Assembly: GCA_947502145.1 (NCBI GenBank)
Contig: CANMYO010000003.1
Span: forward strand, 124,001-188,000
Reading direction: 5' to 3'
Source of the DNA: an uncultured Paracoccaceae bacterium
Lineage (GTDB): Bacteria; Pseudomonadota; Alphaproteobacteria; Rhodobacterales; Rhodobacteraceae
Length of the DNA stretch: 64,000 nt
Position 1 is the stretch's first letter. Every line of letters begins with the position of its first letter. The position numbers were made by a program, and so were the translations under genes. This document shows positions 1 through 64,000 of the stretch, piece by piece. A model generated the notes under the pieces. That model saw only the letters and a list, made by a program, of their open reading frames with translations. It ran no database searches and was not told the DNA's origin.

Positions 1-788
1 AGGTCAACTTCGAAGGCGGCGATCTGGCCAGCATGGGCCCGGCGGAACGGCGCGTGCATCGGCGCGACGTGCAGATGATTTTTCAGGACCCGCTTGCGGC
101 GCTGAACCCGCGCATGACCGTGGGAGAGATCATTGCCGAACCGCTGGTGACCCATGAACCCGGCGTCAGCCGCGAAGAGCGCAAGAAGCGTGTACGCGAA
201 CTGATGGAACGGGTCGGGCTGCTGCCAAATCTGATCAATCGCTATCCGCATGAGTTTTCGGGCGGGCAGTGTCAGCGGATCGGCATTGCACGCGCGTTGA
301 TCCTGAAGCCCAAGCTTTTGATCTGTGATGAACCGGTCTCGGCGCTGGATGTTTCTGTGCAAGCGCAGGTGGTCAATCTGCTGATGGAATTGCAGCGCGA
401 CATGGGGTTGTCGATGATTTTCATCGCCCATGATCTGAGCGTGGTGAAACATATCAGCGACCAGATCATCGTGATGTATCTGGGGCGCCAGATGGAGATG
501 GCCACAGCGGAGACGCTGACGACCGTGCCAGAGCATCCTTATACGCAGGCGCTGATTTCGTCGGTGCCGATCCCTGATCCCGTGCTTGAAAAGGCGCGAG
601 TGCGACCGGTGCTGGAAGGTGAATTGCCCTCACCGCTTGCCCCGCCAAGCGGTTGCGTGTTCCGCACCCGTTGCCCGAAGGCCCAGAACAGCTGTGCGGG
701 TGATCGCCCCGCGATGCAGGCTTTGGGCAATGGGCACTTTGTTGCCTGCCCTTACCATCAGGCAGAGGAAGTCCTGGCGGCTAGCTGA
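1..788 (+). CDS. ABC transporter ATP-binding protein, oligopeptide/dipeptide type (5' truncated)
   Basis: Only about the last 260 residues lie in the window; the frame is open from base 3 and the Met at 33 is internal. The protein would power import of peptides or related solutes at the inner membrane. Visible motifs are the Q-loop (MIFQDPLAALNPRMTV, typical of the second ATPase in Opp/Dpp operons), the ABC signature SGGQCQR, Walker B LLICDEPVSALD and the H-loop FIAHDLSVV. The C-terminal oligopeptide-transporter extension is also present, with cysteines in CVFRTRCPKA and a final CPYH. Walker A lies upstream of the window. The stop overlaps the convergent neighbour by 8 bp (CTAGCTGA). The substrate cannot be told from this piece. 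Confidence 0.9.
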   Translation, partial: VNFEGGDLASMGPAERRVHRRDVQMIFQDPLAALNPRMTVGEIIAEPLVTHEPGVSREERKKRVRELMERVGLLPNLINRYPHEFSGGQCQRIGIARALILKPKLLICDEPVSALDVSVQAQVVNLLMELQRDMGLSMIFIAHDLSVVKHISDQIIVMYLGRQMEMATAETLTTVPEHPYTQALISSVPIPDPVLEKARVRPVLEGELPSPLAPPSGCVFRTRCPKAQNSCAGDRPAMQALGNGHFVACPYHQAEEVLAAS

Positions 789-1506
789 ACCACAGGCAGA
801 GCCGGCCAACCGGGGTAAAACCTGCATCGCAGGCTGCCGTCAGCACGTCGTCACGGGCATAGCCGGACACCGGCTGCCCAAGCCCAAATTCATGCGCCAG
901 GCCGGCAAGCGGGGCAAATGCGTCGTCGCCAAAGACGTTGCTGATCCCGGTGCAGGTCACAGAGCGGTTCGCGATCCCGCCTGCGTCAAATCCGGTGCCG
1001 CGCCTGCGCCCCCAGATCGCGATATCGGGGCGGTCGAGAATGGCGGCCGGAAACTGCACCTTGTCACTGGGGGAGTCTTTGTTCCACGCCGCTTCCCAAA
1101 GGGACAGGTCTGCCGCTGTCCTGATCCGTTCCCACGCCGGGTTGGTGGCGGGTTGCGGCGGGTCGGACTGCCATATCCATGCCGCCTCAAACCCGCGCTT
1201 AAGGCCCTGATCCGCAAGGTTCAGGCGCGAAAAACTGTCCTTGAGTGCAAATCCATTTGTGTCCTTCAGAGCAGCGATCAGGCGCATTTGTGCGGTCACG
1301 GCGTCTGGTGCCAAAGTGACCATCGTGCCGTGATAGGGCGGCGGTGGGTCACGCATGACGAGCGCCTCTTTCAGACGGTCTAAACGGCACCCATGCAGGG
1401 CCGCCATCATCTCGTACCAATCTGCGTTGTTCGCCGCCGCGAGGATGGCTTTGGGATCGGTGTTAATAGTCGCGTTCAAAGAAAATACCGATGCTGGTTT
1501 CGCCAT
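781..1506 (-). CDS. hypothetical protein, possible GNAT-like fold
   Basis: Up to 241 residues, downstream of tamB on the same strand. No motif allows a firm assignment. The C-terminal part (HEFGLGQPVSGYARDDVL, then GFTPVGRLCLWF) resembles the last strands of GNAT acetyltransferases, where a positional GxxPVGxLxxW pattern is common, but no acetyl-CoA loop is clear. The ATG at 1506 would overlap tamB by 44 bases. A start near 1467-1479 (a TTG, or an ATT sitting on the tamB stop) would give the usual tight coupling, so the given start is an upper bound. Composition matches the neighbours. Confidence 0.7.
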   Translation of the reverse strand: MAKPASVFSLNATINTDPKAILAAANNADWYEMMAALHGCRLDRLKEALVMRDPPPPYHGTMVTLAPDAVTAQMRLIAALKDTNGFALKDSFSRLNLADQGLKRGFEAAWIWQSDPPQPATNPAWERIRTAADLSLWEAAWNKDSPSDKVQFPAAILDRPDIAIWGRRRGTGFDAGGIANRSVTCTGISNVFGDDAFAPLAGLAHEFGLGQPVSGYARDDVLTAACDAGFTPVGRLCLWFS

Positions 1507-4500
1507 CAGCGTCCACCGTGCCTTTGGCGGTCACGTTGTCAGTAACGTCAAGGTTCAGGTTAATCTCCGTCTCGCCGTCGGCGTTGATTGTCACGTCGGT
1601 GTAGACATTTTCGGTCAGATATTTGCCTGCGCGGACCGCGGCATTGCCCTCTGCGTCTGTCGTGACGTCAAAATCATCAAGCCCGATGCCTTGCCGGAAG
1701 TTGTCGATCAGCCCGCCACTGCCGCGCCCGGCCAGCGTGCCAACGGCTGCCGCCAGTTGCACGGCCTGAAGCGGGCTGATTTCGGATAGGTTGCGCCCAA
1801 AGATCAACTGGGCGAGCACCTCGTCCTGCGGCAGGTCCGGAGTTGATTGGAACGTTACCTCTGGCGCGTTTGCCGGGCCCTCGATCACGATCCGTACCAA
1901 GGTGCCGTTGCGGCTTTCGGTGGCGGCCACCAGACGGATGTAGGGCAGGAAATCACCTTGCAGCGTGGCAGAGCCTTCGGTCAGGTCAAACCGCTGTTGC
2001 AGCACATCAATACGGCCGCGGCGCAGATCAAACTGGCCGACGGGGACTATATTATTTGTGGTGCCACCGATGTTGAGCGTACCGCCAAGTTCAGCGTCCA
2101 GGCCCCGACCCCGAATGAAAATGCGACTTGGTGCATTGACGGTAATATCAAGGGGGAAGCCGGGACCGCCCGCGCGATCTGCGCGCGCGGCCGCAGCCTC
2201 TGCGCCAAGACCGGCCCGGTTCAATGTGGTCCGCACGCGGGTGGATTCGCCAACATGGGTAATGGGGGGCAATTCGCCAAGACCACTGACCCCCGATGAT
2301 GGCACGTGCACATCGGTCTCTCCGAGGTTCAGCAGGCCTGCAATACGGGCCCCGCCGGTCAAGGCACCGTCCAGCGAAACGGTGCCGTTCACCGAGGTGC
2401 GATAAAGGTTGGGGTCTTGCAGGACCAGGTCATTCACCGCAATGGAAAGCGAGCCGTTGAAGGGTGCCGCGAGTGTCACCGGACCAGAAATCCGCAGTCC
2501 GCCGCCGGCAGGCACATCTGCACTTATGCCAATCTCTGCGCGGCTGCCGGACAGGGTCGCGCCGCCCGTGATATTTTCAAGCGCCAGACCAAGCGTCGGC
2601 GCGGCAAGCCGCGCACCAGCGGTCGAGATCGCCCCGCTGACCGATGACAGCGCAGCCGGGCCGTTCACGGCAAGATCAAACGTCGCATTGCCCGAAAGTC
2701 GGCGGGGTTCCAGAACCGGGTTTGCAAGTCCCAGCGGCGCATTTCCTGTCATATCCAGATCAAGGGTGCCGTTGTCAGCGATCGCGCCATTGACCTGTGC
2801 GCCAATGCCACCGGGACCGCTGGCCGACATATCCACGCCCCAACTTGCGGCATTGCGTGTCGCGTTGCCCTGGGCGGTCACCGGACCGGACAGCTGATCG
2901 GTAAAGAGCCCGATATCCGCAAGTCGCGCCTCAAACGCGGCCGTGCCTGTGCCATCATCGTCAGCAACCAGATTGCCACTCGCGCTGAGGGTCCCAGTGC
3001 GCAAGGAAAACGCGGGGAGTGAGATTTGCCCAGCGGCGCGGCTGGCCTTCGCCGACAGTTCGCCCGTGCCACGCAGAAGCTGATCAACGCTTGTGTTGCC
3101 AATGCCAAAGTCTTCGCTGGTGATGGAAAGGTCCGCATCAAAGCTGGACAGGTCGGTCATCACCCGACCGCTGACATCAGCGGTGACAGAGCCCGACAGT
3201 GGCTGCCCGGCAATGGCGCGAAAGGGGGTCAGCGTTTCTGCCCCAGCCTGCAAGGTGCCCGCCACGTCAAACTGATCGCCGACCGGGCTGGCCGTGGCAT
3301 CAAGTTGCAGGTTTGCGCCACCTGCACGCGCCTGAAGGGTTGCTGACGCGGTGCCGCCATCGCTGCGCGTTGCCGTGCCAAACACTGCGGAGTCGCCCGT
3401 CAGAATCGGATCAATGCGTGGATCGCCAATCGCAAGCCCCTGACCTGCAATTGCGAAATCCGCATCAAAGTCAGACAGATCTGTTACGCCGCTGCCGCTG
3501 ATGTCTGCTGACAGGCGACCGGCAATGTCGCGTGCAGCCAGTGTTGCAAAGGGGGCAAGGTCGGCGATGTCGGCATCCAAATCGCCGGTGACTTCAAAGT
3601 GATCGCCAATAGGTGCCGCCGTGCCCACAAGCCGAATGTCGCTGCCGGCCCCCACGGCGGTCAGATCAATGTCGATCTGCCCCTGCACGTTGCGATCGCC
3701 GGTGAGGTCAACATCCAGGGGGCCGGACAGGCCCGCGGCAAGTTGGCCTGCGTCCTTGATCGTCAGGTCAAGATCGCCGCGGATCGCCTCAGAGAGCGCG
3801 CCATCAGCGTTGGCGACAAGATCAAGCTGAGGATTGGCAATGCGCAGGTCCGCAACCCGGAAACGGTCCTGCCCCGTGCGGCTGATCTCGGCCGTTAATG
3901 TCCCGGCACCGGCAAGCAGGGGGTCAAGCTGGGCGACGTCGACGGCAAGATCCTGCGTGCGGGCGGCGACATTGGCGTCAAATCGCAATCCATCGCTCAA
4001 TACGATGGCGTTAATGTCCATCTGGGCCGCCCCGTCAAGGTCGCGCCCGGCCAGGGCGCGATAGCGGGCAAGGTCAGTCACATCGGCCACCACCTTTGCA
4101 GAAATGGTCTGCCCGCTTCCTGCCGGGATCGCTTCGCCGATCGCTGTGAGAGTCGCGCCTGCGGCCTCTGCGTTTATGTCAAAGGTGACCTTGCCCGCGT
4201 CGTCACGGATGATATCGCCGCCGAGATTTGCAGCGCCGTTCAACTCTGGCAGGGCTTTGGAAATGTCGCCTAAGGCTGCGGCAAAAGAAGCGGTACTTGC
4301 ACCGCTGGTGATATCTGCAGATGCGGTGATTTCCGCCTCTGGTGTTGCAATCCGCAAAGCATTGACGCGGGTGCCGCCGGTGTCGCGCACCGCCTGCAAC
4401 GACAGGTCACCTGTGCCTGCAAGCACCGGGTCAAGTTGCGCGATGCCAACCGCCAGATCCTGCGTTTGACCGGTGATCAACAGATCATAGAACCCATCCA

Positions 4501-6052
4501 GCGGGCTCAGGGTGCTGAGCACGTTCAGCTCTGCCTGACCGGCAAGGGCGGGCCGCCCGAAAAGGGTTGCAAAGCGGTCAAGCGCCGCCACAGACAGGAT
4601 GATATCGGCCGTCGTGCGCAGGTTGTCATCTGGCGTCGCGACGCTGGCCTCTGCCAGGATTTCCAGCCCCGGCCCGGTCATGGTGAGCTGATTGAGTTGG
4701 AAGGGTGTGCCTTCGGTATACTCAGCGACAAGCACGCCTTTGATGGCGTCCCCGAGGGCGTCTGCCGCGCCGGCGTCATCCAGCGCTACGCCAGTTGCCG
4801 CGTAGTCCAGATTGGCAGTCACGGCACCAATCTCTCCGCCGGTTCCAGATGTGATGATGCCGCCGCCATCAAGTGCGATCTGCGCGATGCGCAATCCGGG
4901 CCGGTCAAACCCGACGATGTTGAAATCGGCGCTCCAATCATCTGAAATGCTTTGGTCATGACCAATGTTGAGGTTGACCCGGTCGACAAACGTCTTGGCA
5001 CCGGGCAGCGGCAACAGCACAGGATCGCCAGTGTCATCAGCAATCGCACCGTCAAGGACCAGCCGTTCTGGCCAGCCGCCCGCGTCGATGCGGGCCTGCC
5101 CGCTGAGCCGCAGCTTGTCAGCCTGCAAGGTCAGGGCAGTGAGGTCATAGCCGCCGCCTGCAATCTGTTGACCCCGTGCCGCCAACTGCACATCGGGGCC
5201 AAAGAAATTCTGGTAATCCGGGGCGAAGAGCGGGGCGATGTTGCCACCAATATTGAGATCAAACTGGCTGCCGGTGTCTGCCGTAATCAGTGTAAGATCA
5301 CCAGTCAGTCGCGGTTCACCGTCGGTCTGCAGATCAAGGGTCGCGGCAAAGTCGCTGATCGGCCCTTCACCGGCCAGTTTAAGGTCCAGCGCGGGTTGCC
5401 CGGGCAAATCGGCTAGGCCCGCGATGATACCTGCGGGCCCTTCGTTGATATCCAGATTGAGCACAAGCTGTTTGCTGGCATTGGCATAGCTGCCTGCAAT
5501 CGCAAACTGGCCGCTCTTGCCGTCTAGCCGCGCCGCTGCGATGTCTGCAGCGCCTTCACCGCCAGACAGTGACGCCGACCCGACCACGTTAAAGGCCAGC
5601 GGCTCCCCCAGAAAGCTGTCGCCAAGTTCAATGCGGTTGATCGCCAGTTCGTCAAGCGAGATGCTGACAGGCAATTCAGGCAGACGGAATGGCTGCGCTT
5701 CGGGCGTGGGCGGGGCATCGGCGGTAATGGGCGCGCGCGCAACCAAGATGCGCTCGGCGCTGATTTTTTCGACATCAATCGCCCCCCTGAGCAGGGCGCT
5801 GCGGTTCCATGTCAACGTGACGTCGTCCAGGGTTAGCCAGACGCCTTCGCTATCTGCGACAGTCAGCTGCTGAATTGTCGCCTCGGAGCTCAACGCGCCT
5901 GCAAATCCTTGAATGTTTACAACGCGTTCATCGCCGGAGAGATTATCTTCGATCAGGGTGGTGATATAACCTTTGTCAGCTTCCGACGTGTCCTGCGCCG
6001 CGGCGCTGAGCGGGCATGCAATGGCAAGGATTGCTAAGATCAGGTGTTTCAA
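1463..6052 (-). CDS. tamB: translocation and assembly module protein TamB
   Basis: A 1529-residue inner-membrane-anchored periplasmic protein. With TamA it bridges the envelope for outer-membrane protein assembly; TamB-like (AsmA-like) proteins are also linked to phospholipid transport. An N-terminal signal or anchor (MKHLILAILAIACPLSAAA) is followed by a long beta-rich body of low complexity. The C-terminal TamB/DUF490 domain spans roughly residues 1190-1529 and contains the signature TPDLPQDEVLAQLIFGR (about 1404-1420). A module recurs near residues 528, 698, 870 and 979 (for example TQDLAVDVAQLDPLLAG). The start overlaps the tamA stop (ATGA), so the two are translationally coupled. Length is within the usual range for the family. 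Confidence 0.95.
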   Translation of the reverse strand: MKHLILAILAIACPLSAAAQDTSEADKGYITTLIEDNLSGDERVVNIQGFAGALSSEATIQQLTVADSEGVWLTLDDVTLTWNRSALLRGAIDVEKISAERILVARAPITADAPPTPEAQPFRLPELPVSISLDELAINRIELGDSFLGEPLAFNVVGSASLSGGEGAADIAAARLDGKSGQFAIAGSYANASKQLVLNLDINEGPAGIIAGLADLPGQPALDLKLAGEGPISDFAATLDLQTDGEPRLTGDLTLITADTGSQFDLNIGGNIAPLFAPDYQNFFGPDVQLAARGQQIAGGGYDLTALTLQADKLRLSGQARIDAGGWPERLVLDGAIADDTGDPVLLPLPGAKTFVDRVNLNIGHDQSISDDWSADFNIVGFDRPGLRIAQIALDGGGIITSGTGGEIGAVTANLDYAATGVALDDAGAADALGDAIKGVLVAEYTEGTPFQLNQLTMTGPGLEILAEASVATPDDNLRTTADIILSVAALDRFATLFGRPALAGQAELNVLSTLSPLDGFYDLLITGQTQDLAVGIAQLDPVLAGTGDLSLQAVRDTGGTRVNALRIATPEAEITASADITSGASTASFAAALGDISKALPELNGAANLGGDIIRDDAGKVTFDINAEAAGATLTAIGEAIPAGSGQTISAKVVADVTDLARYRALAGRDLDGAAQMDINAIVLSDGLRFDANVAARTQDLAVDVAQLDPLLAGAGTLTAEISRTGQDRFRVADLRIANPQLDLVANADGALSEAIRGDLDLTIKDAGQLAAGLSGPLDVDLTGDRNVQGQIDIDLTAVGAGSDIRLVGTAAPIGDHFEVTGDLDADIADLAPFATLAARDIAGRLSADISGSGVTDLSDFDADFAIAGQGLAIGDPRIDPILTGDSAVFGTATRSDGGTASATLQARAGGANLQLDATASPVGDQFDVAGTLQAGAETLTPFRAIAGQPLSGSVTADVSGRVMTDLSSFDADLSITSEDFGIGNTSVDQLLRGTGELSAKASRAAGQISLPAFSLRTGTLSASGNLVADDDGTGTAAFEARLADIGLFTDQLSGPVTAQGNATRNAASWGVDMSASGPGGIGAQVNGAIADNGTLDLDMTGNAPLGLANPVLEPRRLSGNATFDLAVNGPAALSSVSGAISTAGARLAAPTLGLALENITGGATLSGSRAEIGISADVPAGGGLRISGPVTLAAPFNGSLSIAVNDLVLQDPNLYRTSVNGTVSLDGALTGGARIAGLLNLGETDVHVPSSGVSGLGELPPITHVGESTRVRTTLNRAGLGAEAAAARADRAGGPGFPLDITVNAPSRIFIRGRGLDAELGGTLNIGGTTNNIVPVGQFDLRRGRIDVLQQRFDLTEGSATLQGDFLPYIRLVAATESRNGTLVRIVIEGPANAPEVTFQSTPDLPQDEVLAQLIFGRNLSEISPLQAVQLAAAVGTLAGRGSGGLIDNFRQGIGLDDFDVTTDAEGNAAVRAGKYLTENVYTDVTINADGETEINLNLDVTDNVTAKGTVDADGETSIGIFFERDY

Positions 6053-7842
6053 AATGACTGTCCGATTCCGATGTAAACCTGCACCTTTTCAAAAGCACCA
6101 TCCCCGTTCGCCGGGGTGCCGACGTCAAGGCGGATCGGCCCGATCCCGGTGTTGTAGCGCAGGCCAATGCCGGTGCCGGCATGCCAGTCACCATCGCTGC
6201 CGGGCGTCTGTGTCTCGCCGACGTAGCCAACGTCATAAAACCCGACCAACCCGATGCTGGAGGTCACCGCGTAGCGCGCTTCGACCTGCGCACCAATGAA
6301 CGACAAGCCGCCCAGGGTGACGTCTTCGCCCGCGACAACCCGATCGATGCCAAGTGCCTTATATGGTTGCCCGCGCACGGTGCCGCTGCCGCCCGAATAG
6401 AATAAGAAATCGACCGGTGTTTCGTCACGGCTGGCGCCAAGGACGCTGCCAACTTGCGCGCGCGCGGCCACGCCAAATTTGCCCGCCTCGCCAAAACTGC
6501 GATATGCGCGACCATCGACATAAATACGCGCACCCGTCGTTTCGCCATCAACCGAGATGAAGGGGGTGGCATCAACGTCAACATAATAACCGTTCTGGGC
6601 GTTTGTCGGTTCGTCGCGCCGATCGAGTGTCGCTGACAGCGGCAGGGTCAGGAGGGTGTACTGCTCAACGCCGAAGGCATCGGTTTCGCGGGCCCGCAGC
6701 ACTCCCAAACCGGCGGAAAACTCAAGGTCTTCGGTGATAAACCGCGTTGCTGTCACCTCTGCCGCGATCTTGTCCAGCAGGTAGTCCGGTTCGTCTTCGC
6801 GGCCGATTTCAAGTGTGGCCAGCAGGTCGGTCTTGGGGCCGTAGATCGCTGGAATGCCAAGGCTGACGGCCGCGCTATAGTCGGTGCCACCGGTGCCGCC
6901 GCCGATGCCTTCAACCTCACCATCAAATCGCAACCGTTCGGCGCCGCCAAAGAAATTGCGGTGCAGCCAATAGCCGCTGACCTTTAATCCTTCGACCGAG
7001 GAAAGCTCTAACCCGAACCCTAGACGGCGGGGCAATGATTCAGCGATCTGCGCTTCAATCGGTAGCGTTGCATTGGGGCCAATCGACTCTGCCTCGCGCA
7101 GGGCAACACTGTCAAAGGCACCGGTCTGGCGCAGGCGGCGCGCGGCGGCCTCAAGCTCTGCCGGGCTATAGACTTCACCCACCGGCAAGCCGGCGATCCT
7201 GCGAATGGCAGATTCACGCACGTTTTCATTGCCCGTGACGATCAGCGGGCCAAAGGTCAGTTTCGGGCCCGGAGTCAGGCTGATTTGTGCATCAAGCTGC
7301 TGTTGCGGGTGCCGCGCCACAATCTGCTGATCGGCCACACTTGCCTTGGCGTGACCGGCATCGCGCCAGGCATCCACGCCAGCCCGCGCGGCTTGACGAA
7401 TGATGTCAGCATCCGCACGTTCGCCTGGCGCAAAGGCCGGGGGCAACGTCGTGGCTGGCGCAAGCGGGGCAACGCGGGCCGTGCCAAAGGTGAAGCTGGG
7501 CCCTTTGTCGATGGTGATGGCAATACTGTCGATCCGTTTGGGCGCATCAAGCGGTGCGATGCTGGCCGCCTCGCGCCCGTTCACACGGATTGAGACGGTG
7601 CCACTATAGTATCCCTTTGTATAAAGGGCGGTCAGCAAGGTGCGGTAGTCGGCACGGGCTGCAGCAACATAGTCTTGCGGTGCGGGGTCAAGATCTGCGT
7701 CGATTGACAGGACCAGCGATGTGTTTTCCAGCAGGGCGGTTAATTGAGGTCCGGTATCGGGGGCCGTCAACGTGATGTCCTGCGAAAATACCGGGGTCGC
7801 AGCGACCACCAAAAATCCGACCGACAATCCGATCCGCGCCAT
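6049..7842 (-). CDS. tamA: outer-membrane translocation module protein TamA (BamA/Omp85 family)
   Basis: A 597-residue Omp85-family protein, the outer-membrane partner of TamB. A signal peptide (MARIGLSVGFLVVAATPVFSQ) is followed by POTRA-type domains over roughly residues 25-270, including the POTRA-like pieces LTFGPLIVTGNENVRESAIR and AGLPVGEVYSPAELEAA. A beta barrel covers about 290-597 and ends QVYIGIGQSF, with the terminal Phe typical of barrel proteins. The barrel contains the lid-loop type motif GSGTVRGQPY. It is first in a tight pair with tamB (ATGA overlap). truA lies 134 bp upstream on the same strand. Confidence 0.95.
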   Translation of the reverse strand: MARIGLSVGFLVVAATPVFSQDITLTAPDTGPQLTALLENTSLVLSIDADLDPAPQDYVAAARADYRTLLTALYTKGYYSGTVSIRVNGREAASIAPLDAPKRIDSIAITIDKGPSFTFGTARVAPLAPATTLPPAFAPGERADADIIRQAARAGVDAWRDAGHAKASVADQQIVARHPQQQLDAQISLTPGPKLTFGPLIVTGNENVRESAIRRIAGLPVGEVYSPAELEAAARRLRQTGAFDSVALREAESIGPNATLPIEAQIAESLPRRLGFGLELSSVEGLKVSGYWLHRNFFGGAERLRFDGEVEGIGGGTGGTDYSAAVSLGIPAIYGPKTDLLATLEIGREDEPDYLLDKIAAEVTATRFITEDLEFSAGLGVLRARETDAFGVEQYTLLTLPLSATLDRRDEPTNAQNGYYVDVDATPFISVDGETTGARIYVDGRAYRSFGEAGKFGVAARAQVGSVLGASRDETPVDFLFYSGGSGTVRGQPYKALGIDRVVAGEDVTLGGLSFIGAQVEARYAVTSSIGLVGFYDVGYVGETQTPGSDGDWHAGTGIGLRYNTGIGPIRLDVGTPANGDGAFEKVQVYIGIGQSF

Positions 7843-7976
7843 AGAACTGCTCCACCCACTACCTTTTTATTGTTGTAGCGCGGGGCTGCAAAAAGGAAAA
7901 CGGTGCATTCACCTGATGTGGGGGAAACCGCACGTCTGCAGCTGCTGACATGGGGGGCTGGATTGACTGACAACGA

Positions 7977-8744
7977 CTAGCTGAACGGATCGTCGGGATA
8001 GGTGACGCCTGCAAGGTAAAGCCCCTCTGGCGGGCAGACCGGTCCGCAGGCTGTGCGATCCTTGGCCGCCAGGACTCTTGAGACGTCCTCGGGACGCCAC
8101 GCGCCAGCGCCGACCCGTTCCAACGTTCCGACAAAGCTGCGCACCTGGTTGTGCAGAAACGAACGTGCGCGGACATGGAAATGGATCAACTGACCGCTCT
8201 CATGCGGCTGCGATTGCACGTTGAGTTCATCCAGCGTGCGCAATGGGCTGTCGGCCTGGCACATGGTCGAACGGAACGTCGTAAAATCATGACGCCCCAG
8301 AAGGTGATTTGCGCCTTGCTGCATCGCATCGACATCCAGAGGATGTTTGACCTGCCACATCTGGCCGGCCTCGAATGTCAACGGTGCGCGCCGGGCGATC
8401 AACTTGAACAGATAGCGTCGCTCAACGGCGGAAAACCTTGCGTGCCAGTCATCGGAGACGGGTGCGCAGGCGATGATCGCCACCGGCAGGGGCTTGAGGT
8501 GATAGTTCAGCGCCTCTGACAGGCGAAATGGGTCCCAGTCCTGTGCCAGATCGCAATGGGCCACCTGACCGGTCGCATGTACGCCCGCATCCGTACGACC
8601 CGCAGCGGCAATCGTATGCGCGCCCGGTTCAAGCCGGGCCAGGGCGGTTTCAATCGCTCCTTGCACGGAGGGCTGATCAGCCTGCCGTTGCCATCCTGCG
8701 AAAGGGGTGCCGAGATATTCGATTTTCAACGCAAAGCGGGGCAT
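7977..8744 (-). CDS. truA: tRNA pseudouridine(38-40) synthase TruA
   Basis: A 255-residue cytoplasmic enzyme that converts U38-U40 in tRNA anticodon arms to pseudouridine. The catalytic motif [12 protein letters not shown] is present, with the nucleophile Asp at about residue 52. Other family motifs are [20 protein letters not shown] (the R-x-Y element) and [17 protein letters not shown]. Length and start ([19 protein letters not shown]) match the family. It stands 134 bp before tamA on the same strand and diverges from the YcjX-like gene across about 100 bp. Confidence 0.97.
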
Positions 8745-8844
8745 TGCGCGGCTTTAGGGGGAGCGGGGGGCGAAATCAATCCCTACCCAAGTCCAGCGCA
8801 GCGGCCTATCTAGGGCAAGGGATAGGTAGAACAGGGTTGAAGTC

Positions 8845-10257
8845 ATGGTCATTGCCGCAATCGCGGATAGGATTACACGGTCGGTGGAAACGATATCTGA
8901 CACGTTGACCACGCCGTTTTCCGACCCGGTGATCCGGCTGGGTGTTACCGGCCTGTCACGAGCAGGCAAGACCGTGTTCATCACTTCGCTTGTCGCCAAC
9001 CTGATGGACCGCGGCAGGATGCCGCAACTGCGGGCCGCGGCCAACGGAGCGATCCGCGCGGCCTACCTGCAGCCGCAACCCGATGACACGCTGCCACGGT
9101 TTGAGTATGAAACGCATCTGGCAAATCTGACGGCGCAGGATCCGGTCTGGCCGGAGGGAACGCGGCAAATTTCGGAACTGCGCCTGTCACTGCGGGTGCA
9201 GCCCACCGGGCTGTTGTCTGGCCTTTCCGGGCCGCGGACGGTGCATCTTGATATCGTTGATTATCCCGGTGAATGGCTATTGGACCTGGGGCTGTTGGAC
9301 CTGTCCTTTGCAGAGTGGTCAGCGGCGGCGCTGCACCGGGCCGAGAACCGGCCAGGCGGGGCGGACTATCTGGCATCGGTCAGCGGAGTGCAGGCCGCAG
9401 AACCTTTGGATGAGCCGCAAGCACAGGCGCTTGCAACCCTATTCACCACCCATCTGCAAGCGGCGCGGCAGGCCGGATATTCAGATTGCACCCCGGGGCG
9501 GTTCTTGCTTCCTGGGGATTTGGCCGGCTCACCTGTTTTGACCTTTGCCCCGTTGCCCGGTGAAAATTTCCCGCGTAAATCGCTGGGGCGCGAATTTGAG
9601 CGGCGATTTGAAAGCTACAAGCGCAATGTGGTGCGCCCGTTCTTCAAAGACCATTTTTCCCGCATTGATCGTCAGATTGTCCTGATAGATGTCCTTGGCG
9701 CAATCCATGCGGGGCCCAAGGCGGTTGAGGACCTGCGCAGCGCGATGGCCGAAATTCTTGGCGCGTTCCGACCCGGGCGCAACGCTTTTTTGTCACGCAT
9801 CTTCAACGGGCGACGCGTTGAGAAAATCCTGTTTGCGGCCACCAAGGCAGATCACCTGCACCATGCGCAACACCCGCAATTGACGGCGATCACCGAGGCG
9901 CTGTTGCGGGATGCACGGGACCGGGCGGATTTCGCCGGGGCCAAAACTGCCGCGATGTCGATCGCTGCCTTGCGCACCACCGTCGAAGAGACAGTTGACC
10001 ACGCGGATGGGCCGCTTGACGTTGTGCGGGGGCGATTGCTCGACTCAGGCAAGCAGGCGGCATTTTATCCCGGCGCCTTGCCACATGACCCGCAGCACCT
10101 TTTGGCATCTGCAAGGGATGGCGCCGAAAGGTGGCTGGATCAGGATTATCAGGTGATGCGGTTTTCGCCAGCCCCGCTGACATTGCGCCCCGGTGACGGA
10201 CCGCCCCACATCCGCCTGGACAAAGCGGCCGAATTCCTGATCGGAGACAAGCTATGA
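8845..10257 (+). CDS. YcjX-like P-loop (GTPase-like) stress protein
   Basis: A 470-residue member of the YcjX family, nucleotide-binding proteins tied to envelope and heat stress in enterobacteria but still poorly understood. The P-loop GLSRAGKT is at residues 36-43. A Walker-B-like DIVDYPGEWLLDL, the basic stretch FERRFESYKRNVVRPFF and LIDVLGAIHAGP are family hallmarks, and FAATKADHLHH resembles a guanine-specificity TKAD motif. It heads a three-gene unit: a GNAT gene and then a DUF697 gene follow with 4-bp overlaps. YcjX and its DUF697 partner YcjF are adjacent in E. coli too, which supports the call. Confidence 0.92.
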   Translation: MVIAAIADRITRSVETISDTLTTPFSDPVIRLGVTGLSRAGKTVFITSLVANLMDRGRMPQLRAAANGAIRAAYLQPQPDDTLPRFEYETHLANLTAQDPVWPEGTRQISELRLSLRVQPTGLLSGLSGPRTVHLDIVDYPGEWLLDLGLLDLSFAEWSAAALHRAENRPGGADYLASVSGVQAAEPLDEPQAQALATLFTTHLQAARQAGYSDCTPGRFLLPGDLAGSPVLTFAPLPGENFPRKSLGREFERRFESYKRNVVRPFFKDHFSRIDRQIVLIDVLGAIHAGPKAVEDLRSAMAEILGAFRPGRNAFLSRIFNGRRVEKILFAATKADHLHHAQHPQLTAITEALLRDARDRADFAGAKTAAMSIAALRTTVEETVDHADGPLDVVRGRLLDSGKQAAFYPGALPHDPQHLLASARDGAERWLDQDYQVMRFSPAPLTLRPGDGPPHIRLDKAAEFLIGDKL

Positions 10258-10688
10258 TCCGGTCCGCCCGCGTCGAGGATGCCGTTCCCTGCGCCCTTAT
10301 TTTGGGGGATTTCTTTGCGACAACCGCATGGTTGCCCCGGCTGCACACTCCTGCGGAGGATCTTGCATTCATGCGCGACGCCATTGGTAGGGGCCACGTC
10401 ACAGTGGCCACGGAAAACGGTATCGCTGTCGGGTTTATCGGCGCCGATGATGGTTGGGTGACCCACCTTTATCTTGCCCCTGCCATGCGCGGCAAAGGGA
10501 TTGGGTCGGCACTGCTGGATCATGCAAAGCGGGGACAGGCATCGCTGACCCTGTGGTGTTTTCAGGCCAATGAACCGGCACGGCGTTTCTATGAGAGCCA
10601 CGGGTTTGCGGTCGTGGAAACAACCGATGGGGCTGGCAACGAAGAGGGCGTGCCGGACGTGAAATATCATTGGGAGGCAAAGGCATGA
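10254..10688 (+). CDS. GNAT family N-acetyltransferase
   Basis: A 144-residue predicted cytoplasmic acetyltransferase. The acetyl-CoA-binding motif A is visible as HLYLAPAMRGKGIGSALL (R/Q-x-x-G-x-G/A), followed by the C-terminal GNAT element ANEPARRFYESHGF. The substrate is unknown. The start overlaps the ycjX-like stop (ATGA at 10254-10257) and its own stop overlaps the next start (ATGA at 10685-10688). It is therefore sandwiched and translationally coupled inside a YcjX/YcjF-type unit, which makes acetylation of one of those partners or of a shared target a reasonable guess. Confidence 0.9.
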   Translation: MIRSARVEDAVPCALILGDFFATTAWLPRLHTPAEDLAFMRDAIGRGHVTVATENGIAVGFIGADDGWVTHLYLAPAMRGKGIGSALLDHAKRGQASLTLWCFQANEPARRFYESHGFAVVETTDGAGNEEGVPDVKYHWEAKA

Positions 10689-11677
10689 GCCGCGGACCCG
10701 TTCTGATTGATCTTGATGGCAATACCGATGATGTCTCTCCGGCGATGGCACCGGCCGTCATTGATCGCCCGGACGGACCGCAAGGCGCTGCGATGCAACA
10801 GGTTGCCGCACTTGCCGTGCGGCGACCGTCGGTTCTGGCCAAGTGGTTCTGGTCGCTGTCGTTGACGCTGGTCGGATTTGTTGTGTCTCTGGCGGCGTGG
10901 GATTATGTGACTGGCCTGATCGCGCGCAGCCCCATTTTGGGCATGGTGGTGCTCGCGCTTGTTGTCCTGCTTTGCTGCGTCTTGCTGGCAATTGCCCTGC
11001 GGGAGCTGGCCGCGTTTTCCCGGCTGCGGCGGATCGACACGATTCAGGCAAAGGCGGCTGAGGCGCTCGCAAACGCTGATCTGGCCGCCGCACGAGAGGT
11101 CATCGCAAAGCTGGAGCGGCTTTATACAGGGCGCGAGGATACGACTTGGGGGCGCGAACAACTGGCAGAACGCCAGTTGGATGTGCTGGACGCCGACGGG
11201 CTGCTGGGACTTGCGGAGAATACGCTGCTTGCGCCACTGGATGCCCGCGCCAACCGAGAGGTCGAGGCCGCGGCGCGCCAGGTTGCCACCGTCACTGCAA
11301 TTGTGCCGCTGGCGCTGGCTGATGTGTTCACGGCGTTGACCGCGAACATCCGTATGATCCGTCGCATCGCTGAGGTCTACGGTGGCCGTTCAGGCACCTT
11401 TGGCAGTTGGCGTCTGACCCGGAGCGTTCTGACCCATTTGGTCGCAACCGGGGCCGTTGCGGTGGGGGATGATCTGATTGGGACAATTGCCGGCGGCGGG
11501 GTGCTGTCAAAAGTGTCGCGGCGGTTTGGCGAGGGGGTGGTGAATGGCGCGTTGACCGCCCGGGTCGGTGTCGCCGCGATTGAGGTCTGCCGCCCCTTGC
11601 CGTTCCACGCCACAACGCGTCCGTCGGTCACGGCCCTCGTTCGGCGCGCGCTGACCGGGTTATTTGGTCGCGACTAG
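10685..11677 (+). CDS. YcjF/TIGR01620-like inner-membrane protein (DUF697)
   Basis: About 330 residues. The start is the ATG at 10685, which overlaps the preceding stop; an ATG 15 bases earlier is also in frame. The N-terminal tail is polar. Two membrane helices lie near residues 55-100 (around WFWSLSLTLVGFVVSLAAW and GMVVLALVVLLCCVLLAIAL). A DUF697-type helical domain rich in Ala and Val (TAIVPLALADVFTALTANIR) follows. This matches the family partner of YcjX. The gene ends tail-to-tail with the DUF2125 gene, sharing the four bases CTAG so that both stop at TAG. Confidence 0.88.
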   Translation: MSRGPVLIDLDGNTDDVSPAMAPAVIDRPDGPQGAAMQQVAALAVRRPSVLAKWFWSLSLTLVGFVVSLAAWDYVTGLIARSPILGMVVLALVVLLCCVLLAIALRELAAFSRLRRIDTIQAKAAEALANADLAAAREVIAKLERLYTGREDTTWGREQLAERQLDVLDADGLLGLAENTLLAPLDARANREVEAAARQVATVTAIVPLALADVFTALTANIRMIRRIAEVYGGRSGTFGSWRLTRSVLTHLVATGAVAVGDDLIGTIAGGGVLSKVSRRFGEGVVNGALTARVGVAAIEVCRPLPFHATTRPSVTALVRRALTGLFGRD

Positions 11678-12654
11678 AACCGGGGGGCCGGTCCGATCGG
11701 CAGCGGCCCCAGCGACATCAGCCCATTGCCAAAGTTCAAGGGCAGCTCAAGCTGCTGTTGACCGTTCTGCAGCGTATCACCCATGTTCAGATATGTCTGG
11801 TCGATGCCCGGTTCCAGCACGCCAATGCGCCCCAGACCTTCGATCAGCGGACGCCAGTTTTCGGTGGTTATGGTGATCTGACCTGTGGTGTATCCTTCGG
11901 TGTCCACATCCAGTTTCCCCTTTGCAGTCAGGGACATATCGCCCCACAGAAAGGTTGTATCGTTAAGCGTGATCTGCGTGATCGCAGCCGGTGTGCCCTG
12001 AAAGGTCAGGCGATTCAGCTCTTGATCGGTGGTGATGGTGGCATCAAGCTTAAGCGTCTGGATGCTAAGCGGCAACGCCGCATCGGGGTACATGATCGAC
12101 CAGAGTTGGTCGGGCAGGGTAAGCCGATCAATGGCAAGGAAGGCATCGTAGGTTTGGGCCTCAGCACCCGCGCGGACCGCCAACAGGGTATCCGCCATGC
12201 GAAAGGTCCAGCCGGTGTCCGCGGCCAGCGATAGCATGTCCGCGGCCAGCGTTGCATTCGCAAAACTGAGGTTGGGGTTGGCGCTGACCTGAGCGCTCAT
12301 CTTCAGCGCCTCACTGCCTAGGGTCAGGGTTGCCCCCGGCACCGCAAATGACTGCGTGGGCGGGAAGGCGACAATGACCTTGTTGGGTTGGTAACTCAAC
12401 GCAAAGGCCTGCAGAAACGGGGCTTTGTAGGTGAATACGCCCATCGGATCGGTCAGGGATATATCGGTAACCGTGGTATCGAAACGGGATGGAAACCCTG
12501 TCGTGTTAAGCGCAGAGTAGCTGACCTCCCAGCCCGCGGCGTCCAAATCCGCAAGCGCCTGCGTGGCACCATCTTCGACCGCGCGGGAGCCGCCAAACCA
12601 ATATCCGCCATATCCGACGGCCAAGACAATAACGAGGATCAAGAGGCGGCGCAT
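11674..12654 (-). CDS. DUF2125 domain-containing protein
   Basis: A 326-residue protein with an N-terminal signal anchor (MRRLLILVIVLAVGYGGYWF), followed by a beta-rich extracytoplasmic region. The pattern LNTTGFPSRFDTTVTDISL is the usual opening of DUF2125 proteins, which are widespread in Rhodobacteraceae and Rhizobiales and have no assigned role. It is divergent from the ChaC-like gene over 64 bp and convergent with the DUF697 gene. It is probably periplasmic and membrane-tethered; nothing more can be said from sequence. Confidence 0.85.
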   Translation of the reverse strand: MRRLLILVIVLAVGYGGYWFGGSRAVEDGATQALADLDAAGWEVSYSALNTTGFPSRFDTTVTDISLTDPMGVFTYKAPFLQAFALSYQPNKVIVAFPPTQSFAVPGATLTLGSEALKMSAQVSANPNLSFANATLAADMLSLAADTGWTFRMADTLLAVRAGAEAQTYDAFLAIDRLTLPDQLWSIMYPDAALPLSIQTLKLDATITTDQELNRLTFQGTPAAITQITLNDTTFLWGDMSLTAKGKLDVDTEGYTTGQITITTENWRPLIEGLGRIGVLEPGIDQTYLNMGDTLQNGQQQLELPLNFGNGLMSLGPLPIGPAPRF

Positions 12655-12718
12655 CAGTGGTCCTTTTCCTTTGCAGCGAAGCCGTGTTTATAGGGGCCGT
12701 CAGAAAAGGACCAGCAAC

Positions 12719-13246
12719 ATGGCAATGTGGGTGTTCGGGTACGGATCACTTTTGTGGAACCCCGGTTTTGAGCCGGTCGAGCGGCGGCGTGCGGTGTTAC
12801 GGGATTATCATCGCAGCTTTTGCATGTTGTCGATCCATCACCGCGGGTCGGAAGCGGATCCCGGGCTGGTGCTGGCGCTGGATGAAACCAAAGGCGCGAC
12901 CTGCACGGGCGTTGCTTTCCGCGTGCCCGAAGCGGAGGAGGCCGATGTTCTGGCAACCCTGCGCGAGCGCGAGCTGATCTCGTCAGCCTATCTGGAAAAG
13001 ACCTTGGACCTGACATTGGAAAATGGTGAGATTATTGCTGCGTTGGCCTATGTCATCAATCGCGATCATGTCCAGTATTGCCAGTTTGATCTGGAAAAGC
13101 AGGCGCAGATCATTGCCCATGCAACGGGTGGGCGCGGTCCGAATACCGAATACCTGCTAAACACGGCGGCGCATCTGACACAGATGGGCATCCGCGACCC
13201 GGACATGGATTGGCTGGTCGCACGGGTCAAGGCGCTGACGGAATAA
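12719..13246 (+). CDS. gamma-glutamylcyclotransferase, ChaC-like
   Basis: A 175-residue cytoplasmic enzyme family that cleaves glutathione to 5-oxoproline and Cys-Gly. The diagnostic N-terminal motif WVFGYGSLLWNPGF is present, as is the central RGSEADPGLVLALD. The catalytic Glu is probably in the LRERELISSAYLEK segment. The ATG at 12719 is chosen because AAAGGA lies just upstream and the FGYGSL motif is then at the usual distance; in-frame starts further upstream would run into the divergent DUF2125 promoter region. gloB, another glutathione enzyme, is 8 kb away. Confidence 0.9.
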   Translation: MAMWVFGYGSLLWNPGFEPVERRRAVLRDYHRSFCMLSIHHRGSEADPGLVLALDETKGATCTGVAFRVPEAEEADVLATLRERELISSAYLEKTLDLTLENGEIIAALAYVINRDHVQYCQFDLEKQAQIIAHATGGRGPNTEYLLNTAAHLTQMGIRDPDMDWLVARVKALTE

Positions 13247-13312
13247 TGACTTTCGTTTCCGCGCTGGCCCGTTAGAGTTGCACATAACGTAGTTAACGAG
13301 GAACCCGCGCCC

Positions 13313-14473
13313 TTGACGGACCACAGGGAACCCGAGGCCGAGCCACAATTTTCACAGCCCGTGCGTCAGATCACGTCGATGCTGATTGTTTTGGCGTTGG
13401 TGGGTGCCGGGCTCTATGTCGGCTTTGCGCAGATTCAGGCCATCTTTATGGCCAACCTCTATTTGAATGGTGCAATCCTCGCGGTTTTTGTGCTGGGGAT
13501 CCTGTCGACCTTTGGACAGGTCTATCAGTTGATGCGCTCGGTCGAATGGATCGAAGGTTTTGCTGCAAACCGGGTCGGTCACAATCTGACAATCGCCCCA
13601 TCGCTATTGGCGCCGCTGGCGACCCTGTTGCGATCACGCGGCGCGCGGATGCAGATTTCCTCGACCTCAAGCCGGTCGATTCAGGATTCGGTGGCGCAGC
13701 GGATCGACGAAGATCGTGAAATCACGCGATATATCGGAAACACGCTGATTTTTCTTGGCCTTTTGGGTACGTTTTATGGCCTTGCGACGACCGTGCCGGC
13801 CCTTGTCGAAACCATTCGCTCGCTCAACCCGGCAGAGGGTGAAAGCGGCGCGGATGTCTTTGGACGCCTGCAACAGGGCCTTGAAAGCCAGCTTGGCGGC
13901 ATGGGAACGGCATTTTCATCCTCGCTTTTGGGGTTGGCCGGATCACTTGTTGTGGGGTTGCTGGAACTGTTTGCAGGTCACGGGCAGAACCGGTTCTACC
14001 GCGAATTGGAAGAATGGCTTTCAACGATCACACGGCTTGGATTTGCCGGAAGTGACGAAGGTGCGAACGAAGACACCGGGCTTTTGTCTGCCTTTGCCGA
14101 TCATATGGGCGGGCAGATCGAAGCGATGCAAATGATGTTCAACCAAGCTGACGTTCGTCAAAGCCAACTGGATGACCGTCTTGAGCAACTGACTGCTGCG
14201 ATTGCCCAGATCGGACAGGGTGAAGGCGGTGACACGGCGTTGCTGAAGCGCGTCGCAGAAGGGCAGGAGCGTCTGATCGAAAAGCTGGAAGACGGTGGCG
14301 TCGACGGGCTGGACGCGGAAAGCCGTATGCGTCTTCGATCTATTGATGTGCAATTGTTGCGCGTTCTTGAGGAAATGTCCGCAGGACGGCAGGAAACACT
14401 GGCAAATCTGCGCAGCGACATTGCCGCACTGACCCGCGCACTAAAGGGCCGAGGACGCCCCACAGGTAGCTAG
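13313..14473 (+). CDS. MotA/TolQ/ExbB-like proton-channel protein
   Basis: A 386-residue protein starting at TTG, with GAGGAA about 10 bases upstream. Four predicted membrane helices lie near residues 21-45, 51-74, 143-165 and 196-220. The last two carry the MotA/TolQ/ExbB hallmarks LGLLGTFYGLATT and GGMGTAFSSSLLGLAG. A cytoplasmic loop spans about 75-140. The tail (225-386) is probably cytoplasmic and partly coiled coil. Such proteins form five-subunit stators that couple ion flow to movement. The next gene, 2 bp after the stop, encodes the matching MotB/ExbD-like partner. The force-generating pair is well supported; what it drives is unknown. Confidence 0.85.
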   Translation: MTDHREPEAEPQFSQPVRQITSMLIVLALVGAGLYVGFAQIQAIFMANLYLNGAILAVFVLGILSTFGQVYQLMRSVEWIEGFAANRVGHNLTIAPSLLAPLATLLRSRGARMQISSTSSRSIQDSVAQRIDEDREITRYIGNTLIFLGLLGTFYGLATTVPALVETIRSLNPAEGESGADVFGRLQQGLESQLGGMGTAFSSSLLGLAGSLVVGLLELFAGHGQNRFYRELEEWLSTITRLGFAGSDEGANEDTGLLSAFADHMGGQIEAMQMMFNQADVRQSQLDDRLEQLTAAIAQIGQGEGGDTALLKRVAEGQERLIEKLEDGGVDGLDAESRMRLRSIDVQLLRVLEEMSAGRQETLANLRSDIAALTRALKGRGRPTGS

Positions 14474-14475
14474 AC

Positions 14476-16632
14476 ATGGCTTTGACCCGCAGGCAGCAAC
14501 GCATGAACAACGCCATTTGGCCGGGGTTCGTTGATGCGATGACCGGGCTGTTGCTGGTGCTGATGTTCGTGCTGACCATCTTCATGGTGATCCAGTTCGT
14601 TTTGCGCGAGACCATCACCGGGCAGGCCAGCCAGCTTGATGAGCTTGCCGCCGAAGTTGCGACCCTCGCCGCGACGCTGGGCTTGGAACAGGACCGTACG
14701 GCAGAGCTTGAAACGTCATTGCAAGAGGCCGCAACTGCCGCTGACGCGCAAGCGGCGCTGATCGCATCGCTGACGGTCGAGCGTGACACGACGGCCGCGG
14801 CACTGGCCACGGCGCAGGATGAGATCACCGAATTTGAGGCACAAGTTGCGGGGCTCTTGGCGGATCGGACCGATGCGCAGTCGTTGATCCGTGACCTTCA
14901 GGACCGCGAAGCAGAACTAATCACCCAGCAAGAGGCGCTGAACCTTGCGTTGGCGCAGGCCCGTACCGAGATAAATGCCGGCGAAGAGGCGGCCCGCCTT
15001 GCCGCAGCCCGTCGTGAGGCGCTTGAGGCGCTGGTGGCCGATCTGGAAACAACGGCGGAGGTGAGTGCGGCACAAATCGCGCAGCTTGAAGCCGCCGCGC
15101 AAGATGATGCGACGCAAATATCTGAACTGGAAGCGGCGCGACTCTCGGATGCCGCGGCAGCGCTCGCCCTGCGTGAGCGGCTTGCGACGGCCGATACCGA
15201 GCTGACCGCGATGACGCTTGCGCTTGAGGAACAACGTCGTGAAGCCGAAGAAACACTGACGATATTGGCGGCAACGCAGGCGGCGCGGGATCAACTGGAT
15301 CAAAACCTTGCCGCCGCTTTACTTGCGCAGCAGCAGGCCGAAAACGACCTGGCGCAGGCCTTGATTGAAGGGTCAGATCTGGACGCGCGCCTTTTGGCGG
15401 CGCTAAGCTTGCAGGACAACACTGCCGCGGAATTGGCCGAAGCCCGTGCGGCACTTGAGACATCAAATGCGCAGACGGAGGATTTGACCGTGCGCCTCGC
15501 GGCTGCTGTCTCTGCAAATGCTGCAAGCGCTGGTGACCTGCAGGCGGCAGAGGCCGCATTGGCCGCCGCGTTGGCCGAAAGCAAGGCGACGACGGAAGAA
15601 ATTGAGGCAAAGCTGGCCGCCGCACTGCTTGCGCAGCAGGCTGCCGCGCTCGAGGCGAGCAATGCAAACAGCGCCAACAGCACTTTGGAAGACCGGCTTG
15701 CAGAGGCCTTGCTGGCGCAAGAGGCGTTGCAGGCAGAAGTCACCGCGTTGGCAGAGGGGCAATCTGTGACAACACAGGAGCGCGCCGATTTGCAGGCTCG
15801 CCTAGCAGCGGCCCTGGCGCGTGCACAATCGCTGGAAGACACCGCAACCTCGCAAGAAGATTTGCTGGCGGCGGCGAATCTGGCGCTGTCCCAGGAAGAG
15901 GCGTTATCGGCGGAAAGCCAGCGGCAAGTTGCCTTGCTGAATGCGCAGGTTGCAGAGCTGCGCAACCAGGTGGGAACCTTGCAGGCCCTGCTCAACCTTG
16001 CCGAAGAGGCGGATGTTGCGGCGAATGTGCAGATCGAACAATTGGGGGCCCAGTTGAACACAGCATTGGCGCGTGTCGCAGCAGAAGAGCGTCGCCGCCG
16101 TGCGCTGGAAGAGGCCGAGCGTGTCCGGCTTGAAGAGGAACGCGCCCGTTTGCAGGCAGAGGCGCAGAACCTCGAACGGTTTCGGTCAGATTTTTTCGGG
16201 CAATTGCGAGACCTGCTTGAGGGTCAGGATGGCGTTCAGATCGTTGGCGACCGGTTCGTGTTCTCCTCCGAGGTGTTGTTCCGGCCGGGGGAATCCAACC
16301 TCTCGTTCCAGGGACGCGGCGAAATTGCCAAGGTGGCCGACATTCTGCGCAATGTGGCCGACGATATCCCCGATGGAATCGACTGGATCATTCGGGTCGA
16401 CGGACACACCGACAACATCCCGCTGTCTGGCACTGGTGAGTTTCGCGACAACTGGGAACTGTCACAGGCCCGCGCATTGTCGGTCGTTCGCTACATGGAA
16501 AACGCGCTGGGCATCCCGCCGGATCGGCTGGCAGCAAACGGATTCGGTGAATATCAGCCAATCAATCGCGCTGATACGGATGTGGCTCGGGCCCAGAACC
16601 GCCGGATCGAGATCAAACTGACAGAGCGTTAG
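14476..16632 (+). CDS. MotB/OmpA-like stator partner with very long coiled coil
   Basis: 718 residues. A short basic N-terminus (RRQQRMNNAIWPG) precedes one membrane helix with FVDAMTGLLLVLMFV. Asp20 sits where MotB, TolR and ExbD carry the ion-binding Asp. Roughly residues 45-570 are almost uninterrupted Ala/Leu/Glu/Gln coiled coil. An OmpA/MotB peptidoglycan-binding domain fills about 573-718 (VDGHTDNIPLSGTGEFRDNW and AQNRRIEI). MotB and ZorB have far shorter linkers. It is translated with the MotA-like gene just upstream. The stop overlaps the convergent M23 peptidase gene (TTAG). An envelope role, perhaps cell-wall or division related, is inference. Confidence 0.85.
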   Translation: MALTRRQQRMNNAIWPGFVDAMTGLLLVLMFVLTIFMVIQFVLRETITGQASQLDELAAEVATLAATLGLEQDRTAELETSLQEAATAADAQAALIASLTVERDTTAAALATAQDEITEFEAQVAGLLADRTDAQSLIRDLQDREAELITQQEALNLALAQARTEINAGEEAARLAAARREALEALVADLETTAEVSAAQIAQLEAAAQDDATQISELEAARLSDAAAALALRERLATADTELTAMTLALEEQRREAEETLTILAATQAARDQLDQNLAAALLAQQQAENDLAQALIEGSDLDARLLAALSLQDNTAAELAEARAALETSNAQTEDLTVRLAAAVSANAASAGDLQAAEAALAAALAESKATTEEIEAKLAAALLAQQAAALEASNANSANSTLEDRLAEALLAQEALQAEVTALAEGQSVTTQERADLQARLAAALARAQSLEDTATSQEDLLAAANLALSQEEALSAESQRQVALLNAQVAELRNQVGTLQALLNLAEEADVAANVQIEQLGAQLNTALARVAAEERRRRALEEAERVRLEEERARLQAEAQNLERFRSDFFGQLRDLLEGQDGVQIVGDRFVFSSEVLFRPGESNLSFQGRGEIAKVADILRNVADDIPDGIDWIIRVDGHTDNIPLSGTGEFRDNWELSQARALSVVRYMENALGIPPDRLAANGFGEYQPINRADTDVARAQNRRIEIKLTER

Positions 16633-17606
16633 GGGGCCACGTCAAAACGGATGACCGCGCTGTCGATCGACCTGCCGTCCCGCATCATTGAAATTATTGC
16701 ACTGTATTGGCCCGTCGGCCATCCCGCTAGCGGGGGCTGACGCCCGTTGGCCCGATAAAACTGGGCCTGCGTGCGGGTCAGCACCTCGGTGTCTTCAAAG
16801 ATGGTTTGGCGATCAGGGCCAATGATTGTATGGATGACCACGTCGCCGGGGTGAGACCCAAACGCGAAACTCCACAGAACCAGCGGTGCGTCGGATTTGA
16901 CCGTGTTCTGTGGCGGAATACCCGCCTTTATGGCCTCATAGGTTGGCACATCAGCGGCAATCCCGGATGCGATCAAGCCGCCGGGTGGCGTGTGAATGGG
17001 CAGCGGATGGTGCCACAGGGACTGGGGCGCGCGCGCGTCGCAGACGGCCGAACCGTCAGGATCAAACGGATCAACGATTTCACCCGATCTACGCAATTCA
17101 AAATGAAGATGCGGAAAGGTGGTATTGCCGGACAATCCGATCTGCCCCAGCACTGTATGGGTTTTGACCTCTTGCCCGACTGTGACGGCAATGCTGTCCC
17201 TGGCAAGGTGGCAATATTGCGTTTCCCAGCCGTTGGGATGAGAGATGACAACCCCGTTGCCACATTCTTCGCCTGTGACATCTGGCGCATCGGGCGCAGT
17301 TTGCAGAATGTCGGGCAGCGCGTCGCGCACGGCCGTAACTGTGCCGGGGGCCGCTGCGCGGACCGGAACGCCATTTGCCTGCGCCGCAAGCGACGGCAAC
17401 GCGATGTCAGTGCCTTTGTGCCCGTCGTATGACAGCGTACCGCATTGAAAATCGGCCGCCTCATGGGTTGGGTCATGGTCGACGAACTGTTGAAAGTGGC
17501 AATTGGTTCCGATGATGCAGCCGACGGGAAAGGCCAGCTGGATATCTTGCGCGAACACCGCGTTCGGCAGCAACAGTAAGGTCAGGAATCGCATGCGCCA
17601 CCACAT
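16629..17606 (-). CDS. M23 family metallopeptidase (LytM-like), exported
   Basis: A 325-residue secreted or periplasmic zinc endopeptidase family member that cuts peptidoglycan cross-links. The signal peptide is MRFLTLLLLPNAVFA, so translation may start at the ATG at 17594 rather than the one at 17606. LytM metal-site motifs are HKGTDIA (H-x3-D) and HLHFELR (H-x-H), with YCHLAR between them. Cysteines (VGCIIGTNC, CGTL, EECGNG) suggest disulfides. It is convergent with the OmpA-like stator gene, a suggestive pairing because both would touch the cell wall. It lies downstream of clpA on the same strand but behind a terminator. Confidence 0.9.
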   Translation of the reverse strand: MWWRMRFLTLLLLPNAVFAQDIQLAFPVGCIIGTNCHFQQFVDHDPTHEAADFQCGTLSYDGHKGTDIALPSLAAQANGVPVRAAAPGTVTAVRDALPDILQTAPDAPDVTGEECGNGVVISHPNGWETQYCHLARDSIAVTVGQEVKTHTVLGQIGLSGNTTFPHLHFELRRSGEIVDPFDPDGSAVCDARAPQSLWHHPLPIHTPPGGLIASGIAADVPTYEAIKAGIPPQNTVKSDAPLVLWSFAFGSHPGDVVIHTIIGPDRQTIFEDTEVLTRTQAQFYRANGRQPPLAGWPTGQYSAIISMMRDGRSIDSAVIRFDVAP

Positions 17607-17654
17607 AAACCCGCACCGGGCCCGTTCGCGTCGTCGCCCGCCTTCACGGTTCAG

Positions 17655-17685
17655 AATAAGGCCGGGCGCAATGCCCGGCCGTTTG
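17655..17685 (-). terminator. rho-independent terminator after clpA
   Basis: A perfect 8-bp stem GGCCGGGC/GCCCGGCC around a 5-nt loop (17660-17680). Read on the minus strand it is followed by TTATTCT. It lies just past the clpA stop and upstream of the M23 peptidase gene. Confidence 0.75.
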
Positions 17686-17689
17686 TTTG

Positions 17690-20008
17690 TCAGTCGGCGG
17701 TCAGCAGTGGGGGCTTGTCACCCTTACCGATCCGGGCCTGTTCCGGCTCCATGATCCGCAAATCAAGTTCGCCGCTCTTGACGCCAACCTTGACCAGACC
17801 GCCCTTCATCAGTTTGCCAAACAGCAGTTCCTCTGCCAGCGGCTTCTTGATGTGTTCCTGGATCACGCGGCCCAAGGGACGTGCGCCCATCTTGGTGTCA
17901 TAGCCTTTGTCGGCCAGCCATTCCGCCGCCTTTGGGGTCAATTCAATATGCACGTTGCGGTCAATCAATTGCGCCTCAAGTTGTAGCACAAACTTTTCGA
18001 CCACACGCAGGATGACCTCTTTGGGCAATGCGCTGAAGCTGATCACCGCATCAAGCCGGTTGCGGAATTCGGGGGTGAATGTCCGTTCAATCGCGGCTGT
18101 GTCTTCGCCTTCGCGGGTTTCCCGGCCAAAGCCCAACGCGTTCTTAGACATTTCGGAGGCCCCCGCATTGGACGTCATGATGATGATCACATTGCGGAAG
18201 TCTGTCGTGCGACCGTTATGATCGGTGAGCTTCCCGTGATCCATGACTTGCAGCAGGATGTTGTAGACATCCGGATGCGCCTTTTCCATTTCGTCCAGCA
18301 GAAGAACACAGTGCGGATTCTGGTCAACCCCGTCAGTCAACATGCCACCCTGATCAAAGCCGACATAGCCCGGAGGCGCGCCAATCAACCGCGACACAGC
18401 GTGTTTTTCCATATATTCGGACATGTCAAAGCGCAGCAGTTCGACGCCCAGCGTATCGGCAAGTTGCTTTGCCACTTCGGTTTTGCCCACGCCGGTTGGG
18501 CCCGCGAACAGGTAGTTACCGATTGGTTTCTCAGGTTCGCGCAGGCCTGCGCGTGCCAGCTTGATCGCTGACGAAAGTGCCACGATGGCGTCATCCTGAC
18601 CAAATACGACCCGCTTCAGCGACTTTTCGAGGTCCTTGAGAACTTCGGCGTCGTCCTTGCTGACGTTTTTGGGTGGAATCCGGGCAATCTTGGCGACCAC
18701 GGCTTCGATTTCTTTTGTGCCAATGGTTTTGCGGCGCTTGGATTCCGCGACGAGATGTTGGGCTGCGCCCGCCTCATCAATCACGTCGATTGCCTTGTCG
18801 GGCAATTTGCGGTCGTTGATGTAGCGCGCAGACAATTCCACCGCCGTTCTTACCGCGTCAGCTGTATACTTGATGCTGTGATGGTCCTCAAAGTAGGGTT
18901 TCAGCCCTTGCAGGATCTTGATTGCGTCCGGCACCGAGGGTTCGTTCACATCAATTTTCTGGAAGCGGCGCGACAGGGCGCGGTCCTTTTCAAAGTGCTG
19001 GCGGAACTCCTTGTAGGTCGTGGACCCCATGCAGCGCAGCTTGCCACCCTGTAACGCAGGCTTCAGCAGGTTAGAGGCATCCATCGCACCGCCTGACGTG
19101 GCACCGGCGCCAATTACGGTATGGATTTCGTCAATGAACAGAACCGCGTCGTCGTGGTCTTCCATTTCCGACATCACCGCTTTCAAGCGTTCTTCAAAAT
19201 CGCCCCGGTATCGCGTCCCCGCCAGCAGGGCACCCATATCGAGTGAATAGATCGTCGTGTTGGCGAGCACTTCTGGTGTTTCGCCGTTAACGATCTTGTA
19301 GGCGAGACCTTCTGCAATCGCGGTCTTGCCAACGCCAGGATCCCCGACCAGCAGCGGGTTGTTCTTGCGACGGCGGCACAGAACCTGAATGCAGCGTTCA
19401 ACTTCATGGGCGCGTCCGATCAGCGGATCAACATCGCCCTTTTGCGATTTCGCATTAAGATCGACGCAATACTTGGCCAGCGCACTTTCTTTCTGGTCGG
19501 CCTCTTCCACCGTTGCGTCTTCCTCGGTGGGGGTGCCTTGAACCGGGCGCGCCTCTCCAAAGGCGGGATCCTTGGCCACCCCATGCGCGATGTAATTGAC
19601 CGCATCGTAACGGGTCATGTCCTGTTCCTGCAGAAAGTAGGCTGCATTGCTTTCGCGTTCGGCAAAGATCGCAACAAGCACATTGGCGCCAGTGACCTCT
19701 GTGCGACCGGAAGATTGCACGTGGATCGCAGCCCGCTGAATGACCCGTTGGAACGCGGCCGTTGGCACGGCCTCTGATCCTTCGACATCGGTTTCAAGGG
19801 TCGAGAGGTCTTCGGAGATGAAATCCTCAAGATCTTTGCGCAATTCATCCAGATCAACCGAACAGGCGCGCATGACACGTGCGGCATCCGGTTCGTCAAT
19901 CAGCGCCAGAAGTAGATGTTCCAGCGTGGCCAGTTCATGGCGGCGCGCATTGGCCAGGGCCAGTGCGCCGTGAATCGACTGCTCTAGGGTCGTTGAAAAT
20001 GACGGCAC
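17690..20008 (-). CDS. clpA: ATP-dependent Clp protease ATP-binding subunit ClpA
   Basis: A 772-residue AAA+ unfoldase that feeds substrates to ClpP. The N-terminal ClpN repeats include HELATLEHLLLALIDEP. Two AAA modules have Walker A motifs GDPGVGKT and GPTGVGKT, and Walker B LFIDEIHTV and LLLDEMEKA. A ClpP-docking loop of the IGL/IGF class is likely at KNALGFGRE. The GTG at 20008 is preferred: AAAGGAG lies 10 bases upstream and the protein then begins with the family-typical PSFSTTLEQ. An in-frame ATG at 20035 is the alternative. No clpS adaptor gene sits beside it. gloB is directly upstream on the same strand. Confidence 0.95.
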   Translation of the reverse strand: MPSFSTTLEQSIHGALALANARRHELATLEHLLLALIDEPDAARVMRACSVDLDELRKDLEDFISEDLSTLETDVEGSEAVPTAAFQRVIQRAAIHVQSSGRTEVTGANVLVAIFAERESNAAYFLQEQDMTRYDAVNYIAHGVAKDPAFGEARPVQGTPTEEDATVEEADQKESALAKYCVDLNAKSQKGDVDPLIGRAHEVERCIQVLCRRRKNNPLLVGDPGVGKTAIAEGLAYKIVNGETPEVLANTTIYSLDMGALLAGTRYRGDFEERLKAVMSEMEDHDDAVLFIDEIHTVIGAGATSGGAMDASNLLKPALQGGKLRCMGSTTYKEFRQHFEKDRALSRRFQKIDVNEPSVPDAIKILQGLKPYFEDHHSIKYTADAVRTAVELSARYINDRKLPDKAIDVIDEAGAAQHLVAESKRRKTIGTKEIEAVVAKIARIPPKNVSKDDAEVLKDLEKSLKRVVFGQDDAIVALSSAIKLARAGLREPEKPIGNYLFAGPTGVGKTEVAKQLADTLGVELLRFDMSEYMEKHAVSRLIGAPPGYVGFDQGGMLTDGVDQNPHCVLLLDEMEKAHPDVYNILLQVMDHGKLTDHNGRTTDFRNVIIIMTSNAGASEMSKNALGFGRETREGEDTAAIERTFTPEFRNRLDAVISFSALPKEVILRVVEKFVLQLEAQLIDRNVHIELTPKAAEWLADKGYDTKMGARPLGRVIQEHIKKPLAEELLFGKLMKGGLVKVGVKSGELDLRIMEPEQARIGKGDKPPLLTAD

Positions 20009-20076
20009 GTTGGGTGCTCCTTTCATCTGGGTCAATTTGGCACATGAACCAAACTGACCGTAGCCTTCTTACCCTT

Positions 20077-20102
20077 AAGGTTTGGTCTAAATGAGAAACC
20101 TT
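20077..20102. promoter_or_regulatory. inverted repeat upstream of clpA, candidate operator
   Basis: AAGGTTT (20077-20083) and AAACCTT (20096-20102) form a perfect 7-bp inverted repeat with a 12-bp spacer, about 70-95 bp upstream of the clpA start. On the minus strand CTTGAA overlaps it, which could be a -35 element. Binding is inferred only from symmetry and position. Confidence 0.3.
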
Positions 20103-20199
20103 CAAGGCTTTTTTTGCTGCTTGCGATCACATTAAGCGTCAGAAGTTGTGAAAGCGTGATTATTGCGTCGAATTTTAGGCAAATGATCTGCCGCACAGA

Positions 20200-20961
20200 T
20201 CAAAAGCGGTCTTTTCGTGTCCGAATTTCAGCGAACACTGCGACGGCGTCGGCCCCGGCCATGCCAATTGCGGCAGCAAGTGCGGGGTCATCGGCCCGAA
20301 GGTAGGGGTTTGTGTTGCGTTCAGTTTCAAGGCTGGAGGGCACAGTGAACTGCCCCGCAGCGCGGATTTTTCTTACCGCTTCAAGACGAGAGATAACGCT
20401 TGAATTGCAGGGTTCAAGTGTCAATGCGAAAGCGGCGTTGGTTTCTGTGTATTCATGCCCCGAACAGACAGTGGTGTCCGGGGGCAAATCCCGCAGTTTC
20501 AACATGCTGTTCCACATCTGCGCAGGGGTGCCTTCAAACAACCTGCCGCATCCCATCGCCATCAGGCTGTCAGCGGTGAAAAGCAATCTGGAATCAGCCA
20601 TGTGGAACGCGATATGACCGATCGTATGGCCTGAAACATCTATCACGCGTGTCACTTCGCCGCAGACGGTCACCGTATCGTTTTCTGACACGGCAACGTC
20701 CAGATCCGGCAGGCGGTGCGCGTCCGCGGCCGCACCGATCACGCGCGCGCCCTGCCGCAGGGCGCTGATTCCCGCTATGTGGTCATCGTGATGATGGGTG
20801 ATCAGGATGTCGTTCAGCTGCCATCCACGCGCGTCAAGCTCTGCCTGGATCGGGGCTGAATCCGGCGCATCAATCAATGCGGTTTCGCCGGTTTCAGCGC
20901 TATGCAGCAAAAAAGCGTAATTGTCCGCGCGGCAGGGAATGGTCACGAGATCCAGGGGCAT
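20200..20961 (-). CDS. gloB: hydroxyacylglutathione hydrolase (glyoxalase II)
   Basis: About 253 residues. It hydrolyses S-D-lactoylglutathione to lactate and glutathione, finishing methylglyoxal detoxification. The metallo-beta-lactamase-fold binuclear metal motif THHHDDH is present, with later ligands in DVSGHTIGHI and FTADSLMAMGCGRLFEG. The C-terminal glyoxalase II motif is SGHEYTETNAAFA. The ATG at 20961 (MPLDLVTIPCRADNYAFLL) fits the family length; in-frame ATGs at 20979 and 21006 are alternatives and no strong ribosome-binding site decides. It is divergent from the methyltransferase gene. No terminator is evident before clpA. Confidence 0.93.
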   Translation of the reverse strand: MPLDLVTIPCRADNYAFLLHSAETGETALIDAPDSAPIQAELDARGWQLNDILITHHHDDHIAGISALRQGARVIGAAADAHRLPDLDVAVSENDTVTVCGEVTRVIDVSGHTIGHIAFHMADSRLLFTADSLMAMGCGRLFEGTPAQMWNSMLKLRDLPPDTTVCSGHEYTETNAAFALTLEPCNSSVISRLEAVRKIRAAGQFTVPSSLETERNTNPYLRADDPALAAAIGMAGADAVAVFAEIRTRKDRF

Positions 20962-21022
20962 GGCATCCGGCACTTTCATCGTTATGTTAGCACCAGATTG
21001 ACCCAAGGAACCGGCAACCGCA

Positions 21023-21775
21023 ATGCACCTGGATGTTCTGGATTTGCGAAACTTTTATTATCGCAGCGCTTTGGGGCGCGCGGCGCAGAAGGTCGTCCGG
21101 GATGAATTGCGCCTGATGTGGCCTGAAGCAAAGGGGCAGACGGTCGTCGGGTTCGGCTTTGCGGTGCCCATGTTGCGACCGTTCCTACTGGATGCCCGGC
21201 GCGTTATCGGGCTGATGCCGGGGCCGCAGGGGGTGATGCCCTGGCCCGCCGGTCGCCCCAATATCAGCGTCTTGTGCGAAGATGCCCTGTGGCCGTTGCA
21301 GGCCGGACAGGTGGATAAACTTATCCTCTTGCATGGGCTGGAGACCTCCGACGATCCAACCGAATTGCTGGATGAGGTCTGGCGGGTGCTTGGACCCGGT
21401 GGGCGGGCGATCTTTATCGTTCCCAACCGCGCCGGAATGTGGTCCCGGTCCGACCGCACGCCATTTGGCTATGGTCGACCTTATTCGCTGGGCCAGTTGG
21501 AGGCGCAGCTCAGGCTGCACGGGCTTATCCCGGTGCGACATCTTTCAACACTTCATCAACCGCCATCGCACCGCAAGATCTGGCGCAAGTCGGCGAATTT
21601 ACTTGAAACCATCGGGCGACGCTCTCCGGTCCCTATGCCGGGCGGCGTGTTGATGGTCGAAGTTTCAAAGCAGGTGCCGCAGCCGACCCGGCCGGGTCTG
21701 GGAGAGGCAGTGCGCCGTCCGCTGCGGGTACTGGAGGGTTTGACGGCACCGGTCCCCGGCGGACGGCCGGTTTAG
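21023..21775 (+). CDS. class I SAM-dependent methyltransferase domain protein
   Basis: A 250-residue protein with a partial Rossmann-type methyltransferase core. [15 protein letters not shown] replaces the usual glycine-rich motif I and is degenerate. [20 protein letters not shown] and [17 protein letters not shown] match the motif II/III area of methyltransf_11 proteins. SAM binding may therefore be weakened. It lies next to, and divergent from, gloB, an arrangement I recall from other Rhodobacteraceae. The substrate is unknown. The C-terminus is Pro- and Arg-rich. Confidence 0.8.
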
Positions 21776-22003
21776 CGGGCTGGGCCGGATCAGCCTTGTC
21801 AACCACTTCGAAGGGCGCCGGGTTAAATGGCAAGCTTGGTCACGATTCATTGTCCGAGGTGCTTGCGACCCACAAACCCCTCTGCTACATCGGCCCAAAT
21901 TTCGACGCCCCGTCATTCCGGTGAAGGGGCATTTTGATTGCCCGCCACTTGCCGCACGCACGCGCCGCGATGTGGATGGGCCCAAGACATCGGAAGGGCG
22001 GAC

Positions 22004-22564
22004 GTGTCTGAACCAGCTTCGATTTCCACAGGTATTGCAGGGCGCTATGCTTCTGCCGTGTTTGAGATTGCCCGCGAGGGCAAAGACCTCAAAACACTTG
22101 AAACTGACGTGAATGCGTTGGACGCGGCCCTTTCTGACAGCGCCGATTTCCGCACGCTGATTGATTCCCCGCTTTATGGCCGTGACGAACAAGCTGCCGC
22201 CATGGCGGAAATTGCCAAGAAAATGAAACTTTCGACAACCGTGGCCAGCACGATTCAGTTGATGGCGAAAAAGCGTCGCCTGTTTGTCCTGCCTGCACTT
22301 GTCACAACGTTGCGCAACATGCTTGCTGAAGAGCGTGGCGAAGTGACCGCTGAAGTCACCTCTGCCACGGCGCTGACCAAGGCGCAGTCAGACAAGCTGG
22401 CAAAGACACTCAAGGCGCAAGTGGGCGCTGACGTATCCATTAAACAGACCGTCGATGAAAGCATCATCGGCGGTTTGATCGTAAAAGTGGGCTCGAAAAT
22501 GATTGATACCTCAATCAAATCGAAGCTCAACGCACTCCAGAACACTATGAAAGAGGTCGGATAA
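22004..22564 (+). CDS. atpH: F1F0 ATP synthase subunit delta
   Basis: A 186-residue peripheral-stalk subunit that ties the F1 alpha3beta3 head to the F0 b subunits. The sequence after the chosen start (SEPASISTGIAGRYASAVFE) and the C-terminal DESIIGGLIVKVGSKMIDTS are typical OSCP/delta. The GTG at 22004 is preferred over upstream starts because GGAAGG lies 6-7 bases before it and the upstream in-frame residues look non-coding. It is the first gene of the atp operon. The 228 bp before it separate the operon from the methyltransferase gene; no clear promoter boxes could be picked out there. Confidence 0.95.
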   Translation: MSEPASISTGIAGRYASAVFEIAREGKDLKTLETDVNALDAALSDSADFRTLIDSPLYGRDEQAAAMAEIAKKMKLSTTVASTIQLMAKKRRLFVLPALVTTLRNMLAEERGEVTAEVTSATALTKAQSDKLAKTLKAQVGADVSIKQTVDESIIGGLIVKVGSKMIDTSIKSKLNALQNTMKEVG

Positions 22565-24100
22565 ATGGCGATCCAAGCGTCTGAAATCTCTGCGATCCTA
22601 AAGGACCAGATCAAGAACTTTGGCCAAGAGGCCGAAGTGGCCGAAGTTGGCCGCGTGTTGAGCGTTGGTGACGGGATCGCCCGCGTCTACGGCCTGGACA
22701 ATGTGCAGGCTGGTGAAATGGTTGAGTTCCCCGGCGGCATTCGCGGGATGGCCCTGAACCTTGAAAGCGACAACGTTGGTGTTGTTATCTTCGGGTCTGA
22801 CCGGGACATCAAAGAGGGCGACACCGTCAAGCGCACAAAGTCCATCGTGGACGTGCCTGTTGGTGACGAACTTCTGGGCCGCGTTGTTGACGGTCTGGGC
22901 AATCCGCTTGATGGCAAGGGTCCAATCAAGACAAAGACGCGCGCTGTTGCTGACTCCAAGGCGCCGGGTATCATTCCGCGTAAGTCGGTGCATGAACCCA
23001 TGGCGACGGGTCTGAAATCCGTTGACGCGATGATCCCGATTGGCCGTGGCCAGCGTGAGTTGATCATTGGCGACCGTCAGACTGGTAAGACCGCTGTCGC
23101 GCTTGACACGATCCTGAACCAGAAATCCTACAACGACGCTGCAACCGAAGAGAGCGAAAAGCTTTACTGTGTGTACGTTGCTGTCGGTCAGAAGCGTTCG
23201 ACCGTTGCGCAATTGGTCAAGAAGCTCGAAGAATCGGGCGCCATTGAGTATTCGATCATCGTGGCTGCGACCGCATCCGATCCAGCACCAATGCAATTCC
23301 TTGCACCTTATGCTGCGACCGCGATGGCCGAGCATTTTCGCGACAACGGCCGCCATGCGCTGATCATCTATGATGACCTGTCCAAACAGGCCGTATCTTA
23401 CCGTCAGATGTCGCTGCTGCTGCGCCGCCCACCAGGCCGCGAAGCCTATCCCGGTGACGTTTTCTACCTTCACTCCCGCCTGTTGGAGCGTTCGGCCAAG
23501 CTGAACGAGGACAATGGTGGAGGGTCGCTGACCGCACTGCCGATCATCGAAACCCAGGGTGGTGACGTGTCTGCGTTTATTCCAACCAACGTGATTTCGA
23601 TCACCGATGGTCAGATTTTCCTTGAAACTGAATTGTTCTTCCAGGGTATCCGCCCCGCCGTGAACACCGGTCTGTCGGTGAGCCGGGTTGGGTCATCTGC
23701 CCAAACGAACGCGATGAAATCCGTCGCTGGTCCGGTGAAGCTGGAACTGGCACAATACCGCGAAATGGCCGCCTTTGCCCAGTTTGGGTCTGATCTGGAT
23801 GCCGCGACCCAGCAGTTGCTGAACCGTGGTGCGCGTCTGACCGAGCTGATGAAGCAGCCACAGTATTCGCCTTTGACGAACGCTGAAATCGTCTGCGTCA
23901 TCTATGCCGGTGTGAACGGCTACCTCGATAAGGTTGATGTGGCCGACGTTGGTCGCTTTGAAGCCGGCCTGCTCAAGCACCTGCGCACAAACGCAAGCGA
24001 CGTGTTGGACTTTATCACCAAGGAAGACCCGAAAATCAAAGGTGAGGCCGAAGACAAGATCAAGGCAGCCATTGATGCCTTCGCAAAAGACTTCGCCTGA
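22565..24100 (+). CDS. atpA: F1F0 ATP synthase subunit alpha
   Basis: A 511-residue non-catalytic nucleotide-binding subunit of F1. The P-loop GDRQTGKTA, the [12 protein letters not shown] segment and the conserved [17 protein letters not shown] are all present, and length is normal. The start codon directly follows the atpH stop. The base usage is regular and highly expressed-like. The gene sits second in the delta-alpha-gamma-beta-epsilon order; the F0 genes are elsewhere, as is usual in alphaproteobacteria. Confidence 0.99.
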
Positions 24101-24130
24101 CCTTTTGATTGCAGATAAGGAGGTGTCCTT

Positions 24131-26451
<2,321 letters not shown>

Positions 26452-26476
26452 TCCTAGGCCGAAGGAGTAAGCCAAT

Positions 26477-26902
26477 ATGGCAAACGTCCAATTCGATCTT
26501 GTCTCGCCTGAACGCCGCTTGGCGTCGGTCGAGGCGTCCGAGGTGCAAATCCCCGGTGCCGATGGCGATATGACCGCAATGCAGGGCCATGCCCCGACGA
26601 TCACGACGCTGCGCCCCGGTGTGCTGCGGGTGATCCACGGGTCCGGGACAGATGAATATGTCGTGTCCGGCGGTTTTGCTGAAATCACCGCTGGCGGTGT
26701 GTCGGTTCTGGCGGAAAGCGCGCTGCCGCGTGACGAGGTGACCCAGGATGTGTTCAACCAGATGGTTGCTGATGCCAAGGCTGCCCATGAGAACGCCAAG
26801 GAAGTGTTCAAGAATGAGCCGGGTCCGGTTGACGATGCGGCAAAGCTTTTGTCAGACATGGTCGCCGTTGGTGGCCACATTGGCCTGACGGCGCAGAACT
26901 GA
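26477..26902 (+). CDS. atpC: F1F0 ATP synthase subunit epsilon
   Basis: A 141-residue regulatory rotor subunit. The N-terminal beta-sandwich motif PEREL-like [39 protein letters not shown] and [10 protein letters not shown] are typical. The C-terminal helical part is short, as in related alphaproteobacteria, so inhibitory behaviour like that of E. coli epsilon may be limited (inference). It is the last gene of the operon, followed by a strong terminator. Confidence 0.97.
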
Positions 26903-26939
26903 TCGCGACCTCAAAGGTTAACATTTGGTTAATGACTGT

Positions 26940-26975
26940 GACAAAGGCTCCGCACTCCGGGGCCTTTGTCTGTTT
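26940..26975 (+). terminator. terminator of the atp operon
   Basis: GACAAAGGC (26940-26948) pairs with GCCTTTGTC (26962-26970). The stem is extended inward by CCG/CGG with one T-G wobble, and TGTTT follows. It sits about 40 bp past atpC and before the lectin gene, which suggests the latter has its own promoter or depends on read-through. Confidence 0.8.
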
Positions 26976-27039
26976 GGGCAGGTCGTCAAAGACCGGGACG
27001 TCTGAGATAAGCCCTTAGGGAAAATTGGGACGGCGGGAC

Positions 27040-27387
27040 ATGCGTAAGATTGGCAGTCACCTAGTTGGCGTGGATCAGGGCGATGTTGTCCTGTTTTCAG
27101 ACTTTGAACACGATGGTGAGATGTGGACCGGTGACGGTCCGCGCCTGATCAGGAAACATGTCGACTTTGCAGATGCCTATGATCTCGCCCCGGTTGTCAC
27201 GGTGTCACTGTCGATGTGGGATATGTCAAACGGCGCGAACATGCGGGCAGATGTCAAAGCTGAAAAGGTCGACCGCACAGGGTTTGACATTGTATTTCGC
27301 ACGTGGGGCGACACCAAGGTCGCCCGCGTGCGCGTTGCGTGGCAGGCCATTGGCCCGGTCAGCGATGAAGAAGCCTGGGATATCTGA
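27040..27387 (+). CDS. H-type lectin domain-containing protein
   Basis: About 115 residues. The sequence contains QGDVVLFSDFEHDGEMWTGD, APVVTVSLSMWDMSNG and FDIVFRTWGDTKVARVRVAW. This is the layout of the H-type lectin domain (first known from invertebrate GalNAc-binding lectins), which here makes up the whole protein. No signal peptide is seen, so it may be cytoplasmic. The ATG at 27040 follows GGCGGG and removes a short Arg-rich lead; an ATG at 27025 is the alternative. It lies just behind the atp operon terminator and convergent with prs. Function unknown. Confidence 0.75.
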   Translation: MRKIGSHLVGVDQGDVVLFSDFEHDGEMWTGDGPRLIRKHVDFADAYDLAPVVTVSLSMWDMSNGANMRADVKAEKVDRTGFDIVFRTWGDTKVARVRVAWQAIGPVSDEEAWDI

Positions 27388-27392
27388 CCCGT

Positions 27393-28406
27393 TTAACGGT
27401 AAGTGCCTTCATAGATCGGCTTCAGTGTCTTGTGATTGAACAATGAGCTGACCGAAGTCCCGTTCCAAGTGTTCAGGATCGCTTGCGCAAAGATCGGCGC
27501 GGTGCTGACGCTGCGGATATTCTTGCACGCGGCAACCGCGGCCGTGGGTTGGATCGTATCGGTGATGACCAGGTTCTTCATCACGGATTTGCTGATCCGA
27601 TCAACCGCCGGACCCGACAGAACGCCGTGTGTGATATAGCTGTGCACCTCCTTCGCACCGTTTTCCATCAGCACCTCGGCGGCCTTGCAGAGGGTGCCAG
27701 CGGTATCAACGATGTCATCGACAATCAGGCAGGTGCGGTCCTTGACGTCGCCGATCACCGTCATCTCGGCGACTTCGCCCGGCTTGCCACGCCGTTTGTC
27801 GACGATTGAAAGCGGGGCACCGATCCGTTGCGCCAGATCGCGCGCGCGCGCCACACCACCAACATCAGGGGAGACAACCATGACCTCGTCCATCTTGCCC
27901 TTGAAGTTGTGCATGACATCCAGTGCAAAGACCGGAGAGGCATAGAGGTTGTCGACCGGAATATCGAAAAAACCCTGAATCTGCGTGGCGTGCAGATCCA
28001 GGGTCAGAATGCGCTCAACACCGGCTTCGACGATCATATTGCTGACCAGCTTGGCGGTGATCGGGGTGCGGGCCTTGGACCGGCGGTCCTGACGGGCATA
28101 GCCAAAATAGGGGATCACGGCGGTGATCCGTGCCGCCGACGACCGGCGCAGCGCATCCGCGATAATCAGCAGTTCCATCAGGTTGTCGTTTGCCGGATTT
28201 GATGTCGGCTGGATGATGAACATATCCTCGCCGCGGACGTTTTCGAACACTTCGACAAAGATTTCACCATCATTGAAACGCTCAACCCGGGCATCACACA
28301 ACCCGACATCGACACCGCGATGCATCGACATGCGGCGGGCAACGGCCTCGGCCAGCGGGCGGTTTGCATTTCCAGAAATCAACTTCGGTTCGAGCAGGTT
28401 CGGCAT
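27393..28406 (-). CDS. prs: ribose-phosphate pyrophosphokinase (PRPP synthase)
   Basis: A 337-residue enzyme that makes PRPP from ribose 5-phosphate and ATP for purine, pyrimidine, His, Trp and NAD synthesis. Motifs are [12 protein letters not shown], the flexible loop [31 protein letters not shown] and the PRPP loop [14 protein letters not shown]. The ATG at 28406 is chosen: AAAGGA lies upstream and the sequence then opens [18 protein letters not shown]; longer starts add an implausible Cys-rich lead. purEK, consumers of this pathway, are 15 kb away. Confidence 0.98.
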
Positions 28407-28453
28407 GGGAGTTTTGGTCCTTTGGCAGCAAGGTGCGCAGGGATTCGCGCGCG

Positions 28454-28481
28454 TTGACACCGCCTAGCACACCGTTAACGT
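28454..28481 (+). promoter_or_regulatory. sigma70-type promoter for the isomerase gene
   Basis: TTGACA (28454-28459), 16 bp, then TAACGT (28476-28481), ending about 33 bp before the ATG at 28515. The -35 is a perfect match; the -10 is weak. Confidence 0.45.
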
Positions 28482-28514
28482 CGCGCAAAGAATTGCCAGC
28501 CGCAGGAGAGCAAG

Positions 28515-29111
28515 ATGGCCCATATTGATTACTACTTTGCCACGATCAGCCCCTATACCTATCTGACGGGGACGCGTCCGGCTGAGATCGCGGCCAAGCA
28601 TGGGGCAACACTCACCTACAAGCCGCTTGATATCATGGCGCTGTTCGCGCGCACCGGTGGCACTGCGCCAAAGGACCGTCATCCCAATCGCGCCGAATAT
28701 CGGTTGCAGGACCTCGAACGCCGCGCCGCCCTGTTGGATATGCCCATGAACGTCAAGCCTGCGTTCTTTCCGACCAATATGGCACCTTCCGCCTATGCCG
28801 TGATCGCAGCGCAGTCAGCAGGCAATGACGTTGGCGATCTTGTCGCCGAGGTGACACGGGCGTGCTGGAATGATGAAAAGGACATCGCGCAGGACGATGT
28901 GATCCGAGACTGCCTGACAGCGGCGGGACTGGACCCGGACCTTGCGGACAAAGGCATGTTGGCAAGTGCGGAAACCTATGCCCGCAACCTTGAGGACGCG
29001 GTCAATGCCGGTGTCTTTGGAGCACCATTCTTTGTCGTGGACAGCGGCCAGCGGTTCTGGGGCGAAGATCGCCTGGACGATCTGGATGCGCATCTGGGTG
29101 GCAAGATCTAG
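28515..29111 (+). CDS. 2-hydroxychromene-2-carboxylate isomerase family protein (DsbA/GST-kappa fold)
   Basis: A 198-residue protein of the glutathione-dependent isomerase family. The opening IDYYFATISPYTYLTG has the Ser-Pro active-site turn of this group. YKPLDIMALFARTG, the helical middle and the C-terminal GVFGAPFFVVDSGQRFWGEDRLDDL are standard. Whether the native substrate is a hydroxychromene is uncertain, because the family is used broadly. GGAGAG precedes the start. It diverges from prs. The stop overlaps threonine aldolase tail-to-tail (CTAG, both TAG). Confidence 0.88.
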   Translation: MAHIDYYFATISPYTYLTGTRPAEIAAKHGATLTYKPLDIMALFARTGGTAPKDRHPNRAEYRLQDLERRAALLDMPMNVKPAFFPTNMAPSAYAVIAAQSAGNDVGDLVAEVTRACWNDEKDIAQDDVIRDCLTAAGLDPDLADKGMLASAETYARNLEDAVNAGVFGAPFFVVDSGQRFWGEDRLDDLDAHLGGKI

Positions 29112-30154
29112 GCGTTGACGACGGCCAGAAATTCATCAACGCGGGCATTTGTCATGGACCAGTCCGTGACCAGCCGACCGGTGAGGATTCCATTTGGATC
29201 GCCCGTCGTTACGTCACCATCTTCAATGTAGTAGACCGCGCCGGCCGCGAGAATGCGTTGGTGATTTGCGCGCGTCGTTTCGAAAAAGATCATGTTTGCG
29301 GCAGGGTCAAACTGCAGCGCGATCCCATCGGCCTTGTCCAGCCCGGCGGCAAGCCGGGCGCAACTGGCGTTGGCGGCCCGGGCCAGGTCAAGCCACAGAT
29401 CATCGGTCAGATAGGCCTGCATCTGCGCGGCGAGATAGCGATGTTTTGAAAACAGATGCGCGCCACGCTTGCGCCGCAACTCGAACTCCCAGGCAAGATC
29501 GGGGTCAAAGATCACGCAGGCCTCTGCGCCAAGCAGACCGTTTTTGGTGCCGCCGAAACTGACCGCATTAACGCCTGCCTTCCAGGTCATGTCGGCAGCT
29601 GTACAGCCAAGCGCTGCAACGGCGTTGGCAAATCTTGCCCCATCCAGGTGGGTACTGAGCCCAAAGTCCCGTGCGACCGCGCAAATGGCCGCGATTTCGT
29701 CCAGGTCGTAGAGTGTTCCGCGTTCTGTGACCTGGGTGATCGACACCGGACCGCGCTGCACGTTATGCACGCCGATCGCCTCTTGCGCGGCGACAACATC
29801 GCGCAGAGCAGCAGCTTTCATCTTGGCATTTGTCGCGGGCACATTGATCAGTTTTGCACCTGCATAGAATTCCGGAGCGTTGCATTCATCCATCTGAATA
29901 TGCGCCATTGGCGTGCAGAATATCGCCTGCCAGGGCTGCGCCATGGTCGCCAGCAACAGGACGTTTGCCGCAGTTCCTGTTGCCACCAGATAGACGGCCG
30001 CCTCGGGTGCCTCAAAGACATCGCGAATCTGGTCCTGCACAGCTTTTGTCAGGGGGTCGTTGCCGTATCCCATGGCGTAGCCGGCGTTCGCCTCACTCAG
30101 CGCGGCCAAAATGCTGGGGTGGGCCGGGCCCGCGTTGTCAGAGGCAAAAAACAT
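29108..30154 (-). CDS. low-specificity L-threonine aldolase (PLP-dependent)
   Basis: A 348-residue fold-type I PLP enzyme that splits threonine to glycine and acetaldehyde. The opening FFASDNAGPAHPSILAALSE, the DGARFANA segment and the PLP-lysine motif VSFGGTKNGLLGAEA are typical, and length fits. The start codon abuts the stop of the YcgN-like gene with no gap, so translation is probably linked. Confidence 0.92.
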   Translation of the reverse strand: MFFASDNAGPAHPSILAALSEANAGYAMGYGNDPLTKAVQDQIRDVFEAPEAAVYLVATGTAANVLLLATMAQPWQAIFCTPMAHIQMDECNAPEFYAGAKLINVPATNAKMKAAALRDVVAAQEAIGVHNVQRGPVSITQVTERGTLYDLDEIAAICAVARDFGLSTHLDGARFANAVAALGCTAADMTWKAGVNAVSFGGTKNGLLGAEACVIFDPDLAWEFELRRKRGAHLFSKHRYLAAQMQAYLTDDLWLDLARAANASCARLAAGLDKADGIALQFDPAANMIFFETTRANHQRILAAGAVYYIEDGDVTTGDPNGILTGRLVTDWSMTNARVDEFLAVVNA

Positions 30155-30625
30155 CTATGTCGGCTCCTCGATGATGTGATCTTCCCAGTCGTCCTCGTCG
30201 ACTTCAAATTCCGGGGTGGTCATGCCCTGAACCGAGACACCGGCGTGGTGCACCGTGTCGGGATCGCCGGACACCAAGGGGTGCCAGTGAAACAACGGTC
30301 GACCTTCGGCCATGAGCCGATAGGCGCAAGTTTGGGGCAGCCAGTACATATTCTGCTCAAGGGTTTTGGGCGTCAGAACGATACATTCGGGGACAAACTG
30401 ATGCCGGATCGGGTATTGGGCACAGAGGCAACTTTCGTCATCAAGCAGACGACAGGCGATGCGGGTCAGGGCGACCTCGCCGGTGTCTTCGTCCTCAAGC
30501 TTGTTCAGGCAACATTTGCCACACCCGTCACAAAGCGCTTCCCACTCGGCCTGATTCAATTTGGTCAAAGGGGTCGTTTCCCAGAACCTTGGGCGTAATC
30601 CCTCGCGGGGAATATCAGCGCACAT
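30155..30625 (-). CDS. YcgN family cysteine-cluster protein (UPF0260)
   Basis: About 156 residues. It contains the cluster ALCDGCGKCCLNKLEDEDTG and later cysteines in IACRLLDDESCLCAQYP and PQTCAYRL, probably binding an Fe-S cluster or zinc. The ATG at 30625 overlaps the ribF end by 11 bp and gives the expected lead into REGLRPRFWETTPL; starts further upstream lie inside ribF. Biochemical function of the family is unknown. It is co-directional with ribF upstream and threonine aldolase downstream. Confidence 0.88.
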   Translation of the reverse strand: MCADIPREGLRPRFWETTPLTKLNQAEWEALCDGCGKCCLNKLEDEDTGEVALTRIACRLLDDESCLCAQYPIRHQFVPECIVLTPKTLEQNMYWLPQTCAYRLMAEGRPLFHWHPLVSGDPDTVHHAGVSVQGMTTPEFEVDEDDWEDHIIEEPT

Positions 30626-31556
30626 TGGCCAGAATGTCCCGCGCCGTGATGCAATCCTGATCCATCTGCGCAATCAGGTTTTCCAGGGCTTCGAATTTCA
30701 GTTCGGGTCTGAGGTATTCCACCAGCGCGACGGATACATGGGCTCCGTAGAGATCCCCCTTGAAGTCGAAAATGAAGGTCTCACAATTGGGTTGGTTAAC
30801 ACCAAATGTCGGACGCACACCAATGGACGCCGCGCCGCCATAGTGGCCCTTGTACGGCCCATCAAGAACATCAATCCGAACCGCATACACACCGAACTTT
30901 GGCGGATGCAGGCCGATGATGGACATATTGGCGGTGGGGTAGCCCAATTCTCGGCCGCGCTGGTCACCGCGGATCACCTCACCCTCGATACGGTGCCAAT
31001 GGCCCAACATCCTTTCAGCATCACGCGGACGTCCCTCGGATAGGGCCGTACGGATCGCGGTTGAACTGACGGGCAGGTCCGAAATATTGACCATGTCTGC
31101 AATGGTCACGCCAAACCCAAGATCATGACCCAGCTGTTGCAAATGGCGCGTGGTGCCGGCGCGGTTCTTGCCAAAACAGAAGTCGGCCCCGACAACGACG
31201 TGTTTCAGCCCCAGCCGGTTGACGATGATCTCCTGCGCAAAGGCATCCGGGGGCAGGGCCGCGAGGGTGGCGTTAAACGGCACCTCGTAAAGTTTCTCGA
31301 CACCGATCTTTTCCAGCCGGTTGGCCTTGGCTTCGGGGTTCATCAGCCGAAACGGCGCATCAGAGCGTGCAAAATAGCTGCGTGGGTGTGGTTCAAAGGT
31401 CATCACGCCAAGGGGGGCGTCAATCCGCTGGGCCACTTCGCGCGCAACGTCAATGACAGCCTGATGGCCGAGATGAACGCCGTCAAAATTGCCGATGGCC
31501 ACGGCAGCCCCCCGGTCACTGGGGTCAAGGTATAGGGTGTCGCGGATGATACGCAT
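30615..31556 (-). CDS. ribF: bifunctional riboflavin kinase/FAD synthetase
   Basis: A 313-residue enzyme that makes FMN and then FAD. The N-terminal adenylyltransferase carries AIGNFDGVHLGHQAVI, GADFCFGKNRAGT and the ISSTxIR-like VSSTAIRTALSEG. The C-terminal riboflavin kinase domain carries RGRELGYPTANM and GVYAVRIDVL, ending with the helix around LRPELKFEALENLIAQM. No FMN riboswitch is visible upstream. The 3' end overlaps the YcgN-like gene. Confidence 0.97.
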   Translation of the reverse strand: MRIIRDTLYLDPSDRGAAVAIGNFDGVHLGHQAVIDVAREVAQRIDAPLGVMTFEPHPRSYFARSDAPFRLMNPEAKANRLEKIGVEKLYEVPFNATLAALPPDAFAQEIIVNRLGLKHVVVGADFCFGKNRAGTTRHLQQLGHDLGFGVTIADMVNISDLPVSSTAIRTALSEGRPRDAERMLGHWHRIEGEVIRGDQRGRELGYPTANMSIIGLHPPKFGVYAVRIDVLDGPYKGHYGGAASIGVRPTFGVNQPNCETFIFDFKGDLYGAHVSVALVEYLRPELKFEALENLIAQMDQDCITARDILANVR

Positions 31557-31636
31557 GGGCTTGCGTAGCGCGGCCTGCGAAAGGGTGCAAGCCGGGCTTT
31601 GCGCCAGTGTCTCTGCCCGTCGCGGGCCGATCGGGA

Positions 31637-32080
31637 TTAGTCGAATTTTGCCGATGGGGCGAGCACCGTCGCCTCGCCAACAAGAACCTTCTTGCCCTTC
31701 ACAAGGCAGCGGGTTTCCATCTTGACCCGCCGCTTGCTGTAGTCGATTTCCATCACTTCAACTTCGGCGGTAACACGGTCGCCGGGTCGCACGGGGGCCA
31801 GAAACTTCAGCGATTGCCCCAAATAGACTGTGCCATGACCAGGTAATTGTTCCCCGATGACCGCCGAGACGAGTCCGGCAGTTAGCATTCCATGGGCAAT
31901 ACGGCCTTCAAATATGGTGTCCTGAGCGTATTCGTCGTCCAGATGGACCGGGTTCCGGTCGGTCGAGATTTCGGCGAAAAGTTCGATGTCCCGGTCAGTT
32001 ACGACCTTGGACAGCGACCGCACCATACCGACGGCGATATCTTCAATGACGATCGTTCCACGCGGTGCGTTGTCCAACAT
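31637..32080 (-). CDS. MaoC family dehydratase (hot-dog fold)
   Basis: About 147 residues. The hydratase motif TDRDIELFAEISTDRNPVHLD contains the conserved Asp and His, and FEGRIAHGMLTAGLVSAVIG is the second conserved block. It probably hydrates or dehydrates an enoyl-CoA-type substrate. The ATG at 32080 is favoured over the one at 32092 because GGAG lies 7 bases before it. Neighbours (ribF, a HAD protein) do not indicate a pathway. Confidence 0.92.
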   Translation of the reverse strand: MLDNAPRGTIVIEDIAVGMVRSLSKVVTDRDIELFAEISTDRNPVHLDDEYAQDTIFEGRIAHGMLTAGLVSAVIGEQLPGHGTVYLGQSLKFLAPVRPGDRVTAEVEVMEIDYSKRRVKMETRCLVKGKKVLVGEATVLAPSAKFD

Positions 32081-32171
32081 CCCGGTCTCCATGAGGTAAC
32101 AAAAGGTCCGATAGGGCAGAAATCTTGAAACTTAATTACTTTGCAAGCGCAGAAAGTCAAGTGATTCTCGT

Positions 32172-33047
32172 CTAGCGAAGATGACCAATCGTAAAGGTTG
32201 CCGAGACCTGGTGATCTTGCAGGAATTGATCAAGCAGGCTGGGGTCGGGGTTTGTCACCGTTTTGGTTTCCTTTGCGGCCAGGCCGCCGGATATGAACAA
32301 TGTATCAAGGTCTTCTTGTTGGCCGCCCAGGATGTCGGTGTGGATGCCATCGCCGATACAGATGATATTGGGATCTGCGCCAATATCTGCGATGGCATTC
32401 AACCGACGCCGGGCGAGGTCATAGATTGGCGGATGAGGCTTGCCGAAATAGAGGCTTTGCCCGCCCATATCGGTGTAAAGCTGCGCCAGGGCCCCGGCGC
32501 ACCATTCGCGCACATCGCCACGGTCCACGACGATATCGGGATTGGCGCAGAGCAGCGGTAACCCCATTTGCTTGGCGAGCAGAAAGTCCGCGCGATTGAC
32601 GTCCGGGTCGGCGAGCGGATCAAATGGACCACAGCAGACGATGCCCTCGGCCTCGGCCAGAGGCACTTTGACAATCTCGACCGGGTTTTCGATGATCTTG
32701 AGGGGTTTGAAGAAATCATCGTCACGGGGGCTTTCGCCCATGAACCAGACCTTGTTGCCAACCGCGCCGAGATACATCGCCGCCCGGGCAGAATCGCCAG
32801 AGGTCGCGATTGCGTCCCAGGAATCGGTGGGGATGCCAAAGCCTTCGATCTGTTTTGCAACGGAATCCCAGGGGCGGGGCGAGTTTGTGACCAGCACAAC
32901 TTTGCCACCGCGGCTGCGATAAGACTGCATTGCAGTTACGGCTGCGGGCAGGGCGGCAATGCCGTTGTGCATACATCCCCAGAGGTCGACAAATGCGGCG
33001 TCGTACTGATCTGAGATGTCGTGGAAGGTGTCGATAATCTGGGACAT
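32172..33047 (-). CDS. TIGR01459-type HAD-superfamily hydrolase (NagD-like)
   Basis: A 291-residue predicted phosphatase. The HAD motif I is FVDLWGCMHNG, with Asp at the nucleophile place but Leu-Trp where DxD is usual; this variant is normal for the TIGR01459 group. Motif II is VLVTNSPRP and motif III/IV is YFGKPHPPIYDLA plus CIGDGIHTDILGG. The ATG at 33047 has GGAGG upstream. A longer in-frame start exists but would run across the G-rich intergenic repeat at 33138-33155. Substrate unknown. Confidence 0.9.
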   Translation of the reverse strand: MSQIIDTFHDISDQYDAAFVDLWGCMHNGIAALPAAVTAMQSYRSRGGKVVLVTNSPRPWDSVAKQIEGFGIPTDSWDAIATSGDSARAAMYLGAVGNKVWFMGESPRDDDFFKPLKIIENPVEIVKVPLAEAEGIVCCGPFDPLADPDVNRADFLLAKQMGLPLLCANPDIVVDRGDVREWCAGALAQLYTDMGGQSLYFGKPHPPIYDLARRRLNAIADIGADPNIICIGDGIHTDILGGQQEDLDTLFISGGLAAKETKTVTNPDPSLLDQFLQDHQVSATFTIGHLR

Positions 33048-33137
33048 GGGGCCTCCGAAGGTATGCGGCAGGCCTATCAGATCAGTCGTTTGGTGCAAGT
33101 CGGGACGGGGATGACGCTGTTGCGCTGACGCGCAAGG

Positions 33138-33155
33138 CGCCCCACCCACCGTCCC
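33138..33155. repeat. dispersed 18-bp G/C-skewed intergenic repeat, copy 1
   Basis: CGCCCCACCCACCGTCCC occurs here and again at 42812-42829. Both copies lie within 10 bp of the 3' end of a minus-strand gene (ppaC here, purK there), and both have TGACGCGC a few bases away. Read on the minus strand it is a run of G tracts just behind the stop codon. Confidence 0.6.
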
Positions 33156-33163
33156 GCGGGCGT

Positions 33164-34081
33164 TCAGACCTTCAGATTCGGGATGATCTGTTTCTTACGG
33201 CTCATCACGCCAGGCAAAACAACGGTATCCCCCGCCGTATCCGCACCAAAGGAGGCTTGGGCCACGGATTTGGTCAGCGCGTTTGGCAGCAACATCGTGG
33301 CCTCTTCCTTCAGGATATCGACAACAAAAAGCAGCACCTGATCTACACCGTCCTGATCCGCAACCGTTGCCATGCTGTCCATGAGCGAGGCCTTGCGATC
33401 CAGGATGATCTGCGGCGCGGTCGTTTCAAGCACGGAGACGCGGAACTTGGTGTCACCAACCGCGTATTCCTTGCTGTCCATGCGCAGAAGCTCTGCATCT
33501 GAAAAGGCCGAGATATCGGACTTGGCTTCAAACATCTCTGACGCATAAGCGTCTATATCAAGATTCAGATCGGCAGCGAGTTGTTCTGCCAGAGCCTTGT
33601 CAGTGGCTGTTGTTGTGGGCGAGCGGAAGGCCAGCGTGTCCGACAGGATGCAGGACAGCATCAGCCCCTTGATGCCGTCCGGCATATGCTGTGCATGCGC
33701 GCCCATCAGTTGGTGCTGAATCGTCGCGGTGCAGGCCAATGGGCGTACCGTGATGTCAATTGGACCTTTGGTTTCCAGGCCACCGACCAGTTTGTGGTGG
33801 TCGATGATGGCTGTCACATTTGCCGCGTTGATATTCGCGGGCAGTTCAGCGGGATTGTTGGTGTCAACGATGACGCAATCCTGATCGTCAGCGACATCCG
33901 CGATCACGTCGGGCAGAACAAAGCCCCAGCGCTGGGCAACAAACAGGGCTTCGGTATTCGGAGTGCCAAGCAGTTTGGCCTGTGCATCCACGCCTTGTTG
34001 GGTGAGAAACCATTCCCAAATCAAGGCAGAGCCGGTGCTGTCGGTGTCGGGGGCTTTGTGGCCAAAAACAAAAGTGGTCAT
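33164..34081 (-). CDS. ppaC: manganese-dependent inorganic pyrophosphatase (family II, DHH)
   Basis: A 305-residue enzyme that hydrolyses pyrophosphate and so drives biosynthesis. DHH-phosphoesterase motifs are FGHKAPDTDSTGSAL, VIVDTNNPAEL and IIDHHKLVGG. The C-terminal DHHA2 domain ends SRKKQIIPNLKV, with the substrate-binding SRKKQ. Length is normal. A 312-bp region with an unusual leader separates its start from the next plus-strand gene. Confidence 0.96.
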   Translation of the reverse strand: MTTFVFGHKAPDTDSTGSALIWEWFLTQQGVDAQAKLLGTPNTEALFVAQRWGFVLPDVIADVADDQDCVIVDTNNPAELPANINAANVTAIIDHHKLVGGLETKGPIDITVRPLACTATIQHQLMGAHAQHMPDGIKGLMLSCILSDTLAFRSPTTTATDKALAEQLAADLNLDIDAYASEMFEAKSDISAFSDAELLRMDSKEYAVGDTKFRVSVLETTAPQIILDRKASLMDSMATVADQDGVDQVLLFVVDILKEEATMLLPNALTKSVAQASFGADTAGDTVVLPGVMSRKKQIIPNLKV

Positions 34082-34166
34082 GCGCGGTGCCTTTCAGCGG
34101 AAATGCGAGGAATCGCGCGCGTTATAGGTCTGTGCCACCGCGGTGTCACCCCTCGCGCAGCAGTGT

Positions 34167-34195
34167 TTGACGGTTCACTGGCCGAATGGTAGATT
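34167..34195 (+). promoter_or_regulatory. sigma70-type promoter
   Basis: TTGACG (34167-34172), exactly 17 bp, then TAGATT (34190-34195). Transcription would start near 34202 and run through two minigenes and a hairpin towards the small basic protein at 34394. Confidence 0.6.
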
Positions 34196-34223
34196 GTGAG
34201 CACCCAAAAGGAGGAACCTGACG

Positions 34224-34241
34224 ATGGACCTGACCGCTTAG
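34224..34241 (+). CDS. five-codon leader minigene MDLTA
   Basis: ATG GAC CTG ACC GCT TAG, preceded by AAGGAGGA at 34208-34215 with an ideal 8-base spacing. The ribosome-binding site is among the strongest in the window, yet the frame closes after five codons. It is best read as a regulatory leader peptide; expression is inferred. Confidence 0.4.
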   Translation: MDLTA

Positions 34242-34304
34242 AACCGCTCAACCCCGTTTTGGCGCTGTGATGCGCCGTTCCCGATCTTGAGGAGTGCCCC
34301 AGCA

Positions 34305-34322
34305 ATGGACCAGCAAATCTGA
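34305..34322 (+). CDS. five-codon leader minigene MDQQI
   Basis: ATG GAC CAG CAA ATC TGA, preceded by GAGGAG at 34289-34294 with a 10-base spacing. It is the second five-codon frame on the same predicted leader and has the same opening (ATG GAC). No other open frame of note is seen here. Confidence 0.35.
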   Translation: MDQQI

Positions 34323-34343
34323 ACGCCAATTCTGGCGATCCTT

Positions 34344-34367
34344 GGCCTTTGTTCAAAGGCCGCTTTT
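34344..34367 (+). terminator. terminator-like hairpin in leader (possible attenuator)
   Basis: GGCCTTTG (34344-34351) and CAAAGGCC (34354-34361) form an 8-bp palindrome, followed by GCTTTT. It lies between the second minigene and the ATG at 34394, so it could end transcription early. The short loop and short T run make this tentative. Confidence 0.4.
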
Positions 34368-34393
34368 CCAATGTCTTGAAGATGGAGCACCAA

Positions 34394-34579
34394 ATGCCCC
34401 GTAAAACAAAATCGCCGCGCAAGGCGGCTCAACGCCCGACCTCTGTTGAAACCGCGCGCCGCGCGGCTGCCCGCAAACAGGTCACGCCCGGTCAAACCCG
34501 ACCCCATGACAATCTGAACCGCGACACACGTCGCAATATCAGGCCACCAAAATTCCCCGGACGTCTGGGAGGCCGTTAA
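34394..34579 (+). CDS. small highly basic protein, unknown function
   Basis: 61 residues, rich in Arg, Lys, Pro and Thr (opening MPRKTKSPRKAAQRPTSVET, later TRPHDNLNRDTRRNI). It has no hydrophobic segment and resembles an intrinsically disordered nucleic-acid-binding or ribosome-associated protein, but no family is recognised. GGAG lies 9 bases before the ATG. It is expressed from its own leader region (promoter at 34167) and closed by a strong terminator, which supports a real monocistronic gene. Confidence 0.65.
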   Translation: MPRKTKSPRKAAQRPTSVETARRAAARKQVTPGQTRPHDNLNRDTRRNIRPPKFPGRLGGR

Positions 34580-34586
34580 GAACGTC

Positions 34587-34617
34587 GCCCCGCCCGCGCG
34601 TCGGGCGGGGCTTGTAG
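34587..34617 (+). terminator. terminator of the small basic protein gene
   Basis: A perfect 10-bp stem GCCCCGCCCG/CGGGCGGGGC around CGCGT (34587-34611), followed by TTGTAGTTT. It lies 7 bp past the stop codon. Confidence 0.75.
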
Positions 34618-34646
34618 TTTGCGAGGAATTCCCGTGATGTATCGGC

Positions 34647-35297
34647 ATGGTGAAAGAAGCCGAACTCTACCCCCCGGTGAAGGCACATTTGACCCGCGCA
34701 GGATGGCAGGTCAAAGGCGAAGTCGGTGCCGCTGACGTTGTCGGGCGGCGCGGTGACGATATTCTTGTTGTTGAGCTGAAACTGGGATTTTCACTCGCGT
34801 TGTTCCATCAGGGGATCGCGCGTCTTGCATTGACGGATCTTGTTTACCTCGCCGTGCCCGCCGGCGGAAAGACAAAGGCGCTGAAAGCCAATGTCGCGCT
34901 GGCGCGCCGGTTGGGGTTGGGGGTTTTGACAGTGCGTTTGCGCGACGGGTTCGTCGAAGTGCTTGCCGACCCGGGCCCTTATGCGCCGCGCAAGTCCAGA
35001 AAAAAGACGGCGCGGCTGTTAAAGGCGTTTGAGCGGCTCGATGGTGATCCAAATGATGGCGGAGCGACGCGCCACGGCATTGTCACCGGCTATCGGCAGG
35101 ATGCGGTGAAATGCGCAAGATTTCTGGCGGTGCATGGGCCCAGCAAGGGGTCAACAGTGAAGGACTGGGCCGAAGTGCCGGCAGCGACACGGATCATGGC
35201 TGACGATCACTATGGTTGGTTCACGCGGGTCAGCCGTGGTGTGTATGGATTGACGGAGGCCGGTCGCGAAGGGCTAAGCGATTGGGGTGACACCTAG
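34647..35297 (+). CDS. DUF2161 domain protein, predicted PD-(D/E)XK phosphodiesterase
   Basis: A 216-residue protein. The N-terminal half has the nuclease-like core EAELYPPVKAHLTRAG, then GAADVVGRRGDDILVVELK, which fits an E...D...E-x-K metal site. The C-terminal half looks like a winged-helix or DNA-binding region (DWAEVPAATRIMADDHYGWF, VYGLTEAGREGL). Family members are annotated as putative phosphodiesterases; no substrate is known. It is convergent with the TraB/GumN gene, with 2 bp between the stops. Confidence 0.82.
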   Translation: MVKEAELYPPVKAHLTRAGWQVKGEVGAADVVGRRGDDILVVELKLGFSLALFHQGIARLALTDLVYLAVPAGGKTKALKANVALARRLGLGVLTVRLRDGFVEVLADPGPYAPRKSRKKTARLLKAFERLDGDPNDGGATRHGIVTGYRQDAVKCARFLAVHGPSKGSTVKDWAEVPAATRIMADDHYGWFTRVSRGVYGLTEAGREGLSDWGDT

Positions 35298-35299
35298 GC

Positions 35300-36292
35300 T
35301 CAGTCGATTTGCCGGATGGTCCAACCCTTTGCCTCTAGCAGGCGCAATACGCCATGTTCACCGGGCAGATGTGCTGCGCCGACGGCAATGACAATCCGGG
35401 AATTTGATGTAGCGGCGGCTTCGATGTCATCAATCCATGCGATGTTGCGATCAATCAGGACGTATTGCTCGGTTTCAAGAAACAGCGCGTCGGCACGGGC
35501 CGGGTCAAGACCGGGAATGTCGCGGGCGGCGATGCGGGAGGCCTCCCAGATCTCGGCAATATTTCCTGCAAAGTAGCTGTTCAACATGGCGACGAACATT
35601 GCGGATTGGTGCGCGGTGGGGAGCAGGCCAAGTTTCAGCGCTTCGATCTGTTCTTCCTGCGTGTCCTTGCGCATGATTTCGAACAACGTATCCCAGGGCT
35701 CAAGCGCTTTGATCGGCACGCCTGCGGCAGCGGCGGAAGACATCAGCATGTGATCAAGACCGCGCGCGCCAGCTGCAAGGTCAGGCATCGCGCAGGCTGG
35801 AATTGCGAGTGTCAGCGCCAGATACCACGGCTGCATTTTGGCCGCCAGAAACGGCGGGATTGACCGGTCGCGGACAGCCTGTGCCAAGGCTTGCCAGGTG
35901 GCATCGTCCAGCATTTCGGGAAGGGTCGGGCCGTCGGTAATAAAAACTAGGTCTGGATCTGTCGTCAGCGCCGATTGCATCTGTGCCTCTTCCAGCGGGC
36001 CCGCCTCGACAAGCAGCAGGTCGGCGCCGACGATCAGCGATTCAACACGGGCGTGGATCGGATCAAGGCGCGGGTCATAGATGTGCATCGTACCAATCAG
36101 GATCAGGCTGTCGTCATCGCGGGTGGCCTGCCACAATAGCCCTTGGGCATAAGGTGTATTGGCTACCACAACATCAATCTGGGCCCTGTCCCCGACTGAT
36201 AGGGTCTCAAGATAATCCTGGCCAGTGCAAAGTGCGGCAAGGACGGACGGGTTTGCCAGCAGGGCAAGAGCGAGCAGAAAGTTGCGGACCAT
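35300..36292 (-). CDS. TraB/GumN family protein
   Basis: 330 residues with a signal peptide (MVRNFLLALALLANPSVLAAL). TraB/GumN motifs are LILIGTMHIYDPRL, LLLVEAGPL and the C-terminal AVGAAHLPGEHGVLRLLEAKG. The conserved GxxH pairs and Glu suggest a metal-dependent hydrolase or protease related to Tiki, acting outside the cytoplasm; this is known for animal relatives only. It is co-directional with the small hypothetical gene 30 bp upstream. Confidence 0.88.
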   Translation of the reverse strand: MVRNFLLALALLANPSVLAALCTGQDYLETLSVGDRAQIDVVVANTPYAQGLLWQATRDDDSLILIGTMHIYDPRLDPIHARVESLIVGADLLLVEAGPLEEAQMQSALTTDPDLVFITDGPTLPEMLDDATWQALAQAVRDRSIPPFLAAKMQPWYLALTLAIPACAMPDLAAGARGLDHMLMSSAAAAGVPIKALEPWDTLFEIMRKDTQEEQIEALKLGLLPTAHQSAMFVAMLNSYFAGNIAEIWEASRIAARDIPGLDPARADALFLETEQYVLIDRNIAWIDDIEAAATSNSRIVIAVGAAHLPGEHGVLRLLEAKGWTIRQID

Positions 36293-36322
36293 TTGACAGC
36301 CTATCTGAAGGCCCGGGCCAAG

Positions 36323-36688
36323 TTAGCCTGGGCGATTGGTTAGGATCATACGCTGCCCCAACCGGATGAGAAACCGGCCAAGGGCATCACGGATCGCGTT
36401 TCTTGGTTCCGGCACAACATAAAGATGGCGCGCCGGTTCGGCTGCGATGCGGGCAAAGGGGCGCTGTTCAACCAGCGGCATCGGTGGCCAGCCGGGCGTC
36501 GCAGCGATGCGCAGATCAAGCGGTTCGGGTCTGGTGCGCCGAACTTTCGGACGCGGGACAGGTGTCGATGATGGGCCGATCTTGTGATCGGTGAAAATAA
36601 ACGGGGGATGCATGGAACAAGGTCCTGAAATCGTCGGAATGGTCGGATGAAGGGCAGCTGCAACAGCGCCCAAAACAATGCAGGGCAC
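36323..36688 (-). CDS. hypothetical protein with hydrophobic N-terminus
   Basis: 121 residues if it starts at the GTG at 36688, or 96 from the ATG at 36613, which has AGGA 9 bases upstream. The longer form begins with a hydrophobic segment (PCIVLGAVAAALHP) and would be membrane-tethered. The remainder is Pro/Arg-rich (STPVPRPKVRRTRPEPLDL) and ends with a conserved-looking AIRDALGRFLIRLGQRMIL. Codon use in the C-terminal two-thirds looks like real coding. The GTG shares a base with the stop of an 11-codon leader frame (TAGTG), which would couple the two. No family recognised. Confidence 0.55.
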   Translation of the reverse strand: MPCIVLGAVAAALHPTIPTISGPCSMHPPFIFTDHKIGPSSTPVPRPKVRRTRPEPLDLRIAATPGWPPMPLVEQRPFARIAAEPARHLYVVPEPRNAIRDALGRFLIRLGQRMILTNRPG

Positions 36689-36723
36689 TACCAGCGGGTG
36701 CTGAGAAGATCCTTTATGTGCAT
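36688..36723 (-). CDS. 11-codon leader frame MHIKDLLSTRW
   Basis: The ATG at 36723 has a near-perfect AAAGGAG 7 bases upstream, but the frame ends after 11 codons with TAG. That TAG overlaps the GTG start of the next frame by one base. It may be a leader peptide that delivers ribosomes to the downstream start. A sequencing or natural frameshift is the alternative, since the next frame continues plausibly as protein. Confidence 0.35.
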   Translation of the reverse strand: MHIKDLLSTRW

Positions 36724-36845
36724 TGTTTACTCCTTTGATTCGCGATTTGCGTAGGCGTTGTTAACGCGATGATCGTGCAATCGCCAAGAACTTTTTGGTC
36801 GGACCATGGGGCAGGGCTGAATTGTGCCCTCGTGGTCACGTGCGA

Positions 36846-37289
36846 CTAGGGTGTCGCACGGTCCCGATGCAAACGGGTCAGCGCAGATTTGCACATCCCG
36901 CCGTCAAGCCAGCTGCAGCCAGAACACAGCCTGTCTAGATCATCAGGCCGCACGTTGGCAACGATCCGTTCCTTTGCTTCAGCCCAGCTGAGCGTTTGCT
37001 CCGGCGACAATTTCAGAGCCGCGGCATGGTCTCGGTCAAGGGTGTCGATCTTGCCTTGGGATTCACAGCCGACACCGCGCCGCTTGGGGCAGGGGGCGCA
37101 TATGTCGTCTGCCTCAAACGTGACACTCAGCAAAGTTTCGTCACCATCCGGACTGCGTAATATCCCATCAACCATGCGCGACATGTTCGCCGTAAAGGCA
37201 TCAGAGTAGCCCTTACCTTCAAAGCCGAGGGCGCATAAAAAGTGGTGCGGGCGGAAAGAAATTGGCCGGATCATGCTTTTCTTTGCCAT
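36846..37289 (-). CDS. DUF1284 domain-containing protein
   Basis: 147 residues. RPHHFLCALGFEGKGYSDAF is the family opening. Cysteines in ICAPCPKRRGVGCES and CSGCSWLDGGMCKS suggest an iron-sulfur cluster or zinc site. Function unknown. It is divergent from bioY over 86 bp. The 150-odd bases downstream, before the next minus-strand gene, hold no other gene that I can support apart from the leader frame at 36688-36723. Confidence 0.85.
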   Translation of the reverse strand: MAKKSMIRPISFRPHHFLCALGFEGKGYSDAFTANMSRMVDGILRSPDGDETLLSVTFEADDICAPCPKRRGVGCESQGKIDTLDRDHAAALKLSPEQTLSWAEAKERIVANVRPDDLDRLCSGCSWLDGGMCKSALTRLHRDRATP

Positions 37290-37318
37290 GTTAGCGCCAA
37301 ACCAGCAAGGCGGCTCGC

Positions 37319-37347
37319 TTGACAGGCGTTTGCAGATGCAGAATTAA
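37319..37347 (+). promoter_or_regulatory. sigma70-type promoter for bioY
   Basis: TTGACA (37319-37324), 17 bp, then AATTAA (37342-37347), about 29 bp before the bioY ATG. The -35 is perfect and the -10 poor. No BioR-type TTATNNATAA palindrome was seen nearby. Confidence 0.4.
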
Positions 37348-37375
37348 GGTCGCGAATTGTCGAAAGGGGACAAGC

Positions 37376-37957
37376 ATGACACTGACTCAAGCCACATTTG
37401 GCGCAGATACCTTCCTGAAAAAGGCGGGCCTGGTACTCGCCGGGTCCATTTTCATCGGGATCGCCGCGCAAATCAGCATCCCACTGCCGTTCGTACCACT
37501 GACGTTGCAAACACTCGCCATTCTGATTGTCGGGCTCACATTTGGTTCGCGCCTTGGTGCGATTACATTGCTTGCTTACCTTGCCGAAGGCTTTGCGGGC
37601 CTGCCCGTTTTCGCCGGTGGCGCAGCCGGGCCATTGGTGTTTCTCGGACCAACCGCCGGGTTCCTGGTCGGCTTTGTACTGACGGCCTTCATTGCCGGGC
37701 TTGCTGCTGAGCGGTCCAAAAGCTTTGTCGTCATGGCACTGGGGGCGCTTGCTGCCTCTGCCCTACTTTATATTCCGGGTGTGGCATGGCCGATGGGGAT
37801 TGCATCCCTTGCCGGTGCAACCGGCGACTGGACTGCATCCTCTGCCAGCACAATCTGGACCTACTGGGTCAGCCCATTCCTGATTGGCGACGCGATCAAA
37901 GCGGTACTGGCCGCGCTGATCGTTTCCGGTGGCTGGGCAGCCCTGTCCAAGCGCTGA
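37376..37957 (+). CDS. bioY: biotin transporter BioY
   Basis: A 193-residue ECF-type substrate-binding membrane protein (S component) with about six helices. Family motifs are AAQISIPLPFVPLTLQTLAI, RLGAITLLAYLAEGFAGLPVF and the C-terminal FLIGDAIKAVLAALI. The ATG at 37376 follows AAAGGGGA. No bioM or bioN is adjacent; solitary BioY proteins in alphaproteobacteria can import biotin alone or share ECF modules encoded elsewhere. A strong terminator follows. Confidence 0.95.
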   Translation: MTLTQATFGADTFLKKAGLVLAGSIFIGIAAQISIPLPFVPLTLQTLAILIVGLTFGSRLGAITLLAYLAEGFAGLPVFAGGAAGPLVFLGPTAGFLVGFVLTAFIAGLAAERSKSFVVMALGALAASALLYIPGVAWPMGIASLAGATGDWTASSASTIWTYWVSPFLIGDAIKAVLAALIVSGGWAALSKR

Positions 37958-37980
37958 TACGACCCATCAACTTTGATGCC

Positions 37981-38012
37981 GGGCCCGCCTGACCAAGGCG
38001 GGCCCGTTTTCG
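37981..38012 (+). terminator. terminator of bioY
   Basis: A perfect 9-bp stem GGGCCCGCC/GGCGGGCCC around a 7-base loop (37981-38005), followed by GTTTTCGTTT. Confidence 0.85.
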
Positions 38013-38045
38013 TTTCAGGAGTGGTAGATTTTCACGTCAATCTGG

Positions 38046-38108
38046 TTGACTCAGTCATGACGCTTGCCTATCTCCCTCCCGTTAGCACTCAACGCGAGTG
38101 AGTGCTAA
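38046..38108 (+). promoter_or_regulatory. groESL promoter with CIRCE operator
   Basis: A -35 TTGACT (38046-38051), 17 bp, then TATCTC (38069-38074). The CIRCE element follows: TTAGCACTC (38082-38090), a 9-bp spacer, GAGTGCTAA (38100-38108). The arms extend outward to CTCCCG/CGGGAG, giving 15-bp arms. HrcA is known to bind CIRCE and repress until heat shock. hrcA itself is not in this window. The operator overlaps the likely transcription start. Confidence 0.93.
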
Positions 38109-38144
38109 CGGGAGATGAAACACGAACTTAAGGGAAGTTCCGAA

Positions 38145-38429
38145 ATGGCATTTACACCACTTCACGACCGTGTGCTGGTCCGCCGCATCGAAAGCGACGA
38201 GAAAACACAAGGCGGTCTGATCATTCCTGACAGCGCCAAAGAAAAGCCTGCTGAGGGCGAAGTTGTGTCCTGCGGCGCAGGTGCGCGCAAGGACAATGGC
38301 GAGCTGATCGCGATGGACGTCAAAGCAGGCGACAAAGTCCTGTTTGGCAAATGGTCCGGCACTGAGGTGAAGATCGACGGCGAAGACCTGCTGATCATGA
38401 AGGAAAGCGACATCCTCGGGATCATGTAA
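38145..38429 (+). CDS. groES: co-chaperonin GroES
   Basis: A 94-residue lid of the GroEL chamber. [20 protein letters not shown], the mobile loop [13 protein letters not shown] and the C-terminal [16 protein letters not shown] are classic. The ATG at 38145 is chosen because the family begins just before FxPLxDRVLV; an in-frame ATG 30 bases earlier is unlikely. It is the first gene after the CIRCE element, with groEL 49 bp downstream. Confidence 0.98.
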
Positions 38430-38475
38430 TCCCGCACGACATCGCACCCAATTAATTCAAAATTCAAGGAGCTAA

Positions 38476-40122
<1,647 letters not shown>

Positions 40123-40172
40123 ATTGCTGGTTCGGGGGTTTCCCGAACACGCAAATGCCTTCAGCATTTAGG

Positions 40173-40204
40173 AAGGGCGGTCCGGACGGGCCGCCCTTTT
40201 TTTG
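40173..40204 (+). terminator. terminator of groESL
   Basis: An 11-bp stem with one T-G wobble (AAGGGCGGTCC/GGGCCGCCCTT, 40173-40198) around GGAC, followed by a run of seven T. Confidence 0.9.
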
Positions 40205-40280
40205 ACCCGCATCGCATTTCTTTCGACATCCGCGCAGCGGCCGCAATCGCTGGCACAGTCTGTGACAGGAGGACGAAAAA

Positions 40281-40427
40281 ATGACATTTGCGAATTTGAG
40301 CCACACATCTCTGGACGCAGCACTTGACGTGATTGCGCCCCGCCAATCTGACCGCCCTGAGGCCGAAGACTGCGCGCTGGCGGTTGCCTATGCCGCAGGA
40401 ATCGTAGTGCCCACAGCGCAGGGCTGA
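40281..40427 (+). CDS. 48-residue small protein downstream of groEL
   Basis: It starts ATG ACA TTT GCG with a near-perfect AGGAGG 9 bases before and ends TGA at 40427. The product begins MTFANLSHTSLDAALDVIAP, is acidic in the middle (DRPEAEDC) and hydrophobic near the end (ALAVAYAAGIVVP). No family recognised. The groESL terminator lies upstream, so it needs its own promoter or leaky read-through. The strong ribosome-binding site is the main support. The 246 bp after it, up to the DMT transporter, show nothing else. Confidence 0.45.
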   Translation: MTFANLSHTSLDAALDVIAPRQSDRPEAEDCALAVAYAAGIVVPTAQG

Positions 40428-40673
40428 AGCCGGAACCCAGGGGGCGTATCTGCAGGTCATTCTGCGGTTTTGGGCGGCGGGTCGACATCATCCCGATGCG
40501 CAGCAGAATGCCCGCCGTCAGTTTGATGCTTCTTTTGCGCGGCGATGATGCTGCCCCGCGCCGCGATCACGGATTGTCGCCCCTATCGTGGCGGCAGCAC
40601 CAAAACCCACACTCACTGAATTGTTCCGCTGATGTCATTTGTTTTCTGTGCGATTTGCGCGCATTGAGGAGTA

Positions 40674-41507
40674 ATGCGACTTGTCCTTTTGATCACGGTG
40701 ACCATGTGTGCCTTTGCTGGCAACTCAATCCTGAACAGGTTGGGTGTGGATCATTTTGGGATGGAGCCGCTGGCCTTTGCCGTTGTGCGGGTGCTGGCGG
40801 GCGCGGTGACGCTTTGGGCGCTGGCCGGATTCCATATGACGATGCCGGTGCGCGGGTTGCGGCACTGGTACGGGGCGATCTCGCTTGCGGTTTACATGAT
40901 CGGGTTTTCCTGGGCCTACATCACGTTGGGTGCAGGGATCGGTGCCTTGATCCTGTTTGGCGTGGTGCAATTGGTGATGTTTGCAGTGTCCCGGCTGAAC
41001 GGCCATCCGCTGACCCCCGCGAAAATCCTCGGCGCTGGCATTGCTTTTTCCGGTTTGGTCGTCCTGCTGTGGCCCGGCTCAGACGTCGCGGTGCCGTTGG
41101 TCGGCGCGTTCAGCATGGTGGCCGCTGGGGCGGCATGGGCGGTTTATACCATCGTCGGGCAGGGGGCATCCGACCCCCTGAACGCCACCGCTGGCAATTT
41201 TGTGCGGTCGCTGCCACTGGTGCTGCCATTCCTGCTGATCGGAGACTTGGATCTGCGCAATGGCGCTGGCCTCCTCACCGCGGTTGGTGCAGGGGCCATC
41301 ACATCCGGGATCGGATATGCCTTGTGGTATCGCGTCTTGCCGCAGCTCGCGACAACGGTGGCGGCGATCGTGCAACTCACTGTTCCGGTTATCGCGGTTG
41401 CTGCGGGTGTTGTGCTGTTGGCCGAACCCTTGTCGCCACGCTTGATGTTTGCGGCTGTTCTGGTGCTGGGCGGCATTGGCGTGTCACTGCGGCGCAAAGC
41501 TACCTGA
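40674..41507 (+). CDS. DMT superfamily transporter (EamA type)
   Basis: A 277-residue inner-membrane protein with about ten helices in two EamA repeats. The first opens LVLLITVTMCAFAGNSILNR and the second contains VVLLWPGSD and GAAWAVYTIVGQGA. The end (RLMFAAVLVLGGIGVSLRRK) is typical. The substrate is unknown; relatives export amino acids or metabolites. GAGGAG precedes the start. The stop overlaps the convergent Nudix gene by 8 bp (CTACCTGA). Confidence 0.88.
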   Translation: MRLVLLITVTMCAFAGNSILNRLGVDHFGMEPLAFAVVRVLAGAVTLWALAGFHMTMPVRGLRHWYGAISLAVYMIGFSWAYITLGAGIGALILFGVVQLVMFAVSRLNGHPLTPAKILGAGIAFSGLVVLLWPGSDVAVPLVGAFSMVAAGAAWAVYTIVGQGASDPLNATAGNFVRSLPLVLPFLLIGDLDLRNGAGLLTAVGAGAITSGIGYALWYRVLPQLATTVAAIVQLTVPVIAVAAGVVLLAEPLSPRLMFAAVLVLGGIGVSLRRKAT

Positions 41508-41946
41508 CAATGGGCTCGAGGGGGTCGTAATAGGCCGCTGGGCTGGTCGACCACGCGACTGCGGCAAGGCTGTCAGGCTTGACGTTGAGATCTTCAATCT
41601 CTGCCTTCGTGACCCAACGCCGCATGCTGACCACACCTTCGGGATCGGTCCAGTCACCGTAAGGGTCGCCGCCCGTCAGGGTGCACCGAAAGTAAACATC
41701 CGCCTGATGAAAATCGCCATGGGGGTCGTGAAATTCATTGACCAGACAGACAGCGCCAACCGTTACACGCAATCCGCATTCCTCCATCACCTCGCGCGCA
41801 AGGTTGTCGGGCAAGCTGCTGTGCGGTTCGACCCCGCCACCAGGCGCGCACCACAAATGCGACCTGCCACGCCAGGCATTCACCAATAAAAGACGGTTTT
41901 GGTGCAGAATGATGCCGCGCACAGCAAGTCGTGGAGGTATTGACAT
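41500..41946 (-). CDS. Nudix hydrolase with a non-canonical Nudix box
   Basis: 148 residues from the ATG at 41946; a longer in-frame start at 42006 runs into the divergent hydrolase promoter. The Nudix box reads [23 protein letters not shown]. The REVMEE core with the metal-binding glutamates is intact, but the upstream Glu of G-x5-E is Ser. Family members hydrolyse nucleoside diphosphates linked to another moiety; the substrate is not predictable here. It is divergent from the lipoprotein hydrolase. Confidence 0.85.
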
Positions 41947-42031
41947 GGTGTTATGCTTGCCTCTTGCGGGTTTGCGACGCAAGGTTATCAGATCGTCCAC
42001 TGTCATTTTTGGACATGGGACTTATTTAAGT

Positions 42032-42781
42032 ATGATGCGTCGCACGTTTTCAGCCTGCCTTTTGGTCCTTGCGGCCTGTTCGCCCTCGGCAGAGGCGCTG
42101 GATGCACATGCGGATGAATGTATCGTGCTTCTGCACGGATTGGCGCGTACTGAAATTTCGTTTACGCCGATGCAGATCTTTCTGGAAAGCGAAGGGTATA
42201 CGGTCGTGAATACCGGCTATCCGTCGACAGAATTCACCGTCCAGCAGCTTGTCGAGGAAAACCTGCCACAGGATGTGGCCGCCTGCGGTGATCGGCGGGT
42301 CAGTTTTGTGACCCACTCCATGGGCGGAATTCTGGCGCGGGCCTGGCTTACCAAGAATCGCCCCGAAAAGATGGGGCGTGTGGTGATGTTGGGACCACCC
42401 AACAGCGGATCAGAGCTTGTTGACGTATTTGGCGATTGGGAGCCGTTCCAATGGGTCAATGGTCCCGCGGGCCTGCAACTTGGCACAGATGAGGAAAGCC
42501 TGCCCAACCAGCTTGAAATGCCAAGCTACGAAGTTGGAATTATTGCAGGAAATGCCAGCCTGAACCCTGTTTATTCAGCCGTCATTGATGGGCCGGATGA
42601 TGGCAAAGTGTCGGTTGAAAGCACCCGGTTGGAAGGAATGACCGATCATCTGGAAATGGCAGTGACCCATACGTTCATGATGAACAACCCGCTGGTGATG
42701 GCGCAGGTGCTGGCGTTTCTGGAAGAGGGTAAATTTGATCGCGGATTGTCGATGACCGGCGTCTTGTTCGGGCTGGAATAG
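42032..42781 (+). CDS. alpha/beta-fold hydrolase, predicted lipoprotein
   Basis: A 249-residue lipase-like protein. A signal with lipobox is visible ([20 protein letters not shown]; lipidation at Cys in LAAC). The core has [15 protein letters not shown] (oxyanion region) and the nucleophile elbow VTHSMGG, where the first Gly of GxSxG is Thr. The catalytic His is probably in [11 protein letters not shown]. Similar proteins are annotated as PGAP1-like or triacylglycerol lipase-like. ATGs at 42032 and 42035 are both possible. Attachment to the inner leaflet of the outer membrane is inferred. Confidence 0.82.
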
Positions 42782-42811
42782 GCCGATGGGTGACGCGCGT
42801 TCCTTGAACGA

Positions 42812-42829
42812 CGCCCCACCCACCGTCCC
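42812..42829. repeat. dispersed 18-bp G/C-skewed intergenic repeat, copy 2
   Basis: Same 18 bases as at 33138-33155, ending at the last base before the purK stop codon on the opposite strand. A TGACGCGC also lies nearby (42791-42798). Read on the minus strand it is GGGACGGTGGGTGGGGCG. Confidence 0.6.
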
Positions 42830-43903
42830 TTATGCGGCCGGACCGGTCACAGTGTTGATGTGGCCCATCTTGCGTCCTGGTTTTGCGTCCGACTTTCCAT
42901 AAAGATGGATCGCCGTATTTTGCGTCACAAGATCGGGCAGGCGTTCGATGTCGATTCCGATCAGGTTTTCCATCACCACATTGCTATGCCGTGATCCGTC
43001 GCCCAGCGGCCAGCCCACCACGGCGCGGATATGCTGTTCGAACTGATCAACTGCGCATCCGGCTTGTGTCCAGTGGCCCGAATTGTGGACGCGCGGCGCT
43101 ATTTCATTCACGATCAGCGCCTGCGGCGTGACAAATAACTCGACGCCCATGACGCCAACATAATCCAGCGCATTCAGGATCTTGGCGGCAATCAGCACAG
43201 CATCGGTCCGCTGTGACGCGCCGAGCTTGGCGGGCAGGGTCGTGGTATGCAAGATTCCATCGCGATGCACATTCTCGCCCGGGTCAAAACAGGCAATTTG
43301 CCCGTCTGACCCGCGCGCGCCGATAACGGAAACCTCGTGGCTGAAGTCAACAAAGCCTTCAAGGATCGCCGCGGCTCCGGCCATATCGGCAAGCGCGGAG
43401 GGTGCATCCGCCGGCGTCATGATCCGGGCCTGCCCCTTGCCATCATACCCCAAGCGCCGGGTCTTGAGGATTGCTGGTGCGCCGATCCTGGCGATGGCAG
43501 CCTCCAGCGTTTCCGCGTCCGTCACATCCGCAAAGGGTGCAGTTTGAAGGCCAAGGTCCTGCAGGAACAGCTTTTCCGTCAGGCGGTCCTGGGACGTGGC
43601 CAGCGCCTGGCGTCCGGGGTGGATCGGGCGCTCGGCCTCCAGCAGGTCAAGCGCGGTCGTGGGGATGTTTTCAAACTCATACGTGATGACATCCACGCCG
43701 CGCGCAAAACGTCTTAGTGCGTCAGTGTCAGTGTAGTCGGCCTGGATATGGGCCTGCGCCACATGGGAGGCAGGGCAATTTGCCGACGGTTCGAAGATAT
43801 GTGTCTGAAATCCAAGACGGCTTGCCGCGACCGAGAGCATGCGACCAAGCTGTCCGCCACCAAGAATACCGATGGTGGCCCCCGTATGAAGTGGCTTAGT
43901 CAT
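42830..43903 (-). CDS. purK: 5-(carboxyamino)imidazole ribonucleotide synthase
   Basis: A 357-residue ATP-grasp enzyme that carboxylates AIR with bicarbonate in purine synthesis. [20 protein letters not shown] opens the protein. [28 protein letters not shown] (ATP-binding) and [18 protein letters not shown] are the family blocks. The ATG at 43903 overlaps the purE end by 8 bp (ATGACTAA), the usual coupling. Its product goes straight to PurE. Confidence 0.97.
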
Positions 43904-44384
43904 TGGTTGGGGCGTCCGGAATTGAGGCGGACAGGGCGGCGCGCCATTCATCCAGTCGCGTGGCAAGCGCGGGGTCTTGCAGGGCAAGGATCCCGGCAGC
44001 CATCAGACCCGCGTTTCTGGCCCCGGCGGCCCCAATTGCCATGGTCGCAACGGGATAACCACGCGGCATCTGCAAGATGGAATAAAGGCTGTCAACACCC
44101 GACAGCGCATTGGTCTGCACCGGGACGCCAATCACCGGCACCCGGGTTTTTGAGGCCATCATCCCCGGAAGATGCGCCGCACCGCCAGCGCCGGCGATGA
44201 TCACTTGCAGGCCCCGATCCACAGCGGTTTTACCGTACTCCCAAAGTCGATCCGGCGTGCGGTGCGCAGAGACGATTTTCGCCTCGTAGGTCAGGTGCAG
44301 TTCATCCAGCAGATCAGCGGCTTCTTTCATCGTTGGCCAGTCTGACTGGCTGCCCATGATGATACCGATGGGAGGTTGGTTCAT
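43896..44384 (-). CDS. purE: N5-carboxyaminoimidazole ribonucleotide mutase
   Basis: A 162-residue class I PurE that moves the carboxyl group to make CAIR. The motifs [46 protein letters not shown] and [19 protein letters not shown] are diagnostic. It is first in the purE-purK pair. The promoter should lie in the 102 bp shared with the divergent LysE-type gene. Confidence 0.98.
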
Positions 44385-44486
44385 GATCGTTCCCTCAAGT
44401 CAGGAAGCGGCACTATAGCCAGCGTTGGGGCTAGTGCAATCGCTTTGCAGCGTGCATGGTCGACGTGATCGGACGAGGGGCGAAAC

Positions 44487-45110
44487 ATGCTGGGCGATGT
44501 CAATCTTGTTGTAATTTTATTGGCCGCTTTGGCCGCCGCAACGTCGCCAGGTCCGGCGACGCTGGCAATTGCGGGAACCTCGATGGCTGAGGGGCGCAAT
44601 GCGGGGCTTGTCCTCGCGTCCGGGATCACCACCGGGTCATTGATTTGGTCGGTGTCGGCAGCGCTGGGCCTAGGTGCCTTGATGTTGGCGCATGGTTGGG
44701 TAATGGAAATCGTCCGCTATTTCGGGGTCGGATATTTGCTTTGGCTGGCGTTGAAGTCAGCGAAATCTGCCCTTTCTTCCAAGAACTTAACGCTGCGCGC
44801 TATCGGGGGACCACCCCGCCTCATCTATGTTCGCGGGCTTGCGTTGCATCTGACCAACCCCAAGGCCGTGCTCTTTTTTGGTGCGCTGTTCTCCATTGGC
44901 GTGCCATCAAATGCGACATTCGGCCAGTTGGCGGTGGTGGTTATCGCCGTGGGTCTGCAAAGTCTGGTGGTCTTTCACGGCTATGCGGTGATCTTTTCAA
45001 CGCCGGCCATGACCCGCGCCTACATCAGGATGCGGCGCGGGTTCGAGGCCGCATTTGCCATTGGCTTTGGAGTGGCTGGCATGAAGATACTGACAGCCCG
45101 GTTGAACTGA
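44487..45110 (+). CDS. LysE family amino-acid exporter
   Basis: A 207-residue inner-membrane exporter with about six helices. The family hallmark SPGPATLAIAGTSMAEGRNAGL lies after the first helix. Also seen are YLLWLALKSAKSAL and LTNPKAVLFFGALF. It probably exports an amino acid or homoserine-lactone-like compound (RhtB branch), but the substrate is unknown. It ends 1 bp before the stop of the convergent YdcH gene. Confidence 0.9.
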   Translation: MLGDVNLVVILLAALAAATSPGPATLAIAGTSMAEGRNAGLVLASGITTGSLIWSVSAALGLGALMLAHGWVMEIVRYFGVGYLLWLALKSAKSALSSKNLTLRAIGGPPRLIYVRGLALHLTNPKAVLFFGALFSIGVPSNATFGQLAVVVIAVGLQSLVVFHGYAVIFSTPAMTRAYIRMRRGFEAAFAIGFGVAGMKILTARLN

Positions 45111-45111
45111 A

Positions 45112-45330
45112 TTATGCAATGATATCAGGGGTCAGGCGGTCCTCTATCGCGGCAATCTGATCCTTGAGAGACAGCTTTTTCCGCTTCAACCGCTTGAGCG
45201 TCAACATATCTGCCGTGCCCTGATCATGCAGCGCGGCAATGGCATCATCCAGGTCGCGATGTTCGCTGCGCAGCACTTCAAGCTTGACGCGCAACACGTC
45301 GTTTTCATCCATTCGGGGTGATGAATTCAT
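45112..45330 (-). CDS. YdcH family protein (DUF465)
   Basis: A 72-residue helical protein. VLRVKLEVLRSEHRDLDDAI and LKRLKRKKLSLKDQIAAIED form the two predicted helices of the family. The ATG at 45330 has AGGAAG upstream; a longer in-frame start at 45375 would overlap the Hsp20 promoter area. Function unknown; probably cytoplasmic. Confidence 0.88.
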   Translation of the reverse strand: MNSSPRMDENDVLRVKLEVLRSEHRDLDDAIAALHDQGTADMLTLKRLKRKKLSLKDQIAAIEDRLTPDIIA

Positions 45331-45394
45331 TCTGGTCTTCCTAGAAAGAGGCAAGGTCAGGATAGTATGATTCACCTGTAAGGCAAAGTGCGGC

Positions 45395-45426
45395 CTTGCA
45401 GGATGGGCGCTGCGAACCCATATTTA
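45395..45426 (+). promoter_or_regulatory. sigma32 (RpoH)-type heat-shock promoter
   Basis: CTTGCA (45395-45400), 16 bp, then CCCATATTTA (45417-45426). This closely matches the alphaproteobacterial RpoH pattern (CTTGAA then CCCATNT). It lies about 64 bp upstream of the Hsp20 start. Confidence 0.6.
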
Positions 45427-45489
45427 GCAGGTGGTTGCCGTAGTCGGGACCACCGATTGAGATGTCGCTTGGACGTAAGGACGTGTCGC

Positions 45490-45903
45490 ATGACGAAATT
45501 GGCTTTGGGAACGCATCCGTTCCTGCTTGGATTTGAACAGTTGGAACGTCTGGTGGAACGCACTGCCAAGACGGGAAACGACGGCTATCCCCCTTATAAC
45601 ATTGAACAAACTTCGGAACGGTCCTATCGGATCACGCTGGCGGTTGCTGGCTTTGGGGAGGGGGATCTGGCGATTACGGTTGAGGATTCAGCCCTGGTTG
45701 TGCGGGGCAAACAGACCGATGACGCCGAGGGCCGGGTTTTCCTGCATCGCGGGATCGCGGCCCGGCAGTTTCAACGGTCGTTCGTGCTGGCAGATGGTGT
45801 GGATGTTGGCGGCGCAACGATGGAGAACGGGCTGCTGCATATCGACCTGAACCGAAGCGAGCCGGACCGCGTTGTCCATACCATTCAGATCAAGAAAGGC
45901 TAA
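45490..45903 (+). CDS. Hsp20/IbpA family small heat-shock protein
   Basis: 137 residues. The alpha-crystallin domain runs from about residue 30 (YNIEQTSERSYRITLAVAGF) to VFLHRGIAARQFQRSFVLAD and ENGLLHIDLNR, a typical IbpA-class layout. These proteins hold unfolded clients for refolding. The ATG at 45490 has AAGGA upstream. A RpoH-type promoter precedes it, and the DUF1150 gene follows after 3 bp. Confidence 0.95.
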   Translation: MTKLALGTHPFLLGFEQLERLVERTAKTGNDGYPPYNIEQTSERSYRITLAVAGFGEGDLAITVEDSALVVRGKQTDDAEGRVFLHRGIAARQFQRSFVLADGVDVGGATMENGLLHIDLNRSEPDRVVHTIQIKKG

Positions 45904-45906
45904 GTC

Positions 45907-46131
45907 ATGAACACCCCCTATGACCTTGAAGGATTGAGCAAAAAGATCGTTTACCTCAAGCCTGTTGCGACCGCTGATCTGCCCGCGGAGGTGCGTGCGC
46001 AGGCCGGTGATACCAAGACGGTATTTGCGGTGCACAACGGTGAAGGCGAGCAGGTCGCGATCGTGGCCAATCCGATGATTGCCTCGCATCTGGCGCAGGA
46101 ACACCACATGGAATTGGTCACTTTGCACTGA
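45907..46131 (+). CDS. DUF1150 family protein
   Basis: 74 residues. KIVYLKPVATADLPAEVRAQ and GEQVAIVANPMIASHLAQEH match DUF1150, a small alphaproteobacterial family. It is 3 bp behind the Hsp20 gene and so almost surely heat-induced with it. A regulator, substrate or partner of the chaperone is possible, but this is only inferred from linkage. Confidence 0.9.
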   Translation: MNTPYDLEGLSKKIVYLKPVATADLPAEVRAQAGDTKTVFAVHNGEGEQVAIVANPMIASHLAQEHHMELVTLH

Positions 46132-46163
46132 TAATCCGGTGGGACGTTAACGCACCGGACGGG

Positions 46164-46185
46164 ATGCACATCCCATGCACATCCC
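46164..46185. repeat. tandem 11-bp direct repeat
   Basis: ATGCACATCCC occurs twice head to tail (46164-46174 and 46175-46185), with GGG just before it so that the first copy can also pair as GGGATG/CATCCC. It lies between the DUF1150 stop and the Sat terminator. No function is evident. Confidence 0.7.
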
Positions 46186-46290
46186 GGCAACATCCTGCAT
46201 GCATGAAAGTGTGAATGGCTGTTAAGTTTACACGTTCACGGGGCGGTTTCACTTCCTTAACGCCGACACCCATGACACGCGGCAAACAGC

Positions 46291-46320
46291 AAAAAGGCCG
46301 GGAATCACCCGGCCTTTGAT
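46291..46320 (-). terminator. terminator of the MarR-Sat-CysC gene
   Basis: A perfect 10-bp stem AAAGGCCGGG/CCCGGCCTTT around AATCA (46293-46317). On the minus strand it is followed by a T run (TTTTT including the stem end) 24 bp past the stop codon. It may also stop the convergent DUF1150 transcript. Confidence 0.85.
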
Positions 46321-46343
46321 ATGTGGTCAGGACACGGGCGGGA

Positions 46344-48419
46344 TCAGGCCTTGATCAGCCCCATGCTTTCCAGTTTCAGGATCACCTGATGGGCGCAATT
46401 GTCGACCTCGACACTTTCTGTTTCAAGCGAGAGTTCGGGATTTTCGGGCACGTCATAGGGATCGGAAATCCCGGTGAACTCTTTAATCTTGCCTTCGCGG
46501 GCAAGCTTGTAGAGCCCCTTGCGGTCGCGGCGTTCACATTCTTCGATGCTGGTGGCGACGTGCACTTCGATAAAGGCCCCGAATTGTTCGACGTCTTCAC
46601 GCACCGCGCGGCGTGTCGTGGCATATGGCGCAATTGGCGCACAGATCGCGATGCCGCCATTCTTGGTGATCTCAGAGGCGACATAGCCGATGCGGCGAAT
46701 GTTGAGGTCGCGGTGTTCCTTTGAGAACCCAAGCTCTGACGACAGGTTTTTGCGCACGATATCACCGTCCAGCAATGTCACCGGACGGCCGCCCATTTCC
46801 ATCAGCTTGACCATCAGCGCATTGGCGACGGTGGATTTACCGGACCCCGAAAAGCCGGTGAAGAACACGGTAAAGCCCTGCTTGGCGCGGGGGGGACGTG
46901 TCTTGCGCAGTTCTTCGACAACCGTGGGAAAGCTGAACCATTCCGGAATTTCCAGCCCTTCGGACAGGCGGCGGCGCAATTCGGTGCCCGAGATGTTGAG
47001 GATCGTCACGTCATCCTTGTCGGTGATCTCGTCCGCCGGTTCGTATTGGGCGCGGTCCTGCACATAGACCATGTGCTTAAAGTCGACCATTTCGATGCCC
47101 ATTTCTTCCTGATGTTCGCGGAACAGCTCCTGCGCATCATAGGGGCCATAAAAGTCTTCACCGGCAGAATTCTTGCCGGGGCCCGCGTGATCGCGGCCAA
47201 CGATGAAATGCGAACAGCCGTGGTTCTTGCGGATCAGCCCGTGCCAGACCGCTTCGCGCGGGCCGGCCATGCGCATCGCAAGGTTCAGCAAGGACATGGT
47301 TGTTGTCGAAGATGGATACTGGTCCAGCACCGCCTCGTAACAGCGCACGCGGGTAAAGTGGTCGATGTCACCCGGTTTGGTCAGGCCGACAACGGGGTGG
47401 ATCAGCAGGTTGGCCTGCGCTTCCTTCGCGGCGCGGAAGGTCAGTTCCTGATGCGCGCGGTGCAGCGGGTTGCGGGTCTGGAAGGCCACAACGCGGCGCC
47501 AGCCCAGCTTGCGGAAATAGGCGCGCAATTCGTTCGGCGTGTCCCGACGCCCCCGGAAATCATAGTGCACGGGCTGCTGGATGCCGGTGACCGGACCGCC
47601 CAGATAGACACTGCCCGCCTGATTGTGCAGGTAGTTGACCGCGGGGTGGGCGCTGTCATCAGCGCCAAAGACCATTTCCGCCTCGCGCGGCTTGTTGGGC
47701 TTGTATTTGTCGGTCACGGTCATCGTCGCCAGGATCACACCTTCCTGATCGCGCAGGGCGATGTCCTGACCGGGTTCGACCGTATCGGCAAAGGCTTCGG
47801 ACACATCGAGGGTGATCGGCATCGGCCAAAGACTGCCGTCCGCAAGGCGCATGTTTTCAACGACGCTTGTGTAGTCTTCTTCGCCAAGGAACCCCTTGAG
47901 CGGATTGAAACCCCCATTCATCAGCAGTTCCAGATCGCAGATTTGGCGCGGGCTAAGGTCGTGGCTGGTCAGGTCAGCGGCGTCCGACTTCATCTTCTGC
48001 GCACTCTCGAATGAGACGTAAAGCTCGGGGATGGGAGCGAGGTTGTATTCCATGACTTGGGTCCTGTGGTTGGGAGGGGGGTGACTGCTGGCAGAGCCGG
48101 TCAGCTCTGCGTGCAGCGCGTCGTATTCTGCAAACTTGCGGGCCAGAAACTGATCTGTCAGCCGGGCCTTTTCTGCTGCCCCGCGCGGGGTCAGCCCATA
48201 GGCAAATCGCTGACGTTTGTCGCTGCTGTCGCGCGCGCCGATCTTGATGAACCCTGCGGCCACCGCTGATTTCAGCTGTGCATTCAGCCGCCCCAGTGAC
48301 ACGCCCAGAACAGAGGCTGTGTGCCGTTGCGATGCATCTGGCGCATGGTCCAGCTGGCGCAACAGGCGAAACAGGGCTTCTTGTTCGTCCGTCATGGGAG
48401 GAGACTTTGTGGTGTTCAC
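46344..48419 (-). CDS. MarR-type EPS regulator fused to ATP sulfurylase / APS kinase
   Basis: One open frame of 691 codons. Residues 9-110 are a winged-helix regulator of the MarR EPS-associated type (SQRHTASVLGVSLGRLNAQL, YGLTPRGAAEKARLTDQFLA, KFAEYDALHAEL). From Met123 (48053) follows a complete bifunctional enzyme that turns sulfate into APS and then PAPS. ATP sulfurylase has TRNPLHRAH (315-323) and GRDHAGPG; APS kinase has the P-loop GFSGSGKST (522-530) and LDGDIVRKNL. These parts are normally separate genes; here no stop lies between them. AGGAC sits 9 bases before ATG 48053, so a separate enzyme may also be made. The regulator start (GTG 48419 or ATG 48395) lacks a clear ribosome-binding site. 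Confidence 0.85.
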   Translation of the reverse strand: MNTTKSPPMTDEQEALFRLLRQLDHAPDASQRHTASVLGVSLGRLNAQLKSAVAAGFIKIGARDSSDKRQRFAYGLTPRGAAEKARLTDQFLARKFAEYDALHAELTGSASSHPPPNHRTQVMEYNLAPIPELYVSFESAQKMKSDAADLTSHDLSPRQICDLELLMNGGFNPLKGFLGEEDYTSVVENMRLADGSLWPMPITLDVSEAFADTVEPGQDIALRDQEGVILATMTVTDKYKPNKPREAEMVFGADDSAHPAVNYLHNQAGSVYLGGPVTGIQQPVHYDFRGRRDTPNELRAYFRKLGWRRVVAFQTRNPLHRAHQELTFRAAKEAQANLLIHPVVGLTKPGDIDHFTRVRCYEAVLDQYPSSTTTMSLLNLAMRMAGPREAVWHGLIRKNHGCSHFIVGRDHAGPGKNSAGEDFYGPYDAQELFREHQEEMGIEMVDFKHMVYVQDRAQYEPADEITDKDDVTILNISGTELRRRLSEGLEIPEWFSFPTVVEELRKTRPPRAKQGFTVFFTGFSGSGKSTVANALMVKLMEMGGRPVTLLDGDIVRKNLSSELGFSKEHRDLNIRRIGYVASEITKNGGIAICAPIAPYATTRRAVREDVEQFGAFIEVHVATSIEECERRDRKGLYKLAREGKIKEFTGISDPYDVPENPELSLETESVEVDNCAHQVILKLESMGLIKA

Positions 48420-48437
48420 GCGATCGACTCAGGGTTT

Positions 48438-48483
48438 GTTCATCGCTGAACGTATTGCACGCGAAGTGTGTTCAAAAAAGAAC
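48438..48483. promoter_or_regulatory. two GTTC-N6-GAAC palindromes, candidate MarR operator
   Basis: GTTCATCGCTGAAC (48438-48451) and GTTCAAAAAAGAAC (48470-48483) share the same arms and spacing, and their centres are 32 bp apart, about three helical turns. They lie 19-64 bp upstream of the fusion gene, and a possible -35 (TTGAAC, minus strand) overlaps the distal one. They differ from the alphaproteobacterial LexA box, which is a direct GTTC repeat. Binding by the fused MarR domain is inference. Confidence 0.45.
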
Positions 48484-48598
48484 AAACATTGTTAACGCTG
48501 TGAAATTGTCGGTTTTTTGCGCAAATGCCACGGTTGGGATCGGGGCGGTCGCCGGTGCTGCCTGATCGGCAGACAGGTCGGGACCGCCCGCTAGGGGG

Positions 48599-49576
48599 TC
48601 ATTCTGCGGCGCTGATGGTTTCGCGAACTTCTTCGTCTTCCTGTTCGGCGAGGAACTTTTCGGCATCAAGTGCCGCCATGCAGCCCATGCCCGCGCTGGT
48701 CACGGCCTGGCGGTAGATGTGGTCGGTCAGATCGCCCGCGGCAAAGACGCCGGGGATGGCGGTGCGGGTGCTGCCGGGGTCGACCACGACATAGCCGCCG
48801 GAATGGGTTTCCAACTGGTCCTTGACCAGTTCGCTGGCGGGCGCGTGACCGATGGCCACAAAGACGCCTTTGCAGGGGATATCCGTGATCTCGCCCGTTT
48901 TGGTGTGCTTGACCTTGATGCCTTCGACGCCCTTGGGGTTATCCTCGCCATAGACTTCGACCAGTTCATGAAACCACAGGGGTTCAATCTTGGGGTTCTT
49001 CATCAGGCGGTTCTCAAGGATCTTTTCTGACCGCAACTCGTCCCGGCGATGCACCAATGTCACCTTGCTGGCAAAATTGGTGAGGAACAGCGCCTCTTCC
49101 ACGGCGGTGTTGCCGCCGCCGATCACCACGATTTCCTGCCCGCGATAGAAAAACCCGTCACAGGTGGCGCAGGCAGAGACGCCAAAGCCCTTGAACGCCT
49201 CTTCCGAGGGCAGGCCCAGCCATTTCGCCCGCGCGCCAGTGGCCAGAATGACCGCATCCGCGGTGACAATCGCGCCGCTGTCGCAGGTTGCGGTAAAGGG
49301 GCGTTTTTGCAGGTCGAGCGAGGTCACGATGTCATGCACGATATTGCAGCCCATGGCGCGGGCGTGGGCCTCCATCCGGACCATGAGGTCGGGGCCCTGA
49401 ACCTCGGTATCGCCGGGCCAGTTTTCAACCTCGGTGGTGGTGGTCAGCTGCCCGCCCGGTTCGATACCCTGGATCAGCATCGGTTCCAGCATGGCGCGGC
49501 TGGCATAGACGCCGGCGGTGTATCCGGCAGGGCCAGAGCCAACAATAAGAACTTTGGTGTGTTGTTGCTTGCTCAT
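48599..49576 (-). CDS. trxB: thioredoxin-disulfide reductase
   Basis: A 325-residue FAD/NADPH enzyme that keeps thioredoxin reduced. The FAD motif is VLIVGSGPAGYTAGVYASRA, the redox centre CATC lies in SACATCDGFFYRGQ, NADPH binding is VIGGGNTAVEEALFL and the C-terminal motif is GVFAAGDLTDHIYRQAVTSA. Length is normal. It is divergent from a small exported protein. The 179 bp to the fusion gene hold a potential hairpin (48543-48590, GGGCGGTC/GACCGCCC arms) without a T run. Confidence 0.98.
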   Translation of the reverse strand: MSKQQHTKVLIVGSGPAGYTAGVYASRAMLEPMLIQGIEPGGQLTTTTEVENWPGDTEVQGPDLMVRMEAHARAMGCNIVHDIVTSLDLQKRPFTATCDSGAIVTADAVILATGARAKWLGLPSEEAFKGFGVSACATCDGFFYRGQEIVVIGGGNTAVEEALFLTNFASKVTLVHRRDELRSEKILENRLMKNPKIEPLWFHELVEVYGEDNPKGVEGIKVKHTKTGEITDIPCKGVFVAIGHAPASELVKDQLETHSGGYVVVDPGSTRTAIPGVFAAGDLTDHIYRQAVTSAGMGCMAALDAEKFLAEQEDEEVRETISAAE

Positions 49577-49682
49577 CTTGATGCCCCTTCATTCATTGCA
49601 GCCTTGCCCATATAGTCGGGAACAGCAGCGGCTTCAAATGGCTGCGACACCAGATATGTTATTTGTGATTGAGAGGCTTGTG

Positions 49683-50054
49683 ATGAAACGAATTATTCTG
49701 ACGTGCGCGACAGGCGTGATGGCGGCGGGCGCGGCTTGGGCGGAACCGATCGACGTGGGCAGCCGCGAGGGTGCAACGTTGCCGCCGCATGAATGTGTCG
49801 AGGGATCGGCCACAACGATCATTTCGATCGCGATCTGCCCGACAGGGTTGGACACAGAGCAACTGGCCGATGTTGGCCGGGCGATATGCGGTGACGTGGT
49901 GCCTTGCGGCGTTTGGGTCTGGGACGACCCGGAAGCCTTGCCGGCAGAAGCGCCGGAAAACCACGACGGTCTGGCGCAAGAGGAAATTGTCTCCGCCCGG
50001 GGCGTCTGGGTCGCTGAGGACAATTCCTTTATTGCAATCGACGTCGCCAACTAG
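49683..50054 (+). CDS. hypothetical exported protein with conserved-looking cysteines
   Basis: 123 residues with a signal peptide (MKRIILTCATGVMAAGAAWA). Mature cysteines occur in PPHECVEGS, IAICPTG, AICGDVVPCGVW, so two disulfides are plausible in the periplasm. The second half is acidic. No family recognised. The ATG at 49683 is preferred over upstream in-frame starts because it begins the signal peptide and GAGAGG precedes it. A bidirectional terminator follows. Confidence 0.7.
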   Translation: MKRIILTCATGVMAAGAAWAEPIDVGSREGATLPPHECVEGSATTIISIAICPTGLDTEQLADVGRAICGDVVPCGVWVWDDPEALPAEAPENHDGLAQEEIVSARGVWVAEDNSFIAIDVAN

Positions 50055-50072
50055 GCCGCCGGAGAGCCAAAG

Positions 50073-50108
50073 AAAAAGCCCCGCAACTGCAAGGTTGCGG
50101 GGCTTTTT
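50073..50108. terminator. bidirectional terminator
   Basis: AAAAA, then a perfect 10-bp stem GCCCCGCAAC/GTTGCGGGGC around 6 bases (50078-50103), then TTTTT. It serves both the exported protein (plus) and the VPLPA-CTERM gene (minus). Confidence 0.92.
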
Positions 50109-50130
50109 GTTGTTACGTTAGCCGGATGGT

Positions 50131-50928
50131 TCAGGCGGCTGCCTTGCGGCGAACCAGACCAAACGCGCCGATGCCGACAAGCAGCAGTGGCAGGCCAGCG
50201 GGCAGCGGAACAGGCGCAGTGATAACTTTCTGCAGTTTCGCGGCGATTGCGGCCTCATAGTCAGCAAAGTCGTCAACCTTGATCACAAAGCCGGTTGTGA
50301 GCGGGTTCGGGATGCTGTTCACGTCAACAACCATACCATTGGCTGCGTTCCCTGCGGTGCCCAGACCAGCAAGCTTGGCCATATTGGCCAGGTCGGTTGC
50401 AGTCAGACCGCTGCCGACACCTTCGAAGCTGATGCCGTCAACGCCGTTGTTGTGCGCGGCAAGTGCAGCTGCTTCGGCAAGGGCCTGTGCATTGCTCTGG
50501 CAGCAGGGCCGTCCGTCTGTTGTGATGTTGAACATCGTCAGGTCGGACAGGCCGCCGGCGTTGTTGAACAGGTTGTAAAGGTAGTTGATCGCAGAGGCTG
50601 TCTGCGTGCTGGAACCATTCTGGTAAGTCGCCGTGCTCACGGCGGTCTGTAGCGCGCCAATGTTACCAGCTGTCACCACCATTGGACCCCAGATCGTTGA
50701 ATTGCTGGACCCGAACTGAGTCACGGCAACACGGTACTGGTTGCCAGCAGGATCTGTGGGGATCGAACCAAGCGCTGTCGAAAGGGCAGTCTTGACGGTG
50801 TTGAAGTTGCTGGAACCAACACTCCCTGACCCATCGAGCGAGAAGCCCAGGTCAATCACGGCTGCGAAGGAGGCTGTGGCGCTCATCACGGCAATACCTG
50901 CCGCTGCCACGAGATTTCTAAATTTCAT
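50131..50928 (-). CDS. VPLPA-CTERM surface protein with von Willebrand A-like (DUF1194) domain
   Basis: 265 residues. A signal peptide (MKFRNLVAAAGIAVMSATAS) is followed by a vWA fold with the metal-site motif DGSGSVG (D-x-S-x-S) and ITTDGRPC. The C-terminus is a VPLPA-CTERM sorting signal: VPLPAGLPLLLVGIGAFGLV, then RRKAAA. Such tails are known to be processed by exosortase-type enzymes, often in species making exopolysaccharide. The protein is probably displayed or released at the surface and may bind a ligand through a metal. No exosortase gene is in the window. Symmetric motifs lie in the 293 bp upstream. Confidence 0.88.
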   Translation of the reverse strand: MKFRNLVAAAGIAVMSATASFAAVIDLGFSLDGSGSVGSSNFNTVKTALSTALGSIPTDPAGNQYRVAVTQFGSSNSTIWGPMVVTAGNIGALQTAVSTATYQNGSSTQTASAINYLYNLFNNAGGLSDLTMFNITTDGRPCCQSNAQALAEAAALAAHNNGVDGISFEGVGSGLTATDLANMAKLAGLGTAGNAANGMVVDVNSIPNPLTTGFVIKVDDFADYEAAIAAKLQKVITAPVPLPAGLPLLLVGIGAFGLVRRKAAA

Positions 50929-51040
50929 TCTTTTTACTCCGATAAACTGGGAGACCGTTTAGGATTACAACTCAACGCGGCTACATGCGCCGAACCGCCA
51001 TCTCCCCATTGATGACAAGCCCAACAAAAACGGGCCTAGG

Positions 51041-51089
51041 CTTACTTTACGTTAAGAATGCCTTACTGTTAAGGCAGAAAATCCTTACT
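51041..51089. promoter_or_regulatory. three phased CTTACT repeats and a palindrome
   Basis: CTTACT occurs at 51041-51046, 51062-51067 and 51084-51089, spaced 21 and 22 bp, about two helical turns each. The middle copy is part of a perfect palindrome TGCCTTA-CTGT-TAAGGCA (51059-51076). The array lies about 110-160 bp upstream of the VPLPA-CTERM gene. Regulator unknown. Confidence 0.35.
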
Positions 51090-51113
51090 TTTCCCAATTT
51101 CTGCCGTGATTCC

Positions 51114-51168
51114 CGCAACAATTCGCCGGTGTCAAAACATTGTTGCGTGAAATTGAAATAATGTTGCG
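51114..51168. promoter_or_regulatory. inverted repeat plus third half-site upstream of the Lrp gene
   Basis: CGCAACAAT (51114-51122) and ATTGTTGCG (51139-51147) form a perfect 9-bp inverted repeat. A third half-site, TGTTGCG (51162-51168), lies exactly 21 bp from the matching part of the second. All are 54-108 bp upstream of the Lrp/AsnC start, where autoregulation by this family commonly acts. Confidence 0.45.
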
Positions 51169-51221
51169 CGCAAATCGCCGAAAGCGTATGATTCGGAAAA
51201 CGCGAATGTGGAGAAATTTGG

Positions 51222-51722
51222 ATGCCCGGAACCAAGCTTGACGAGATCGATCGCACGATTCTCGCGGAATTACAGGCTGATGGGCGCATGACAAACGTGG
51301 AATTGGCCAAGCGGGTCGGCATTTCCGCACCGCCCTGCCTGCGTCGTGTCCGGACCCTTGAAGAGCAGGGATTCATACGCGGATATCACGCTGATGTGGA
51401 CGCCCGCGAACTGGGATTCGAAGTGCAGGTATTTGCCATGGTCGGGCTGGTCAGTCAGGCCGAAGCGGACCTGACCATGTTCGAGGAACGGTGCCAGAAA
51501 TGGCCGCTGGTCCGCGAATGCCACATGCTGAACGGCGAGGTGGATTTCATTCTGAAATGCGTTGCGCCGGATTTGCTGTCATTCCAACGGTTCCTGACCG
51601 GGCAACTGACCTCGGCCCCGAATGTGGCCAGCGTCAAGACCTCTTTGGTCATCCGGGGCGCAAAGGATGAACCGGGCGTCCCGTTTGACGTGCTGGAAGA
51701 ACGGCTTGCGCGGGACGCTTAG
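51222..51722 (+). CDS. Lrp/AsnC family transcriptional regulator
   Basis: 166 residues. The N-terminal helix-turn-helix is LDEIDRTILAELQADGRMTN plus VELAKRVGISAPPCLRRVRT. The C-terminal RAM effector domain follows (MVGLVSQAEADLTMFEERC, ECHMLNGEVDFILKCVAPDL). It probably senses an amino acid and acts as a dimer or octamer. It may control itself (half-sites at 51114-51168) and perhaps neighbours. The stop overlaps the Hint gene tail-to-tail (TTAG). Confidence 0.95.
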   Translation: MPGTKLDEIDRTILAELQADGRMTNVELAKRVGISAPPCLRRVRTLEEQGFIRGYHADVDARELGFEVQVFAMVGLVSQAEADLTMFEERCQKWPLVRECHMLNGEVDFILKCVAPDLLSFQRFLTGQLTSAPNVASVKTSLVIRGAKDEPGVPFDVLEERLARDA

Positions 51723-52519
51723 GCGACTTCGAAAAGATCAAGATCACGCAGCTGAATCCGCGGATGCAGCATGCTGCCAAAGTCCTGCAACGTGTCCTTG
51801 TGCGGGAAAAGCGACATCAACAGCGACAGCATATCGCTACGCAGGCCAAGCGTATGGGCCGCGCCGGGGTGCAGGGTTTCAATCCCGATCCCGTTGACAT
51901 TGATCAGGCAGTGATCATCAAACCCCAGCTGGTAGCAATGCACCGGCGCAATGGGTTTCAGTTCAATAATCTGGCTTTGGTCGATGAAATCACGCACCGG
52001 AATGAACGCGGCGTCCGACCCGGTCAGCGTGCGGACACCGGGGGCGTGGTGAATCACGCGGGCACCGGGGCCAAGAACCACGTCAGGTGAGGGGCGCCCC
52101 AGGCCAAGCGCATCCGCGGTGACGCGGGTCATGCTGCCCATTTCGGGCCGCGCATTCTGGGCACCGGGCACGATTGTCATGGTGCCATGCCATTTCAGCG
52201 TTTGCAGCCCGTGACTTGCGGTCATGACCTGATCGCCGGGCAACAGATCTTCGACCGCGCGGGGACCCGCATCGGTCTGGACGATTGCACCCCGCCCGAT
52301 GGCGGCAAAGGAGTCTTCGAATGCGGGCAGCGCCGGGGCAAGCCGGGTGGATTCGATGATTTCAGATTCGGGGGTCAGATGGGCGATCTCATATTTGCGC
52401 ATTAGAGGCTTTGCGCGCTGAGATCGCCCGTCTTGAGGAGCGATACGGCCAGACAGGCCAACCGACTTACTATTACTACGCACCGCGAGGCCGGCGGCGC
52501 TTGATGGGGTCGTCTTCAT
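51719..52519 (-). CDS. Hint-domain (hedgehog/intein-type) protein
   Basis: 266 residues from the ATG at 52519, which has AAGGTGAG upstream. The Hint core begins GAIVQTDAGPRAVEDLLPGD and QVMTASHGLQTLKWHG. Later blocks are HAPGVRTL, FIPVRDFID and HCLINVNGIGIETLHPGAAH. This bacterial Hint type is common in Rhodobacteraceae, often at the end of large secreted proteins; here it is nearly stand-alone with about 60 extra N-terminal residues. The usual Hint first residue is Cys or Ser; here the position seems to be Ala or Ile, so self-splicing is doubtful. Function unknown. Confidence 0.8.
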   Translation of the reverse strand: MKTTPSSAAGLAVRSNSKSVGLSGRIAPQDGRSQRAKPLMRKYEIAHLTPESEIIESTRLAPALPAFEDSFAAIGRGAIVQTDAGPRAVEDLLPGDQVMTASHGLQTLKWHGTMTIVPGAQNARPEMGSMTRVTADALGLGRPSPDVVLGPGARVIHHAPGVRTLTGSDAAFIPVRDFIDQSQIIELKPIAPVHCYQLGFDDHCLINVNGIGIETLHPGAAHTLGLRSDMLSLLMSLFPHKDTLQDFGSMLHPRIQLRDLDLFEVA

Positions 52520-52837
52520 GTGTCTCACCTTCCGGTTCGTCACAAATGTCGGCCCCCACCGACAACATCTGAGGAGCGTTGCTGTTAACCTGAATGTGGC
52601 GAATGGGGTCGCATTCTGTCAAAATGTTTCGCAGAATGGCGCAACGGGTTGATCAATCATGGCCCGAAACGGTGGATTGTTCACGCAGCGTGGCTGAACC
52701 TGCCACATTTGTCGGGGCTGGCCGGCAATCAAGGCCACGAATCGCGTCCGGATTCTTGCAGAACAAAGAAAGGGCCGCGCAACCAGTCGGTTACGCAGCC
52801 CCTTTGCCCTGGGAAGGCTATTGGTTGAGGAGGGACG
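52520..52837. other. 318-bp region between the Hint gene and a small-protein gene
   Basis: It contains the Hint ribosome-binding site and presumed promoter at one end and the small-protein terminator (52769-52805) at the other. Open frames across it are Arg/Ser-rich with no ribosome-binding site and look non-coding. Nothing else could be supported. Confidence 0.6.
52769..52805 (-). terminator. terminator of the 63-residue protein gene
   Basis: On the minus strand AAAGGG pairs with CCCTTT at the base, and an inner stem of about 10 bp with two wobbles closes on a 4-base loop. The run TTTCTTTG follows. It lies 33 bp past the stop of the small protein. Confidence 0.75.
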
Positions 52838-53029
52838 TCAGGCGCTGGCAGCCAGAAAGACACCTTTGGGCATGGGGGGAAGCGTGACCTTGGCGCTGCT
52901 GTCAGCGTCCTCAAGGCGACGCGCGATCATCTCCTGCCGCCGTGCGCCGCGTTCCCACGGCATCTTGGTGGTGCAGGCCTCTGCCTCTTTGATGGTGTTG
53001 CGCATCCAGCGTGCTGTCTTCTTTTTCAT
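52838..53029 (-). CDS. small basic protein, 63 residues, unknown function
   Basis: It begins [20 protein letters not shown] and contains [19 protein letters not shown]. It is basic, helical-looking and soluble, and has a single Cys. AGGAG lies 8 bases upstream of the ATG. I think I recognise near-identical small proteins from other Rhodobacteraceae, but no function is known. It has its own terminator. The 280 bp upstream (53030-53309) contain an AT-rich patch around 53117-53145, possibly its promoter, and no other gene. Confidence 0.65.
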
Positions 53030-53309
53030 CTTTACTGCTCCTGATCTCTTAATTCGGTGCCGGTGTTTGTTTCGGCGTTGAGAACAGTTTGTCCTTGGGA
53101 TGGGGCGGGAGTTGGGCAATGGCGCAATTTTCTAAAAATTTTTTGCAGATTGAATGTGGCGCGGTGAAGGGGCGGTTAATGGCGGCGCGATCCTACGAAA
53201 AACAAGGGCGTTGTTGCGCAATCAGGGGGTAATTGGGCGTGGATCGCGGGATTGTTTCCGGGCAACTTCGGCAGGAATAGGGCAGCGCCGTGCCGCAATC
53301 CTGCCTAGA

Positions 53310-54065
53310 TCAGAGCCGGATGGTCGCGATCAGCCGGCCGTAGTCAGCCTCTTTCTGGTGCACCGACCGGCGGTAGCTGAAGAATCGCGCCGGATCCGCA
53401 TAGGTGCAGTGGCACGTCCATGTCGCTTCACCAATGCCGGCTTCGCGCAAACGCCAAAGCCCATAGCCGGGCAGGTCAAACAGCAGCCGATCCCCCGCAC
53501 CATTGGCAAAGAAGCGGGCAGAGACCGGGTCGCTGTCAAGAAAGCGGTCCATGAACTCCGGCCCGACCTCGTAGTTGCGCTGGCTGATGGTGGGGCCGAT
53601 GACAGCGACGGTGCGGCTGCGATCAGCGCCAAGGCTTTCCATCGCGGTGAGGGTCTGTTCCAGCACCCCGTCAAGCGCGCCCTGCCACCCCGCATGGGCC
53701 GCGCCAATCACGCCCGCGTCATGATCGGCAAACAGGACTGGCTGGCAGTCGGCGGTCAGCACCGACAACGCAAGGCCGGGGGTTGCGGTGACCAGCGCGT
53801 CGGCCCTGGGTTTGTCTGCGGTTGGTGCCGTGGCGGTCACAACATCCGCCGAATGCACCTGATGCACCCCGACAAGGGCGGTGGCGGGAAGCCCCATCTT
53901 CTGCGCCACGCGGGCGCGGTTGATCGCGACAATCTCGTGCTGGTCAGAGCTGCCGGTGCCGCAGTTCAGCCCTTCGAAAACGCCCGATGACGCGCCGCCG
54001 GCGCGGGTGAAAAAACCGTGTCGGACGTTTGCAAGCAGATCGTCTGTAATAACGTCCAGTGTCAT
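53310..54065 (-). CDS. pgeF: peptidoglycan editing factor PgeF (YfiH/laccase-domain)
   Basis: About 251 residues. The copper/zinc polyphenol-oxidase-like fold has FFTRAGGASSGVFEGLN, GVHQVHSADV, TADCQPVLFADHDAGVIG, AAHAGWQGALDGVL and CHCTYADPARFFSYRR. In E. coli the family removes L-Ser-containing precursors from cell-wall synthesis. The ATG at 54065 overlaps the stop of the MidA-like gene (ATGA). It is last in lgt-MidA-pgeF. Confidence 0.94.
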   Translation of the reverse strand: MTLDVITDDLLANVRHGFFTRAGGASSGVFEGLNCGTGSSDQHEIVAINRARVAQKMGLPATALVGVHQVHSADVVTATAPTADKPRADALVTATPGLALSVLTADCQPVLFADHDAGVIGAAHAGWQGALDGVLEQTLTAMESLGADRSRTVAVIGPTISQRNYEVGPEFMDRFLDSDPVSARFFANGAGDRLLFDLPGYGLWRLREAGIGEATWTCHCTYADPARFFSYRRSVHQKEADYGRLIATIRL

Positions 54066-55117
54066 GGCGCAAGACCCGGTATTGGCGTGGCACTGTCGGG
54101 CCAAAGCCCGATCACCTTGAAGTGGTCGCCCATTTCGGCGGGGTGGGTCAAGCGCCGATGTGCCGCAATGTGGCGGTCAAGCGCCGGTCCGGTCAGCCGG
54201 TCGGCGAGGGCCTGCGCACGGGCGGTGATGCCAAGACGCTCCAGAAACACGCCCTGGGTTGTCACCCGGGAATGCGGCACGGTGCTGGCGGCAGCGATGG
54301 CGGCAAAATCGACATGGGCGGTCAGGTCGACCGCGCCCGGGGTGGTCAGCGGATGCGTCGGCTTGTGCGCCTTGAGCGCCTGCAGCGTGTCGCCCAGACT
54401 GACCCAATCGCCGTAGTCGATCAGGACCGCCGCGCCGCCATATGCGGCAATGCGGCCCGAGAGGCTGGCGACGATGCCGGGCAAGGCCGGGCAATATTCA
54501 ACAATGTCTCCGTCCTGCGTATCCGCGATGCGCCCGGTCAGGAACCGGCGCGGCGCGGAGTCCGATCGGCCAAACACCAAAGCGCCGTCGCTGACCCCCA
54601 CAAGGGTTTCGGACCAGCCCGCGCCCTGCCGGGTAAACTGCCGGATCGGCAGCGCATCAAAGAATTCGTTGGCCACAAGGAAGAGTGGCGCATCCGGTAG
54701 CGCATCAGCGTGGTCCACATGCGTTGCTGTGGGCACGGCCTGCGCCTGTGCCGCCCGCAACGTCGCGGAGGTTTCGACAAACACGACCCGCACCGCGTCA
54801 TGAAACCCCGGCACCGCCGCCGTGGCGCGGATGATATCGGCCATCAGCGTGCCGCGTCCGGGGCCCAGTTCGGCCAGCGTGACGGGATTGGGCGCACCCT
54901 GATCGCGCCAGGCCTGCGCCAGCGCAAGGCCGATCATTTCGCCGAACATCTGGCTGATCTCAGGTGCGGTGACAAAGTCCCCCGCAGCGCCAAAGGGATC
55001 GCGGGTCGCATAATACCCGTGCCTGGGATGCATCAGCGCCTCGGCCATATAATCGGCCAGTGTGATCGGCCCGGTCGCGGCAATGCGCGCAATCAGAAGG
55101 TCGGCAAGGGCCGTCAT
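54062..55117 (-). CDS. MidA/NDUFAF7-type SAM-dependent methyltransferase
   Basis: 351 residues. GPITLADYMAEALMHPRHGY, FVTAPEISQMFGEMIGLALA and LAELGPGRGTLMADI (SAM motif I) are the family blocks. Mitochondrial NDUFAF7 methylates an arginine of a complex I subunit; bacterial roles are unproven. The ATG at 55117 overlaps the lgt stop (ATGA), and the end overlaps pgeF. Confidence 0.93.
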   Translation of the reverse strand: MTALADLLIARIAATGPITLADYMAEALMHPRHGYYATRDPFGAAGDFVTAPEISQMFGEMIGLALAQAWRDQGAPNPVTLAELGPGRGTLMADIIRATAAVPGFHDAVRVVFVETSATLRAAQAQAVPTATHVDHADALPDAPLFLVANEFFDALPIRQFTRQGAGWSETLVGVSDGALVFGRSDSAPRRFLTGRIADTQDGDIVEYCPALPGIVASLSGRIAAYGGAAVLIDYGDWVSLGDTLQALKAHKPTHPLTTPGAVDLTAHVDFAAIAAASTVPHSRVTTQGVFLERLGITARAQALADRLTGPALDRHIAAHRRLTHPAEMGDHFKVIGLWPDSATPIPGLAP

Positions 55118-55986
55118 CGGCGGCGCAGCGCCAGGATGAGCAGGGCAAGGCCAATCAGGATCATCGGCGTGGACAGGATTTGCCCCATGGTCAGCCCCCA
55201 TTCGCCAAAATCGAGCCGCCAGCCCAGCGGGTTGTCCGGGGTTTGGAAAAAGTCATCGGGCTGGCGCAGAAACTCGACCGCAAACCGGGACAGGCCATAA
55301 ATCAGAAAGAATGTGCCAGTCTGCAACCAGTTCCGTTTCAGCGCGCCAAACCGGAAGGTCATCAGAATGAGGATGAGACCCAGCAGGAGCCCTTCAAGAC
55401 CGGCCTCGTAAAGCTGGCTGGGGTGGCGGGCGCAGGGCCCTGCAACGCCGGGACAATCCTGTGCCGCAGTGCCGGGAAATACCACCCCCCAGGGCAGGGT
55501 TGTGGCCCGGCCCCAAAGCTCTGCGTTGATGAAATTGGCCAGTCGCACCAGCAGGATTGCCGGTGTCGCGGCCAGCGCAATGACATCCGCCAGCGGGGCC
55601 AGCGGCACCTGATGGCGGCGCGAAAACACATAGACCGCCAGAATGACGCCAATAAACCCGCCGTGAAAGGACAATCCACCGGTCCAGATCATCGGAATCT
55701 CGATCGGGTTCTGCAGATAGTGCAATGGCCGGTAGACCAGCACATAGCCAAGCCTGCCCCCGGCGATGACGCCGATCACGATATAGGTCAGCAGGTCTTC
55801 GAGCTTGGCCTTTTCCATCGGCGGCGTGTCGGCGGGCCACAAATGGACGCGCCGCAGCGCCGCCGCGATCAACAGCCATCCCAGGCCAATGCCGACGATA
55901 TAGGCCATCGCGTACCAGCGCAGCGCAAAGGGGCCAATCTGGAAGATCACGGGGTCAATTTCGGGGAAGGGAAGCGCACCTGACAT
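55114..55986 (-). CDS. lgt: prolipoprotein diacylglyceryl transferase
   Basis: A 290-residue inner-membrane enzyme that adds diacylglycerol to the lipobox Cys of prolipoproteins. FQIGPFALRWYAMAYIVGI, GGRLGYVLVYR, GGLSFHGGFIG, RLANFINAELWGR and HPSQLYEAGLEG are diagnostic, and about seven helices are predicted. The ATG at 55986 has AGGAAT upstream and removes a long implausible extension. It starts an operon with MidA and pgeF and diverges from ubiK. Confidence 0.98.
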   Translation of the reverse strand: MSGALPFPEIDPVIFQIGPFALRWYAMAYIVGIGLGWLLIAAALRRVHLWPADTPPMEKAKLEDLLTYIVIGVIAGGRLGYVLVYRPLHYLQNPIEIPMIWTGGLSFHGGFIGVILAVYVFSRRHQVPLAPLADVIALAATPAILLVRLANFINAELWGRATTLPWGVVFPGTAAQDCPGVAGPCARHPSQLYEAGLEGLLLGLILILMTFRFGALKRNWLQTGTFFLIYGLSRFAVEFLRQPDDFFQTPDNPLGWRLDFGEWGLTMGQILSTPMILIGLALLILALRRR

Positions 55987-56089
55987 GGCGCTATTCCTGT
56001 GATGCGACGGGGGGGAAGTCAACCGGTCGCAGTTGCGCTTTGCCGCCGACCACCCCATATGAGGATAACAGCAAAAGGGGAGCATTCTC

Positions 56090-56335
56090 ATGCAGTCCAA
56101 GAACAAGATTTTCGACGATCTGAGCCAGTTGATGACCAATGCCATGGGCGTCGCACAGGGCGCCAAGGATGAGGCGAACACCGCGATGAAGGGTATGATG
56201 GACCGCTGGCTGGCGGATCGCGACTTTGTCACCCGCGAAGAATTTGATGCGGTGCGGGCCATGGCGCAGAAGGCGCGCGAAGAAAATGCAGCGCTTGAGG
56301 CGCGGATCGCCGCCTTGGAGACTGACGCGAAGTAA
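56090..56335 (+). CDS. ubiK: UbiK/BMFP family protein (ubiquinone synthesis accessory factor)
   Basis: An 81-residue coiled-coil protein. NKIFDDLSQLMTNAMGVAQG and FVTREEFDAVRAMAQKAREE, followed by an ALEARIAALE heptad, match the BMFP (YqiC/UbiK) family. In E. coli UbiK binds UbiJ and lipids in aerobic ubiquinone synthesis. AAAAGGGGA lies upstream of the ATG. It is divergent from lgt, with a membrane gene 47 bp downstream. Confidence 0.9.
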   Translation: MQSKNKIFDDLSQLMTNAMGVAQGAKDEANTAMKGMMDRWLADRDFVTREEFDAVRAMAQKAREENAALEARIAALETDAK

Positions 56336-56382
56336 AGACCCGCTGCCATTTTTTTGCCCATCTGTTGTGCCAAGCTGGCGCG

Positions 56383-56832
56383 ATGGGCATGACGAATACA
56401 GATTGTTTTCGCATCGCGGCGGCCAGCTTTGCCGGTGCACGCTGGGCGGCCTTTTGGACCGTCTGCATGTTCGCGTTGATCTTCTGGCAGGTTGTACCGC
56501 ATGAAATGGCGGTCGTTCTGCCGCTGACCTATGGGGTGGCACTGGTCTTGTGGTTCGGCTGCATGCTGGTGGTGCTGACGCTGGGGTTGGCGACCTTTCC
56601 CGCGCAATGGGCCAAACGACAGGCGCTGTGGGCGTTGATCATCGGCTTTGCCGCCGCGGGGCTGACATTTACCCTGATCCACCATTCTGCCACGCTGGTC
56701 GGCGATGCGCTGCGGGCGATCGACATCCCGCTTTACCGCGGCACGTCGATGACCGCGGGACCGTTCCTGTTTGGGATGATCGGTGTGTGGTCCGGGGTTT
56801 CTGCCGCGCAGACGCTTGGCGGCACCGTTTAG
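56383..56832 (+). CDS. hypothetical four-helix membrane protein
   Basis: About 149 residues, starting at the ATG at 56383 or 56389. Four hydrophobic segments are visible (WAAFWTVCMFALIFWQVV, MAVVLPLTYGVALVLWFGC, ALWALIIGFAAAGLTFTLI and GPFLFGMIGVWSGVSAAQ). No family motif recognised. It is co-directional with ubiK. The 250 bp downstream (56833-57082) carry a small hairpin AGGTTTC/GAAACCT near 56870 and two GGGGC(C)AGAAC-like stretches but no gene. Confidence 0.65.
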   Translation: MGMTNTDCFRIAAASFAGARWAAFWTVCMFALIFWQVVPHEMAVVLPLTYGVALVLWFGCMLVVLTLGLATFPAQWAKRQALWALIIGFAAAGLTFTLIHHSATLVGDALRAIDIPLYRGTSMTAGPFLFGMIGVWSGVSAAQTLGGTV

Positions 56833-57082
56833 CGCCGATCTCAGACCGACTTTTGTTAATGAACATGAAGGTTTCGTTAAGAAACCTGTGGGCAATTGCA
56901 TTTTCTTGCAGAAGTTGCGGCTGGCCGGCAGTTATCCCCAAGAAAGTGCTTTACAGGAGCCCCCGTGCTGGCCCACCATATATCGTAGGGGCAGAACAAG
57001 AACCATACTGTCCTTAGAGCAGAGGCATAGCTTTTGGGGCTGCCAATTTACCCCAGGGGCCAGAACCTAAGGGGCTGCAGGC

Positions 57083-57586
57083 ATGGCACTTTCCGAACAT
57101 TACCTGGATGCGGAAGACATCCACCCAATTGATCTTGTCGAACACGTGGCAGAGCATCACGCGTGGGAGTTTGACCGTATTCACGACGATCAGATCGCGA
57201 TGGCGGTTGAGGGACAATGGCGGACCTATTCGATCACGCTGGCCTGGTCGGCCTATGATGAAACGCTGCGCCTGATCTGCACCTTCGAGATGGAGCCTCC
57301 GGCAGAGCGGATGCCAGCGCTTTATGAGGCGCTGAATGCAATCAATGATCAATGCTGGGCAGGGGCGTTTACCTGGTGGTCAGAGCAGCAGATGATGGTC
57401 TACCGGTACGGGCTGGTGCTGTCGGGCGAGCAGACCGCGGGGCCGGATCAGATCGACACGATGATCAATGCCGCGGTGATGAGCTGCGAACGTTACTATC
57501 CGGCCATCCAACTTGTAACCTGGGCGGAGCGGACCCCGGCGGAGGCGCTGCAGGTCGCCATGACCGAGGCATACGGGCGCGCGTAG
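57083..57586 (+). CDS. YbjN domain-containing protein
   Basis: 167 residues. The YbjN/type III chaperone-like fold is suggested by WEFDRIHDDQIAMAVEGQWR, FEMEPPAERMPALYEALNAI and MMVYRYGLVLSGEQTAGPDQ. In enterobacteria YbjN affects motility and stress tolerance; the role in Roseobacter relatives is unknown. It is cytoplasmic, with acidic surface residues. It precedes proC, with paired hairpins between them. Confidence 0.85.
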   Translation: MALSEHYLDAEDIHPIDLVEHVAEHHAWEFDRIHDDQIAMAVEGQWRTYSITLAWSAYDETLRLICTFEMEPPAERMPALYEALNAINDQCWAGAFTWWSEQQMMVYRYGLVLSGEQTAGPDQIDTMINAAVMSCERYYPAIQLVTWAERTPAEALQVAMTEAYGRA

Positions 57587-57595
57587 GTTTTGCGC

Positions 57596-57646
57596 TGCGG
57601 GCTTTGCCCGCATCGCGAGGGGGCAGGCCGCTGCGCGGCCTGCCCC
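57596..57646. repeat. two adjacent perfect hairpins
   Basis: TGCGGGC-TTT-GCCCGCA (57596-57612) is followed 7 bp later by a 12-bp perfect stem, GGGGCAGGCCGC/GCGGCCTGCCCC with loop TGC (57620-57646). Neither has a T run. They could protect the YbjN transcript end, act as a weak terminator or be a REP-like element. Confidence 0.6.
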
Positions 57647-57743
57647 GATACGTTGCCGGTCCTGCACAGGTCTGGCCCGCCGCGCGATCTGTTGTTGTTG
57701 TGGCGATGATTGCCTAAGACGGCATTGCCCCGGTGGAGGACAT

Positions 57744-58565
57744 ATGACGATGCACATGGATGATGTGGCCGCGCGCGGTCTGGTATTGCTGGGATGTGGC
57801 AAGATGGGGTCGGCGATGCTGGAGGGCTGGCTTAACCAGGGTTTGCCTGCCACTGCCGTCTGGGTGCTGGACCCGCAGCCATCGGCCTGGTTGCGCGCAC
57901 AGGGGGTGCATATCAACGCTGACTTACCCGCTGACCCGGCGCTGGTGCTCATTGCCGTAAAACCGCAGATGATGGGCGATGCCCTGCCGCGGTTGGCGGC
58001 CATGGGTGGCGGCAAGACGCTGTTCGTTTCTGTCGCAGCGGGCACCGGCATTGCCGCCTATGAGGCGGTGCTGGGCGCGGGCACGCCGATCATCCGCGCG
58101 ATGCCAAACACGCCCGCAGCGGTGGGGCGCGGTATCACCGCGCTGATTGGCAATGACATTGCCACCGAAACGCATATGGCCCTGGCAGAAGTGCTGCTGC
58201 GCGCGGTGGGGCAGACCGTGCGGCTGGACAACGAAGGGCAGATGGATGCGGTGACGGCCGTGTCAGGCTCTGGCCCGGCCTACGTGTTCCACCTGATCGA
58301 AACGCTGGCCGCGGCGGGTGAGGCAGAGGGTCTGCCCGCTGAACTGGCCATGGCACTGGCAAAGGCGACGGTGGGCGGCGCCGGGCAACTGGCCGAAGAC
58401 GCCGCCGAAGACCCCGGACAGCTGCGGGTCAATGTCACCTCGCCCAATGGCACAACACAGGCCGCCCTTGCGGTGCTGATGGACGAAACAGATGGATTTC
58501 CGGCCCTCATGACCCGCGCGGTCAAGGCCGCTGCGGACAGATCGCGGGAGTTGGGACGTGGCTGA
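57744..58565 (+). CDS. proC: pyrroline-5-carboxylate reductase
   Basis: A 273-residue enzyme, the last step of proline synthesis. LVLLGCGKMGSAMLEGWL (NADPH-binding), IAVKPQMM, IIRAMPNTPAAVGRGITAL and VSGSGPAYVFHLIETL are the family motifs, and the C-terminal TSPNGTTQAALAVL is present. GGAGGACAT precedes the ATG. The stop overlaps the start of the CsaA-like gene by 8 bp. Confidence 0.97.
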   Translation: MTMHMDDVAARGLVLLGCGKMGSAMLEGWLNQGLPATAVWVLDPQPSAWLRAQGVHINADLPADPALVLIAVKPQMMGDALPRLAAMGGGKTLFVSVAAGTGIAAYEAVLGAGTPIIRAMPNTPAAVGRGITALIGNDIATETHMALAEVLLRAVGQTVRLDNEGQMDAVTAVSGSGPAYVFHLIETLAAAGEAEGLPAELAMALAKATVGGAGQLAEDAAEDPGQLRVNVTSPNGTTQAALAVLMDETDGFPALMTRAVKAAADRSRELGRG

Positions 58566-58896
58566 GATAAGCTTTGACGATTTCATGAAAGTTGACGTGC
58601 GGGTGGGCCGCGTCACGCGGGCCGAACCCTATCCGGAGGCCCGCAAACCGGCGATCAAGATGTGGGTCGATTTCGGCGATGAGCTGGGCGAGAAAAAGAC
58701 CTCTGCCCAGATCACCGCCCATTACGACCCGGCCAAGCTGATTGGCAAGCAAGTGCTGGCGGTGGTCAATTTCCCGCCACGCCAGATCGGCAAGTTCATG
58801 TCCGAGGTTCTGGTGCTGGGGATGCCGGATGCCGCGGGCGAAGTTGTGCTGGTGGGGCCGGATCAGCCGGTCCCGGTCGGAGGGCGGCTACATTGA
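58558..58896 (+). CDS. CsaA-like tRNA-binding-domain protein
   Basis: 112 residues starting at GTG. The EMAP/OB-fold tRNA-binding domain is seen in DFMKVDVRVGRVTRAEPYPE, KMWVDFGDELGEKKTSAQI and KQVLAVVNFPPRQIGKFMSE. In Bacillus CsaA has chaperone activity, and YgjH-like proteins bind tRNA. It overlaps proC upstream and the dehydrogenase downstream (TTGA), so the three genes form one unit. Confidence 0.93.
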   Translation: MAEISFDDFMKVDVRVGRVTRAEPYPEARKPAIKMWVDFGDELGEKKTSAQITAHYDPAKLIGKQVLAVVNFPPRQIGKFMSEVLVLGMPDAAGEVVLVGPDQPVPVGGRLH

Positions 58897-59834
58897 AACG
58901 GATTCTGCTGACCCGCACCTTCCCCGCCGCCACCACCGCGGCCGCGCAGGCGCGATATCACGTGACACAGCGCGACAGCGATGCGCCGATGACCGAAGCG
59001 GAGGCCACCGCCGCGCTGGAGGACCACGACGCGATCCTCTGTTCGATCGGGGATCAGTTCACCGCCAAGGCCTTTGAAAGCCCGCATCTGCGCTGCAAGA
59101 TGATTGCCAACTTTGGCGTGGGGTATAACCACATCGACCTTGCCGCAGCAAAGGCGGCAGGGGTTGCGGTGTCAAACACGCCGGATGTGGTCACGGATGC
59201 AACGGCAGATATTGCCATGACGCTGATCCTGATGACCTGCCGTCGCGCCAGCGAAGGCGAGCGGCTGCTGCGCGCGGGGGCGTGGGACGGATGGAAACCG
59301 ACGCAGTTGCTGGGCCGTCATGTCACCGGCAAGCGGCTTGGCATTGTCGGCATGGGCCGAATCGGGCAGGCCGTCGCAAAACGCGGCCATTATGGGTTCG
59401 GAATGCCGGTGATCTATTTCAACCGCTCGCCCAAGGCGGTCGACGTGCCCGCGCGGCAGGTGGATGACTTGCAGAGCCTGATGTCACAGGCGGATGTCAT
59501 CGTGATCACGGTGCCGGGCGGAAATACGCATCTGATTGATGCCGAAGCGCTGGCACAGATGGATGACGGTGCGGTGCTGGTGAATGTCGCGCGCGGTGAC
59601 GTGATCGACGAAGCGGCGCTGATTGCGGAACTGTCCACAGGGCGGATCAGCGCGGGTCTGGATGTCTATGCCGAGGAACCCGACGTGCCACCAGCGCTGA
59701 TCGGGCTGACCAACGCAGTGCTGTTGCCGCATCTTGGCACGGCCGCGCTTGAGGTGCGCGAGGCGATGGGGCAGATGGCGCTGGACAATATCTCGGCCTG
59801 GGCAGACGGGCTGAGCCTGCCGCAGGGGCTTTAG
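58893..59834 (+). CDS. D-2-hydroxyacid dehydrogenase (glyoxylate/hydroxypyruvate reductase type)
   Basis: 313 residues starting at TTG, which overlaps the previous stop. ANFGVGYNHIDLAAAKAAGV, the NAD(P)-binding LGIVGMGRIGQAVAKRG, VNVARGDVIDEAALI with the catalytic Arg, and LPHLGTAALEVREAMG with the His are standard. It probably reduces glyoxylate or hydroxypyruvate, but substrate choice within this family cannot be read reliably. It ends tail-to-tail with tdk (TTAG). Confidence 0.92.
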   Translation: MKRILLTRTFPAATTAAAQARYHVTQRDSDAPMTEAEATAALEDHDAILCSIGDQFTAKAFESPHLRCKMIANFGVGYNHIDLAAAKAAGVAVSNTPDVVTDATADIAMTLILMTCRRASEGERLLRAGAWDGWKPTQLLGRHVTGKRLGIVGMGRIGQAVAKRGHYGFGMPVIYFNRSPKAVDVPARQVDDLQSLMSQADVIVITVPGGNTHLIDAEALAQMDDGAVLVNVARGDVIDEAALIAELSTGRISAGLDVYAEEPDVPPALIGLTNAVLLPHLGTAALEVREAMGQMALDNISAWADGLSLPQGL

Positions 59835-60406
59835 TCGCCGACCGCTTCGCGCCAGTGACGCCGACAGAGCGAGACATAGGATTCATTGCCGCCCACCTGC
59901 ACCTGATCCCCGTCCTTGAGGACCTGCCCCTGAGCGTCCTTGCGCACGACCATCGTCGCCTTCTTGCCGCAAAAGCAAATCGTGCGGACCTCGCGCATTT
60001 CATCAGACAGGGCCAGCAGGGCGGCAGAGCCCGGGAACAGTTTACCCTGAAAATCCACCCGCAGGCCGTAGCACATGATCGGCACGCCCAGATCATCAAC
60101 GGCACGGGCGAGTTGCCAGACTTGATCGGGGTCCAGAAACTGCGCCTCGTCGATGAAAATACAGGCGCAGGGCGACGCCAGGCGAGCTGCGATCTTGGCA
60201 AAAAGGTCTTCGCCCGCCGCAAAAGTGTCTGCGTCCTGCCCAATGCCGATCCGGCTGGCGATCCGGCCCTGTCCGGCGCGATTGTCAAACTTGGCCGTCA
60301 GAAGATAGGTCTGCATACCGCGTTCGGCGTAATTGTGCGCCGCCTGCAACAGGACCGTCGATTTCCCGGCGTTCATGGTGGAGTAATTGAAATAGAGCTT
60401 GGCCAT
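59831..60406 (-). CDS. tdk: thymidine kinase
   Basis: A 191-residue type II thymidine kinase for deoxynucleoside salvage. The P-loop is STMNAGKSTVLLQAAHNY, Walker B is CIFIDEAQFL, and the lasso region ends GNESYVSLCRRHW. Zinc ligands are in ICFCGKKA and the later C-x2-H. The ATG at 60406 begins the family-typical AKLYFNYSTMN. It diverges across 273 bp from the next gene, where no further gene is seen. Confidence 0.97.
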   Translation of the reverse strand: MAKLYFNYSTMNAGKSTVLLQAAHNYAERGMQTYLLTAKFDNRAGQGRIASRIGIGQDADTFAAGEDLFAKIAARLASPCACIFIDEAQFLDPDQVWQLARAVDDLGVPIMCYGLRVDFQGKLFPGSAALLALSDEMREVRTICFCGKKATMVVRKDAQGQVLKDGDQVQVGGNESYVSLCRRHWREAVGD

Positions 60407-60679
60407 GGCAGCGTCATAACTGCGCCGGGCACGCCTTTGCAAGCGCGCCCGGACTGACGTGAGTGGTGGCCAGAACGCGGTCGATTGGGGCGATCCGCAT
60501 TCTGGCCTGTCCGACGATACACACCCGCAGTTTTGCGTCCCAAAACGACAGGACGTTACGCCGCAGGCGCGTCATGTACCGCGTTTTGAACATGACATTT
60601 GGCCGCCACGGCTTTAATGGGAATGAGGGGATGTGTTTCCCCGGCCAAGTGTCGGGGCAACAAGGGGAGAAAAAAGAAG

Positions 60680-61135
60680 ATGGCAACATCTGATCTATAT
60701 CTAAAGCGCCACACCGAAGCGCTGGTCAAAGACGTCGGAATCGCTGCAGCCTGTGAGCTGACCGGCAAGTCCAAGGCGACCCTGGGGCGCTATTATTCGG
60801 ACAAGGACGAACACGCGGACCGGTTTATGCCGATTGATGCTGTGGCGGCCCTTGAGACGGCGGCAAGCTATCCGCATGTGACGGCGGCGCTGTCGGAACT
60901 ACGGGGCATCACCATATCGCTAGGCAGTTCAGAAGCCCCTGAATCCAAAGGGGTAAATTCGGATGTTGTGGCCTTGAGCCAGCGCTTTGCCGCGCTGATG
61001 GCTGAATACCACGAGAGCATTCAGGATGGCACGATTTCGATCAATGAAGCCAAGCGGCTATTGGCGGAAACGACGGGGCTGCAAAAGGTTCTTCTGAACA
61101 TGAAACTTCACCTTGAAAGCGACATCATCGCCTGA
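60680..61135 (+). CDS. hypothetical protein, possible phage CII-like DNA-binding fold
   Basis: 151 residues. The N-terminal 75 residues (LYLKRHTEALVKDVGIAAAC, then ELTGKSKATLGRYYSDKDEH) look like a helix-turn-helix. The spacing and the later FMPIDAVAALE recall the Phage_CP76/CII-like regulators, a weak resemblance. The C-terminus is helical (SINEAKRLLAETTGLQKVLL). AAGGGGAG lies upstream of the ATG. No other phage genes are nearby, so it is probably chromosomal. Confidence 0.6.
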   Translation: MATSDLYLKRHTEALVKDVGIAAACELTGKSKATLGRYYSDKDEHADRFMPIDAVAALETAASYPHVTAALSELRGITISLGSSEAPESKGVNSDVVALSQRFAALMAEYHESIQDGTISINEAKRLLAETTGLQKVLLNMKLHLESDIIA

Positions 61136-61186
61136 CCGGGCCGAGATGTCAGATGTTATCCCCCGGCGTCGTTGTACGCCAGTGAT

Positions 61187-61203
61187 GCCGCGCTTAGCGC
61201 GGC
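61187..61203. repeat. hairpin between convergent genes
   Basis: GCCGCGC-TTA-GCGCGGC is a perfect 7-bp stem in the 237-bp gap between the HTH-like gene and the FabH-like gene. No T run follows, so termination is uncertain. Nothing else is seen in the gap. Confidence 0.4.
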
Positions 61204-61372
61204 GCCTGATGATCCGGGCGATCTGCTGCCGGCTTTGGTGCGTTACAGGATATGACGTGGCGTCAGCCTACCCCGGTCCGTGCCACGTTTGGCGTAGGGT
61301 TTTGCGCGTCCCGGGGTAGTGATCGCCGCCAATGCCGGGGGCCGGAGGCTATGGTGCTGAACGCGGCTTTGG

Positions 61373-62485
61373 TCAGCCCCGTTCAACAATGACAGAGCCA
61401 ACGGAATAGCCCGCCCCGAATGAGCAGATGATCCCGAGATCACCGGCATTCAGATCATCGGAATGTTTGCTGAAAGCAATGATCGATCCGGCAGAGGAAG
61501 TATTGGCGTAATCCTGCAGGATATTGGGCTGTTCCCCCGGCCCCGGATCGCGACCCAGCACCTTCTTGCCGATATAGTCGTTCATTGTCTTGTTGGCCTG
61601 ATGCAACCAGAGCCGTTTGAGATCGTCAGCGCCGATGCCTTCATCCGCCATATGGCTGGCGATATGTTTGCTGACCAGTGGCAGCACCTCTTTGAACACC
61701 TTGCGCCCGTTCTGCATGAACTGCATGTCGCGGCGGTCTTCCATCTGATCGTGGGTGCGGCGCAGATAGCCGTTGTTGTTGCGGATATTATTGCTGAATT
61801 GCGTGGCGCAGCGGGTTGACCTGATCTTGAAATGCCGCGCGGGGGCATCGGTGTCGCGCTGCAAGAGCGTTGCGGTGGCCACATCGCCAAAGATGAAATG
61901 GCAATCGCGATCACGCCATTCCAGATGCGCGCTGCAAATCTCGGGGTTGACCACAAGCGCGGTGCGCACCGATCCGGCGCGGATCATGTCCGCCGCGGTT
62001 TGAATCCCGAATGTCGCGCTGGAGCAGGCCACATTCATGTCAAACGCAAAGCCGCCTGCGCCAAGCAGTTGCTGGATTTCAACGGCAATCGCCGGATAGG
62101 CGCGTTCCATGTTGGAGGCCGCACAGATCACCACATCGACAATCGCCGGATCAAGATTGCCCAGGGCCTTGCAGGCGGCATCAATCCCGATCTCGGCCAT
62201 ATAGGAGGGCGCATCATCGTCGCGGGCGGGCAGGCTGGGGTACATGCGTGTCGGATCAAGGATGCCTGTTTTATCAAGAACATAACGCCGTTCAATCCCC
62301 GATGCGGCGAGGATGAATTCAGACGAGGATTGCGGCTTTTCCGCCAGGGTTCCGGCGGCGATGGCCGCGGCGTTTTCCGCATTCCACAGGTCAGCATGCG
62401 CGTTAAAGGCGGCGACAAGTTCGTCATTGGTGATTGTATGTTCCGGGGTGAAAACCCCGGTCCCGGTGATTGCTACGCCATGCAT
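61373..62485 (-). CDS. beta-ketoacyl-ACP synthase III family protein (FabH-like)
   Basis: 370 residues, longer than classic FabH (about 320). The thiolase fold keeps the catalytic Cys154 (NVACSSATFG), His295 (LWLHQANKTM) and Asn328 (YANTSSAGSI), so it should be active in Claisen condensation. Insertions lie around 30-95, including LPARDDDAPSYMAEIG, and around 225-265. A role in starting fatty-acid synthesis or in a special acyl product is possible; a second, standard FabH would be expected elsewhere. It is co-directional with the DUF900 hydrolase upstream, 69 bp apart. Confidence 0.9.
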   Translation of the reverse strand: MHGVAITGTGVFTPEHTITNDELVAAFNAHADLWNAENAAAIAAGTLAEKPQSSSEFILAASGIERRYVLDKTGILDPTRMYPSLPARDDDAPSYMAEIGIDAACKALGNLDPAIVDVVICAASNMERAYPAIAVEIQQLLGAGGFAFDMNVACSSATFGIQTAADMIRAGSVRTALVVNPEICSAHLEWRDRDCHFIFGDVATATLLQRDTDAPARHFKIRSTRCATQFSNNIRNNNGYLRRTHDQMEDRRDMQFMQNGRKVFKEVLPLVSKHIASHMADEGIGADDLKRLWLHQANKTMNDYIGKKVLGRDPGPGEQPNILQDYANTSSAGSIIAFSKHSDDLNAGDLGIICSFGAGYSVGSVIVERG

Positions 62486-62554
62486 GCCCGCCCCCTGTCC
62501 CGTGTGCCATAGCCTAGGGGAGCGGGCGGGGCAGAGTCGAGCGTGACGCGGCGG

Positions 62555-63850
62555 CTATTCCAGCCGGATGCGCCAATGGGTGATATCGGCGGGGGTTGGC
62601 GGCTCTGGCGGGACCGGGCGCAGCATCGGGCGCTGATCGACAGGGCTGCCCCTGTGCAGCATTTCGAAGATGTCAGACAGGATCGAAGCGTTATCGCCAA
62701 AATAGGTGTGGCCAAAGAAATCCGACACCACGCCGGTGGCGTCAATTACGTCAATGCCGGGGATAAACGGCACGCCGCCGCTGGTATCCCCGATACGCGG
62801 AAATCCATTGGCGCTTTCCGAGGCTTTCAGCGCGGAATCCTCGCCCGAGGCATAAAGCGTGACATGTGTGCCCGTGGCCTCGCGGTAGCGCGGGGCAAGC
62901 CGGGTGTGAAAGACCACTTCGTCAATGTCGGGGGCGGCAAGGATGATCGTGGTAATCTCGTCCACGATCGGGTCGCGTTCGGCAACAAGTTCTGCCATCG
63001 CCTCGCTGATGATCCGGGTGCCCATGGAATGCGCGATGACGACAATGCGGTCGGGGTCCTGCGCGGCGATGTCATGCAGCACCTGTTTGAGGTCGGGCAC
63101 AGAGCGTTGCGCCATGGTGCTGTCGGACAGGTAATTGATTGCCCGTCCGGCGCTGGGCCAGCTGAACAGGAAAGACGGCCCCTGCCAGGCCAGGTCATAG
63201 GTCAGTTGCCCGGACCGCCGGGTGGCCTTGTCCAGCGAGGTGTTGAAGCCGTGCACATACATCAGCACGGCGTTCTCGGTCGCAGCCAGATCGGCGGACA
63301 GCTGTTCAAACAACGCCTCTGACGTGAACAGCGTGATGTCTTGCAGGATCACGTGCTGCGAAATGTCAGGATCAAACACCATCGAGGCAAACCAGCCCTG
63401 GCTTTCCAGATGGCCCATCTGGTGTTCGCGCGGGATCGACACCAGCGCGGTGGCGTATTGTAGCGGGCCGATGTTGTCGGTGAAGGTGCTGGCCGGGTCA
63501 TCGGGGTCTGCGGATAGATCAACTGCCCGGTTGGTGGCCATGTAGATTTGCACGTCGCGGTGGGTCTCGTCCTCGGCAAAGGGGGCGGGGGCCTCAACAA
63601 CCGCCTCAGGCGGTGGCGGTGGCGGTGGCGGCGGTGGCGGCGGTGGTGCGGCCGCTTCGGGTGCGAACATGTCCAAGTCATCGGGCGCCGAGGCCATCGG
63701 CGGTGCATCACCGCCATCACGGGTTTGGCCGCTGTCTTCGGCGACGGGTGCCTGTGATTGCGGCAGGTCAGGCGCACCGGGCATCACCAGCAGCCCGATG
63801 ATCACCGCGGCCAGAAGGACCGCGGTGAGAATGAGCCATTTTGACTTCAT
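62555..63850 (-). CDS. DUF900-type alpha/beta hydrolase with N-terminal anchor and proline tract
   Basis: 431 residues. An N-terminal membrane anchor (WLILTAVLLAAVIIGLLVMP) is followed by an acidic linker and 13 consecutive prolines (residues 69-81). The hydrolase domain runs from about 95: LMYVHGFNTSLDKATRRSGQ, LFSWPSAG and the nucleophile elbow VIAHSMGTR. The catalytic Asp is probably near IILAAPDIDEVVF. It is predicted to be tethered on the outer face of the inner membrane. The start overlaps the stop of the upstream gene (ATGA). Confidence 0.88.
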   Translation of the reverse strand: MKSKWLILTAVLLAAVIIGLLVMPGAPDLPQSQAPVAEDSGQTRDGGDAPPMASAPDDLDMFAPEAAAPPPPPPPPPPPPPEAVVEAPAPFAEDETHRDVQIYMATNRAVDLSADPDDPASTFTDNIGPLQYATALVSIPREHQMGHLESQGWFASMVFDPDISQHVILQDITLFTSEALFEQLSADLAATENAVLMYVHGFNTSLDKATRRSGQLTYDLAWQGPSFLFSWPSAGRAINYLSDSTMAQRSVPDLKQVLHDIAAQDPDRIVVIAHSMGTRIISEAMAELVAERDPIVDEITTIILAAPDIDEVVFHTRLAPRYREATGTHVTLYASGEDSALKASESANGFPRIGDTSGGVPFIPGIDVIDATGVVSDFFGHTYFGDNASILSDIFEMLHRGSPVDQRPMLRPVPPEPPTPADITHWRIRLE

Positions 63851-64000
63851 CTGATCGGCACCGAATAGAGCACAAAGCCCTGCGTCCGGGCGACCTCAAC
63901 GCCGCCGGTATCAAGCGCAAAAACGCCCAGATTCTCCATGCCCTCGGGGCAGGCAACCAGATCTGCGGCGTCATCAAGGAATTGATTTGTAAAGTTATTT
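63847..64000 (-). CDS. hypothetical protein (C-terminal part, 5' end outside window)
   Basis: Only the last 50 or so residues are visible, ending LDTGGVEVARTQGFVLYSVP and IR. The frame is open to the window edge. Its TGA overlaps the ATG of the DUF900 gene by two bases, so the two are coupled. No family can be named from this fragment. Confidence 0.7.
   Translation of the reverse strand, partial: NNFTNQFLDDAADLVACPEGMENLGVFALDTGGVEVARTQGFVLYSVPIR

Follow-up and report, generated by a model that had tools for sequence, protein, structure and literature searches.

One reading frame in the window, the whole stretch of 64,000 nucleotides analysed here, is predicted to yield two proteins, of which the longer would control the gene that encodes both. 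The long form joins a MarR-type winged helix to a complete ATP sulfurylase/APS kinase (Sat-CysC), and we put at about 0.7 the probability that it represses its own promoter while a short form, consisting of the enzyme, is made from the same frame.

The frame runs uninterrupted for 691 codons on the minus strand (46344..48419), from a GTG start at 48419 to the stop at 46344, and all features of the gene given below lie on that strand. An earlier note on this DNA had described an in-frame fusion of a MarR-type regulator to Sat-CysC, and this is confirmed by the single frame and by profile matches above cut-off for both parts. The winged helix (residues 12-106, 48102..48386) matches TIGR04176.1, MarR_EPS, with 94.0 bits against a curated cut-off of 88, and residues 120-690 match the Sat-CysC family NF004040 with 1041.6 bits against a cut-off of 669. 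A linker lies at about residues 107-122 (48054..48101), and in a full-length AF2 model, which is poor in parts (mean pLDDT 68.2), residues 113-137 fall below a pLDDT of 50. The PUA_2 domain (47577..48029), the ATP sulfurylase catalytic domain (46902..47546) and the APS kinase domain (46425..46880) all exceed their Pfam cut-offs; both enzyme domains are complete, and the kinase carries the P-loop GFSGSGKST. The predicted short form, a 569-residue Sat-CysC (46344..48053), starts where the unfused sat genes of the family start. A further in-frame ATG lies downstream of the GTG, at 48395, and we favour the GTG as the start of the 691-residue long form on account of a conserved GAG and the usual distance between operator and start.

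Our comparisons draw on 95 fused loci from 94 genomes (L005 and L038 come from the same genome) and on 40 unfused loci, which with few exceptions are the best-scoring unfused rows and not a random sample; the fused loci are related by descent, so that their counts are not independent. The fusion is present in all six genomes of the host genus, and in at least 90 of the 329 genomes with a Sat-CysC match among 394 of the host family, Rhodobacteraceae. A sequencing error or chance run-on of the frame was also considered and is ruled out, the same in-frame fusion recurring throughout the genus (6 of 6 genomes) and in at least 90 of the 394 genomes of the family, and the winged helix having a median dN/dS of 0.137 (37 closest pairs), which shows it to be under purifying selection. 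The two enzyme parts gave medians of 0.078 and 0.052 (39 pairs), all pairs being drawn from 87 of the 95 fused loci. In a survey of 385 genomes of the class, 41 had a Sat match, five of them from the host family and two of these fused; none of the 36 genomes of other families with a Sat match carried the fusion. A scan of named genomes returned 324 related stretches, the best 80 of which include Leisingera, Phaeobacter italicus, Shimia, Roseovarius, Salipiger and Loktanella. By title, 78 of these 80 belong to Rhodobacteraceae, Rhodobacterales or what we take to be their member genera, and the remaining two are an 'Alphaproteobacteria bacterium' and Maritalea mobilis (Devosiaceae by taxonomy, as named). 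Seventy-nine of the 80 were usable (L202, cut short, was left out), and since this set overlaps the first fused set (at least at L182 and L183) its counts serve as a check and not as an independent sample.

An AF2 model covering residues 1-112 (mean pLDDT 88.7) predicts a winged helix followed by a long C-terminal helix, with helices at residues 11-25, 31-38, 42-54 and 78-107 and strands at 58-62 and 72-76. A search of PDB structures with this model gave a best E-value of 2e-5 at modest TM-scores of 0.50-0.63, and the 50 matches shown carry MarR-type titles or, failing an informative title, are taken by us to be of that type; phmmer found no match for the winged helix among PDB sequences at E 0.1. 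Of 90 listed fused-type domains, 35 pass the TIGR04176 cut-off of 88 and 55 score below it (72-88 bits). In a tree built from 35 of 93 fused and 28 of 30 standalone sequences, the fused winged helices form a clade apart from standalone MarR_EPS proteins with support of 100/100, which falls to 54/82 once the diverged L126 is included. The fused gene of that locus (G301 C156) encodes a very diverged winged helix with a shorter wing, yet the locus retains a pair of exact palindromes, 25 bp apart, along with a start codon at the internal position. The label MarR_EPS, as we understand it, denotes regulators encoded with exopolysaccharide genes, a meaning that lies outside the score. That gene context was not found at the fused sat locus; the neighbours conserved there are trxB, an Lrp-type regulator and purE/purK (the names are our own assignments), and we therefore place the fused domain in the MarR_EPS domain family as a diverged member, without regarding it as an EPS regulator. 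When the domain was used on its own as query, 89 of the 90 listed fused-type domains (72-100 bits, the list ending at 72.6) lay in open frames of at least 601 codons, so that coupling to the enzyme seems to matter; the frame of the 90th, in G037, has 267 codons and is close to the end of a contig.

Upstream of the long form stands a predicted operator, O1 (GTTCAGCGATGAAC, 48438..48451), an exact GTTCAN4TGAAC, and 32 bp upstream of it an operator-like copy with one mismatch, O2 (GTTCTTTTTTGAAC, 48470..48483). The exact palindrome precedes the start in 93 of the 95 fused loci, and was found at none of the 40 loci of the family where sat is unfused, nor in any of 1900 shuffles; a relaxed palindrome lies upstream of 3 of the 40. 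One of the two exceptions (L039) has a single mismatch, and in the other (L058) a contig end cuts the locus; a second contig of the latter genome has trxB- and Lrp-like neighbours and a promoter-operator unit at its end, and we take it to be the missing piece. Among the named-genome loci, 78 of 79 have the exact operator and the 79th has one mismatch. The 93 operator-aligned loci share CTTT about 28 bp upstream (T in 92% at -28 and 89% at -27) and TGnnAT directly before the palindrome (T 80% at -8, G 84% at -7, A 90% at -4 and T 91% at -3), with TTTGAGTC after it, and we read these elements as -35, extended -10 and ribosome site. In the window, this column conservation puts the predicted -35 region (48475..48480) inside O2 and the predicted extended -10 (48453..48459) directly beside O1, and the candidate ribosome site of the long form, in keeping with the conserved sequence after the operator, is a GAG (48428..48430) 8 nt before the GTG. 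In 65 of 92 loci the distance between the operator centre and the first in-frame ATG or GTG is 23-27 nt. A second palindrome copy with at most one mismatch is found nearby in 24 of the 93 aligned loci, and in 13 of these, the window included, it lies at exactly 32 bp, or about three helical turns. Placed over the -10/start region, the operator would therefore occupy a repressing position, and the suggestion that the protein controls its own gene is probably correct, given a conserved palindrome at that gene's promoter which goes with the domain.

It is with the domain that the operator goes, and not with the locus, since fused and unfused genes share the locus. The conserved upstream neighbour in the window (48599..49576, minus strand), which we take to be trxB, thioredoxin reductase, has its counterpart upstream of sat in 55 of the 60 fused loci and in 36 of the 40 unfused ones, and a presumed Lrp-type gene is near sat in 52 of 60 and 30 of 40, respectively. 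The operator as a general feature of the sat locus was considered as well and is ruled out, none of the 40 unfused genes carrying an exact copy at the same place. Two other minus-strand genes of the window may be mentioned here. The protein encoded at 50131-50928 has a signal-like start and a VPLPAG...RRK end, presumably resembling a VPLPA-CTERM sorted protein, and no relative of it turned up around sat in any of the 60 fused and 40 unfused loci; relatives of the one encoded at 51719-52543, presumably a Hint-type protein, occur close to sat in 25 of the 60 fused loci and in 21 of the 40 unfused ones.

Within the frame, an ATG at residue 123 (48051..48053) stands at the enzyme's own start, 8 nt downstream of an internal Shine-Dalgarno sequence, AGGA (48062..48065), that begins with the AGG codon of Arg119. 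Such internal starts were searched for as an ATG 6-10 codons before a PELYVS-like motif, or else as the codon 8 before it, in 94 of the 95 fused loci (L005 was left out). All 94 genes have a start codon at this place (ATG in 89, GTG in 4 and TTG in 1), 92 of them 8 codons before the motif, and the spacing from AGGA to the start is 8 nt in 90. The arginine before the start is encoded by AGG in 91 of 92 genes, against 44 of 5032 other Arg codons of the same genes (0.9%); counted by alignment, this column is 98.8% AGG, and the next best of 46 conserved Arg columns reaches 5.1%. All five genes without ATG at the internal start have GTG or TTG there, codons that make up 4 of 62 non-Met codons in other Met-majority columns. 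A count by alignment column gives 85 start codons in 87 genes, the other two being one-residue shifts with an ATG beside the column, and start codon, AGG and 8-nt spacing are all present in 79 of 79 named-genome loci. Selection acts on this internal start. Its ribosome site is not simply a leader shared by sat genes either, because in a Shine-Dalgarno test 76 of 80 internal starts with Met in fused genes scored, against 1 of 30 starts of unfused genes (10 of the 40 unfused loci were left out of the scoring). Median anti-Shine-Dalgarno energies were -4.0 at the internal start, -2.2 at the first start and -1.7 in random coding stretches. The earlier note was right about an internal Met with its own ribosome site; it called that site weak, whereas the median duplex energy over the fused loci is stronger there than at the first start, so that the short form is probably the more abundant. 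It should also be a complete enzyme, since in 40 of 40 unfused ORFs a Met stands at about the same residue, 7-10 before the PELYVS motif (8 in the fused window protein). That two products arise from one frame, which had been offered as an alternative to self-control, is probable in view of this conserved start, and the evidence favours both together.

The main target predicted for the fused regulator is its own promoter. The window genome contains seven exact GTTCAN4TGAAC sites, of which four lie inside ORFs, two between ORFs, and one, the only site with the conserved promoter unit, before the fused gene. The inter-ORF palindromes (C5:92697, L171, and C16:5321, L173, in G000) are possible further targets; one of them is followed, after about 26 bases, by an ORF for a possible P-loop kinase. 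Searched for with a pattern so strict that some of the fused genes escape it, the promoter-plus-operator unit occurs at 31 places in 198 family genomes, and the reversed pattern at none. Twenty-six of these places are at a fused gene, 25 by coordinates and one through the contig argument made above for the L058 genome, and five are elsewhere. One of the five, in G136, precedes a standalone MarR_EPS gene whose neighbours look polysaccharide-related to us; the other units away from sat are at G097 C4:48503, G034 C120:20044, and G171 C361:61 and C504:8489. No operator was found before the genome's own cysH operon, presumably cysG-cysI-cysH; of two single-mismatch sites in its vicinity, one is within the cysI-like ORF and the other about 2.2 kb upstream. 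Nor is there an operator in front of or near the single Sulfotransfer_3 gene of the window genome, the one match to the sole sulfotransferase family searched, and the proposal that sulfated exopolysaccharide is the outlet of the pathway finds no evidence here.

Parallels to this arrangement exist in other pathways. According to the excerpted text of PMC12421817, NadR of Enterobacterales carries, like the fused Sat-CysC, an N-terminal HTH repressor followed by an adenylyltransferase and then a kinase in one chain, and its DNA binding is tuned by NAD and ATP. It differs in belonging to the NAD pathway and in repressing several NAD genes, whereas the fused Sat-CysC has one promoter unit, its own; an internal start, predicted for the latter, goes unmentioned for NadR in that excerpt (PMC12421817). 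BirA likewise has an N-terminal HTH on an adenylate-making enzyme, accumulation of the adenylate drives its dimerisation and repression, and the contrast between its groups I and II resembles that between unfused and fused sat, as far as the excerpt of PMC4016012 describes them. BirA differs in controlling the biotin genes, whereas a second, domain-free product is predicted from the frame of fused sat. The fused protein has, as these proteins do, a DNA-binding domain on a metabolic enzyme, and a conserved palindrome, to which it is predicted to bind, stands at its own promoter and hence at a gene of its own pathway; as in cases of internal initiation, its frame contains a conserved ribosome site and start codon. 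By analogy, the fused gene may work like NadR or BirA, for sulfate activation. Among its own relatives, standalone MarR_EPS proteins share the domain family by TIGR04176 score and the type of operator, and differ in being encoded by a separate gene, in forming a separate clade and in being enzyme-free, while bifunctional Sat-CysC proteins (NF004040) share the same complete enzyme module. The solved relatives 1i2d, 1m8p, 2gks and 3cr8 match over stretches of the enzyme only, and the closest of them by sequence, 1i2d, is presumably the ATP sulfurylase of P. chrysogenum. PAPS regulates the P. chrysogenum ATP sulfurylase allosterically through an inactive APS-kinase-like domain, as reported in the excerpt of PMC3734648, whereas the APS kinase of the fused protein retains its P-loop.

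A mechanism along the following lines would probably account for these features. The long form, with its winged helix, ATP sulfurylase and APS kinase, would bind GTTCAN4TGAAC over its own -10/start region and repress transcription, and the internal AGGA-N8-ATG would start the short form, the plain Sat-CysC enzyme, which would supply most of the enzyme. Long and short forms may mix in one oligomer, and we would guess that the state of the enzyme, most likely with APS or PAPS bound, sets the grip of the tethered winged helices on the operator; the choice of APS or PAPS as the signal is conjecture guided by BirA and NadR. That the long form sits in oligomers of the short form, reads their APS or PAPS state and represses its own promoter is a tentative proposal, to which we give somewhat less than an even chance. 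If true, one frame would encode enzyme, sensor and repressor, and its two ribosome sites would set the fraction of sensor.

Other proteins or other genes might be involved instead. A different regulator could bind the operator, the fused winged helix having ceased to bind DNA, and this we consider very improbable: the exact operator occurs with the domain and at none of the 40 unfused loci, and the winged helix has been held under purifying selection. Standalone MarR_EPS genes, moreover, have the same type of operator, with the exact palindrome upstream of 13 of 28 and the relaxed one upstream of 26 of 28, compared with 0.04% and 1.2% of their shuffled upstreams, which suggests that this operator type belongs to the MarR_EPS protein family. 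Nor does the genus have a MarR_EPS paralog that could use the operator, since each of its six genomes has a single TIGR04176 match (E 0.001), the fused one. The idea that exopolysaccharide genes are under the control of the domain, which would link sulfate activation to EPS, draws on the EPS association of its closest named family, on the G136 unit before a standalone MarR_EPS gene with what we take to be polysaccharide-like neighbours, and on the two inter-ORF sites of the window genome. The G136 site, however, belongs to the standalone regulator, the promoter unit occurs once in the window genome, at the fused gene, and at the fused gene in 26 of 31 places across the 198 genomes, and the fused domain forms a separate clade, so that we give this idea, put forward in the earlier note, scarcely any credence. 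As an aside, TGCGGYAGC occurs within 300 bases upstream of 26 of the 28 usable standalone MarR_EPS genes (L007-L036, 28 of 30 usable), and presumably resembles the ops element of RfaH-type antiterminators.

Autoregulation might also operate in a simpler form. The long form could be the single product, the internal AGGA-ATG being a relic of the former enzyme start or some other nucleic-acid signal, and the alignment of the internal start with the start of unfused enzymes would fit such an origin. A relic would not, however, be expected to keep AGG in 91 of 92 genes, where 0.9% of other Arg codons are AGG, together with only ATG, GTG or TTG, nor does it sit well with a Shine-Dalgarno test that separates fused from unfused starts, and we regard a single product as unlikely. 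It is possible, if rather doubtful, that the winged helix serves to adjust the quantity of enzyme through plain autorepression and that the long form senses no ligand. One target promoter unit in the window genome is consistent with this, as is the low-confidence and presumably flexible linker of the model, which would let the domain act alone. Under plain autorepression, however, the fusion would be needless, yet 89 of the 90 fused-type domains listed continue into a long frame, and BirA and NadR, built to the same plan, answer to ligands of their own pathways in the excerpts of PMC4016012 and PMC12421817.

The winged-helix domain is evidently dispensable, since many relatives lack it. The Sat protein tree is weakly resolved, with 27 changes between fused and unfused states of which starred branches force only 2. 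DNA trees, drawn with one genome per genus, contain supported clades that mix the two states. The sat tree requires 29 state changes, within the shuffled range (mean 34.0, lowest 27), the trxB tree 25 (shuffles: mean 28.4, lowest 23), and the joined sat and trxB tree 27 (shuffles: mean 34.2, lowest 29). Over these trees the states appear scattered almost as if at random, and domain and operator therefore seem to come or go together repeatedly, in a pattern that gain, loss, transfer or tree error may equally explain.

No description of a MarR_EPS-Sat-CysC fusion or of its regulation was found in the openly licensed papers searched, one of which, in its excerpt, merely names a MarR family EPS-associated regulator (PMC10599003), and searches on internal starts and on enzyme-repressors returned nothing on fused sat among the matches listed. 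The control of sulfate activation in roseobacters and their relatives appears to be undescribed in the papers searched, and a conserved enzyme-repressor with its operator, in genera that include Leisingera, Phaeobacter, Shimia, Roseovarius and Salipiger, offers a testable answer to how it is achieved. The internal start is a clear example of two proteins being maintained in one frame by selection. If the proposed reading is true, sulfate activation would join the pathways that are run by an enzyme acting as its own repressor.
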